Assembly (NCBI GenBank): GCA_034620365.1
Contig: JAQGEQ010000324.1
Location: forward strand, 1 to 64,000
Length of the DNA: 64,000 bases
Source of the DNA: Pegea sp. RAD2-039
Taxonomy: Eukaryota > Chordata > Thaliacea > Salpida > Salpidae
Direction: 5' to 3'
Under the pieces are notes generated by a model, which saw only the letters and a list, made by a program, of their open reading frames with translations, ran no database searches and had not been told where the DNA came from. A program made the position numbers and the translations under genes. How positions within the stretch are numbered: position 1 is the first letter of the stretch; each line of letters begins with the position of its first letter. Shown in pieces: positions 1 to 64,000 of the stretch.

Positions 1-171
1 TAAAAAGATTAAACAATTCGAGTTGTTCAAATTGAAATAAGAAATTTCTTTTGATACTAACTGAACTTGCATATTTGAAATAATTGATTAAACTTTGAAA
101 AGAATTAAAACCAACAACAAAGCTACTTGCGAAAGTTACTTTAATAAAGATACTTTTTTAGTCGGTAATTT

Positions 172-3100
172 TCAAACTTTTTTAACCACTAAAATGAAAC
201 TTTACTTTTTGTTGTTTCCTTTTTTACTTTTACTTGAAGTTCTTTTTTTGGGCAACGTCAAATGCTTCTTGTGTATTCTCTCTGTCGAAAAAGTGATCAA
301 AAAAGAATTTTTTTTGACGAATCTCTTCCTAACCTAATTCTTCAACACTACGATCAGCATGTAAATACACCCAGCCCTTTAAAAGGGAATCATATTTGAC
401 ACAGGGATCTGACTCTCCATGTAAACGATCTAAAGAACCGCTCACCGCTGAATGAATCTAAAAAGTGATTTGATAAAAAGTTAGTTGGTAAAAAAGTAGA
501 AATATTCGTTAACCTGTTGATCTGTGATGTTTGATTGAAGATATTGAGACTGTTTGACGAGATTACAAATATCATTTCTAGTTCCAAATCCATTTGGTAA
601 ACGAGCAACTGCATCTCGAGTCAATGCCAACAGAGTGACTTTAGCTGGTCGCTCAGATCTAAGCAGACAGTGTTCTCTAGCAGCTTTAGGTTTTGATGTA
701 GGTCCAGAGAGACATCCTGATGAAGATGTGGATTAGATTTGGAAGTTTCGGGATGAACAAATACCTTTGACAGGTGGAACTCTGTATTGAGTCCCGTTTA
801 CTAAGTAAACAAAAACTTGATGAGGTAGACAAAATCTTCTTTCTTCTTGTTTTTGAAAAGATTCAGTTTGTAACTCACTAATATTTAACTATAAACAAAT
901 CGATTTCTGATTGGTTGATTTCAATTTGTATTTATCAACAAAAATCATAAATTATCATAAAATATATAACAAATATTACAATATTAAATTATTTTTATCA
1001 TGAAAAATTTATATAAAATCTGAAATATCAAGATCAAAAACTTTAATTGAATTTTAAATATAAATAAAATATCTCAATTTATAATCAATATATCATAAAA
1101 TTTATAATAAAAAACCACGTGACTACATGGATACATGACTTACGTTTGCAATCCATTTTTCACAAAGTGTGTTTAGGAACTGTTTGTTGTTGACGTCATC
1201 ATTATCTGAAGACTGCTTCCAGCTCCATATGCCATTCTCTACCACCACTAGCGGAAGGGACTTTGCGATGACGTCATCATCTGATTATAATTGAAAAAAG
1301 GTTAGCAGCGTCATCTTGTGGAATTCGATGAGTTTTACTGCTTCTGCTGCTTCTTAAATATTGAAGAGCGCTGGGAGTTAGAGCAGACCAATCAGGCCTT
1401 GAAGATGTCCAATCGTATGATGAAGATTGATTTGATTTCAACCAATCAGAAACCAGATGTTGTATCTGAATTTCTGATAATCGATTCGAAGCTTTGAGGT
1501 TTACATCACTTACCACCGAGGTAGTTTTTTCATGTGAAAGTAAAATTGTTTGTCTGATCAAGTCAAAGAAACAAGACGGACAGATGTTCCCACATTTTCT
1601 ACAAGTACAAAATCAGTTGTTCGGATATTTGATCTGATCTTTACCATCTTTACCTGCTTTTATCCAAATATTTCTTGCTGCTGAGCCCGGTCAGCCTCCT
1701 AACCTTTAGTTTATCTCCAATCCTTTTCAATCTCACTCGATTTTGATTTTTGGAGGTAGAAGCTTTCATGTCTTCCTTTTTACGTCGATTTAAGACATCT
1801 GGAAGGCACAGATGAGGTTTCAAGTATCAAAGCATTCGATGAAGTACCTGATGACTTCTTCTTCTTTAAAATTGTTCTTTCGGTGACTTCAGACAGATGA
1901 ATCCCGGACACATCAAGATCCGGGGTGTTCTGGAGGAGATACAGATCTATCAACAGATCTTTGAAAAGTGAAGATCACTTACAACGTTCAGTTTTCTCCT
2001 CTTTTGGTGTTGATGTAAAGATTCCTTATAAATCGAAAAAGGAGCCTCTTTAAATCTGACTAAAGTGAAATCATTTTCGGAGTCTTCGGAAGTTTCGAGA
2101 TCTTCACATGAGAAGTTGGTCGAATTTGTGATTTGTTGTTTAACTGATTCTTTTACGCTGTAAATGATGATTATTTGAAAATTGCAAATACTTTTCGTTT
2201 TGTTACAAATGTTTATTAATTTGTTGTAAATTGATGTTTCATCTATGACCTGTTGTATTTTGTAAGAGCTGTTTTTGAGATACTATCTTTTGGTTTAATA
2301 GAATTGAGTTTTGGCGAAATCAGATGAGACTCCGTTCCATTCTCTATATTCTAATAAATAATAAGTTAAATTATTGCGTTTGAAAGAAAAAACAGTGTCC
2401 AAGTACAACTTGATTTTGGTTTTTTCTCATTAGAATGAAGATTAGTTATCAATAAATGATTCATACTTTACTTCTAAGTGTTTAGTTAAAAAATAACTTA
2501 ATTAGGAATATAAGAAATACTACTGAAGACTAGAAAAGAAACAGAACTCATGATGATGTTTTTAAAGTTTACAAAGATTTAATTCTATTCTTCTAAATAA
2601 AAATTAATTTAGAAATAATGATTTACACTTTGATCAACTATACTTCTTTTGATTAGCTCATATATCCTTTGTGCACGGTACAACTCATTCCTCAGCTTTA
2701 CTGTTTCATTATATTCTTTAATCAATTCATTTTTGGCTTCATCTTGCTCTAATTTCAATTTGTTTTGAATCTCTTGGATGGGGTTAGTAGATGATGGAAG
2801 TCGTGACATTAACTGCCCTGAAAATAAACGACTGAAAAAAGGGGAGTTTTAGAAGACCATGAAAAGGGTTAGAGTTCCTAACTTTAAAGTTTCATCCTTA
2901 TCAGGCTGTTTAGGTAAAAAGTTTCTTAAGTGATTTTGATCTTCTATGCTTAATAACATCCAAGATTTTTTTGAAACGATATCAGCAATGAGATCTGGCT
3001 GTAAACAAAAGTTTGATTTTTAGATTGGTATTAGAAATATATCAGAAAGAACAAAGTTGACCCTAGGAAAAGTTTGAAGATCAAAATTTCTGGAGGTTTA

Positions 3101-3320
3101 CATCTTAAAAACTTAAATTAGGATTATAATGTTTATTAATGTAAAGTTCTAGTATTTACATAAAATTCTTTAAAAAAACTTATCAAAATATTGTATTTTT
3201 GATTCAAACAGCTTTTTATCATATTCTATTAATAAAAAATCAAAATTAAAAAGAAGAAAATAAATTTACATTTTCAAGAACATCTGTAGGTAAAAGGGAT
3301 TTTATATCTTCAAGGCTCAT
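172..3320 (-). CDS. NFRKB: NFRKB-like INO80 chromatin-remodelling subunit
   Basis: Homologue of NFRKB (INO80 complex subunit G), a nuclear protein. Exons in transcript order: 3320-3270, 2998-2883, 2831-2627, 2350-2250, 2157-1983, 1929-1848, 1798-1654, 1598-1339, 1280-1144, 888-765, 716-514, 457-334, 281-234 and probably 188-172; all phases agree, giving about 595 residues. The start MSLEDIKSLLP leads into the N-terminal NFRKB region (WMLLSIEDQNHLRNFLP), then a basic segment, then SALQYLRSS. The winged-helix-like domain near the end carries RDAVARLPNGFGTRNDIC and GSLDRLHGESDPCVKYDS, close to the vertebrate sequence. The last small exon is the least certain; the gene may continue beyond the left edge. 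Human NFRKB is about 1,300 residues, so the long low-complexity C-terminus is missing or not seen. One intron (1982-1930) is about 53 nt. Identification is firm; terminal exon is inference. Confidence 0.86.
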
Positions 3321-6300
3321 TTTCAAGTAAAAAATATTTGAGCAAACTGAAAAAAAGTAAAGAAAAATAGATGCATTTACAAATTTTCTGAAATTTTATA
3401 CATATATAAAAATAGAAATAAACTTCAAAACAATTGTTAGGTAAATAAATATTAAAAATTAATTTCTAAATAAATAACAATTAAGAAAAATTTTACAAAT
3501 TCAATTTTTGTATGTTAGTGCAAAATAAAATTGTTAATAAAAAATTGTTTTATAGAATTAAAATATTAAATTATTTGGCCATATTTAGCAAAATAAATTT
3601 AAGAACATGTTTATTATAGAGAAAAAATATTTCATTAAAATATTTTCTTTTCAATTGTTGCCAATTTTCTTCTATAAAATTTCAAAAATAAATTAAACTA
3701 ACAATGTTTGAAAATAAATTAAACTAACAATACTTTTATTTTTGTAGCCAATAAACATTAAATTAGAATTTTCAAATAAAAAATCAAAATATTAAGTTTA
3801 CAGTAACTAAAGTTGTTTACAGTAAGTAAATAAAAATTTCATATTTTTAAAAAGTAGAAAATCAAAATTAATCAAAACAAAGTATATTGAACTTAACTAC
3901 TATTTAAATAAAATCATCAAAAGAAAGTTAAATATTTTTTAATTTTATTTTTGCTCTTATTTAATTTCATGGTTTAAATCAGTACAGAAAAATAAACTCT
4001 TCATTAAAAAATCCCCAAATATGAGCTCCATAGGAGACTAAAAAAGTAAAAATTCGATTAAATGTTATACAAGAGTTTTTAAAGCAAATATAAGTTACAA
4101 ATATTATAAATTGCCTAAATACTCAATATATATTAATCATTTTTAAAAGCCTACAATAGATCATTAAGATATTTTTCTGCGCTTTACTATAAACAGTTTT
4201 TATGACCAGTTTAATGCAACACTGTACAACAAAATCTTCTATTTAACTTGATTATCAAGCGATAGAAATTTCACAGCTGACTTTTTTGATAAACTTAATC
4301 GATTTTATTAAATTTTTTGCTCTACGCAAAATTTGTAGGAGTTTTACTAGTATTACAAATCAAAGTTTCTTTTACAAACACCTAGACAAACACCTAGTTA
4401 TAGATTAGTCAGTTTAATGTAGCTTTGATGTTGATAACTTATTCAACCACAAGTCTTAGTTTTCTTTAATCTCTATACCTTAACGAAAAATTCATTTCAA
4501 ATAAAACTTTCTGGATAGCTTTTTATCTTAGCAACATATCTTTAAAATACTACCCAAAGCCTTAAAGACTTTTTGGGTTTTCTTTTGCCACTAGAATATT
4601 TATTACTGCAAAATATGCTTGATACAGGTCACTAAGCATCTTAATTGTTTCTGTTTCAGTAAACTAAAGCATAAAAAGTTAAAGCTTTAAAAAAAGTCTT
4701 TCCTTAACAGTATATGAATTTTTACTACTTTATTTGTATTAATACATATGAGCTTTCTTGTTTACTACTTATTTAGAAACTTGATTAATAATGAAAGAAA
4801 AAGAGTTTTTAGTAGTTTATTCAAGTTATTATTTAGAGTCTATTAGAAATACTAAAAATGATTATTAGAGAAAAATATATTTAAATAGCGGTTTTAAGTT
4901 TTATTTAAGAGAATATTTGTCTTATTGAAAGTATTAATTTAAAAAAATGAAAGTAGTACGTAATAATCATAAATTTTTAAGAGTGCTACGGCAATACTGG
5001 CAGAAGATAACAACTGGAAGCCACAATCAATATTATGCTTTTGGCTGGTGCGGAATTTTCTATCTTTGCCGTTAATGCGTTGAGCAGAGCAGCACCTAGC
5101 AATAATTTATAAGATCCTACAAGTTTTTTGATAAAAACCGACAAATCTTTTAAGTAAGCTTTTTAAACAATTTTTTCCGATAAAGTTAAAAGGTATATTA
5201 AGATATTATCATTTATAGATATTTTGAGGCAGTTTATTACAAACGAAAAACCACTATTAAACAGAAAGTTTCTAACTATGCTTCTAGACTTACAATATAG
5301 TACTTGCAGGTACCTTATTTGCTTCATCTGATTGTTATCAAATATTTCATAGCTTTCTCGCTTGCAACAGTACAGGTGAGATGAAACCAGTATTTATCAT
5401 ATTCTACTGCCAGATCCTTAGTGGAGCAACATGATTGCACATTTAGGAACATTTATTGCAAGCTTATGTTGATGTAAAAGGTTTGTCAGAAATGGGCTTT
5501 AATTTTTGTGTCTTGAACGTAGGTTTGCGTAGATTTCATTTGGGTCTACTAAAGTTTTTGCTTTCATCAAAATAAGTAGAAACGTCAGCCAATTTTTTTT
5601 CACCAAAAATTTTAGTGTAACAAAATCAACAAAACTTGAATCGATTTCTTATCTTAATAGAATAATTTATCACTAGTAATACACAAAGCACTTAATACAA
5701 ACAATTTCATCACAACTTATTCAATATATTTTTTTACAGTATTAAACATTCTTTATAGAAATATTTCTTTTGGCGGTTTTTATTTAGTTTAACTTTTTGC
5801 CATATATGGGAATAAAAAATTAGTCTTATAAACGATCCTAGTAATAATAGTAAGTTTAAACTATCTCGTCTAAAATGGAGCTTTTTAAAAACTTATATCT
5901 TGGATACGCTTAGCAACCACAGCATGCTATAATAACTTTTTTAAAGGCTTTGTAAACTTGTTTTTGTTGCTGTTGGTGAATCAACTTTCTATTTAGTCCA
6001 ATTATACTAGTGGTTTACATTATTTTGTTAAGCTCTATAGCTGTTTACAATGAAAATACAGCATAATATCCTTTTATTTGTTTAAGTTTTTCTGAATTTG
6101 TTAAGAAAGTTTTGTGAGTTTGTTAAATTACTTAAGGTTTTAAAGATACATTCTTAGAATAATGAAGTTTTATTCAAATTATTACTGGGTATATATTTTT
6201 ATTCTTACATATTATAATACAGTTAGATTAACGCCTATTAGTTTAATTAAAAGTTAAAAACTAACATTAATTTTTGTTTTATATTCATTTTTACTTCAGG

Positions 6301-6541
6301 TTTTTTTGTAAAGATTGAACTCAAATTTTTCATTTTATTGAAGTATTGCAAGCAAAAAGATTATAAATATTTTTACTGTTTGATTTGATACTGCTAGCTT
6401 ACAAATAAAAGCTATTTTTACCTTTAATAATCAAAGTTTGTTAATTTTTCAGTGTATTGTTATGCCGCTAGACTTTTAGTTAGTAGTAATTATTTTTATA
6501 ATTGTTTAATGTAATGTTGTTTTGAAACAAAATCAAGAAAA
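3321..6541. other. AT-rich intergenic region between divergent NFRKB and CCDC81
   Basis: The two flanking genes start head to head about 3.2 kb apart, so both promoters must lie here. I see no tRNA and no exon chain. The sequence is mostly A/T runs except for a patch at about 4985-5580 listed separately as a possible retrotransposon remnant. Confidence 0.6.
4985..5580 (-). mobile_element. decayed LINE ORF1-like remnant (possible PHD-finger piece)
   Basis: Read on the minus strand, about 5440-5340 gives a Cys-rich stretch ending DKYWFHLTCTVASEK, which looks like the end of a PHD-type zinc finger as found in ORF1 of some non-LTR retrotransposons. Further along, about 5150-4990 gives an open stretch with KKLVGSYKLL and LNALTAKIENSAP before a stop. 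The frames are broken between the two. The patch is richer in G+C than its surroundings. The assignment rests on short motifs only. Confidence 0.3.
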
Positions 6542-9500
6542 ATGAATAAAACAATTATAGCTCTTGTGAATGAATCAAGAAATCAGAGATTATCACTGGT
6601 ACCTGATTTATCTGATGAAGGTATTTTTGAATTACACTTTTTGTAATATTATTTTTTTGATTAGGTTCAAATTTTATTTTTAACAGTCATAATAAACTTA
6701 TATTTTAAAGTAGATCGAGCCCAGATATCTGTATGACTTACTTGGTAGTCTTAGTCAATTTATTTTGGGTCAAATATAACATTTAATGAAAACCTAATTT
6801 TGCTAAAATTGGGATAAACATTTTTTGAAATAAGTGATTTTGATAAATTTGATAGGCTAAAACTTAATTTCAAGGCAATAGGTTAATTGTAATTATTTCT
6901 CATATTAATTTATGTTTTCATAATTTATCATATTTGAGAAATAAACAACTATCTAAATAGATGATTGATAATACAAATGATTCTTTTATAAGCCCAAATT
7001 TAAATTAAAACAATTATACTTGAATGGGATAAACTTCTTTCAGGAATATCTGAAATATGGAATGTTGTGTCTGAAACGGTTGCTAGCAACTTGAAGATGA
7101 GAAAGGCTACTTTAATTCCAAATATAGGAACATTTACATTTATTACAAATAAAATTGAAGTTGGGCAGAAGAAGTTTTTAGTGGTTCAAAGACCTGTTTT
7201 TATACTATCAGAAAAACTGTGTAACATCCACAACATTCAACAACCCAATTATCCAACTACTGGTCAGTCATTATTTTAAGCTTTTATCTGCTTGCTTTAA
7301 AACATAATTTGTATTAAATAAATAAATTTTAATCGTATATATTATTATTCATATCATTAACTTTAATTGATTGTAAAAAAAACTTTCAAAACTTTGTTAT
7401 GTAGGTGAACACAGTGTTATGCATCTTAATTTTAGTTCTATTTCTTTGGATTTGCCTTATAGAAGAGATTGTGTTGAGCTTTGTGTTAAAGAAGTTGCAC
7501 AAGTAATTTATTTCTATTTGCATAGCATATTTAGAACATCAAAATGTTTTAGTGAACTATTTTGTTCACTTATATTAATGTCTACAAAAGCATTTCCTAT
7601 TAAAATATATATTAGGTAAGATTAGTACAGGTCAAGATGAAAATATCCCTTTTCAATCAAATGGCTTTATTTCTTGTTTCTCATTTTTTGATTTATACTT
7701 TTGATTAAATGTCTTTTAATTTTATTCTATTGGTTTTTCTGATGATTCACAAAATTTGTTTCCTATTTTATTTACTTAATCATTTACAAGAGGCTCAATA
7801 AACCAAAAATTTAATTATTTTGTATTTCTGATTTATGATTTAGACTTACTTATACCTCTGCATTGTTCCAATTTTTTCTATTTGCTTATAATAAATTGTG
7901 AAACTTAAAACCTTTTTAATATCCTTCCAAAATCATATTGTTCTTTTATAAAAGTTGTATAATTTGTCATCCACAGCCATGCGTTGAATAAAAATAAATA
8001 AATACTCACCAGACAAGACCTTGTTTTTGTAAAAATTAATTATGTAAACTGTTAAATCATTTTCTCAGATATTACATCTTCTGATTCTACTATTTTTCTA
8101 TCTCTTTTCTTTAGTTTTTTCCTTTATCTTTGTTTTTTCCTGGACATTTTTTTATCGGTCAAAAACTCAACAAAATTGATTTTGTTATTCAGAAAAATTT
8201 GTGAAAAGAAATTTATTTAATAAAAATAATTTCTTTTTCTTAGACTTTCTCTCGAGCTATTCAACGGAATACAAACATCAAATTCCTTTTTAAAGGAATT
8301 GGTCTTCTTCATATTAAAAATCGTAAACCCAAAATGAAGTTTTTCAGAGAACTTTTGGATGATTTGGATAAAACTGGTAAAGTAGCCAGCTGCATGGAAC
8401 AAGTAGGTTTTATTTGTAATAAATTAGCTTAATTAGAATTGATGTAATCTTTATTAAGTTAATTAGAATTACTGCAATTTAAGTAATATATCTATTTTTT
8501 TACTTCGAAAATAAACTTCAGGATCTGTAGGGCTATGATAAAAATGTTGATATTTTTTAGTTTAGTTTCTAAAAATTAATTTATAAAATTTTTATTTTAT
8601 TGATAACCTATACTGTTACAGCTTTTGCCATTAAATTTAAGCTATAAGTTACAAAAAGGTAATTTAAATTAGTTTAAAAATAAAACAAATAGCGTCATTA
8701 GCGGTTTTTTAAGTGCTTTAAGTTTTTTAAACACTTAAAAAGTTTTGATGCTCACAATAAGTAAAACATTAAGAGAAGCAGCTCTTAATAAAGCAGACTT
8801 TTGTGTTGTTAATCCGTAAGTGTTATTTCAGCTGAAATGCAGATTAAGTTTGGTTGATAGAGTAAGAATTTACAAAGAGTAAATACTCCTGAAATCAGAT
8901 TAATGAAAGGTAATAACTTAGATGGCAAATTATTTGGCAGATTATCTTCTAAAGCTCAGTTTCTGTAGTATGTGTGGCCAGGTTACCAATCTTTCAGTCT
9001 CTATCTGTTTAAAATTTTAAATTCGTCCTGCAACTTTTAAAGGTGATTTATTCAAAAGTTTCGATTCTAAAAACTTTATTTTACAAACACTAAACTTCTC
9101 ATTTCACTTGATGATTCTACCATTGATGTTGATCTTATGACTTCTTCTTAGAGACCTGGAACAGCCGATTCTGTGATGTCAAATTTGTCTTCTTTGAGTG
9201 CTCTTGAGCGACCTCTAACATCAACATTTTGTCTTCCTAAGTAAACCTACATAAATCATTCAACTGAATACTTATAGATCAAATCATCTTCGGTTTTTAG
9301 GATGAATGGAATTTTTGGTAGTATTCTTCCACCAATCAAAGAGCAGGAAGCAGCAGGTGATACTTTTTCCAGGAAATTTTATTTGATGTTCATTCTTCAA
9401 ACATTTTAGAGCAACCCTCTACAACTCTTCGCCCTATTTCATCTGATTCTCGTCCAAGCATCAAGCCTCATTCAGTAACCAACTTTGATTTTGATGTTTT

Positions 9501-12500
9501 CAGTTGTCATAACAACGAAAAAGAAGTCGAAGAAATACATGAAGTTGCTAGGTGAGTTTCAAACTCCGATTTCACTGAAAACTTCAGTAATTTAAACGGA
9601 TATTCTGCGAGTTTTGGAAAGAAATATTAAACTTTTTATAAAACATTTTTTCCTAAGATTTTTTTAAACAACATTTTTCAATTAAAAATAATAAGAAAAT
9701 TTGAAAATCTGTTTTAATCTTATCGCTTATAAGATACTTATCTCTTTTATAAGATACCAAAATAGACTTTGAAAGTTAAAATTCAGAATAAAAAGAAATA
9801 TTTTACAGGAATAACTTGTTCTCCAGATTAGAAGTGATTATATCTAGATACATTCAACAACTTTAATTATTTTCAAACATTAGTTTTTGTTTTTTTAACT
9901 TTTATGAACATTTTCTAACCCCTTCTATAAGTCAGTAAACTTAATTGATGTAAATGTGTATTAGTCACTAAAATAGAGGTCATATTAAACAAGTTTATTT
10001 TATTGTCAGAAAATTCAGCAATTTTTTAAAGTCGTGACTTTGTCAAGATAAGTTAACCAGATTAAGCCAGTTCTCAAAGACCGATTGTGAATAGCATTTG
10101 ATTGGTTGCTTCATCACATAAGACCTTTTATGTAATTGTAAACCTATTGAAAGTTCCCTGTGTAATTATTTCAGTGAACTTTTTGTATTCTTTACCGCAG
10201 CTTTATTCAACCTTCAGTATTTCATTAGACATTTTGTTAAGGTGAAGTCTTATCTTTTTATAATAAGATTGCTTAAATCAGTTGTTCAAATGACATTTAA
10301 CTTATTTCAAAGCTTCAAGGCAAATAAAAAAAAAGATTATACATTTTTTCAGTCAGTTTTATTACAGCAAAAAAAGAGATTAATTTGTTTGTTTTTTGTA
10401 GATTTATTTAAATGTGTTCCAGCATTCTTTAAATAATTATTTATTAAGTGTAAAGCTAATATATATTTTGTTTATTTCAAACAAAGTTTGATTAATTGAA
10501 GTTTATAGTGGGGATTTTTTTAATTTAATATATGATCAGATGACAATTTTAATTCAATTTTTTTTTGTAAATAAACTTTATTTGCGGTTAATAACAACCT
10601 TCAATAATAGTAAAAAATTAATTAAGATATCATAAAGCGCTTTGATAGAAACTAAACGACGATTAAACTGTGTAAAGTACTTAATAACATTTTATTAGCT
10701 TTCTAACACCTAGTAACGCAAATAAATGTTTATACCATCAAAAATTTATTATTATTTGAGGGTTTTGCACAGACTTGATAAAAACAAATTCTATTTCATT
10801 ATCATTTTTTTTTTCATAAATAGGAAACAATTTTTTGAATATAAAACAGAAAGTTTTTTCATTGAATAAGATAATTTACATAATATTAAATCAACTAAGA
10901 TATCGCTCTTAGATAAATGTTTTAGATCAGAAGATATTTATGAATAATGAGCAAACTAGATAAACCTTATTAGAAATTAACTTTAGTAACAACTTAATAA
11001 ATAAAAACAAATTCATCTTTTTTATAAATAAAAAAACTTATTTTGAAAGATTTTTATGCTTTATTTTTTTTGATAACCTAAAATCAAAATGGAAAATAAG
11101 TTTATGAGAAATGATGAGCCTTTTGATACAGTTTCTTATATCAAACTTCCAAGGTTTGTTGTTTTGAGGCCTAAATAATTAAATGTCTTTTTATATATGC
11201 TACAAAAAGATAGTAGTGATAAAGTTTTAAAAGTTTCATCGAAATATATTTTTTTAATTAAAAGAGTTTAATCAACAGATGAACGTTAAATTCTCAGTTT
11301 AGATTCAAAAAGATAAATTTCCTTTACTTTAGGTAAACTTTTATATAGACAAGTCACTGTTGTTAGATCTGCTTTAAAATAATTAATTAATTAACCAGAA
11401 AGTTTTGATGATATTTTTTCAATTACTAAGTTTCCTATTATTAAAGTTATTGTGATCTTAATTGATAAGAAATAGCTCTTTACAACAAAGTAATAAAGAA
11501 AATAGCAAATCTTACTTTTACTTGAGAATCTTATTAACCCGAAATTTATGCTATTCACAAGTTGTGTGAATATTCTTTATTTTACAGCATTGATGAGCCT
11601 ATTAAACCATCAAGTCCAACAATAAAATCTCCAAAACACAGTAGGCTTTTTATGGCTTGATTGTCAATAAATTGAATAAATATTTTTCAAATAGTGTTAA
11701 GTAAACAACTATAATAATTTTCATTCAATAGAAACTTTGTATTAAAAGTTAAACAATTTTACTAATAAATAGAAATGCATTTTCACTTATTGATTACTTA
11801 TGGGATAGGTTTTTATAACTTCTGTTTATAAATTTATATTCATAAATTGTAGCTACTACTAATTGGTTCAAAAAGCTTTCGAAATATAAATTCAATTTCA
11901 AAGTTTCTATGTTTTAACGTTTATAGGCCGACCAACTACTGCACCTCACAGTTTGGTTAGTTCGCCCAAAATACGCACAAGTACTTCACTTCCTAGGTCA
12001 CGTGACAGCCTTGCTCCAATTTTACCAAAATGTGCGTCTCCTGTATGTCATAATCGCTCTGGTCAAGAGCTCTGCTACTTATGCATGCAAAGAGCCAGTA
12101 GAAATGTGGCAGTCACATTTTCTCAAGAAAGAAAACGAAAAGAAATGGAACAAGGAGCTTTATTGCAACAATATCAACAGATGAAAGACACAGATGCTAT
12201 TCTGCGAGAAAAGGTTTTCATTATTTAAAATGTTTATTCAAATATAAATTCTTATGGTACATATTGACCTAATTGGCTAAAACAGCAATTAGGAACACAG
12301 TTAGTAAAGAAAAGATTGTAAGGAAAGATGAATCGGTTTTTATTGCTCCTTAAAATTATTGTAAGCATAAGATATATAACTAAGTTTAGAAAAATGTTTA
12401 TGAAGTACTTAATTGTAATTTGTTAGATTATTTTAGATGAAAATTTGTTAATGGCTATATAACTAATTTGAAAAAAAGGATAAAAACTAATAATAGTAAA

Positions 12501-14453
12501 CAATTATTTAGAGTTTAGAACTTAGATTTAACATTACCTTCTTTTTGGTCTATAGGAAAAAGAAAATGAAACTAGACAGCTCAATCGTAAAATTGCTGCT
12601 TACAATTTGGGTATAGCAGAAGGAAAACGTGAAGAAAAATTTAAGCGACTCTCTGATTTTCAGGTCTAGTGTATTTTGTGATGATGCATCATGTGCTAAA
12701 TATGTTTTAACAGAAATCGTTCATGCTTCAAGATAGACCTTTGACCCCGTCTCAAAAATATAATCAACTCGAGTATGGAAAAGCACTCGAAACTCAAGTA
12801 AGTAGCTTTTAGATGTGTTTGATTTTACAAATATGATTTATTAATATCTTATAATATTGTATAATACTTGTCTGATAGCGTGGTAGAAATTATGATTTTT
12901 ATGTCGATTTGACATATTAAAATCGATCGTACTATAATCAGCGTTTATTAAAACCAGTTGAGTTAATTTAACTCGTTATAAATATATAAAAAAATACACT
13001 AATTGTTATGCAGACAAATATTGTGCTTGATGGTTCAGTTTGCCGAATATTGCTTTATAATATCGATTACAAACTTTATTATTCACTGAATATTAGTCTT
13101 GTAAATTACGATACTTTGAAATAGGTGAAGATTCGTAATGCCAAACAAACACGTCAATTACACGATAAAAAGTTTCAGGAAAAACTCGAACAAACCCAAT
13201 TATCAGAAGAGTAAGTGATTCTCTCTATATATCTGTTCACTTGCTGCATTAAAATACCTTGACTCGTTTCAACTAGCTTGCTGCTACTGAATGGTTCATT
13301 GTTTGTAAAAATAGTCTTAAATTATTTTAAAAAGTAATTTACTTAAATTAGGACGTCGTTTCAGACTAGCTATTCAGCGAGAACAATTTTTGAGAGCAAA
13401 AGCAGAGCAAGTCTCACAATATCAAAAAGCTTTGGATGCACAATTAAAGAGAAAGTCTTTGCCAATACCGTCTATGGAACCAGATAGTAAAGAAGCTATT
13501 TTTGGCAAGCATGATGCAACAAACCAAAAACTTTTAGAGAAGAAACAACGTGCTAAAGAGACTTTAAAGTAAGTTTTCTTAATTTTTTAGTTACTTTTGT
13601 TTGATATTGACTAAGCCCTATTTTTGAAATTGTAATATTTTAAAAATAGATCTCAACAAGAAATGGCAGCTGAAAAAAAGAAAAAGTCGATTATGGAACA
13701 TTTGAATAAAATTAAAGAAGAAAGTGAGGTCTTAAGAAGAACCAAAAAAGAGTTAGTTTGAAAAATTGTAAATAACCAGTTTACTGAATCACTATTATAA
13801 GATGTCAACTTGAAATAGATTGATAGCTGATAGAGCAGGTCATCACGAACGTAACTTATCTTTGAGAAAATCCCTGGAAGAAACCTGGAAGCAACATCAT
13901 GATAGAAAGCTGAAGAGACTAAGGGATGAACGTCAAGCTTTTAATACTCCAGGGCTATTGTTATTACAACAAACTGAAAATTATAAGTAAGTGTTCGGCT
14001 GAAGTTTGACCATGGGTTGAAAAAGTTATTCTACCAAACTAATTGGGGTAATTAGCATCTTGACTTAAAGTTTTCGACAAACAAGTTCAAACATACATCA
14101 AAATAACCTTCCCCATAAACTATTTTAAGCCTATCTAGTGCTCAAAAGGGATAAAAACTGAGCTGTTTTGTTTGGTGCTAAGTAAAGCACCAATGGTCCT
14201 GATAAACTAGTCTTTATATTATTTTTTTTTATATCCTGAACATCATCAATTTTATTACAACTATCGATAACAACTATACTAAATTTATTTAATTTAGTTC
14301 AGTTGATTCATAAATTGGCTTTTAGTAAATATCATTCACTTTATCATAAACTCTAGACGCTGTGGACAATGTCAGAGAAAAACTCACAATCAAGGAGAGA
14401 CAAATATTTGGAAAGAGTCTAGATACATCCCTGGCTCCAGGCTTCTCATTTAG
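6542..14453 (+). CDS. CCDC81: CCDC81-like protein (cilium/centrosome-associated)
   Basis: Orthologue of CCDC81, a protein of ciliated animals linked to the centrosome/cilium. Exons: 6542-6620, 7044-7262, 7405-7502, 8244-8402, 9152-9240, 9301-9356, 9410-9551, 11588-11640, 11927-12213, 12556-12663, 12714-12797, 13125-13210, 13365-13568, 13650-13751, 13819-13986, 14357-14453. Phases all agree: 676 residues, against about 650 in human. The N-terminus carries the two HU-like CCDC81 domains (IPNIGTFTFI, VVQRPVFILSEKL; then FLFKGIGLLHI). A Cys pattern C334-x4-C339-x8-C348-x2-C351 (GQELCYLCMQRA) follows, then a long charged coiled coil containing AAYNLGIAEG, ALDAQLKRK and EPDSKEAIFGK. The end (RCGQCQRKT...IPGSRLLI) matches the vertebrate C-terminus. 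An in-phase alternative first exon at 11089-11153 could give a form without HU domains. Confidence 0.93.
7870..8010 (+). mobile_element. 3' end of a LINE (family B) in CCDC81 intron 3
   Basis: The end of this stretch, with AGCCATGCGTTGAATAAA followed by a (AAATAAAT)-type tail, is similar to 26160-26200 (AGCCACGCATTAATTTAATA plus the same tail). The preceding 90 bases are also alignable by eye (AAATTGTGA..CTTA..ACCTTT). Both copies are on the plus strand. This is likely a short 5'-truncated LINE copy; it may extend back to about 7640. Confidence 0.4.
11089..11153 (+). CDS. CCDC81: possible alternative first exon of CCDC81
   Basis: An ATG opens a 21-codon reading frame (MENKFMRNDEPFD...) that ends in phase 2 at a GT donor after CTTCCAAG. 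Joined to the exon at 11588 it keeps the CCDC81 frame. No acceptor AG fits upstream, so it can only be a first exon. A short isoform starting here would lack both HU-like domains and keep the Cys motif and coiled coil. It could also be chance; there is no transcript evidence. Confidence 0.33.
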
Positions 14454-14940
14454 CTTTAGCTACCTATAACCTCGCTAATATATATTTTAAGCTATCTAAA
14501 CAACTGTGTTAGTCATTTGTTGTATTTGCTTGTAGATAAACTAGATAATTTATTGGCTAGTGTATGTCACTGCGATTTATATGTAGATTGTAAAAGTTAA
14601 ATCAAAGTATTTGTAATCTTATATATGTACATGTACTAATGTTTATTTGAAAAACTGCAGCTTTTGATGTATTTGAAAAAATATAAAAACTTTTTGTTAT
14701 AGTTTGATGTTTAAATTGGTAAATAATCAGAAGATTACTTGATTAAAAACATTTTTGTCGATAATTTTTATTGCTCATTACTAGATATTCACAGAACTGT
14801 TTTTAGCAAACAAATTATTAAAGAAAAGTTCGATAAAATTTCTTATAGATTATGATATTTATTTTGCAAACCTTCAGTCAAGTATATTTGACAAAAAAGT
14901 TGATAAGTCTCTAAGATCAAGAAGATGAGCTTTAGAATAA
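14454..14940. other. convergent 3' spacer between CCDC81 and PGAM5-like gene 1
   Basis: AT-rich spacer between two converging genes, holding their 3' untranslated regions. I see nothing else in it. Confidence 0.5.
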
Positions 14941-15639
14941 TTAATAATCTAGCCAATTACTTTTGAGTGTATCAGCAAAAGTATTCAACTTCACCCGTCC
15001 TTCTTTATCAACAACGAGCCAAGTCACTGAATCACTAATTGATTCAAGATAATCTGCGCATTCGTCGGGTAATTGTAGAATTTTTTGCACAATAAAAGAA
15101 ATGGTTTTTTGAGAGCAAAAATATATTTCTTTTTCATCTCTATCACCTGTATTTCGACAAATATGCTCAGTGAAAAAATTGTTCAGAGCTGCTCTATTTA
15201 TCATGACTTGGTCATAAAGAAGCGGTTTTGTAAATCTAAAGTCTCCACTGCCAAGATTTGTTTCAACAACTGGGTTAGTTAGGTCATCATGTCTAACAGT
15301 GTTTACCAATCTTTCATCACATACCATCAACTTTGTAAAATTAGAAAAATTTAATCCATAAGACGTAGTCAATAAATGGGAAACATCGCTTATATTCTTG
15401 CTAAAAGGTGTAGAAACTAGAAAAATATCTTTCCTTGCTTGATTGGCACCAGTATCTTCTAGATAATCCCAGTTATTGTTCCAATTATCTTCAGTTGATG
15501 CGTAGTTATTGTTCATTATGTCCAATCTTGCGTATACTTTAGTTGGAATTCTGATTATTCTCTTTAAATCAGTCTTTTGCATCACTGCAATAGATGCACA
15601 AACCAAAGTAACTTTTGAAATTTTTACTAATAGGCTCAT
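14941..15639 (-). CDS. PGAM5-like pseudo-phosphatase 1 (catalytic His lost)
   Basis: Intronless 232-residue protein related to PGAM5, the mitochondrial membrane-anchored Ser/Thr phosphatase of the histidine-phosphatase (phosphoglycerate mutase) superfamily. A hydrophobic N-terminal stretch (about residues 3-20) could be the membrane anchor. WNNNWD at 53-58 matches the WDxNWD multimerisation motif of PGAM5. The first core strand reads DIFLVST (71-77), where PGAM5 has an Arg-His pair: S76/T77 stand in for it. The second catalytic site, FCSQK, has S176 in place of the second His. The C-terminal block EGRVKLNTFADT resembles GRVALRTLGDT. Lying first in a three-gene same-strand array, it is probably catalytically dead; a scaffold or regulatory role is inference. 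Start chosen at the first Met of the open frame, directly before the hydrophobic stretch. Confidence 0.72.
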   Translation of the reverse strand: MSLLVKISKVTLVCASIAVMQKTDLKRIIRIPTKVYARLDIMNNNYASTEDNWNNNWDYLEDTGANQARKDIFLVSTPFSKNISDVSHLLTTSYGLNFSNFTKLMVCDERLVNTVRHDDLTNPVVETNLGSGDFRFTKPLLYDQVMINRAALNNFFTEHICRNTGDRDEKEIYFCSQKTISFIVQKILQLPDECADYLESISDSVTWLVVDKEGRVKLNTFADTLKSNWLDY

Positions 15640-16111
15640 TTTAGTTATTTCCTGAATTTAAAATACGATATAAGTTTAGATGTACTACTTAAACATAAAA
15701 AAGCAGCAAACAGCTATTTTAAGTAAATTAAATGAATTATAGTAGAGTTGAAATAAACAAAAAACGAAAATTGTTGGGATTTAAAGTATATGAACAATTT
15801 TAAACAGTTATTAGCTAAGCCAGTTCATTTAGATTGCACATTAATATGATGCAGATAAATCGTGAATAAAAATTTGGTGATGATTTTTCTTTTGTTGATA
15901 CTTAGAATATAACTAAAAAAATAGTCACAGAAAATTTCTCGTTGGAATAACAAAAAAACAAGACACCTCTAATTTTCCAGTTGAATTCACAGTGATCTTA
16001 AAATATTCAAAAAAATGGCAGTTGAAATAAAAACTTCTTATAAAAACTTTTTTACTACAGCAAAGTCAGCTTTTCAGTAAACTTTATAAAAATTAAAAAG
16101 GTAATTTTACT
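15640..16111. other. spacer between PGAM5-like genes 1 and 2
   Basis: About 470 bases of AT-rich sequence. It should contain the promoter of gene 1 and the 3' end of gene 2. No other feature is visible. Confidence 0.5.
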
Positions 16112-16783
16112 CTAAGAGCAAGCATGCAAAAAAGCATCACTATTAAACATCTTAAGCTGAGGAACATTATCCTTGGTTACAGTGATCCATGTCATACCAC
16201 ATCCTGAACTGTCTAAATAATTACATCTTTCAGGGGGGGCTTTTAAAGTACGCATGACAATATATGAGATAATTTTGGAGCTACATATAAAAAGCTCAAA
16301 GTCTTTTCCACCTTTTAGAATAAGTTCAACTTCAGATTGAATCCTTGAAATGTCTTTGCTTATATCTTTACTTTTAGAGTAACTTTGAGGTATAGTATTT
16401 TGGTCTACTACTCCATCTTTTAAACCTTCTCTTACGACCACTTCCATGCTTTGTTCTGGGTTTTCGTCTAAAAATTGTCTGTTTATAATTTTCCAGGTTT
16501 GCTGGGCAGTTCGTGAGCTTGATATGTTAGCTTGATCTATCGCATTTGTAACATTTTTATCAAGTAGGTAGTTAGCAACAGCTTTTGCTTGATTAATTCC
16601 AATATCATCTAAATTTCCTCTAGAGTTAGACGCCCCATTACTAATAAAAATTAAATTTCGAACTCGAGAATTTTTGCTTTTTTCGGCGTGAACTTTTTGG
16701 TGCTTTTTTATCAAGCAAAGTCCACAAGTCGAAAAAACGACCATTTTGGATACTAAACTCATTTTGAATGCTGCAAGACTCAC
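16112..16783 (-). CDS. PGAM5-like pseudo-phosphatase 2 (catalytic His lost)
   Basis: Intronless, 223 residues, second member of the array. Residues 10-25 are hydrophobic and may anchor the protein. The core starts RNLIFISNG (42-50): S48-N49 replace the Arg-His of active PGAM5. It keeps the helix LDDIGINQAKAVANYLL, equivalent to the LTxxGxxQA helix of the family, better than its two neighbours do, and ISSSRTAQQT resembles the SSMTRAIET segment. The second catalytic His is replaced by S168 (FICSSKIISYIV), in a block otherwise very like PGAM5 (FICHANVIRYIV). The WxxxW motif is not present. Divergence from its neighbours is high, so the duplication is not recent, yet the frame is intact, which argues for a selected function. 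Confidence 0.72.
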   Translation of the reverse strand: MSLAAFKMSLVSKMVVFSTCGLCLIKKHQKVHAEKSKNSRVRNLIFISNGASNSRGNLDDIGINQAKAVANYLLDKNVTNAIDQANISSSRTAQQTWKIINRQFLDENPEQSMEVVVREGLKDGVVDQNTIPQSYSKSKDISKDISRIQSEVELILKGGKDFELFICSSKIISYIVMRTLKAPPERCNYLDSSGCGMTWITVTKDNVPQLKMFNSDAFLHACS

Positions 16784-17031
16784 AAAAAATTACACTGGCC
16801 TTCAAAAAACAAAACAGCATTACTTTTAAGATTGAGATAAGAATAGACTATAAAAAGTAATCTATCAACTTTAACATTTATGAATTAAGACATATAATTT
16901 GAAACCACAAATAAATTTTCGAAATAAAATATTTTAAAATAGAATTAAAATAGATGAAGATAGAATCAATCATAAGACGCTCATGAAACAAATTATACAG
17001 ATAATAAAATAAGAAAATATTGACTTTTAGT

Positions 17032-17772
17032 TTATTGAAATGTTTTATCTCCAATTGAACTTACTGCAACTGTCCCATCTTTAAAAGTACTCAAAGTAGT
17101 AATGCTACAATCTCCTATAGTTAAATTTTTATAAGAAGAGGTTGGTATTTGCAATAATTTGCAGAGAAAATAGGATATTAATTTATAATCACATACAATC
17201 AAAAAGTATTTATTTGTGTTTTGATTAAATTCAGGTTTCTTGAAAATATCTACAAACGCATGTTCAGCCTTAGCATGGCCAATTATAGAACTTTTATCTA
17301 CAAGTTCACACTGTTCTTCTTCAAGTTGTTTTGCTTCTGAAGGACTAATAATAGGATGTTGAACATCTAAGTATGTACACGGGATACACTTAATTCTATC
17401 AGTAAAGTTGCTGTTCAGTTCTCGCACCGTAAATAATGATGTACAGTCTGAACTTGCAACAAAACTATGAATTTTTTTATCTATATCTTTACTTTTCAAA
17501 TATTTTCCTATATTAGCTATTGCAGTTTTTCTTTCTGGTTTTATCGAAAGCTTTCCACTACCCTTACATACTACGGTTTCAGCTGTGCTAATCAAAATGT
17601 ATTTGTTACAACAATTTGAACCATTTTCACGAGGTGAAGATCCATTCCAACTGAGATCGAATTCTGCAAACGCTTTTTGAGGTTTTAAAAAATTGTGAAA
17701 ATCAAAATACTTGCTGAAAACACCTAAGCCGCCAGCGGTAGCAAACGCTGCAGTTCTTATAAGAAGTCTCAT
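17032..17772 (-). CDS. PGAM5-like pseudo-phosphatase 3 (catalytic His lost)
   Basis: Intronless, 246 residues, third member of the array, 248 bases upstream of gene 2. The N-terminus (TAAFATAGGLGVFS, residues 7-20) resembles the small hydrophobic anchor of PGAM5. In YILISTAET, S62-T63 replace the catalytic Arg-His, and in LIVCDYKLISYFL, D195 replaces the second His. The end, NLTIGDCSITTL and GTVAVSSIGDKTF, aligns well with LSLNNGSITHL and GRVALRTLGDTGF of PGAM5. The family assignment comes from these blocks; the middle is poorly conserved. Only one Trp (W42) remains near the multimerisation site. Mitochondrial or other membrane location is inferred from the family. Confidence 0.7.
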   Translation of the reverse strand: MRLLIRTAAFATAGGLGVFSKYFDFHNFLKPQKAFAEFDLSWNGSSPRENGSNCCNKYILISTAETVVCKGSGKLSIKPERKTAIANIGKYLKSKDIDKKIHSFVASSDCTSLFTVRELNSNFTDRIKCIPCTYLDVQHPIISPSEAKQLEEEQCELVDKSSIIGHAKAEHAFVDIFKKPEFNQNTNKYFLIVCDYKLISYFLCKLLQIPTSSYKNLTIGDCSITTLSTFKDGTVAVSSIGDKTFQ

Positions 17773-18849
17773 TACAAATTAAGCAGTTTTCTTATAAATA
17801 GTTTTGCCTAAGTACACTGTATGTTAACATTTGAAATTTTAATAATTAATTGAACCAAGCTTATTATTGAATCAGTTACAAGCTAAAAAAGGTTTAAAAA
17901 TAATCAAATAAAGCTATAGTACATATATTTCTTATGATTAACTGTATAAATAGATTAACCAGTTAGATATTTAATTTAGCCAGATAAAGTAGACTTCTTA
18001 CTTATAAAGCTAAACTTTGAATGTAAATGTAACTTCTTACAGAAACTAGTGAAATAACGAGGTTAAGCAAAAATACAGATTAAAATTAGTAAAAATATTT
18101 TACAAAAAAAATTAGTATGATTTTAGAACAATTTTTAATTAATAAAGGTAATAAGCTTGTATCTATTATGTGTAAGAAATTGAGTAGAAATTTCAGACGA
18201 AAAATTAAGTTTTTTTTAAATGATAGCGATAAATAAAACCAAGATTAGGAAATACAATTTACATCTAGTATTAGTTAAAACTAATAATTTATTTGAGCTA
18301 CACTAAAACTTTTTAAGGAAGTAATAATCGTGTCTTTGATAACAGTTCCAAATAGAAAAATTAAACTGTTTATTAGCTACTGAACATAATGATAAACCAA
18401 TTAAACAATATTGATTAGAAGTTAGCTTATGAAACCACAAATTTAATTAAATTAAAGATAAGATTAATGATAGGTTCATTTCTTACAAAACTGTTTTCAA
18501 AACAAGTTTTGTTGATAAGTTTGGTTTTGATTTATGATGTAATAATTAGTAAACATTTTGGCTTCTCTTATTAAAAAATGAATTTATAGGCATCGTATTT
18601 ACAAAAATAACAGTTAAACTTATTAAACATCTATAAATCAAAAATAAGAATTAAAATTTATACATGAGTACTAAAAATTACAATGCCCTAACATTAAAAT
18701 AACTTACAATGTTAGTCTAACAATTAATGAAAAAGTTAAAGGTTTTCACGAGACATCAAAATAACTAGAAGAGAGTACTTTAAGTTTTTTAGGTAAAAGG
18801 TTAAAAAAGAGTTTAGATTAAAATTAAGATAGAAAAGACAATGATAAGG
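17773..18849. other. AT-rich intergenic region
   Basis: No gene seen. It lies upstream of the PGAM5-like array and may hold the promoter of gene 3. A LINE copy begins near its right end. Confidence 0.5.
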
Positions 18850-19845
18850 CAAAAGTCTTAGGGCTCACAATCCAGCCCATAAAGTCTGAACTTACAATTT
18901 TCTCCCGTAAACCAGTTGCAAATTTCTTTAAAAATATTCCATCAATGGATTTATTATTCCACAAATATCTTCATTCCTAGATGTAGCATTATCTTATAAT
19001 CTGACTTAAAATAACACATTAATGTTTCCAAAACCTTTGCAAAATGAATCTTTTTTGTCTACCTTATTATAAAAACCTAAAATTCTAAGGATCAATACTT
19101 CTTTATCAACCCCTAAAAATTATGCGTGCGTCCAATTCTTGAATGCAATGTCAGTGCATAGATGCCATATCAAGTTGGTGATATCAAAAAAATCGAATCT
19201 GTTCAGTCAATATTTACGAGGTTAGTATGCAGGAAACTTAGTTTTAAATACGATAATTATGAACATCATCTCAGCTTCTTAAATTTGAACACTTTGTAAA
19301 TTCGACGGATTAAATACGACTTAATTCTTATTTATGATATTATCCCCATTTTTTCTACCTTTAATTCGATATTTTCTTTTCCATTAGTCTTTCTCTCAAG
19401 TTATATCAGCTCAGACGACACACATTACATCTTAATAAGCCAATGTCACCAGGTAAATTTCTAAAGCATTTTTAAAGCAAATTGTTTCTCATACCGCACA
19501 ATTAATATTTGGAACCAGCTACCATCAGACATTGTCATGTCGGAGTCGCTCGCGTTGTTCAAACAGAAGTTGAACCGTTATAATATTGCCAACATTGTTA
19601 TTTCTAAACTGTGATTTTCCTTTTTTTTTATTATTAACATTCCATGTAATTGTTCACTGTTATATGTTTTAGGGACCAATGAAATGCCATGTATTACATC
19701 TTTTGCTTTCTATATTTCTAACTTTATAAATATACTTTATCATTTCTAAAAATAGGTATTATTTTTGCGAATGTGTGTTAGCAAGAGATGCTCTCTTCAG
19801 GCACCCTCGTTCACCTTTATTGTAATAAAAAACAAATAAATGAAT
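18850..19845 (+). mobile_element. 5'-truncated LINE copy (family A)
   Basis: Plus-strand copy of the element at 28310-30960 (minus). It begins around the segment just after the YADD box of the reverse transcriptase and runs to the 3' tail. Shared stretches include CGTAAACCAGTTGCAAATT, GTCTACCTTATTATAAAAAC, CAGTGCATAGATGCCATATC and AGTATGCAGGAAACTTA. Many indels break the frame. The 3' end keeps the hairpin (GCAAGAGATGC...GCACCCTCGTTC at about 19780-19812) and ends with ATTGTAATAAAAAACAAATAAAT. Confidence 0.85.
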
Positions 19846-20177
19846 TACTAATCTTAAATATTTTTGTGAGTTTTGTCTTATTTTATACATTATGAATATA
19901 AATTTGAAAGTAAAACGAAAACTTTCAGCTGTGTTCGAGAGAAAAAATTTTGGTATCATCTAAAATGTTACATATGGATTATAGAAATATTTATAATTTC
20001 TGATAAACTGGTTAGTTTGATGTTTTTTTGCTTAATATAATACAATTTAATATAATAAATGAATAGACAATGAATAGGTAAAATTGCTTTAAGAAATAAA
20101 AGTGGAAAATTTTTTGTTTATTATTGTTTCTAGTTTGAATATTTATCTTTAAAGTATAGTTTGTTTGAATAATTGAA
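19846..20177. other. short AT-rich spacer
   Basis: Region between the LINE tail and the kinase stop codon. Nothing but A/T-rich sequence is visible; it likely includes the kinase 3' untranslated region. Confidence 0.4.
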
Positions 20178-21229
20178 TTATATTGCGATTTCGCTCGTCG
20201 TTGAGGTTATTTCTTTGATTTTTAACCAGTCTTTTTCCAAAAGCTGACTAGTAGTAGGGCGATCTATACTTTTAACTCTTAGTATACTATTCAAAATTAC
20301 TTTGGCATCATCACAGACAGAAGATTTGTTGGGATAACGTAGAGGCTTTTTCTGGTCCTGGGAAAGACTTGAAACACTGAGATCTCGAAAAGGCATAATT
20401 GCTGTTAACATTATAAATAAAATTACTCCAATGCTCCATATATCTGCACTGATTCCTATATATGGTCTGCCCTGCTCATTCAAAACAAAATATTTTCCAT
20501 ATAGATTATAAAACATATATATTTTACGTATAAGTAAAAAAATTATTAAAATGAGCATTGTTACAACCCGTAGTATAATTGAACTAGCTTTTGTGGCAAC
20601 TTTTTGTTTTATTTTAAGCTATTAACAGTTAAAGCTACTTTTAAGCATTTTTCACTTACTTTTATTATTTCTGGAGCTGCATAAGCCATACTTCCACAGA
20701 AAGTTTTACTCAAATCACAATTATACATTCTTCTAGCAAAACCAAAATCTGCAATTTTCAGTGTATTTGCTTGGTTGAGTAATATGTTTTCACATTTCAA
20801 ATCTCTGTGAACAATATTCATTTCATGGATATATTGTAAGCCCTCTACTATTTGTCTAAACATTTTCGCACATTTTTGGCCTTTGACTGGACCTCGGCAA
20901 CGAATAAATTGTAATAGATCTCCATGTGCTGCATACTCTAAGATCAAATAAATCTTTTTTTGCCCATGAAAAATATCCAAGGTTCTTATAACATTATCAT
21001 GATCTAAATCTTTTACTACTGCTAGTTCTCTGGGTAGAAATTTTTCCTTAAAATCTTTTGGAATGTCAACAGAATTTATTATTTTTACAGCAACTTGTTT
21101 ACTTGTTTCTTTTCCAGGCTGTTTCCAAATAGCACTTTTTACTGTTGCATAACTTCCAAACCCTAATTTGGCACCAATTTCATACCCTCGTTGTTTTAGT
21201 TCGTTTGATTCACTACTTAAACTGTGCAT
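20178..21229 (-). CDS. testis-specific serine kinase (TSSK)-like protein kinase
   Basis: Two exons: 21229-20660 and 20471-20178, phase 0 junction, 287 residues. Complete Ser/Thr kinase domain: glycine loop GFGSYATV (23-30), VAVKI with catalytic K49, E68, HRDLKCEN (141-148), DFGFAR (161-166), activation segment SKTFCGSMAYAAPE (T176), then ADIWSIGVILFI in exon 2. HRDLKCEN and SKTFCGS.AYAAPE are typical of the TSSK branch of the CAMK group, which phosphorylates sperm and late-spermatid proteins in vertebrates. The length fits the short TSSK1/2/3/6 type. All catalytic residues are present, so it should be active. It is transcribed away from the lectin-like gene starting at 21870, with 640 bases between the start codons. 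Confidence 0.88.
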
Positions 21230-21869
21230 TATAACTTATAATAATTGTATCTTATATTTTTTTGCAAAACCTACCTTCGGAACCTAAGTATCCCTTTTCT
21301 CAGTACATATGATGTCATAATCACATGATTTATTTATAACTCAAGTCAAATGAGTACGTTGAAAATTATCTTGTTATTCGAAAACAAAAACATAAGATAT
21401 TTTCAATGATTTTAATGACTGAACTATATTAAATCTATATTTTTCTCTTTCGCACTTTTAGTTTAAGAAGTTGTTATTGCATTTAAAGTATAATATAGTT
21501 TGTTTACTGTTGTGATCTTATTTAAGTTTCATAAAATCTACTTTTTATAAATACACAAGTCATAGTTTACCAGAAGACGTCATCTTTCAATCAGTTATTG
21601 AACTCTTTAATATTTGATACACAAAGCTTACAGTGAGCTTTTTCAGTCTCCAAGAAATAGTTAAGAAATTTATTTGAAATAAACTCAGACTTAAATAGCA
21701 CCTGAAAAAACTGTTGAAAGCGGAAATTGAAATTTTTTATCAATATCTTGAACTTATTTTTACGTCAGCTCATAGTGTTTTGAAATTGTAACACGTCATC
21801 GATATTTGTGAAACATAATAACTAGTTTGAAGATTTTTATTGTACAAACGCAGAATAGATTATTTTTTA
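21230..21869. other. divergent promoter region, TSSK kinase / lectin-TSP1 gene
   Basis: 640 bases between two start codons facing away from each other; it must hold both 5' untranslated regions and may be a shared promoter. No specific motif can be called with confidence. Confidence 0.45.
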
Positions 21870-23942
21870 ATGAATTTTTTTAGAGATGTTTGGGTCTTCT
21901 ACTTTGTTATTTCATCTTTTTCGGTTAGCATTTATTCACTTGAAGGCATGAGTAAGTTTTTAGTTAAATTTGAGATTGTTATCAGTAAAAAAATAATTTT
22001 GTTTTAAAAGTTAGAATTACTAACATTTTTCTTCAGTTGAGAAGTTAATATATAAAAAATAATCACAGCTTGTTCTTAACTTCAAAAAGTGTAACTTGAT
22101 TTAATAATTTATAGATTCTTTTAAATCTTAATAAATTAATAGATAATTACAAGTTGTAATATGTGATTCATAAATAAATAACAAACAGTAAATGCAACCT
22201 TTATAGCGTATTGTATAATTCTATACAATTTTTTATAAACTCAATAAAAACTGATTAATTCTTTCAGCATAAGTTCTAAGCAGATTTGCATGCATAAAAG
22301 ATGTGTACTATAAACAATTTATTCAACTTTATATCATAACTTATAAAATTGACAAACTCTAAAAAATTGTATCCGTCAACAGAATATCAACTTTGATTTA
22401 TGATATCATTGGTTCAGATACAAGCTATGACTAACACAAAAAATAAAAAAAATATGTTTATAAAAAATCAAAGCTGCGATCTTTTTCTATCAGATAAGTT
22501 TAAATATTGTTGGGTAGTAGTAAAACACATGTTTTTATCAGAGCAAGCATCAATTTCTGTGGCCATTAAAACGTATCTGAAAAGCTCGAATACTTCTAAT
22601 AATCAAATTTCTTTTTTATTTATTTGTTTGTTTGAAAAATAATTTTTAAATTTAAGTTCTTTTTCTAGATTGGATTGAAAATTCTTTTAAGGAATATTTC
22701 ATATCGGATTTCACCGCAACAAAGCACGAAGCATTATCATTTTGTAACATTTCTAAAGCCTATTTACCAAGATTTCGAAATATCGACGAATATTCATTTA
22801 TTGAGTATTTGTTAAAAAGTATTTTTGGCACAGAAGGTAGTTTCGAAGTTTGAACAAGTTTCTACAGTGATTACTAAAGTTGCTATTTTATTTTTTTTAT
22901 ACTTCATCTTTTATCAATTTTTTATCATAAAATATTTTCAGAAAATACAAAAATCTACTTGGACCTTGAGTTAATAAACAATAGCTTTTATTGGAGTGAT
23001 AAATCCAAACTTCATACTTTCGCGCACTTTAATAAAAGTACAAATTTGACCGATGCTAAAAACCCCTGTGTCATTGTATCTAACAACGATATTTGGACAC
23101 CTAGTAATTGTACTACAAGTCTTTATTTTGTATGTGAAAGAAATGTTGGTAAGTGATATCAGTAAACTAGAGTTTAGTTTTTCACTTTTTATAAACTTTT
23201 TACCAGGCTCACTTTGGACCGCCTGGGACTCCTGGTCATATTGTTCTGAGCCGTGTGGCCATGGAGCTCAAAAAAGACATCGATTTTGTATTGAAGCTTC
23301 TTCAGCAGGACGACAAAAGTGTAAAATTGGTGATTATCATTTCCAGGTATCCTTTAATCACTCTAAAAAAGAAATTGTAGATTTTGCATGAAATTAATTA
23401 TTTTGTTTTATTTTTCTCTGTACTTAATCTATTACTTTGCAATCCTAAAAAAATATTTTTGTAGACAAAGGTCTGTGAAATAAAGAATAGAGCTAGCTGT
23501 AAACATAAAGGTAAGATAACTAATTCTAAGAATATTCTGTTTCAACAAAATTCTTCAATCAATTGTAGCAAAAAAAGGATGAATGAATTATATGCTGTTA
23601 ATATTAAGTTTAGACGTCTATTTAATCTTTTATCTGAAGTTTTATGTTCTTTTTATACACTTTTTAGAAGTAGCAAAAGATAAGACTTGGGGTTACATTA
23701 TAATCGCAATTGCTGGCTTCTATGTGGTTATCGTTCTTCTAATTGTGTGGTATCGACGAAAGCAAAAGTAAAACAAATATATTTGAGATAACATTTTAGG
23801 CAGAAATATTTTTTGTGTATAAAGTAAACACGAAACTTAAATTTGATTCTTTTTTAGGAAAAAGTTTCTTCAAAAAGCGATGCTTTTAAGAGAGATGTGT
23901 TACTCTTCCAGAGATGAAATTAGAAATTCAGGTTCTCATTAA
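21870..23942 (+). CDS. C-type-lectin-like / TSP1 single-pass membrane protein
   Basis: Exons 21870-21951, 22669-22836, 22942-23148, 23207-23346, 23465-23510, 23668-23767, 23858-23942; phases agree, 275 residues. Exon 1 encodes a signal peptide (VWVFYFVISSFSVSIYS). Residues 28-152 form a C-type-lectin-like domain: HEALSFCNISKAYLPRF, the spacing to NPCVIVSNNDIW, and SLYFVCERN at the end. Calcium-binding EPN/QPD and WND triplets are not evident, so it may bind protein rather than sugar. Residues 155-214 hold one TSP1 repeat (WDSWSYCSEPCGHGAQKRHRFC). A transmembrane helix at 224-242 is followed by WYRRKQK and a 33-residue tail. Several N-x-S/T sites lie outside. Domain borders coincide with exon borders. 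A receptor or adhesion role is inferred from the architecture; I know no named orthologue. Confidence 0.82.
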
Positions 23943-24187
23943 ACTATTCATTCCCAGCAAATAATATTTTCATTTATCAAGATACCTTAATTCATTTATA
24001 TTTAAGATCAGGGGCTTTTTATACATAATTTAATTATCTTTTCATTACCAAATTAGAAACATTCAGAATATCAAAAGATAATGAAAATATTCATGTTTTG
24101 CAAAACCTTGACCTGATTAACTCCTGAATGAAATGATATCTTACACAATTTTCAAATAAGGCCTCAAATAAATGTCTAGAGTAGCTT

Positions 24188-25263
24188 TTAGTGACTAATA
24201 ATGAAATATGTCTTATGTTTTAACGCTAAAACTGAAAAATCCGATATCTTATTTTGTTGATGGTTTAAATCTTCATCAAGAAAGTCATCAAGATCCTCAT
24301 CAACTTCAACAGCTTCTTTACTTTCAAGAACTTTAGAATCATTTCTTGGTAGCCATTTCTAAATAAAGATCTCTCTACCTTTCATTAAGACAATTAATCT
24401 TAATTCAATTACTTTTTTCTGACTTCCATTTTGCTCTATTTCTTTTAAAAGGTTTCTTTTTTCTACGCCATAAAAGAAGCGATAGCTGCACTTTCGCTAT
24501 AAAATAAGATCGAAAAAATATCCTTACTAAATATAACAACTACCTTAAAGTACTTTTTATATACTAATATTCTATTCATTAATTCATTTTGTTTAGCTTA
24601 AGATAGAATTATTTTAGAAGCAAATAATGTGATATAAATAATATAACAATTTTTAAGTCAGTACTTTTTGTGAAAGAAAGTTTAATCAAGCATCTATAAG
24701 CAGTTACTTTTATTTATCTGTAGTTTATGGGCATTCAAGCATTTTGTCTATTATATTTTAACTTATAGTTATTAATCAAATTTGTCAATTTAATAATTGA
24801 TTTATTAAACGAGCTAAGTTTAATTCTTGTTAAAAACAAATGACAATCGTCAACATCAACCTTGACTTTATATCTTCTACAGTAATATAAAAGCTTTGGA
24901 TTTGAATAGCAGGCTCGTACATCAGGAGGTACATGACATTTAAACCATATTCTTAGTGGTCAGAAAACGCTACTAGTAATAAGACGTAATCTTAAAAGAA
25001 AACAATAATCGATTTATTTATATAACCTCAAAGAAATATGATAACATTTGTCGAGAGATAAACTTTGTTGTTCTATAATTCAGTAATTTCAATAAAGTTA
25101 GATAAGGATTTTAAAAACTGTTCTGCTTCTTTTTCTTCTTTCCTTTCCTTGTTTTTTTTTCTTCAGCCTTATACTTAACTTCATCTTTCCTTTCATTTAT
25201 AAGCTTTTGAACAGCATAAATGATGTTAAAAATCATTACTTTGCCGAGTCTCCCTTGAATCAT
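24188..25263 (-). pseudogene. RWDD1-like gene remnant
   Basis: Three minus-strand segments look coding. At 25263-25150 the frame reads LGKVMIFNIIYAVQKLINE...EEKK, like the end of the RWD domain and start of the coiled coil in RWDD1 (LGMVMIFTLVSAVQEKLNE). It then loses frame in a run of nine A; the continuing homology (EKEAEQF) is in a shifted frame. At 24496-24413 an exon with good splice sites ends LLKEIEQNGSQKK, joining in phase to 24358-24188, which encodes NDSKVLESKEAVEVDEDLDDFL and then a stop, resembling the acidic C-terminus of RWDD1 (VEVDESLFQEMDDL). The N-terminal RWD exons are not found; LINE pieces lie where they should be. RWDD1 is a partner of DRG GTPases. It could instead be another acidic-tailed gene, and the two 3' exons could still be live. 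Confidence 0.36.
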
Positions 25264-25309
25264 TGAAATTATGTAGATGTAAAATAATCAAATCTTTGGT
25301 TTAAGTATC

Positions 25310-25395
25310 AATTTATTTATTTATTTATTACAATAAATGTGAAGGAGGGTGCCTAAAGAGAGCACCTCTCTCTAACACACATTCTCACAAATTAG
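25310..25395 (-). mobile_element. 3'-end fragment of LINE family A
   Basis: Only the last ~80 bases of the element: AATTTGTGAGAATGTGTGTT on the minus strand, the hairpin with AGAGAGAGGTGCTC and GGCACCCTCC arms, and the ATTGTAATAAATAAATAAAT tail. It matches the ends at 28320-28390 and 19770-19845. Confidence 0.75.
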
Positions 25396-25477
25396 ATGAT
25401 CCTAAAATTCAGATGATAGATTCCCCCCAATAAATTCAGATGATCCTAAAATGAAAATAAATTTGCTGTCATCAATG

Positions 25478-26200
25478 CAGAAGACTTCGAAAAGTTAGAT
25501 TTATGTTTGCTGCGTCTTGTATACTTAAAGGATTTAATTCTGCTAAAAAATATGTTGATCAACTAAAGTTTAATATTTACCATAAGGTGATTTTTATTTT
25601 TATTCAAACAGTTATAATCTATCAATATTAAACTTTCTGTAAAAAATTGCTCGTTTTAACTATTATTGAATTGAACTTCTAACTTTAGATTAAATTATTG
25701 TATTACTACTTAAACTTATTAATAGTATTTGTCATTTTAACTTTATAGAATACCTTAAAGATCGCAATCTCCTATTCATACTCGGAGGCTCTTCATTCAA
25801 AGTTAAACCGCTCAACAGCTTTAAGAGCACCCTGCGGAGTAACAGCTTTTTTAACAGGGTAACTAAGGTTTAGAATTCCTTTCCCGATTCCATCACTACA
25901 TTGAAATCTATCAAACGTTTTAAAATTTTGCTAAAAATAAGATTTAAATAGTTTCCTTATCAAAGGATATGTAATACCGCCAGTTTCCTCACTTTATTCT
26001 TATATTTTGTCGCATCAAATTTTTGATTCATAATTTACGTTTTATGCTTCTACAGTGTTTATATTCTTTTTATATAAATCTTAAATTGTGATACCTAAGA
26101 CCTTTCAACTATCTGTTTGCTTGTAATTTTGGTTTTTGTTCGCTGTAAGAGCTGTTAAATTTGTAACTTGCAGCCACGCATTAATTTAATAAATAAATAG
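25478..26200 (+). mobile_element. decayed LINE fragment, family B (reverse transcriptase C-terminus)
   Basis: Plus-strand reading gives RRLRKVRFMFAASCILKGFN at 25478, then, after a gap, LRSNSFFNRVTKV-stop-NSFPDSI at about 25835-25890. The block matches the usual C-terminal signature of non-LTR reverse transcriptases (FF.NRVV..WN.LP), with the Trp codon changed to TAG at 25871-25873. The tail at 26165-26200 (AGCCACGCATTAATTTAATA plus AAATAAAT) is shared with the copy in CCDC81 intron 3. It differs from LINE family A in sequence. Confidence 0.6.
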
Positions 26201-26369
26201 ATGAAAATTCGCTATCGACAGTTGATTCTAGTAAATAAAATCATCTATAAAAATATTCGTTTCTTAAATTTAATTATACCGCTGAAACTGCGCTAGATGT
26301 TATTATTACTTCTAATTAAACTTGATTATAAATATTTATTAGATGAGTTCAATAAGAGTTCTGTTACAA

Positions 26370-27747
26370 TTATGTCAAAGGTCTTATAATACACTCATTG
26401 AAAGTCTGACAGACTTCTGTTTCTACAGTAGGTCTACAGAATGAGTCATTGCAAAGAAAAATGCGTGTTCGTGTACTAATTAATGGGCGACACACTGCTG
26501 AACATCTGCTCCAAGAAGACCAACCACTTTTGCCACCAGATGAATTTGGAGGAATTACTGGTAATAAACCACAAAACTCTGACTCTTTTAATGGTACACT
26601 ACAATTAGAAGGTTGAGGTATACACTTTCGAAAACGATATCTGTAATCATATTTACAAGTAGACCATGGATACCAGTTCGTGACGTCATATTCCAGTTGA
26701 TAATCCCAATTATCTGCTTCACATTCTTCAACTTGTTTTCGAGCAGGTACAGAGTATTCTATAATACTGGATCTTTCTCTAATTCCAAAACCAATTGTAA
26801 CACTGCAACTGGACCACGAGCCCCATACTGGTGTCTGGGACGTACATCCTTGGTAACTGATACATTCTTCTACTTCTTTAAGATTACGATCACATGAACC
26901 ACCACCAACCCAACACTTCTTATATCGTGACCGGATACCAGTTCCACATGAGTTTGAACAGCCAGACCATGGAAGCCAGCTAGTTTCAACATAGTTAGGA
27001 ATAAATTTGTTAAAAGGAGGACAAAGGGGATGGAGTATATGGCAGAGTGCAAATTGTCTGTCATAGTAAGACCCTATAGCTGGAGGCTTCATCAAACATA
27101 AACGGGTTCGGTTCTTCAGCCCGATTTCGGAGGAAAGAGCTGAGCAGCTCGACCATTGTGACCACTTATTACATCGAAAATACGAATAGAGTCTTTTTAC
27201 AAAATCAGTTGGTTCGCACGAAATGCTGTCTGAACAAACTATTTTTTCTTCTAAGGCTATATTACATTTGCTGCCATCTGGTATACATGAACGAAAACGG
27301 TATTTGGTCCCAATGCCGCAAGATTTTGAACAAGTGGACCACTGGAACCAGTTTGTTACAGTGAAGTTACAAACATTAAGATCGTCTGTAAGAAAATGTC
27401 AAAGATTCTTTTTAACAGTTTTTTGTAGTCAACTAACTTCAATTTTGTAAAAAAAAAAGGATTCACCAACAACCTAAATTATTCATACATTTACTAGAAG
27501 AACGAATTAATATCTATTTTTCATCCTATAAATGGCTTTGTCTTATAATTTGAAAATTGAAGTATATTTTATTAAATAAATTTCTGAACAAAAGCTTGAA
27601 GTTTATATTTTTTAACTAAAATAATTTTTCACAATGATTTTTTTTTTAAACAAAAAATAACTTTTAAAGAAAATAAACTAAAAATATTTCACCTGCAGTA
27701 ACTGTGGTTGCCAGGACCACCAATATAGTGAAGAAACTTCTTTTCAT
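26370..27747 (-). CDS. secreted protein with six thrombospondin type 1-like repeats
   Basis: Two exons: 27747-27693 encodes a signal peptide (MKRSFFTILVVLATTVTA); 27385-26370 encodes all the rest. Phases agree, 356 residues, no transmembrane segment. TSP1-like repeats start at NWFQWSTCSKSCGIG, NKWSQWSSCSALSS, SWLPWSGCSNSCGTG, VWGSWSSCSVTIG, NWYPWSTCKYD and SGWSSWSRCSAVC. Repeats 1, 3 and 6 keep the WxxWxxC core with the following Cys; 2, 4 and 5 have lost Cys residues. WxxW motifs are C-mannosylation sites in known TSP1 repeats. Extracellular-matrix or cell-surface binding is expected from the family; no protease or other domain is present, so it is not an ADAMTS. All repeats share one exon, unlike the TSP1 gene 2.4 kb away on the other strand. 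Confidence 0.85.
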
Positions 27748-28309
27748 TTTCTATATTACCCTGAAAAATATCACAATAAGTTTATTAAATGTTTGATAGA
27801 AGCTTCCAAACGAAATTTTGACAGTTGACAAATGTATGCAAGTATACATTTTCTTTATTTATGCACAATTAAATTTAAAACAAGTTTATCAAGTTTGATT
27901 AAAGTTAAAGCAAGATTGAAACTGAATCATTTTGACATACAGAAGATCTAACTTATTAATCTCTTTGTTGAATGCGTTGTAATAATAACCTGTTCTATAA
28001 AATGGAACATCTCAACTTCTTAAAAAGCTGCTTATAAAGGCTTGAAGTTTGTTTCTTAGAAAAAAGAAGTTATTCTTGTATCAGTTCTTAACAATCAACC
28101 ATATAGTTAAAACTACAGTTTTGACGAAACCTTGGTTTCTAAGTTATTTTCTTAACGTATTTTCCTACCTTTAAGCTATGAAATAAAAATGTCAAAACTG
28201 TAGTTTTTACACCGTGGTTGATTGTTAAGAATTGATACAATAATAATTAAATGTAATTCAAAAATATTTGCTACATCTCTTATTTTATTTTCAACTTAAT
28301 CAAAATAAA
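27748..28309. other. upstream region of the TSP1-repeat gene with a foldback element
   Basis: AT-rich; contains the 165-base inverted repeat at 28076-28240. No gene seen. It lies between the TSP1-repeat gene promoter and the 3' end of the LINE. Confidence 0.5.
28076..28240. repeat. inverted repeat with 50-bp arms (MITE/foldback-like)
   Basis: The left arm 28076-28125 starts TTGTATCAGTTCTTAACAAT and ends AACTACAGTTTTGAC; the right arm 28191-28240 is its reverse complement apart from about six mismatches, most of them together in the middle. A 65-base loop separates them. No clear target-site duplication is visible. Most likely a small non-autonomous DNA element; as RNA it would form a long hairpin. 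Confidence 0.85.
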
Positions 28310-30960
28310 ACTTTATTCATTTATTACAATAAATGCGAAAGAGGGTGCCTGAAAAGAGCACCTCTCGCTAACACACATTATCACAAATAATATCTATTAA
28401 GTTAGAAATACAGAAAGCAAAAGATGTCATGGCATTTCAGTAGTCCTCAAAGCATATAAAGGGGAACAATTACATATAATTATATTAATATTAAGAAAAG
28501 GAAAAATTCAGTGTTTAGAAATGGCAATGTCGACAATTTCTTCTTGAACAACGCGAGTGATTCTGACATGACAATGTCTGATGGCAGCTGGTTCCAAGTA
28601 CTAAATTGTGCAGTATGAGAAAAAATTTAATCTGATTAATGTACCGGGTGATATAGGCTTATTAAGATGTTATGTGTGTCGTCTGAGCTGATATAACTTG
28701 AGGGAAGGATTAATGGAAAAGAAATCATCAAACTGAATGTCAATTAAATTGTGGATAATTTTAAAAATAAGAATTAAGTCGTATTTAATCCGTCGAATTT
28801 CCAAACTATCTAAATTGAAGAAACTGAGACGATGTTTATAACTATTATATTTAATATTAAGTTTCCTGCATACTAATCTCGTAAATGTGGCCTGAACAGA
28901 TTCGATTTTTTTGATATCACTAACTTGATATGGCATCTATGCACTGACATTGTATTCAAGAATTGAACGTATGTACAACTTGAAAAGATTGATAAAAAAG
29001 CATGGGTCCTTAGAATTAAAGGTTTTTATAATAAGGTAGACAAGGTTGATTGATTTTCCAAAGATTTTGGAAACATAATTATGCCATTTAAAGTAAGATG
29101 ACAATGTAATGGAAAGGTCTAGGACCGAAGATATTTGTTGAATGATAAATCTATTGATGGAGTATTGGTTCAAGGAATTTGCAGCTGGTTTACGAGAAAA
29201 GGTTATAAGTTTTTTTTTATTGGTTTACTTTGTTAGCTGGATTCTGAGCTGCCAATTCGTAGATCAGTTTTCTACAGTGTGTAGTGCAATTTGAAGTTTT
29301 GAAGGATTGCAAGATAATAGCTTGATGTCATCTGCATATACAAACACACTGACATCATCTACTGCTACTAGTTTTCTGATGAGGTCTTCAATGAAAATTA
29401 AAAATAGAAGGGGACCCAGAACGGAACCCTGAGGAACACTACTGGTGATTTGACTAGAAGTAGATAAAGATCTTTCTACACGAGTTTGTTGGGTTCTACC
29501 TGATAAGTAATCTTCAATCCAATGTTAGATGAAGCTGTTGATTTTTAGGTTTTTCAATACAGTAATGAGCTTGTTGTGTGGGACAGAATGAAACGCTTTA
29601 GCAAAATCGAGGTAGATGATGTCGCAAGGAGTATTACTTTCATAATGGGCTGTAAGCTAGTAGGATGTTGAGTCAGGGATGATCTCCGTTTCACAAAGCC
29701 ATGCTGGACATTGGATATTAGATGGTGCTCCATCAAATGACTGGTCATATGATTGTGAATGATATGTTCTTCAGTTCTGCAAAGAACTGAAGTCCTCAAA
29801 ACTGGTCTCTAGTTAAGTGCAGTGTTTCTGGGACCCTTTTTATGAATTGGAGTAATAATAGCTTTCTTCCAAATTTTTGGAACTCTTTCTCGCTCAAGAG
29901 TCATGTTAAAGAGTAGCGATAAAGAGGAAGTAGTTTTTCTTAAAACCAAACTGGGATCTGATCTAGGGTGTTGAAAACTGATGATTTTAAAGAAGATATA
30001 TTAAGATTAAGAAGATACTATATCGACCGTTATGTCAAAATTTATCATCTCAGAAACATTTGTAAGAATGTCGAATTAGGAAAGAGAAGGTGTATTGCCA
30101 TCATCGGTTATAAAAACGCTATTCAATTGATTGTTTAGCAATTCAGCTTTATTCTCTGGTTTCATCACAAGCTGGTCGCTGTTATCAAGTAAGGGAGGTA
30201 TTTGAGATCTCGCTATAAGCTTGTGATCTATGAAACCAAAAAACGTTTTCTTGGTAGGTGAAGATAAGACTGCACTTTCTCTTCCTAAATAGAAATTAGA
30301 AATAGATTTCTTGTAAACTATACAAATATCTTTATACAGAGATTTGATGGAAGGGTCTCCTTTATTTTGTTTGTATAGGAGGTTTTTCAAATGATTTAAA
30401 TTCCTTAAATCTCTGGGCAAATGTGGCTTTCTGTTGACTCTATAAAAAGGTATGAATTTTTCGATTGACTCTTTAACGATGTTAGTAAGCCTTAAGTAAA
30501 TAGTATTGATGTCTTCGGTAGAGTTGAAAACAGAAATCCAGTCAGCTGATAAAAATTTGATAATACCATTACAATTTCCACGGTAAAAATTTCGTTTGCT
30601 TGAAGTTTTAACGTTCATAAAAAAAAAGTTTGATGGAGCTTGAATTCAATCATGTTGTGATCGCATGTCGGAGCAAAAGGTTCTTTTTGATCAACGTAGA
30701 TAATGTTCTCGGGTTTTGATGTGATAATAAGATCCAAAGTATTACCACTAACTTGGGTCGGAAAGGTAACCATCTGAGACAGATTGTTGACATTGAGGAA
30801 GCTTACAAAGGCATGGCTTAGAATGGCTGAATTAGTATTGTCGCTATCCAAGTTATTTTCCAATAAATGCTAAATTCGGGTTATTCCAATCAATTTTACT
30901 AAAAGATAAATCTATTAAAAATCACGAAGATATATTTTGTTGCTGTTGAAGAAGGGATCT
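28310..30960 (-). mobile_element. 5'-truncated, decayed LINE (CR1/L2/Jockey-like), family A
   Basis: Minus-strand non-LTR retrotransposon with broken frames. In element order: end of an apurinic-type endonuclease (FSKIDWNNPN near 30910, then GNTLDLIITSKPENI and CDHNMIEFKL near 30720-30660); a linker open frame 30618-30076 (NRKPHLPRDLRNLNHLKNLL, KKTFFGFIDHKL); reverse transcriptase 30070-29200 with the YADD box at about 29341-29324; and the C-terminal region (YIRSILEYNVSA, SDIKKIESVQATFTRLVC, LSFFNLDSLEIRRIKYDL) down to 28670. The element ends in a conserved hairpin (28335-28372) and an A/T-rich short-repeat tail. Several frameshifts and stops show it cannot move itself. The 5' half of ORF2 and all of ORF1 are missing. 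Confidence 0.88.
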
Positions 30961-31327
30961 TTTGAAAAAAGCTTCAACGACCTCAGCTTGTCAAACAAAT
31001 ATGAGAAAACTGCAATAGATAGGTTTGTTTGAAGATAAAATTGTTTTTTACATTCTGCTGATACTAGATAACAATTTAAGCTGAAATAATTCCTGCTAAT
31101 TTACAACAAATAGCTTAAAGAAAATTATTATATTTTCCATATTTAAAAATCACATATCTGGACGTAGATAACTTTAAAAATATATTTCAGTAAATTTCAA
31201 ATTTTTTTGTCTTTTCAATTTTCAAAAAAATATTTTGAAATAGCGAATAGTCTGAATAGATAATCGCGAAAGATAAAAATAAACTTTTGAGCGGAGAACA
31301 AATAGAGTCATGAAAATATCGGTGAAC
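30961..31327. other. spacer between LINE and UBE2S
   Basis: AT-rich, contains the UBE2S 3' untranslated region. Nothing else recognised. Confidence 0.4.
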
Positions 31328-32723
31328 TTATAAACGTTTCAACCCTCGCTTCTTATCGCGTTTCTTTTTCTCAGTTAGTTTTTCGATTGTACGTTTCTTG
31401 GTGGCGGCAATATTCTGACTTCCGTTGGAGTTGAACTCATTCGACCTGCTTGTTGACGGAAGGTCTTTGCAAACCACTTTAGGAGGATCCTTCAGAGCAT
31501 GAATTTCAGTCATGAGGCGAGCTCTTGCTTCGTACATGCTGTAGTTGTCCAATAACATCCTTCCTGCTTCTTCATTAAGAGCAGATTCTGGATTTGGGTG
31601 GATTAGAAGACAACGGATTGTCTGCAGATGACAAACGCAGAAGATATTAAAGTCTCATCTTTTTGTTGCTTTTGTAATTACCAGTAAGACGTTCCGGATA
31701 CCCATTTTCGAGTTCCAGTCTTGCTTTAAGGTATTTACGCAAATTTCACCTCCAGGCCCAACATTAGGGTGAAAAATTTTGGTCAAGAAGAACCCTTTTG
31801 GTGGCTGAGATGGGAACTCCTTGGTCAAAGTGATTTTGATTTTAAATACCCCATTTACAAAAGGCGTTGCTTCTAAAAAATATAAAAATACAATTTTTAA
31901 ATAAAATTGACATTTTTACATTTTAAAATGACATTTTTTTTTACTTTTCATTATAAATATAATAAAAAGATAAAAACTATTTCCATTAATATAGGCTGCT
32001 ATTACACCAAATTATACTAGCTTGTAATATTTCTAATAAATTTTAGCTTCAAAAAATAAAGAAAGTATTACGGGGTCCTTTTATTGTGGCAATCAGCTGG
32101 GAAAAGTTATCTTGATCAAACACAATATCAATTCCGTCAATAGGTTCCTTCTGTAGTTCTTTGAACTCAGCATAAACCCGGCGGATGATGTTGGGCGATA
32201 AATTTTCTTGGTTTTCATACTGATAACAAACAACTAATTATTTTATGAAGCAAATAGTTCATTTGATGTTTTATTGAGTAAAATTTAACTTTTTAAAATA
32301 AAAGAATATTTAGTTTCTTAAATAAGATGATATAAGCTATTTTACTATAAAAGTAAATACTAAAATATCTTTGCTTTTATAAAAATATTTCAAAATAATA
32401 AATGGTAGTGAAAGTATAAAAAGACAACAATCAAATTATAAAAAATAAAAATTTTATTTTTGTTAAACAAATTATGTAAGGATATATTATCAATAATATT
32501 TATATAAAGATAATATATATATTTTAATATATATTCTGATAAAAACATATTTAAATGATTGAATCTGTTTCAAAATAAATTTACATAAAATTATTAAATT
32601 AATTTTTTAGTACATATAATAAAATAGCTTTAACTTGTAGATAAAATCAATTAACTGAAGTGATAAGATATCCATTTACACTAAAAAATATAATTTCAAA
32701 ATTAGTATACTTACCATTGACAT
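31328..32723 (-). CDS. UBE2S: ubiquitin-conjugating enzyme E2 S
   Basis: Exons 32723-32715, 32219-32072, 31872-31682, 31621-31328; phases agree, 213 residues (human about 222). E2 that extends Lys11-linked ubiquitin chains on substrates of the anaphase-promoting complex. UBC fold: [14 protein letters not shown] at the N-terminus, [21 protein letters not shown] with the HPN motif at 87-89 and the active-site C97, then [19 protein letters not shown] and [18 protein letters not shown]. The lysine-rich tail ends in [12 protein letters not shown], close to the LRRL-type end that binds the anaphase-promoting complex. The first exon encodes only MSM; a Met two codons later is also possible as start. 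All catalytic features are intact. Confidence 0.95.
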
Positions 32724-35269
32724 TATTTGGCAGCTAATGGGTTGAAATATTTTTAAAAATAATTAAAAACTAAAAAAATAATAAATGATAGATATTTATT
32801 AAGTTGAAAATGCTGATTTTATTATTAAAAATAACATAAAAGCATAACTACAATTTAAAAAGTTTTTTAATTAAAAGTAAAGATAAATAATAATAGTTAC
32901 AATAGTTATAAGTTTAGTATCTAAAAAAATTGAAAGCTTTTAAAGAACATAAATAAGCTGTTAAATAAATAAATCATATTTTACTTATTCTCTATTATAT
33001 GTATATATAAATAATAGCTTAAAATATAGTATCTAATAAAAAAATATTCAAATTAATAAAATCTTTTTAAGTTGATAAACATTTATCATAAACATATGAA
33101 ATGTAAGATTTTGAAATAAAGGTAAAACGCTACAAATCTATAAGGCTAGTGAAAAAGAGTATATCAGGTATATAAAAGCTATATGAGAATTCAGATGGTT
33201 AATAGTCCTAGTTATAAACTTAGAACAGAAAAAACACTTTTAATAGTTTTATAGAATTTACAAAGATTTTATAATACTGAAAATATTGAATAAATATTTT
33301 AAGAAAGTAAAATATTAAATTTAAGAAGAATTCTTCTAAACTTAGAAACAGTTTATGAAAAAGCAACGTAAAAATACACTGAATATTAAAATGTTTATAA
33401 TAACATTTTACATACAATTTACTTAATTTATAAAACTAAACTTATAAAAATACTGTTTTTAACAACACTAGCAATAAATAGTCGTAAGTGAAGCCAAACA
33501 TTGTCTATTTTTACACTACTTAGTATATAAAATAACCTCTCATAAGTTTTGCACTTGAATATTTAAAGTGATAACTGCAAACTCTTATTGAAGATGTAAA
33601 GTATGTTTAAGATAAAAATCAGAAAATATACTGCTATTAATATTGTTTAAACTAAAATACTTATTAAATTTAAATGATAACACTTAAAACGTATTTTATA
33701 AACCAGTAAAAATAATTCGGTGGTAACAATTACAAATAGATTTTTAATAAAAAATATAATTTAGAAAATAATAGTGAAGTTATGTTAATCTAAAACTTTA
33801 ATAAATATAAATTTTAAAAAGATAAATTTTTCAAAAAATATTGTTTGAAGAAACCGTTAAAAAAATTAGAAAGTTTATTTCGCCCACAACTTAAAAACTA
33901 CTGCTTTACGGTAAACGTCAAAGATTTAGCAGATTATTTTCTATCTTATTTTCAAAAAACTTTTTCAAAAAAACGAAACTAGCTTGATAATCTAATGATG
34001 TAGCTAAACTCAATTTTTTATAATTCACGTAAATGCATTCTATCTTTTACCAATAGGCACTCATTTTAATGCTATGTGTATGCTTTGGTACAAAATTAAA
34101 TATAGTTATAAATTTTATGAATAACTAAGTAAAATTTAATTATATTTCTTATTACTATTAATTTATATCAACTAACTGATAAAACTATTTCAAAGCTTAA
34201 TATTTTACAAAACTTATATGTTTATCAAAATATTAAAAATAATATAATCAAGCTTTTTCTATAAGTTTATAAAATATAGTATACAAAATTTTATAACTCT
34301 TCTAAAAGTTGTTTACATTTCTATTTTCAGAGTTTTGATCTATGCAGCTAAGTAATAGCATCTATGACTTTTTATCATTTTCCATAATCAATAATCTTGT
34401 GTAATTTTAATTATATAAGAATAAATAAAAATCTAATTTGAAATTTAATTCTTTAAAAAGAGCTTAGATATCTTAGAAAAATAAAATGTAAGTGAACCAA
34501 AAAATTTAGCCAATCAATTAAAATTTCTAAAATCTGAATCGAACGCTGCGGTAGAGATACCAATATACATGTTATAATAAAATTAAAGATTTTAAGCAGT
34601 AATCAGATAAAAATACCTAAAAATTCAATTGCTATTTTTAGCTTCTTTTTTTCTAAATTGAAATTTAGTAATGCAATATACTGTTAATAATAGTATATTT
34701 AGGTTTAAAGCTAGTTTATTTAATTTTAAATACATAACGATTCACTACAGTGCTATATTCAATTGGTATCAAATAAAAGCTTTTTTTTGCTTTTTCCTAA
34801 TCTTAAAATGTCAATTGAATAAAACAAATCAGTTTTTAGGAGAAAAGGTATTAAATTCAATTTTTGATGCAAATATTTAAAAGTCCATATTTTCCGTGTC
34901 TATGTATAAAAAAGAAATACTTTAATGGTTTCTGTTATTTAACTTATTTAGTCGCGATTCTTTTGATTAGAATTTTATACATATCTAAGTTTAAAGTTAA
35001 CACAAAAGTTGTTTAAATACTTTCACTGCTTTACAAATTTCAAGTTTTACTTCGAAATATACTATTTTATATATTACATATTTTAATATTTTACTTCCAT
35101 TAGCACGATGGAAATTGTCTATCACATAAAATCTTTAAAAAATAAATACAAACATTAAACAAAATCCGCAATTTAAATGATATTTTTAAACAGTTTTCAA
35201 GTTAACAACCTTAATGAAAAGTTAGTTAGCAAGTAGACCATTAATTAATTAATCATTTTACAAATATCA
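32724..35269. other. AT-rich intergenic desert
   Basis: Very A/T-rich, dense in short homopolymer and AT-repeat runs. Only tiny chance reading frames. The UBE2S promoter lies at its left end. Confidence 0.5.
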
Positions 35270-35535
35270 TTACCCTATCATCTGATTTTAAATGGCACAA
35301 TTATGTTTCTAAAGTCTTTGGATAATCAATCAAACTTTTTTACCTGATTTAGAAGACTCTTAACTTTAGGGATCCATACTTCTTATCAAAATCTTCAAAT
35401 TGCACGTACGTCCAATTCTTGAATAAAATGTCAGTGCATGGATACCATATCAAGTTAATGATATTAAAAAAATCGAGTCTGTTCAAGCGACATTTACAAG
35501 ATTGGTATGCAGGAAACTTAATATTAAATGCTTAA
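35270..35535 (+). mobile_element. internal fragment of LINE family A
   Basis: Plus-strand match to 29110-28850 of the full element: TTTTAAATGGCACAATTATG, GTCCAATTCTTGAATAAAAT, GATACCATATCAAGTTAATG, GTATGCAGGAAACTTAATAT. It is cut at both ends; the right break lies just before the Tigger remnant, which may have been inserted there. Confidence 0.8.
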
Positions 35536-35594
35536 TATTAATAAAAATTAAAAGATAAATAAGGAAATCAGATAAAGCCTACTCTATATGGTAA

Positions 35595-36374
35595 TTATAA
35601 ATAAAACGACCATAAAACTGCTATAAGAAACTCATGGAAGAAATTGATGCCATTACCAAGCTCTTCCATGCAAAACAGTGACCCTTCGGAAGAAATTACA
35701 AACAGCGAGTTTATCCAGCAATTTTCGAGGATGAATATCACATTTACAGACGATGATATCCAAAACTGGATGAGTTGCGATGGTCCTGGGTATGAGCACA
35801 TGGACGAGCAAGGAATTGTTGCACTGATTTCTGGAGACAACGAAAAAGAGGCGGATGAGGAGGTTGGAGACGAAAATGATGTTCCACAATCATCAAAGTG
35901 TCCATTCTCTTACGGTGAAGCCATGCAGAAAATGGTTGATTACTTAGCCTCTATCGTTGTCAACCAGAATCCACACCAGAAAGTGTGTCACAACTTGTCC
36001 AATTCCGTGAATTTTCTACTAAAAACCGAGAAAACACTATCAAAAAAACTTCTATTCTTTCCTTTTTCAGCAAAAGTTCCAATATAAAGTAAATTGTTTA
36101 CGGTGTGATTTGTTTTCGTTAAATTGATTTTAAACTTTATCAAAGTTTTGTTTCGTTTATTTTTTGTCTGTTTTAATTGTTTGGTTTGTTGAAAAAATGA
36201 AAATATATTAAATTAACTGAAAACTTAGTGTGCGTTTTATTATATGCATTGCATAATATAAAAGAGGTAGATTGTTTAAAACAACGATTTTTTGTTCTTA
36301 TCCGGCCAAAGGCTAATTCGGCCATAATTGTAAAAAAAGCTTGCCCAACATGGCCGGATTAGCGAGGTGCACAG
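35595..36374 (+). mobile_element. pogo/Tigger-type DNA transposon remnant with 3' terminal repeat
   Basis: A patch clearly richer in G+C than its surroundings. It contains the C-terminal part of a DDE transposase (listed separately) and ends at 36349-36374 in a terminal repeat whose outward reading, CTGTGCACCTCGCTAATCCG, is like the ...CCTCG.TTATCCGG ends of Tigger elements. TA follows at 36375-36376, the usual target. A related subterminal motif, TTATCCGGCCAAAGG...ATTCGGCCAT, lies at 36298-36326. I do not see the other end or the catalytic domain, so the element is truncated or internally deleted. Confidence 0.72.
35644..36087 (+). pseudogene. C-terminal fragment of a Tigger-like transposase
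   Basis: An open frame of 147 codons. The stretch FSRMNITFTDDDIQNWMSCD followed by GPGYEHMDEQGIVALIS matches the pattern after the DDE domain of Tigger/Jerky-type transposases (WL..D..DPG...LTDEEIV), and is followed by an acidic linker and a helical end (YGEAMQKMVDYLASIV). The DNA-binding and DDE domains are absent, so this is not a working transposase. Codon composition differs from neighbouring host genes. It could be mistaken for a host gene. Confidence 0.65.
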
Positions 36375-36376
36375 TA

Positions 36377-38884
36377 CTACTTTACTAACAGTAACAATAA
36401 GCCTTATACAATTATTTTCAATAATTCTTAGATAGTTTTCATTTGGTAATTGTTAGACTTTATCATACGATAAGTTTGTATCACTAGTACTAGTTATGTA
36501 ATTATTGGTTTTTATAATTTGTTTGGAGATATTTTACTTTAATACTAAAATACTGGAATTACTCCGAAGCTGAGTAAACAACACTTACTAACACTACATG
36601 CAAAGAAACTTTAAATTCACATTTTTATTTCAATCTTACCGAAAAAATCGCCTTGTTGAGAGTTTAGATTTGAAAACCAGCAATCCTGCTTCGATCTTGC
36701 AAGTAAAAAGTATCTTAGTTTGATTTCAAATTGTAACTTGTAAAACAATCCCGATAACAAAACTAAAGCAAATAAGCTTACAGACAAATCTTTCAACTAT
36801 TTGCTAAGAGTATTCAGCAAAACAACTTTCCTTTCATAGTAGTATTTTTGTTCCTTAAAGAAATATGACAACAGCAATAAAATTTATTTAAATATAAGTT
36901 TTTTACGTTGACATTCTATTTTAAATAGTTGGTTTTCAGTTATAGCTTTTGTATAGTTATTTATATTCGTATAAATCATTTTCTATTTTAGTAAGTTTGT
37001 TCTAATTTTGAGCTTTTTTCTCATAATCTTTAAACTTTACCTTCTTAGATAACAGCAAATGCTTTAGATAATGTAAATAAATATTTTAAGAGTTTTTATA
37101 AGCAAAAAAATGATTTATAATATTGAAAAGAGTTTGCAGACTGTGAAAAACATCACTTATATGTTCAATAAAACAATTTAATGAAATGGATTTAGAATTT
37201 GAATTCTATTTTATGGTTTTAGATCTCAGTAAAAATGTTTAAGAAGCTGCATGTAAAAAAGTCTTTAAATAAAATCTTTACGTAATGAAGCAAAATTATG
37301 TTTGACTAAACTTTTTTAACTATAAGTTGAGTAAATTAAATTGCAACATAATTTTTGTTTTTATAAAATTTTTGAAATTGATAATTTTAGCTAAAGATTT
37401 TAGATTAGCTGCGAATAAAATAATAAATACAAAAATCAGTTTACCAACTTTGAATTTAAAAGAATATACAAATGATGTATGTATACTGGAAATGTCAATA
37501 ACATTAAAGTATTTATTTTGTAAAGGTAGTGACTTAAGTTGCTAGAAATTAAAAAAGTTAATATAGTTACATATTTGATAAATAAACATTTTAATATCAA
37601 AAAACTAAATGTAAAATTTAAAATAATTTTATGACATTAAGTTACCTATGTTCATAAGTACTCATTAATCATAACTAAATTAATGTTTTTTGCTGTATCT
37701 TAAAAAAAGGATTTTATACATCAAAATGTAAGACAAGCTTCTGTGACTATCTTTCTTATATCAATCAATTTGTCTTTTTTAGAGTAACATTAACACACAA
37801 TTGTATTGATCTTTAGAAATGATAAAACTTAATAATTATTTCATCTTTATGTGAAAGTAATGAATTTTCAGTGAAACTTTAAATTTCTAAACTAAAGAAA
37901 TAAAAATTTTTTTGACTTATGTACTTTCCAGAAAAACGTCTGAATGGTTTTTATAAATTTGGGTTACTTTAACTTACATGGCAGACATTTATACTACTTC
38001 CTTTAAGCTTTCAATTTTCAAACTTGCAGGTTTTTATTTAAATTGGAAGTCAGAATTTTTATAAATTGAATATATAAAAACAAAGTAGTGCTAGAACTAT
38101 CTTAAATAAATAAAAACTATTTTTATGCCTCACAAAAGTATTTTGGATAAATATTTTTTTATACCTGAAAAGTTTAAATAAGTTTATTAAATGAATAGAA
38201 TTTCTTTTTAAAATTGACTGGAGCAGATTTATTAGTAGTTTTTAGATAAATCTAGCTTTGGTTGCATCTATATTAGGTAAGCAGTCATAGTTCATAGAAA
38301 TGCAAAAATTGTATCTTTCATAAGTTTTGTTTATATAAATCGTTGAAATTTTGTTCAACTTGTTAGTAAATGTCCCTATTCAAGAAAATAAGTAAAATTA
38401 TTCTTAAACGTTTCAGTTTTCAAGTTTTTAGATGTTTTGAAAGCAATTTATGTTCTGTAGTTATATTATATGTAATAATATGAGGAGAATTATTTATTTT
38501 TAAACACAGTATTTAGGTATAGCAAAATATTTGTAACAATAAACCGATTATAGACAGATGAGTATACAAGTTTATAAACATTTTTTCTTGGTAATTTTTG
38601 ATTGACTTTTTTTATTATTTCAGCAAAAAGAAAAATTTTTAATTTTTTTAGAACATTGAGCTTTATTATGACATATAAATAAAATAGTTTACTTATAGTA
38701 TGATAAATATTGTAAACCGTTTATATTTTAAAAGTAATTTACATTAGAATTGAATAATAATTATTCCTAATTTATCTGTGAACTCTATTTTTGATTATTG
38801 TAACCAACCATTGCGAGCTTAAAAATATGTAGAATCAAGATAAAATTTTGAAATTAGTAATTAAGTTATTTTAAATTCTAGCGT
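36377..38884. other. AT-rich intergenic region
   Basis: No exon chain, RNA gene or clear repeat recognised between the Tigger remnant and the tRNA. Confidence 0.5.
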
Positions 38885-38958
38885 GGCCGGTTAGCTCAGT
38901 TGGTTAGAGCGTCGTGCTAATAACGCGAATGTCGCGGGTTCGATCCCCGTACTGGCCA
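38885..38958 (+). tRNA. tRNA-Ile (anticodon AAU)
   Basis: Complete 74-nt cloverleaf: acceptor stem GGCCGGT/ACTGGCC with one G-U pair, D arm GCTC..GAGC, anticodon stem TCGTG/CGCGA with loop CTAATAA (AAU at 34-36), T arm GCGGG TTCGATC CCCGT, discriminator A. Internal promoter boxes A (TTAGCTCAGTTGG) and B (GGTTCGATCCC) are intact, no intron. A run of T directly downstream (38961 on) can end polymerase III transcription. AAU is read as IAU in eukaryotes. Confidence 0.97.
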
Positions 38959-40131
38959 CATTTTTATATTGAGTTTGTACAACGAGTTGAAATAAAAAAC
39001 TTTTTAACCTCATAAATTATACCAAATTGGTTTTCTATTTTTGGTAGTCACCTTATTGAATTTTGTTTAGTCGAGTTGTTTTTAAACAAGCTTTGCCTTA
39101 TCGAAAACTACAATAATTACTTCCTGCTGAAACTGAGATGTTTTTTTATAAACACTTTTTTGATAAAATATAATAAACTGAAAAAAATGTCAATTTATTC
39201 TCATAGTTTTTTGATAATTTAACAAATAACAATAATTTAATCTTTTTTCAAATTTTAATTACAATGATTTAAAATCAGATAGTTTGGTTTGAAAACATAG
39301 CCAGTCTTATTGACAGTAATTTTTTCACTGAACTTTATAAATCAGAGCAACAGAAGTGGCATTCCTTATCCATAGTTAGGGAAGATACTTTTCGGCGTCT
39401 GTCAGCTAGTGGAGTAACATAAAGCGGTTTCAATGGCTTGGCGGAATTTGAACTCATGTATTTAAAGCTCAACAGGTTAAGAGTTAACAATTGTCACATA
39501 ATGCAGTTTATTGATAGTATAAACATACATTACAAACCGACTAATTTCAAACTAACATTCAATTTTTAGCTTAATTTTTTCTATTTACTTCTAGTTTGAA
39601 ACGCAAATATAAAAATATCTTTTACTAATTAGTATTTTTGATTGAATTTAGCATTTGAATTACATTTGTTCCTAGTATATTTTTCGAGCTTTGAGAAGTT
39701 GAAATCGCGTTAAGTTCTTTAGATAAAATAATGACTATTTAATTAACTTTAAGTTATATTATTTTTTGACTTCCGCTAGGTAGCGCTCTTTGAACATTTC
39801 TTCTGGTCAACCGACACGCTTTTTGCTTTGTTAACGGGTCTGTAAAAATACATTGAGAGTCTCTTCAAAGAGTACTTATAAGTTACACAGAATGGTTCTC
39901 TCTACGGCTAGTAGCATTAATTTTCTATAAAGATCAGTTGACATTTACTCTGCTCAAAGAATACCAGTTTTTTCAAAGTTGATTAAATAAACATTCTAAT
40001 GTTGATATTGTTGCTATAGTATCTTTGTAAACTAATTAATATTTAACTTTTATTTTGATATCTTTTCTCAAGTGAATCATTATTAAAAGTATATAATTTA
40101 CTACTAATTTTGGTAATAAAATTCTCAATTA
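38959..40131. other. intergenic, with a tRNA-like patch
   Basis: AT-rich. At about 39405-39490 the minus strand shows a tRNA-like head (TTGTTAACTC near the D arm and GAGTTCAAATTCCGCC as box B), possibly a SINE. The GPCR promoter should be at the right end. Confidence 0.35.
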
Positions 40132-43100
40132 ATGGCGTCATCTTATATTCTGAGTAGTAACAATACTACAGCGAGTTATGAATGGGCAACCAAAACAACC
40201 AATATAACTTACAAGGTGAGAAGCAAATGTTTTTTAACGATGTTTGAATAAGTTAGAAGGAAAATACTTAAATTAGAATATTTGGTTAGTTTTATATTGT
40301 TTATATAAACTTTAAGAAAGTTATGATTAATTTATTTACGATTAATAAAATAAAAATTAAGATAAAACTTTTTTTATATAAATTGTAAATTTAGTTGGTT
40401 TTAAAATAATTATTTTGAATAAAATAAGTTGTTAAAACTTATAAAAAAGATTTTAGTTTAGAAAATATTTTCTACATCACGATTTAATTAGTTTAATATA
40501 ATAATTATGAAAGTTAATTCTTTAATAGTTAAGAATAACTTTATGTTGAAGATACGCCAAAACATTAAGTGATTCTTTTAATGTTCGATTTCTGATTCTA
40601 CTTTTCATACAATTGTTCAATAGCAATAAGCAAATGATTAAAAAAATTATTTAAAATTAAAAATATTGTAAAAATTAAAGACATAACATCAAAAATGAAT
40701 AAAAAGCAAAAAAATAGTTTAGATTTAAACAAATTGAAATAAAAGTGTTATAAAAGCGTAAAATTATCGCAATATCGATTTATACTCTTTCAAATTTTTA
40801 CTGTTTCTTTATTCATCAGTAATTTAATTATCTTACTCCGAAGAAATTCAATAAATCGTAAAACACAAAGTTACGTAGCTAGAAAACAAATTTGCTGAAA
40901 TTTAAATGACTTTTCAGCAGCTTTAATTTTACAAACCTCAAAAATAAATAAACAACAGACAAAAAAATATTTTTTACATTTACAATGATATAAACTTTTC
41001 GTAAAGATACAATTAGCAAAAAGCTGATAAAGTATGAAAAAAATTTGAACCTACTCGTCATGCTTGAATAATCTCTACTTCGTGAAAGCTTTTTGCTGTT
41101 TATAGTGTCTTTACCGTTTTCTGTTTATTTTGTGAAAGTATTTTATAAAAACTAAATATTTTTGCTTTTAATCGTAATTACATTCTTCTATATGATTAAC
41201 ACCTTCACTTGGAAAAGTTATTTATTACATGTTAAAAGTAAACCAACTTATCTATTCCATTAACCTTCCTAAAAAGAACAAAATTATAGAACTAGTCATG
41301 TGACTACACTTTCCGTTACTGGATAACTCAAGGTCTACTTTCAAGTAGTTAACTTGATTGATATTTGAGTTAAGAACCAAATTGTATAAAAATTTCCTCA
41401 TATATTTACTTATATATTCTCCTGTGAATCACAAATTACATTTATTTGCTACAAGTAGAAGTTATAGAGATGAAATTTGTTTCTGTTATCAATTTGTTAC
41501 ACAAATTGAAATAAATATTTTAAGTACAAATTTCAATTGAACTTTCTTCAAAGTTTGCTTCTGACAAATAATTCTAATCACGTGATTCAATGATCTTTCA
41601 AAATGATCTCTAAGAGCTTATTTTTTTAGGATCTGTGTCCTCCTTTGCGATCTTTACCTCTCAACGTGATGGCCGGCATTATTGGAATTTTAGTAATTTT
41701 AGGAAACGGTCTTGTCATATTGGCTGTACTTGGTGGACAGTCTCGTTTATTTCGGCCCATGTATTGGTTTATTGTCCATATTAGTTTTTCTGATTTCCTC
41801 ATCGGTAAGAATATTTTTTTATAAATATTTAATTTATCTATGAAATGCTAAAAATGGCTAATAAATATTTCTGTATTATAATGAAATAACATCTTTAATT
41901 AATATTTGCGATTAATCGAAAAGCTACTAGAAAAAGAATTAAATCTTTTACAAAAACAATATTTATGATTTCGTCTTGTCATTCAATAAATTGATTGTTG
42001 AATGCTGAATGCTGAAAGTTTAATGTTTGGTTTAACTGACCTAGAAACCAATAAGCAAAATATGTGGTGCATTTTATCAAATATAAGTTTGTTTAGATCT
42101 TTTCATGGTTTCCATCATCAATAAATCGACTGGAAAGGAATTTTATTGAATTATAATGTTTATGCTTTTATAAAAATGTTCATTTTGATGTATGATTTGA
42201 AAAAATCTATATATCAACCTACTTTTTCAAACATTTTCTACTTTACACCTAAACATAATCTTAATTTATTTAAATCTTAATTTGATAAAAAGAAATTATT
42301 AGATTTAAACAAACATTATTTTCCTATTCAGTATTTAAAAGCACTGATACAGTAGCAATGTAGTTAAAATCGTCATTATAGAATCGATTTGTTAAAAGAT
42401 ATCTGCTATATTTTTTGCTGCAACTAACTTAATGAGATTACAACAGTTAGTAAATTTGAAGTTTACCACAGACTATAAAATTAGAAATAAACAACAATAC
42501 TTTTATATGAAATTACAGGCGTGATGTTACTGTGGAATTATTGTTTGATGGCCGCTTTAAACTTAAATAACACAATGACTAGTCTGATAGTGGTCCATAG
42601 TTTTTGGTTAGTTTCTGCTTGTTCGTCTGTAATGGGAATAACATTACTTGCACTTGACAGGTAAGTACTGAAATATTTTTCAATTTTATTCACTATCATT
42701 AAAACTTAGTTTTAAAAATTATCTAAAAAAAGTGGATAACAAATTCAGATTTTGATAAATTTATTTTTTTTCAAATGTTAATTTCAAAGAATTGAGTAAT
42801 TTTAGCGACTTTGCAAACTAGTATGTTACGACTCATAATGTCACAAGATTAAAAATTTGTTGATATAGCTAAAAATATCAAATAACTACTTGCAAATTTA
42901 TACTATCTCTGTTATTATTAAATGTAAGTTGTTAATTTGTTAATATAATTTTTTTGTGACAAATTCTGAATGACGTTCCAAAGTAGATTTATTTGAAATA
43001 ACAAAACTTAAACTGTTTTTATGTAGTTTCTTATAACTGAAAAATTATATTATCTTTAAACTATTTCGAATGTGTCACATATGTGAAATTCTAAAACCTT

Positions 43101-46100
43101 TTATTATTAAATTTCAGAACCATATTTTTTAAAAAAAAGATTATCAAATTTTTTTTTTTATAAGCTAGCTTAATATAATATAATTAAATTGAACAAATTG
43201 TTTCAACAAACCTTTCTCTAAGTCTTTAGTCACAAGCAACTAATTGTAATAAAATATACTGAGTATTAAATCTGTCTAAATAAATTTGTGTTATGTGGAT
43301 GATAGCTTAAAATTTCTAATAATCTTACAAACCATAAAACTGGAAATTAATAATGTCTGTACAAAGTATAGTTTTTCTAAACAATCTAATAGTTATATGG
43401 ACATTTTAAACTTCTTTTTAATGTAATTTTGAATAGCTTTTAAGAAAAAAGAAACAAAGTATTTAATATCAAAAATAATTTTTTTGATAAACTTTTTCAT
43501 ATCAACTATTTTTGTATTTACTTTTAAACAACTCAATCAACAAAAGTTTATTTTAAGTAAATAACAAGTTTCCGATTAGCAAATGCTTATTACCTAATTT
43601 ATTTTTTCTACTTTGAGAACTGAAATAAAAAAAAGGATAATATTTATTCTTATCTTACACTAGCTTGGTCGTATTTTACAATTGCTGTTATAAATATTTA
43701 TACTTGTCATTTTTAAAACCAAAAGTTTAAGTTTGTGACTACTTTTGATATTTTCTCAGGCTTTAGTCGTATACTTTTTTGTAACTTCATTCTACACGTT
43801 TTCGAAATTGTACGGGTTTAAATTTTTGGAATTCTACTATTTCGCTTTTGTAGTATTTTGAAAGTTAGAATTAAGTTTTACGGTTGACTATTCTTAATAG
43901 GATTAGATTTGAATTTCTTCAATTACTTTACACCTCAAAAAAAGAAGAAAACTTAGAGTTGATGAAGCTCATGAAAGCTTTTAATTTTTTTTACAGAAAC
44001 ATTTTTTTTTTCACAAATGTGAGCTGTAAAAGTTTAAATTATTAGTTTTGATTACATTTTTTACAATTGCTATTTTTGCTACTTTCAAATTGAACTGAAA
44101 ATATAACGAATTATTCAATTTCTTTAGCTGAAAAATATTTTGCTTCTATTGAAATAGGATTATATTATTATCAGATTATTCTATTACAGAAAATTGGTGA
44201 TTGAAAACTGAAACAACTTTTACAAAAAAGGTGTAAATGAAATTTTTTGAAATAAAATAGGTTTTTAACTTAGTTTTTTACAAAAAGCATTTTGCAAGTG
44301 CTATGTTAATTACATTTACTTCTGTCAACATAGCTATAAGATTTCGAAAAATTTACAATCGTAAACAGTCTTGTTTATAAATAAAGGCTGTAAGTGCAAA
44401 TTCTGTTTTTTTATGACATAACTATTAGTTTAGTTTTTGATAAAATCGATCGTAACTTTATTTAATTATATCTTTCTAAATCTGCTTATACTGTAAACAG
44501 TTGCAGAGAATAGATAAAAGAAGAGAAAGAATTAACAAAAGCAAAGTTTCAGTTAAACTGCAATAACTTTAAAATTAACTTTGAAATAGTTTGTAGATCA
44601 CTTTTGTAAGAGACGAATTAACCATGTTAAAGGCTAAGCGTTAAGTCAAGATTGTGAAAATTAACAATAAATTGTTGTTAAAATTTTTGAAACATTAGAA
44701 AGGTAGAACTACATTGCTGTGACTATCAAACAGTTTTGACCTTATCAAAAATCAAAAAGCTGTTGAATTGAATAACTAGTAAATCAACTTGCTGTTGAAC
44801 AATATTTCACGGTATTTATAAAAATTTTAAAACTAAACAAAATAAATGAAATATTTCAGTCTTGATCAATTATAAAGTAAAAAAGTATTGTAATGAATTT
44901 TATAGTTTTATACAATAAAAATAATAAATATATAATAAGTATAACAGATTTAAGTTTATTATTTTGTTTCTTTCTAGATATATGCAAGTTGTTCATCGCG
45001 AATTTCATAGAGTCTATTTCAATCAGATCACTGTAGGTGTAAGTATCTTGTTATCTTGGATAATTCCTATTTCGATTTTTATGTTACCTCCTCTTCTAAT
45101 GAATACAACTTGCAAAGAAAGTTGTCGGTATGTAGAAAAACAGTTTTTTTGACTTTGTTATTAATCAGCTAAAATAATTAATTTCATAATTTAGAAATTT
45201 TTAGCTTCTTAAGATTTTAAGACAGTTTACATTTATAAACTGAAATTTATATTTTTAATTATTTTTATCGACTTGTAAAACAGTTTGAAATAATTTCTTA
45301 TAATTTATGACATCTTTAAACTACTAATTGAATTACCTGCATATTTTTCGGTCATTTTGTTTATTGATCAGTTTTTAGAGAGAACATTTTTTCATATGGT
45401 TGTTAAATTAGTTGTATTAACTAAAAGAGTGATTAATTTGCAGTAAATGAAACGTAACGATTAAAACCTAAGCAAGTTTTATTTAAACAATTGAGCAAAC
45501 TTAAGTTTTTCAAAAGCTAAAACAATTTTAAGATAATATCTTTAATCCTGTGGTATAAATTATTAAAGAATAAATTTAAATTTTTACGAGTCTAGCAAAC
45601 TCGAGAAAACAATGTTTGGCTAACTATAAAGCTTGATAAACAAAAACTGTTTCAATATTTGTAAAATTATATTAGATATTTTATCGTTATTATCTATTAC
45701 GTCAAACTATTAAGTTTTTTACAAAATTATATCATAGAAAATATAACTTGAAAAGAGTAAAATAGAAGTATCAAGGGTTTCAATTAAAAAATATTAAAAA
45801 CACATTTACTTTTGTATTTAACATTGAAATTTAAACCAGATAAATTTATTAAACGGATAATTAATGTCTTATTTAAAAGACCTAGAAACAAATGTCATGA
45901 ACTTTAAATCAAGATTAAATAGTTTTAAAATGTTCGATCTGTTATCAAGATATAAACGTAAAAATTTAGAAATATAAATTAAGTCAGAATAGAATACTCG
46001 AAAAAAGAAACACTTACTTAAAGTATTTTGTTGTTATTTTGTTTGGTATTTTCTATAACAAAATATCGATTTAATAAAATTGCTGAAATACTATTTCTTA

Positions 46101-49100
46101 AGGAAATTGTATTTGTTATTACAAGTGATTTATAGAAAATAATATTGATATCAAGGTTAGGTTATTTGAAAGATTATATCATCTGACAAAGATTTACTAC
46201 ACAATGTTTTGTAGCAGACAACAATGATTTACAAAAAAATGTTTTTTTTTTGACAATTATTTATATTTTCTATTTATATAAAACAATATTTTATGGTTAA
46301 ACTTTGGAATCAGTTAGTTTATTTAATGCAATCAGTACAGTTTGTTGGCATGTTAAGAACTTTAGTTTTTAACCTATAAGGATGTTTCAAATTCAAAACA
46401 AACTACAAACAGTTGTAAAAACTAACTGCGTCTACTTAGCACCCACATTTTAAAAAACTTATCGCTAAAAAACTAGCCAAGAGAAACTTGTTTTACAGAA
46501 ATTTTATGCTCAGCTATAAGAGATGCAGTAAAACTTGAGGTTCAACATGATTTAAAAACGTACTAAGTATAGTTTATAAATTAGCAACATCTAAATTTAT
46601 TTTCAAAAGTTGGTTTCTAACATAAGCAAAAACGTAATTCATACACTGTTTGAAATTATCTTGATGTTTTTATCAATACTTTACCAAGATTAAATTATCT
46701 AAATTGATTTTACAAATAATTTGAAGCCTACCGATATGTATTGACAAAATTTGATTTTTTCAATGCAAAGATTTAATTATTTGTTCTTCGTAGAAAGCTG
46801 AGTCGTTATGAGCTCTAATCTTAACTCAATTGCTGTTTCATTTTTTTTGTTCTTTGTAAAAACATTAAAAATATACAGAATTTCACAAGATTTAAGATTA
46901 AATGCAAACAAAATAGACTTATCATATAAGATCTAAAGTTTTATTCCAGTAAAATAAATTACATTTTAATTATGGTTACAAATGGTAATAAATATGTTGT
47001 TAAATAAAGGTGTCAAGAAGAAAAATTTATGGAATGTTTACCCTGGAGAGAATGTTCCTTGGTGATACCACCTTTTAAGAAAGGCTTAGTGCTTGCAGCA
47101 GCATTTTATCTTTTCACAGTGATGCTGTTTCCAATAATAATCTACAGTATGATATTCTACAAGGTTCTTACAACATTTTTGTTTCTATTTTTTTACATAA
47201 AGGGTCGCATAAAACATCAACATATCTATCGATTTTCAAATTTTGAAATATAAATGTTATTCTTATTTGGTTTCTTTAATAGTCTAAATTTAGGCTTAAA
47301 CGAATTTCTAAGACAGAAGCTTTTAGTGACCACAACTCTGAGCTTGTTATTATGTCTTGAAACAAAAGTAATGCCATCATGTAATCTTTCAGCTTAAATT
47401 TCATGCAGTCACCCTTCTATCACTTTACACTATAGATAAGATCTCTCTCTCTTTATGTAAGGAATTCTATCATAAAGCTATTCTCTATGAAATTGTTAAG
47501 CTGCAAATACAGTTTTGGATTAAGAAAATGTCTGTTAATCTTACAGTGAATTTAAATGTGATTAGAAGCCTTATAGCTTAAGCCTCTTAAATTTGTATTT
47601 AACTTTCAACACATTTTTTCTCAGTTTCATATTTTTTGATGATTTACACTAGCATTTTATTTATTTCATTTTGAAATTTTATTTAATTTGAATTTAATAT
47701 TTCTTTGATGTTATTTAAGTATTAAATTTTAAAGAATTTTGCTGTTGCTGTATTTAAGATGAATATATTCTTAGAAATTTTAACATTTAATATAAATTTT
47801 TATTCTAAATTTGGTGATTTCATGCACTTTGACATATAACAATACTAACTGGCATGTTTCAAATTTAAAATTAGAATTCATGTGAATTATTAAAAGTTAA
47901 ACAAATAGTTGCCATTATCCAATTTTTAATTTGAAAATTTAGTTGAAATATTTTTCTAGGTAAGAAAACAAACAAAAATATTTCATCAACGAATGAGAAA
48001 GAGAGACGCTAGACTTATCAAAACTTTGGTAGCTATAATGGCTATATTTTTTGTCACTTTATTTCCTACTGGTGTTGTACTTATAATAGTAAGATTTGAA
48101 TTTTTTATAAGAAGTATTAACTCATATAAACTTTTAAATTTTATTTATTAAGTCACAAATGCAAAATTAGTTAAAATTAATTAATTAAATAAATTCAAAA
48201 GTTGTTCAATTTTTCTGAAGTTGATTCTCAGAGCAAAGATTTGATTTAGTTTAGTACCAAAGCTATAAACATGAATAATTTAAAGTTTTTCAATAAAACA
48301 ATTCTAAAGCATATGGTTTATTAAATAAAAGGTTTCAACTTATTTCAGGATGCAACTACAACTGATAACAACTCAGGACTAATCAATATTGGACTTGGTG
48401 CTTTTGTATTAGCTACTTTGAACTCGTTAGCGAACCCTATATTGTACATATGGAGAATTTCTGCTATCAGAACATCAATTCAAAGACAACTACCTTTTCT
48501 AAAAACACATTCTGTTGGAGCCCGATTAAATTCTACTGGACCCAGGCCTGAAGCTAGAAAAGTAACAAATAGTTTGCCCAAAAGCAAAAAGTAAGAGTTA
48601 TCATCTATTTGAAAATCACTTTTTTTCATAATTATAGAAAATTTGGAATTTTCATTCAAAAGTAAATTTCCCTGGAAATAAACAACAACATTTTCCAGAC
48701 GTGAATTATATATAAATATAGATTAAATAAAAGTAGTAATTAGTATTTAGTAATAGCACATCACCATCTTTAAGCTATTGTCGTAAACAGCTTTAGTTTT
48801 ACATATGGTGTTATTAAAAAAAAGTAAATAGCTGTTGAAATAGAAATTTATCAAATTGGGCTAACCCTTCTGATGAATAATTTTGATGAGAGCTTTTGTA
48901 ACAGCTTATGAAATTACATTCGTCTGATCATATTTCATTTTAAGATATTTTACGGTTTTGAAACTTAAGTTGACTTACAGGTACACTCTTAAATAATAAA
49001 ATTGATTTCAAGTCTGACATAATCAATAAGTTATCTTAAATAAAAAAATGTTGAGATAACAATAATCTGATAAGCAACAAATAAAAAAGGTAATTTTTAT

Positions 49101-51026
49101 TCAATATTCCACAAATATTAATTATATTTGTTATAAACGGTTATTTCAAGCATCAAGCTATAACCTAAGAATAAAACAACAACTTATCTGTTTTCTATCA
49201 CGCTCTGCCAACTACAAAATGTTTAATGCTCTATAAAGCTGCTTCAATTTTAAAAGCCAATTTTACCTACAGAGATATTATGAGTAAAACTGTTGAAGAG
49301 CCAAACGCTTATCAACCAAAGCGTAAAATGTCTTGGTTAGTCCTATTTACGAGGGTAGCTTTTAATGGAACATCCAGCCAAGAATCCACTCCTGATATCA
49401 GTTTAGTAAGTTTTATCATTTTTAATCGTTTTCATCAATTTCTCAAATAAATATTTTTTAAGGATAAAATAATGAATTAAAAACATTCAAACTGACTTTT
49501 TTCGAATTTGCTAAACTATTTTACCATGAAATACCTTCTGTACATATTTGAGACAAGTAAAATTCTACTTTTTAGTTTGATTTTCATCGAATTAACAAGT
49601 TGAGATAGAACAATAATTGAATTTTTTGATCGATTAATCTAGCTTAATGATTGTTTAAAAAATTTGTTTACAATTTAAACACTATCTAAGAATGTTGATA
49701 AAGTCAACTTATCACTATGTTATTAGAAGTCAATCATTTTTAAGCACCTTTCACTACTAGTTGCAAGATTTTTCTGTAAGTATTGTTGGCTGATAAATTT
49801 ACTGGTTAAAGTGCGTAAACTGCTCAACTGGTTTTTAATCAACTTTTGTGCTCTATAATTTAGGGACTCGACCACGAGCTGTTAGCTGTTTAAATCTTAC
49901 AGCACATTTAGCTAGTACTTACAAAAGAGTGAAAATTTTTGTTGATGTAATCTACAGCTAATATAAACAGATTTAGATGCTTAATAAATGACGAAAGGAA
50001 TTTATTTTGAAACTAGTCATTAAAACATTTATTTAAAAGATCCAGCAACACAAAATCATGTAGTTTTCTTTTCGTCATTAAAAATAGAAATAAAAAACAA
50101 ATATTTCACAATTTTTCTAGCTTTGGTAAAGTCACACTCACAATTTATTTCAAAAGTTTTATTACCTAAACTTTCATTCGAATAAATATTTCTTATCAAT
50201 TATTGATCATCGCAAAAATTATTTGCTTTTAACAGACATCTAGGTACGATATAAAAATTGGTTGTTACTTTCTCAAGCATAATATTTATAGTAACCACGT
50301 TTGTAAGGGACCTAGTAGTAATACAACTTTTGAAGAGATTTTTTTAATTATTTTAATTTATTCTTAGTGCTTATGGTAATTAAGTTTTTCATAAAAATCT
50401 TAGATATTTTAAGCAGTTTACTTATTAAATAGTCGATCTTGAATTTTGCAGTAAAACATAATTAATTCGTTGAAAATCTGTTACTTTACCATAATATCAG
50501 TCACAAAGACGATTCTGTTACAATCTATCTCTTTTCATTTTAACATTAAAGCAATTATTTTTCGACTGGTTGGATTTTATGACTCGCCTTAAACAATTTT
50601 ATTAGAATCTGTATTTGATGTTACTTTGATATAATTTAGCTTAAATAAACATTTCCAGCGATCAACCAAGCTTAAGAAAAAAGAGATAGCAGGACAAAGC
50701 TCAAAAACAACTGAACATATCAGTTGCGCCTCCACATTTGATGATTGCTGTCTATCCAAGACGAATAACGAACAAAATAATCCAAGCAGTAGTCTTGCAG
50801 AATCAAGAGTTGCATCAGGAACAAAAGCTCAAGTGTAAGATTATCAAAAAGTCATTTAAGTCTGTTTTTGATAATTGATATTTTCAGATGTAAACGAATA
50901 ATGAGAGATAAAGATGACGAAAAGATATTCACTCTGACTTCTCAACCATACCAGCAAACAACAAAACCAACATCTAATAATCAGACTTCATTATTGTCTC
51001 TAAAGAGATCAGACCATCAAGTTTGA
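40132..51026 (+). CDS. rhodopsin-class (class A) G-protein-coupled receptor, orphan
   Basis: Ten exons: 40132-40215, 41630-41804, 42519-42660, 44978-45127, 47010-47163, 47960-48088, 48349-48590, 49273-49405, 50659-50834, 50888-51026; phases agree, 507 residues. Short N-terminus with N-glycosylation sites (NNT, NIT). TM1 has G53-N54, TM2 D83, TM3 ends D133-R134-Y135, TM4 W161, TM6 TLFP (P271), TM7 NPILY (307-311). The usual disulfide Cys at the top of TM3 is absent (L109 at 3.25), while extracellular loop 2 has five Cys (179, 183, 185, 193, 199). No retinal Lys in TM7, so not an opsin. The third intracellular loop is short; the C-tail is about 195 residues and Ser/Thr-rich. The exon 5 donor (GTTCTT) is weak. 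Ligand unknown; loss of Cys 3.25 recalls the melanocortin/S1P/cannabinoid group but that is only a hint. Confidence 0.88.
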
Positions 51027-54000
51027 TTTATTCAACTGAAAATTTTCAAAAATATTCAATATATAGTATGAATAATAATTTATTTCAAATTTTATTCTTT
51101 ACACATTAAACGGTTTGTAGCAGAAGATTTTATAATGAATGATGATTTTCTTTTCTATTTTTTATGTGCAATGATATCTGTACGTGCTTTGATGTTGTAG
51201 AGTTTCTGTTGACTGAAAAAGCTTTTTATTTTTGCCCGTTTGCTAACTAAACTGCCTCTTATGAAGCAAAATCTTGATATTTAATACATTAAAAACTTTT
51301 ATTCAAACTTTAAATATTCCTAGAACAAACAATTGTTGTGGATCAAATGTGTAGAGAAAGTATTTATTAACAAAAAGCTTGAAATACGTACAAATGAAAA
51401 ATACGTCTTTAAGTAGAAACTGATTTGTTTTTTTTTGTAATATGAACCTTTTTTTAGTGTTTTGCACATTATTTAAGATAGCGTCATAAATATCTAAACT
51501 CACTAACATCATATAACGTTACAAGTTCAATAAAGTAAAGAGTATTGTAAAACTGAAAGAAATATGAGAGCTTTCAAATAGAAGCATGTATAGATAAAGA
51601 AATATGTAGAAGTAAAAAGAGTGATAAGCACAAAGACAACAATGTTTTCATTTGATATCTTTTGGTGAATTTAAAATTAACAAAAATCAATCATAGATCA
51701 GACTTCAGTTTGAAAATCTTTTATAAAAGACCAAGCTTTCTAAAAATTTGATATCTTTAAATACCAGAAACTTTTGAAATAAACGAGTGGTTTTTAATAT
51801 AATGGCAGTGTGGATAAAACTATGAAAGAAGCAGATGTTAGAAGCAAGATGTAATCTAAAACTTTTGAAAAACTGAACTCTAAAATCAAATCTTGCTTTT
51901 TCGAAATACTTAAAAGTATTTTTCTTAATTTAAAGACATTTAGTTGAAAACTTTTAGGAAAATTATTCTCATCATCAATGGTGCAGAACTTTAATCTTTA
52001 GTTAAATCCGTTCCAATACTCTCTTATAATTGCTTTACAAATATTTGTTTGTGGCAATAAATATTTTCTTTTTCAACTGATATACTAGCAATCTCATTAA
52101 AAGATCTGAAAATGATTTTATGGTCATCTTCAGTAAGACTACTTTTTTCTATCTAAAGAGCAAAGAAAACATAACCAAGACAAGTGTTTAACAAAGTATG
52201 ATTTTATCTTCGGATTATTATATATTTAATCTTCAATTCGTTTTTCCGGAGTATGTTCAGGGCTTGAGTCAATAGGATTAGATATAAAATTCAAAGATAA
52301 AAAAAACTAAGAATCAAAGTTTCAATCAAATTTAATATGAAAATTAAAATTCAAAATTCTTTTTATTTATATCCGAATTTATTTGGACTAATGAGCATTA
52401 AGAGTTAAGAAAAAATGTTGAAAGTTAAATGATTAGTCTGTATATATGACCATCAGTCTAAAAAATGTTTAAACATCTATCAACAGCTTGATAAAAAGCG
52501 AAATCAAAAGAAGTTATTCACATGAATTGAAGCCTGAAAAAAGCTTTTATAAATTTTCTTTAATACTTTTAAATGAACAACGATAACTATTATCTACATT
52601 GAAGCTGTAGTTCTATTTTGAAATATCTTTATATTATTATTTATATTTGATCGCAAATATTTAGTTAACGACTATAATAATTATAAATTATATAAAAAAA
52701 TAAGAAGTGTTTAATAAGTAAATGATAAATAAATCAAACGGAATTTAACCGATTAAGTTTCTTTAAAGATATTTTTTCAAGGACAAACGAAGTTATTAAT
52801 ACAATTATGTCTAAAATTTATAAAGATATTAAAAGTAAATTAATAGTAAAAAAAAGCAAGTTGTTTTATCGAAAAATTTATTTGTAAAGTTTAGAAGAGC
52901 TACTTTCAAACTTTATTTCCAATAGAAGTTGGAAACTACTTTAAATGAATGAAATGCAGATTGAGAGCAATAGATAAAACATCCTCTCGTTCTTTGCTGC
53001 GTTCCAATTAACAAATGATTAAACTTTCTTCTGATTCGACACTTGTTTTTCATCCTAGAATCAAAAACTATTCGTAATATTAAATAGTTTTTAAACAAAG
53101 TATTAACTCCAAGTTGTATTTGATAACCAAATTTTATTTTGTAAAAGTATAGCTTACACGTTATATTATTCATAAAATTCCACAAAGAAAAAACAAAATA
53201 AAAATGTTTATTTAAACTTATCTGACATTATTAACTAATTTGATATTTATTTTGTGATAAATCTTATAACAGATGAGTTACCATTTTAATCAATAATTTT
53301 GGTAAGTAGAAAACTTATCCTCAACGATTACGCTTATATTTCTAATTTAACCCAAAAAATATTTTAGTTTTTAAACTACCTATTTATCAAAACATAAAAA
53401 AATATTTAAAAGAAAGTTTAATTTCTTAAAAAATATTATTCAGTTGTCTAAATACTTCAATTGTACAATAAATTAGTTGAAAAACTTTCTTGTTTTCAAT
53501 AAAAATGCTGAAGATTTTATTGCAACTTTACAAATTCAATTCTTAATTGGAAATGTTAAACATGATTGAACATTAAGTAGTTTTTATTTACTATAAAACA
53601 TATCGTTTTGAGTTATTTGAGAATGCTTTTTTCCCATTAAAGAAAATTATTTAATCAAAAAGTTTAAGCTTAGCACAAATAAACTAAGTAAAAAAAACAA
53701 TTCTTATCACAAATACTTCTCACTTCAGGTTTCTTGATGCTTTTTTACCGGAGGTTGAACAAGGAATTTCTTTTATTTAAATATCACAAAACAACATCTG
53801 TTGACAAAATTAGTCACTTTCAGAGGAAGATACTGTTTATGTTTTCTCTGAAATATGTTTTAAACCCGTCAAAAACAATCATTTGTTATAAAAGAAATTA
53901 TATTTGTTATTTAGGAACTCATTGTTAGCAGGCGGCTTAGACGTATTGAAATGAAAAGGAGACTTAATGGTATTTCTAACTTTAGTAATATTCATATATT

Positions 54001-56227
54001 TATTCGACTTCGGTTTGAGACTGTTTATTTGTAAGTTATTATAAAACACTTTTTAAAGACTTTTTCAAATGTTTATTTTGATTTTTTTTTTATCAATTAA
54101 GTTTTATCAAATCATTTATTTGTTTGTTATACTCTTTTCATTTTTTAAACTCAATGTTTTATAATATTTTCATAAAAAGATATTTGTTAATATCTATTTC
54201 ATAAAATAATTTGATGAGCTGTTGATAGATACTTTCAAAATTTTCTTTATATTTTTAATCAAGTTCAAATGTGTTAAAACATTTTTCTGAAACCTGTTTG
54301 AAATTTTTAATTACATGGGCTAGACGAAGACATCGGAAACTTTTTATCCTATTATACAATTTAGCTATTTCTACCGAAAAAGAATATAATTTCTTCAAAA
54401 TACTTACTCCTTTAAATAAATTTTTAGTATCTTAAGCAAGTGATCAATTCTAAAGTTGGTTAGTACTTCTTGTGCATGTGATTGCTTTATTTATTTTATC
54501 AAACTAATTAATTAAATTAATAATTTAGGATTCACAAAAATATGATTTCAAAACCGTTGCTATCTTAAGAAAAACAAATTATAAAATTAAATAAGTTGCA
54601 TCGAAAACCCTCCAGCAAATAAGTAAGGCAGACCTAAGAATGTTTCACAAATTCTTTAAAAATTCCCTCAGCATATTTTTTCCAAAAATATCAATTTTTA
54701 TAAGATTTTAATAGGTCTTTACAAACCGTTGAAAGCAAAGCCCATCTATCTAGACTTTTCAGGCTGTACTAAAAAGAGATCTCTATCTTAAATAATTTTA
54801 GATTACAACTGATAAAATTTATTTATCTAAACTAATTTCAATGTGTTTTTTACAAGCTTAATAACATTGTCAGGCCTACATTGCAAACGCAGTTTAACCA
54901 TAGAATCATTTGAATTAAGCTACTTTAGGCTATTACATTGATGAACAAAACAACTAAATTTAAAAGTAGTCTGTAGAAAGTCTGATATTTACATGTTTAA
55001 TCTATTCTTACAATTTTATCAAATATATTTAACTAATCCATATGTTCCAAAAAATTGTTTACGTGATTAAAGATTTTTAACACAAATTTCTAATTTTAGC
55101 ATATGATTATAGATCTAATTTGTCACTTTAAACAAAGACCCAAATTCTACGACTGATAATATAAGCCATACGTCATCAGGCATGTTGCTGTAGCCGAGTA
55201 AACAAATAAATTAGAAAAGTTCGTTTTGATTCAATTTCAAATAAAAAATGTAGTATTAAAAAGTTGTTGTAAAGTTTTTTATTATTTTTGTTTAATTTAC
55301 CTTAAATTTGTTTTTTATAGATCGAAAAACTTCCACAATTTTTATTTTTATTAAGACTTAACAGTATATAACATTTACTTTTGATTATTGAATTTTTATA
55401 TCATTATATCTAAATATTTTGACTTTTAAGTTTTTATGAATCATTTTATTAATGAAACATCTCAGTTTTAAACCATAATAATGAAAATATTGTTTATACT
55501 TAATCATTGCTAAAATATACACAGAAATTAGTGACCAATTCGGTTTGTTATTAGTAATATATATAAATTTTTATTATATATATAAAGTTTTTTGTTGTTG
55601 AATTTTTTAGATATATATAAAAATATTTTTGTCAACTTAATTAATGATTAAAAATTAATTGCTCATTTAGAAATTAAAATTAGTTATAGATATTATAAAT
55701 TAAGTACTATAAGCTAATAATATTTTTCAGTATTGTATAGTTTTAAAATAATGAAAATATATATGGTTTCATAAAATTTAAGTTTGTTTATATTTTATAA
55801 CAATGCTATGTAAACAAACTTTTTTGCCTACTTAGGCTTATATCTTTTAAACTAATGATTTAAAAGCAATGGTTCTCTCAGGTTGTGGTTGCATAGCTTC
55901 TTATGTTTATTTTTATTTAATTATAAAGTAGCCATAATTTAAGTTGTTTTTTGAGGTGCATTGATATATATTATTCCATTTTTAAAATTTATTTTTGATA
56001 ATTTGACAACCTATTTTTTGGTGTGACTGTAATTTAAATTGAACAATCAAATTATTTAATTTATTTAATTATTTAAATTCTATTTAAATGTTTGTTTAAT
56101 TATTAACGACTATTTAATTTTTTCATAGATTTATTTTTATGAGTTAGACACAAATAAATATCACTTTCACCAACAACAAGTTTTTTTTAAAGTAAATTTT
56201 GTTGAAGTGAATTTAGAGTTTTTAACA
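51027..56227. other. large AT-rich intergenic region
   Basis: Apart from the exon-like minus-strand segments at 51155-52152, I find no supportable gene. Some longer chance frames (52913-53185 minus, 53734-53928 plus) lack splice context and family motifs. Confidence 0.45.
51155..52152 (-). other. possible unassigned minus-strand gene (3' exons)
   Basis: Segment 52152-52039 opens after a good acceptor (TTTGCTCTTTAG), encodes 38 in-frame codons (SSLTEDDHKIIFRSFNEIAS and on) and ends at GTAAAG. Segment 51257-51155 opens after an AG and encodes SLVSKRAKIKSFFSQQKLYN... up to a TAG. A middle piece near 51760-51700 reads FLVFKDIKFLESLVFYKRF. Composition is more protein-like than the surroundings. 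No family recognised; the pieces may belong to one gene converging on the GPCR, or be chance. Confidence 0.25.
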
Positions 56228-56926
56228 ATGGCAACTATAGATTCTGTAAAATGGAAACCAATAATGGTTACATATGTTGAGTACCCTGAAAATGATGTAT
56301 TTGGAATGTTGCTGGCGTTTTCAAGTTTAAGCCCAATTTTTATTGTTGTTGCTTTTGTGACTTTAATATATTTTCTGCGGGAGATGCAAACCATCAGTTA
56401 TTTTATTGGAATCCTTGGAAGTGAAATAACTAATTATATGATAAAACACTTTGTAAAAGAACCAAGACCTACAACTAGGAGCTTAGAGGTTGGAGTCAAG
56501 TATGGTTGGCCTTCTTCTCATGCACAGTTTATCTGGTTTTTTACAACTTATCTTATATGCTTTATTTATATAAGATGCCATGACTCCAGATCATTTGTTT
56601 ATAACTTATGGAAGCATTTAGTTTCTCTGTTGAGTATTTGTCTGGCTATTACAGTTTCATATAGTAGAGTTTATCTTCAGTATCATACACAACATCAAGT
56701 GATTTCAGGTAGTATTATTGGTTTAATTCTTTCTTTGGTTTGGTTTTTCATCACTGAATATGTACTTACACCTCTATTTCCAATGTTTGTTCATTCTAAG
56801 TTAGGTGAATTTTTCATGATTCGTGACTCTACACTTATACCAAATGTACTTTGGTTTGAGTATAGTGTTTCTAGACGTGAATCACGCAATAGATCTAGAA
56901 AGTTTTCTATGAGTAAGGTTCAATGA
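56228..56926 (+). CDS. DOLPP1: dolichyldiphosphatase 1
   Basis: Single-exon gene, 232 residues from the Met of MATIDSVKWKP (human 238). An in-frame Met seven codons upstream (56207) is possible but has no counterpart in the family. The enzyme hydrolyses dolichyl pyrophosphate in the ER membrane, recycling the lipid carrier of N-glycosylation. PAP2-superfamily motifs are complete: KHFVKEPRP (motif 1), GWPSSHAQF (motif 2) and SRVYLQYHTQHQV (motif 3, catalytic His). Four to five hydrophobic helices. The tail LIPNVLWFEYSVSRRESRNR is almost the vertebrate sequence. It lacks introns although its neighbours have many; this could be ancestral loss or an old retrocopy. Confidence 0.95.
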   Translation: MATIDSVKWKPIMVTYVEYPENDVFGMLLAFSSLSPIFIVVAFVTLIYFLREMQTISYFIGILGSEITNYMIKHFVKEPRPTTRSLEVGVKYGWPSSHAQFIWFFTTYLICFIYIRCHDSRSFVYNLWKHLVSLLSICLAITVSYSRVYLQYHTQHQVISGSIIGLILSLVWFFITEYVLTPLFPMFVHSKLGEFFMIRDSTLIPNVLWFEYSVSRRESRNRSRKFSMSKVQ

Positions 56927-57856
56927 TTCACTTGCTGGAAATTTTAAACTTGGAAAATTTAAACATTAAAAATTAATTATGTTTTTTCACTTTTAAATTT
57001 TGCATTAAGTAGATAGAGTGCAATACAACAATATTTAAATTATGTTGCTTTCTTTCTTGAACTGTTGAGATGATACAAAAGTAGAGTCTTATATTTTATT
57101 ATGAGCAAATTATTCAACTGATCTCTACTAAAAAACAATCTGTTTGATTATTAGAAAATTGATGTTATATCTTATATATGATAAGCTTAGTTTTAGTTAG
57201 ACTTCAAATTATGTTTGAGTTCAAACTTTTTTCAATGTTATTTATAAAATCTCTGATTATATTGGAATAAATAGGTTTTAAATGCTAATGTCTTTATAGA
57301 TAGAGAATAAAATGTTTAATTTTAGATATTAATCCAATGAAACTGATTCGTTAAAATCTCAATTTTTCAACTTAATGCTAAAAAGTAGAAAAAACCTTGT
57401 AAATGTAACTCTTTATTGCTTTATATATTGATAGTGTAGTTTTGTTAATTATGTTGTAGATTATAGCCTTCTCTTATTACAAACTTGTTATACCTAAATT
57501 ATCTACTTTAGTTAAAATTTTTGTAGGCTTTTTTTTCATTTATATGTTAAAAGATTCTTGCTTATCATAATAATGCAATTAAATCAACATTCTTTTTATA
57601 TTTAAAATATATAATTTTTTAAAAGCTATTTTGATTATGATAACAATAAAATAATGCTTCAAAAAAATCTGATTCGTCATTCATGATTTACTTTAAGATA
57701 AATTTTACTTGAAACAGAATGTGAAATATTGAAAAAGTTCTTCATTGGTTTCATCTGAGAAATTTCCTTCAAACGCCTTTCACATATTTTCATATGCAGT
57801 TGTATGTTTTTTGACCAAACTTGCAGTATTTTTGTTTGTTTTGTTGATTTTAAATA
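56927..57856. other. spacer between DOLPP1 and XRN1
   Basis: About 930 AT-rich bases with the DOLPP1 3' untranslated region (AATAAA-like hexamer near 57266) and the XRN1 promoter. No other gene seen. Confidence 0.5.
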
Positions 57857-60800
57857 ATGGGGATTCCTAAGTTCTATAGATGGATAACTGAACGATACCC
57901 TTGCACAAAAGGAGTTGTAAAAGAACAAGAGGTAAGAAGAAATTCAAATCCAATAATTTTTTTTATGTTTCAAAAAGACTATTTTTTTCTAATGAATAAA
58001 ATTAGTTGGTTAATCCCCATTATATTTTGTGATTAATTGTGTTTGAACCTTTTTAAGTTAATTTTCATCAAAATGTTTCTTTATAAAATAATTTTTTAGT
58101 TTAATCATTTTGTTTTATACATCTAAACAAAGTCATTTTTGTTTTCATAAATATTTATCTTAGAGATAATTTCTATCATAATTTGCTTCTTTATTTGTTC
58201 AACATCTTTTAATGACGTTTTTTCACAGGTTCCTGAATTTGATAACTTATATTTGGATATGAATGGAATCATCCATAACTGCTCACATCCAAATGGAATT
58301 AATTTACATTTCAATAAACCTGAAGAACAAATTTTTATAGATATATGTAGTTACATAGAGGTAATTATGAAATTGCTCAATTAATTATGTTTCTTCCATA
58401 TTTATCTTATTTTTATTTAATATTTATTTTAGGCATTATTTCGAATAGTTGAACCTAAAAAAGTATTTTTTATGGCGGTTGATGGTGTAGCTCCACGGGC
58501 TAAAATGAACGAACAACGAGGGAGACGCTTCAAGTATAAATCTTGATAATTAGTTTCAAATCACAGTCTTATTCTCACTTATTTATAAAACAATCAGTGA
58601 CCGTTTCGATTGCTCAAATCTTCTATTTTTATTGATTAAACTTTTCTTTAATACCTTTTTTTAAAATATATTTTCTGATTAGTTTTTTTTATCATTGTAG
58701 TAAAAAACTGATTTGATTTCTCAATATCTTATCTGTTTTAGGCACGCTAAACAAACTGAAGAAAAAATCAGAGAGGCTAAATATAAAGGCGAGAGTTTGC
58801 CAAGCGAAAAAGCCTTTGACACCAACTCAATAACTCCAGGTGAATGTAGTATTGATTAAAGTAACATATTCAAAAATTTGTTTGTTATTGTTCTCTAAAC
58901 TGTTATCCAAATTTCTAGGAACTGACTTCATGATAAGACTTCAAGAACAATTAGAGTTCTTTGTTAAAAATAAAATCACAACAGATTTAACATGGCAAGG
59001 TATTCAAATCTATCTTTCCGGGCATCAAGTTAGTTCTAACGTTTTTAATCAATTTGTTTTTTAAAACTGTGGTAAAAAGGGTTTCAAATGATAAAATCTG
59101 AAAAAAATTCAATCTGAATTTATAGACCCCTGGCGAAGGAGAACATAAAATAATGGAATTTATTCGTTACCAAAAAACCTTACCTGATTATAATCCTAAT
59201 ACAAGACACTGTTTTTATGGATCAGATGCAGATCTTATGATTTTAACCCTTTCAACTCACGAGCCTCATTTCTCCTTGCTAAGGTGAGTCATTCAAATTG
59301 ATTTCTTTGATGTTCTCTCATCAAATTTCTGCTGTTTTTCAAGGGAAGAAGTTAAATTTGGTAGAAGCAAATCTACAAAGTTAATGCCACGGGCAGAAGA
59401 CATCACTTTTAACTGGACGCATATATCTCTCCTGCGCGGTTATATTGATCAAGAATTTAAGCAATTAAAGGTTTATCATGTCAGAAATTTGTGATTTTAT
59501 CTAATTATGTCTTTATTCAGCAATTACTTCCTTTCAAATATGATATTGAATCAATTATTGATGATTGGATTTTAATGGGGTTTCTAGTTGGAAATGATTT
59601 TGTTCCTAATCTTCCAAACTTACATATAAGCGCGAATGCTTTGCCGATTTTATATAAATGTTACATCGAGTTACTACCGAAGTTAGACGGGTATTTAAAC
59701 GAAAAAGGAATAATCAACAAGAAACGTTTTCAATGTTACATCAATGCCTTGGAAAAGGTATTTTGAATAATTTATCAAATTATTCATCTTTATATTATTC
59801 CAAAGTGATTCAAAAACAAACAAATAATTTATTTATTATCCTTTTTTCTGATTCGTTAAACTTATTTCACTATCTCTAGATTTGAAAGTAGAACTAATTC
59901 TTCCCCTTTATATAAGTTCACTCAGCGAAATTGAAATATGTTTTCAGTTTGATGAAGAAATGTTCGAAGATGTGTATTCCAGCTACAGATGGTTAGAAAC
60001 GAAAAGACCAGACAATAGTGAAAGTGAAAGTGCAAACCTTGAAGAGTCGAAATCATTGAAAGTTGTGACAGGTTTCATCTTCTTTTATTTATTTTACAAT
60101 ATGCAACAACATTTTGTTACAAAAACTTCTATCTTATCGCAACTATACAATTTTTTAATCAAACAGATCTTGCAATCGAGCAAGGGACCATTTCACCTGA
60201 TGACGATAATGTCGATGAAGATGAAGATGAAAAAAATACTTTTGAAACAGAATTTCAATCGTATAAAAAAGGTTACTACGAAGAAAAGTTTCATGTTGAT
60301 GTAGGTAACAAGCCTTTCTGATTAATCGAATAAATTGCGATTTGTTTTCAGCCAACATACGTCCAAATAGCTTCTATATGTTTTGAGTATATGCTTGCCT
60401 TACAGTGGATATGTCATTATTATTACAATGGAATCCAATCATGGCGTTGGTATGTTTCTCATATCGACCATATTTTAATAATCTAGATTTCAATTTATTT
60501 AAAAACTTTATTGATCAATTGAAACTTCTTACATTAAATCTAGGTTCTATCCATACCATTATGCGCCGTTTATATCCGATTTAAAAAATATCGATGAGAT
60601 GAAGCTGAAATACAAGATGAGCAGTCCCCTACTTCCATTCGAGCAACTTCTCGCTGTCCTACCTCCATACAGCAAAGACTGCTTACCTCAACAATTCTGG
60701 GTTTGCTCTTCTCAACAATATCTTTTGATCTCAAACATCCATTTTTTCAGAAACTATTTGATGAGGACTCAGTAATTGGGGATTTCTACCCACGTGACTT

Positions 60801-63800
60801 CGTGTCTGATCTTAATGGGAAGAAGCATGAATGGGAAGCAGTGATTTGTATCCCCTTCGTCCACGAGGTTCCATTCCATTCTCTTCATCTCTTCCCTGCT
60901 TTTAATCTTTGTTGGTTGCTTAGCAACGCTTACTAGACGCTATGGCTCCCTGTTTACTCGAACTTTCCGAGAGCGATCGTCGAAGAAATCAGCATGCTCC
61001 TTGTCATCTTTATCAACACGATCCTGATCTTTCTGATCACGTGACTTCCACGCTACCACAAAACTTCCCCGACATCATCAGCTCCACCGCAAGGTCTGTC
61101 CCATTTCATCTTCTACTTTCGCATTTCAGAATCTTATTTCAGACTGGAGAGAATTCCTCTGCAAAAGTGGATCAAAAAGAACTTTCATGAATACAACAAG
61201 GGTTTGTTAGAGGGTTGTAACTTGAATATGTACTTCAAAGGCTTTCCTGTCCTCTCCAACCTACCTATCACGTACGGATACCTCCTCTACAACTCTTCCA
61301 GCTGTTTGCATTTTCAATTTTTCTAGAACTTATATGAAGAAACAAAAGGTGAAAGTCTTTGACCATCCAGGCCAGGAAGAAAATATGATCATCAAGATCT
61401 TGCAAGGCAATGAAGTGGAAGAAGACGAAGAGCAATCAATTGTGAAATTGATGAACAATTTGGTAACTTTTGACCTAAACTTGTAAATATACTGATTAAA
61501 ATTCAATAAAGTTGCATCATTCGGATTGACTTGCTGATCAAATGTGTTCAATAATTGATCAACTTTTTACTTGTAGACTATTGATAGGATTCAGAAAAGG
61601 TTGCTTGGTCAATGTGTGTTTGTGAATTGGCCTGATTTAGTTGAAGCTAAAGTCGTAGGAATATCAAATGGAAGTATACAGGTAGTTTACACTTGCTATA
61701 TGAAGTTAGTCCAATCAATTCGTGTTTATAAATATTTCGAAAAATACCCAAGCAATCATCTTATAACCACAAAATTATATTTTAACTTTTAAAATTTGTT
61801 GGTATGTTTTTGAAGAACTTAAATGGTTGAATTAATCCCAAATATTCCATATTTGAAAATTACTAACTTTTTTCATTTAGGTCTATTTTCTAAAGTTCTT
61901 TTATTAATAGAGAATTTTTACGTCAAGCCTTTTTAGATTAGAACCTCTTTAACGATCTTTAATATTTCAGAAGCTATCTTTATCGCTAAGACATTGTTTT
62001 TAAACAGTTCTAAAAGTCCTTAACAACTACAAATTACTTTTGTGTAGAAGTTGTTCTCAAACTAAACGATGTGTTGTCTTATAATCACACTATTTGATGT
62101 TAAGTGCTCTGTTGTTTGTTGCAGTATACACATAACAGTGAAGATTCGGCTGGTGTATTCACAACAAGAACATTAAATGCAAGAGAACAGAAACAATTCA
62201 ATTCAAATGTTCACGATATTACAGAGAAGTGATAACTCATCACATATCATCCAATACTTTCACTATTCACCTCTTAGACATTTAACTCGTCGAGGTATTG
62301 ACATTGGTAGGACCAAAATTCTAGTTTATGCCCAGAATATGCTGGGATATCATTACACTTCTCATAAACCAGGAGACTTAACTTTCCGTAAACAATGGTC
62401 CTCTGACACTAAGGCTTACCCTGCGCAAGCTGTAATAAAGGTCTTTATCACCAACTTGTAATAACTCTTCAATTGATATTTAAGATAATCAGATCAAGTT
62501 GATTTCTAGAAGCTTACTCTTTAACACTTTTAAAAATTATTTTTAGGATATTCTTGTAAAAGAAGATGATTTTCAAAGCTCCTTATCATTTAGTTCTGTC
62601 TTTCCGAAAAACTCTACAGTTTACAGTCTTTCTTTATCTAATTATGGATCCGCAGGAAAAGTAAGTTTTACTGTGTGGTAGATTCTAATGTCAAATTGAA
62701 ATCATTTCCAAAATTTTAAAAACTGAATAATTAACTGGAAACTGAATTAATAAACATATAACTTTGTGATTGTAATCTTTTATTAAACTGAAATGAGATG
62801 TCAAAGCACCACCGCTTGAAGATCTGATTTATACGATCACTTTTATATCTAGTATCTTTTAATGTTAGGTTTTAGGCACGACACCAGATGAAGTTACCGT
62901 GGAGTTTACATCAGTATCACAACCTGATCTTTCTGTAGTCAAATTGAGACTTAAAGTAAATCTCATTTTCATTCCGACATATTTCTTTTACTAATTTACT
63001 TTCGCATCTTCGAGTTACATCTTCATCGATTTCTTCCGTTTGTGTTTTAACAAAAGGAGCTATCAAGTTATCAACCTGGCTGGAAAATGGCTCAATCTTT
63101 AAAGATCACTGGCTATTTACTGTCTAGAATCACTGGGTCTATTTATCTTCATCAGTAAGTTGCTTTAGTCTTCCTGATCCTTACTTTTTTGCTTCATATT
63201 TAAACAAAATCTGTTTTTTTACTTTAAATCAAACCTTCGGTAATGATTTGGATTTGTTGATTTCATTTTCAATATATTTAGAGCAGAATCAGATAAAAAG
63301 AGAAATATTGGTTTGAATCTTCGCTTTTGTAAAGAATGCTGTGGAATTGAAGGTTATACTATACGAAGAAACAGGGAGTGGTTGTACTCCCCTGCCTTGT
63401 TTGAAGTTTTGAAGGATTACATAAAAAAGTAAACTGAATTTTCACCCCTTTCAACTTTATCGTGTTTATTTCTTCAAAGTTTCCCTGAAGTCTTCATTTA
63501 TCTGAAGAAAGCTCTAGCAAATGGTAAAGACAACTTCAAGGCTAGTGAGATGTTCAATAGGGATGACTTGTCAGTTCTGATTTCTTCTTTTGTCATCAAA
63601 TTTCAAGAAGTCTTTCGACAGAAACGAAAAACTTCAGGAGTTATCCAAATTTCTAAGATCTTTGCCTTGTTACCGTGGCAACAAAGTTCACGAAAGTTCT
63701 GAAGTATTAGAAGCATCAGCAGTTGAGGTTGTCGTAGATACAATTAAGAAGCATAAAGAGGTATAAAATTGATCATGTGTCCTTGAAACATTATTTTATC

Positions 63801-63945
63801 TTCAAAAATTATCTTTTGCCAAACAGAAATCTGCTGAAGTTAAACAATACACGACACACATGAATCCAAACTTACTCTACAAGAGGTCGGCTCATCAACG
63901 TCTCATGGCTCCAGACAGAACAGCGTCTTATGAGATGCTAGATAG
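57857..63945 (+). CDS. XRN1: XRN1 5'-3' exoribonuclease (3' part outside the window)
   Basis: Cytoplasmic exonuclease that degrades decapped mRNA. Exons: 57857-57931, 58229-58360, 58433-58533, 58742-58839, 58919-59028, 59126-59283, 59344-59470, 59521-59757, 59948-60071, 60167-60300, 60352-60449, 60544-60700, 60751-60867, 60924-61093, 61143-61271, 61327-61462, 61577-61681, 62125-62228, 62278-62440, 62547-62660, 62869-62955, 63057-63154, 63282-63428, 63480-63573, 63608-63760, 63827-63945: 1,095 codons so far, ending in phase 2 at a donor (human protein about 1,700). Catalytic motifs are intact: [60 protein letters not shown]. The later PAZ/Tudor-type region is recognisable ([22 protein letters not shown]). 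The 34-nt intron at 63574-63607 is doubtful. Confidence 0.95.
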
Positions 63946-64000
63946 GTATGTTTGATACGACATCTTTAGTTTAAATACTTTGATGTTCATCTTCTAAACA

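Follow-up and report, generated by a model that had tools for sequence, protein, structure and literature searches.

A single-exon family of PGAM5 paralogues in an animal genome, including predicted pseudophosphatases, several of which retain a ring-assembly motif

PGAM5 is a mitochondrial Ser/Thr/His phosphatase and the closest described relative of the genes reported here. Its catalytic residues are named as R104, H105, R152, E177 and H230 in passages of PMC5501728. According to these passages, PGAM5 assembles into a dodecamer through its WDPNWD motif, which acts in trans to order the catalytic loop, and the N-terminal extension around this motif is largely disordered in the human structure. 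The alpha-3 and F244 regions appear as ring interfaces in passages of both PMC5501728 and PMC6355839, the latter of which adds that human R214 bonds D63 of the motif. Mutants separate assembly from catalysis: as far as the relevant passages of PMC6355839 go, the H105A protein is catalytically dead and yet forms rings and clusters mitochondria, and the motif mutant AAxxAA and the F244E mutant give neither rings nor mitochondrial clustering.

PGAM5-like reading frames in the window

The window, i.e. the whole 64 kb stretch of DNA that was analysed, carries three frames with PGAM5-like features, each counted from its first ATG:

14941..15639, minus strand: w1, PGAM5-like predicted pseudoenzyme of 232 amino acids
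16112..16762, minus strand: w2, PGAM5-like predicted pseudoenzyme of 216 amino acids
17032..17772, minus strand: w3, PGAM5-like predicted pseudoenzyme of 246 amino acids

An earlier note on this DNA had described three same-strand open frames of 223-246 codons; the frames are indeed intact and share the minus strand, but their actual lengths are those listed here. Thirty 64 kb sequences were simulated under a second-order window model; none of them had a stop-free run of at least 200 codons, the longest being 143. The GC content by codon position (0.40/0.33/0.25 in w1, 0.41/0.35/0.26 in w2 and 0.38/0.38/0.20 in w3) has a coding-like slope, the comparison being with the intact paralogue C25 only, whose values (0.45/0.37/0.23) are similar.

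In single-sequence searches against the PDB, w3 matched human PGAM5 best (E 7.4e-7), and the best match of both w1 (E 1.1e-5) and w2 (E 1.2e-4) was 3eoz, with human PGAM5 at 3.9e-5 and 0.0053, respectively; all these matches cover mainly the C-terminal half. The entry 3eoz is listed as a putative phosphoglycerate mutase and is presumably the Plasmodium PGAM5. A profile of the three proteins together matched 3eoz along most of the length (E 2.1e-13) and human PGAM5 in the C-terminal part (2e-12), and up to E 0.1 it retrieved PGAM5 chains and 3eoz and nothing else. With a 14-sequence family profile, which includes intact copies, the match to PGAM5 rose to 1.3e-47, other members of the superfamily being found at about 5e-6. 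Profile-profile comparison of w1-w3 with the four intact paralogues introduced below gave a probability of 98.8% (E 1.3e-16, profile columns 60-230). In an HMM comparison of the kind suggested earlier, against Pfam His_Phos_1 (cut-off 21.7 bits), w2 (21.2), the nearest of the three to this model, and w3 (16.6) stayed below threshold and w1 gave no match. Judged by these similarities, w1, w2 and w3 are diverged PGAM5 homologues, closer to PGAM5 than to other histidine phosphatases, and the PGAM5 ancestry claimed in the earlier note is supported by the PDB matches and by the profile match to the intact paralogues.

The gene content of the window points to an animal as its source; the idea of a rotifer spliced leader was considered and dropped, passages of PMC1925144 reporting none in a monogonont. 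Adjoining the array, at 20178-21229, lies a protein-kinase gene, apparently spread over two minus-strand frames of which one has a Pkinase match, and which we take to be TSSK-like. One or more thrombospondin type-1 repeat genes occupy 22878-27398, where one frame has three TSP_1 stretches and another a single TSP_1, the latter adjoining what by eye is a C-type-lectin-like exon. Fragments of a non-LTR retrotransposon lie at 28670-30869, with an RVT_1 match at 29267-29524; similar frames were seen by eye near the family members on contigs C11 and C19 described below, and at C71 (slices L044, L046 and L050).

The genome-wide family and its catalytic residues

The family was surveyed by whole-genome searches with single-protein queries and with PF00300, supplemented by the reading frames around the matches; all counts are lower bounds. 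At least 15 PGAM5-like single-frame genes were found on 9 contigs of this 106 Mb animal genome, and the last whole-genome family searches yielded no copy beyond these 15. Each consists of one open frame of 201-265 amino acids. We refer to copies that lack at least one catalytic His as dead and to the others as intact:

C59, the contig of the window: three copies (w1, w2 and w3)
C25, 394316-395080: intact copy
C39, 37036-37830: intact copy
C11, 640252-640998: intact copy
C246, from 249467 and from 250509: two copies, C246a intact and C246b dead
C19, from 402798: dead copy
C6, 2300243-2300941 and 2301719-2302444: two dead copies
C21, from 2291798, 2295464 and 2296486: three dead copies (C21x, C21y and C21z)
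C262, from 1757053: dead copy

With at least 15 members, 11 of them dead, the family of pseudophosphatases postulated from the window thus extends across the genome. The match of intact C25 to human PGAM5 (E 9.9e-43) begins at the RHG strand and reaches the C-terminus, and the dead copies have only 12-25% identity to C25 and 10-27% among themselves. Ten non-window members were scanned with His_Phos_1, and the cut-off was passed by five, namely the four intact copies and dead C19. The whole assembly gave no match to COX1 at E up to 0.001, and the mitochondrial genome may be missing from it. About 0.4 kb from the C25 gene there is a frame of the Janus/Ocnus family (C25:393439-393891, i.e. L042:3940-4392), presumably a phosphohistidine phosphatase like PHPT1; two kinds of protein-histidine phosphatase would then adjoin at this locus.

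The four intact copies (C25, C39, C11 and C246a) have R104, H105, R152, E177 and H230 (human numbering) in both alignments. Both catalytic His are missing from 9 of the 11 dead copies, the exceptions being C246b, which retains the second His only, and C21x, which retains the first only. Retention per column is low: R104, H105 and H230 (R67, H68 and H196 in C25) are each kept in 1/11 dead copies, and Y71 of C25 in 0/11. The columns of R152 (R118 in C25) and E177 (E145) are kept in 3/11 and 4/11, both values being alignment-dependent; because the assignment of these two residues differs between the alignments, only for the RH pair and for the second His do we claim a loss.

In the window, the two 15-row alignments bear out the substitutions reported earlier. 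The site of the first motif reads LVSTPF in w1, FISNGA in w2 and LISTAE in w3, so that Arg-His is replaced by ST, SN and ST, and the site of the second His reads CSQ, CSS and CDY, i.e. S, S and D. For the Arg-His site, Placement of this motif is least certain in w1, where both 15-row alignments give ST, and a three-row alignment and the profile comparison shift the segment, an RH pair being absent from this position in every alignment made. An RH dipeptide does occur further downstream in w1 (TVRHDD), by eye aligned past the R152 helix. By their sequences w1-w3 are predicted to be pseudophosphatases, in that the catalytic residues are gone and selection is suggested by the open frames, the codon pattern and the retention of Trp residues discussed below. 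That another chemistry was kept or gained in the same pocket would agree with the half-lost state of some members (the second His in C246b, the first in C21x) and with the score of dead C19 above the Pfam cut-off (28 versus 21.7 bits), but in w1-w3 neither His is left and the Arg that precedes the first is gone too, and we consider this reading scarcely credible.

Constraint and origin

Intronless copies that have lost their catalytic residues could in principle be decaying retro-pseudogenes that have stayed open by luck. To quantify this, the C25 gene was evolved neutrally, by substitutions only, to 35% or 25% protein identity in 300 runs per set. The simulated genes acquired on average 14.2 (35%) and 16.6 (25%) stops and were open in 0/300 runs of either set, against 11/11 real dead copies, in line with the earlier observation that the frames are open despite strong divergence. 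The two Trp residues of the assembly motif were kept in 19% (35% set) and 13% (25% set) under drift versus 17/22 in the real dead copies. The codon-position GC pattern likewise speaks against decay, and so do codons 1-26 of C21x and C21y, a pair outside the window (dN 0.11, dS 0.42). Decay is therefore a very improbable account, and the best reading of the sequences is that the dead copies have been under selection, which would have held their frames open through very long divergence.

The start of this C21 pair is peculiar in itself: a tract of 93 bp in the region of the start codon and the first 26 codons (C21:2291786-2291877 and C21:2295451-2295543, slices L054 and L048) has 85% DNA identity, despite a whole-protein identity of 27%. 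Gene conversion or a specially constrained targeting segment is proposed as its cause.

Clusters of genes with strong divergence are typical of fast-evolving germline or immune families, and the copies considered here are clustered on C59 (three), C21 (three), C6 (two) and C246 (two) and are strongly divergent; moreover, a protein-kinase frame adjoins the array of the window. Novelty itself might then be what is selected, PGAM5-type assembly being incidental, but gene neighbourhood is weak evidence, and we regard this explanation as unlikely.

The intron-containing active PGAM5 that the earlier note had proposed to look for was not encountered: the whole-genome family searches gave no exon-split PGAM5 (the split matches seen, on C71, C9 and C3, were to other histidine phosphatases), and the four intact copies are all single-frame. 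Because all copies are single-frame and the searches revealed no parent with introns, retrocopying, if any, has to be placed at the base of the entire family. The lack of introns throughout suggests that the family goes back to one retrocopied PGAM5 that displaced its parent and whose descendants then dispersed and duplicated in tandem. Fragments of non-LTR reverse transcriptase lie inside the window and, by eye, near some other copies, so that a retrocopying machinery is at hand. The copies are too old for poly-A or target-site-duplication hallmarks to be expected. As to DNA similarity by which the duplications might be dated, none was seen at E up to 1e-6 between the locus slices that were compared (for the C21x gene, those of C21y and C21z only), and self-comparison within the window array gave chance-level matches only, the best, at E 0.04, being a palindrome.

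The family tree is mostly unresolved, with 1 of 12 inner branches starred. Grouping of w1, w2 and w3 has weak support (45/73), that of w1 with w2 being 85/74, so that one insertion with later tandem duplication is no more than a candidate origin of the three window genes. The data do not reject a single clade uniting the dead copies (p-AU 0.45). Given this tree, we claim neither a single nor a repeated loss of catalysis.

Retention of the assembly motif and its possible role

Retention in the dead copies was counted, within a single alignment, over the 32 columns in which all four intact copies agree (C25 numbering), excluding Met1, which is kept in 11/11 by construction. The best-kept columns are W49 and F176 (each 10/11), P211 (9/11), and then W45 and K29 (each 7/11); in the human WDPNWD motif, W58 is the equivalent of W45 and W62 that of W49. 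Of the dead copies, 7/11 have a W-x3-W pair in their linker, against an expectation of about 0.9% per linker from random strings of matched composition. As read from the alignment, the Trp motif of ring assembly is preferentially retained across the dead copies, and folding alone is a poor account of this, because the extension around the motif is mostly disordered in the human structure. The retention of F176, in the alpha-3 helix, and of P211, which adjoins the equivalent of human F244, may reflect folding or the protein core rather than assembly.

The window copies differ in this respect. In w1 the motif (WNNNWD) and the alpha-3 FxxxxxR are kept, w3 has the second Trp only (FDLSWN), and w2 lacks a WDxNWD motif, so W-x3-W occurs within the window in w1 only. 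Since only w1 has the whole motif, co-assembly is much less sure for w2 and w3. A basic residue at the alpha-3 partner position, i.e. the counterpart of human R214, occurs in 7/7 dead copies that have the motif-end Asp versus 1/4 without it (Fisher 0.024), a comparison that was made post hoc and with statistics that ignore kinship among the copies; over all 15 copies the figures are 9/10 versus 2/5 (p 0.077), the pattern being broken by intact C11 and C246a. A further point against the assembly reading is that intact C25 aligns E and K with human Y198 and E199, two residues of the alpha-3 interface.

All 15 copies have a 15-residue hydrophobic stretch inside their first 21 residues (mean hydropathy 0.88-1.85); in four (w3, C11, C19 and C6a) an internal stretch of the domain is more hydrophobic than the N-terminal one. 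In 10/15 copies, including w1-w3, residues 25-39 contain an Ala preceded by His or an aromatic residue (for example VYAR, VHAE, AFAE and CYAK; chance about 26% per protein), which possibly marks a candidate processing site after the hydrophobic segment.

The above leads us to favour, with somewhat more than even confidence, a model in which w1-w3 belong to an old single-exon family of PGAM5 paralogues and encode non-catalytic, mitochondria-anchored proteins, the motif-bearing ones of which join PGAM5-type rings or filaments. The N-terminal segment would anchor the dead proteins in mitochondria, as hydropathy and descent suggest, where they would act without phosphatase chemistry. Motif-bearing dead copies, in the window w1, would assemble with catalytically intact paralogues, and the dead subunits of such mixed assemblies might supply their motif to neighbours in trans, lower the share of active sites or shape mitochondrial morphology structurally. 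The motif-less w2 and the half-motif w3 would at most pair via the F244-type dimer interface, thereby capping or limiting assembly. Non-catalytic assembly subunits are the most economical reading, because the active site has been dropped and the motif kept, and H105A still forms rings. The subunits might share rings with the four intact paralogues or form separate ones, a description that would suit w1 well, w3 to some extent and w2 least. The role as scaffold or decoy in PGAM5 oligomers that the earlier note considered is supported by motif retention across the dead copies, but in the window it finds W-x3-W in w1 only. More tentatively, the PGAM5 system of this animal as a whole might be mostly non-enzymatic, dead subunits and the four intact paralogues sharing mixed rings, the ring being the main selected function and w2-like proteins serving as caps.

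It is possible, if rather doubtful, that the selected pseudoenzymes no longer assemble with intact PGAM5, each having a partner or ligand of its own (for instance by binding a phosphoprotein within the former active-site cleft) and the Trp motif serving for homo-oligomers only. The 10-27% identity among dead copies would agree with this, as would the beta3-alpha3 region, which by eye is variable among copies, and the lack of a motif in w2. PGAM5-type assembly is instead indicated by the Trp at the W62 position, which 10/11 dead copies keep, and by retained residues of its pocket region, although these do not distinguish homo- from hetero-rings.

Measured against PGAM5 itself, the model of non-catalytic assembly subunits builds on an N-terminal hydrophobic segment, a WDxNWD-type motif (w1), a histidine-phosphatase domain by sequence and the C-terminal blocks. 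Unlike PGAM5, the window copies lack the equivalents of R104, H105 and H230, with the motif absent from w2 and halved in w3, and they belong to a single-frame family of at least 15 members in one genome. Another parallel is the H105A laboratory mutant (PDB 6CNI and 6CNL), which forms rings and clusters mitochondria according to passages of PMC6355839: the natural copies, too, are predicted to be dead and keep assembly elements, but H105A is a single engineered change, whereas they are at 12-25% identity to intact C25. On the evidence of mutants in mammalian cells, the same passages ascribe catalysis-independent effects to PGAM5 ring assembly, and a natural family that has lost catalysis while keeping the assembly motif would be an evolutionary experiment on such catalysis-free assembly, which makes the point testable.

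Among invertebrates, Drosophila Pgam5-2 (PMC9800997) is, to judge by its number, likewise an additional PGAM5 gene, and the passages of that source are silent on any loss of catalysis or larger family, unlike the case presented here. As the earlier note had surmised, no PGAM5 pseudoenzyme family appears in the titles and abstract openings among the literature matches listed, in which subscription journals are thinly covered, so that absence is unproven. Outside this enzyme family, the trypanosome AdoMetDC prozyme (PMC5201418) and inactive myotubularin-related proteins (PMC3688503) are paralogues without activity that are reported to bind or regulate an active partner; the proteins studied here would resemble both in assembling with an active paralogue, a partnership that in their case we infer. 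Pseudophosphatases and dead regulatory paralogues are therefore already known, and what is new, among the literature matches listed, is the PGAM5 version of them.
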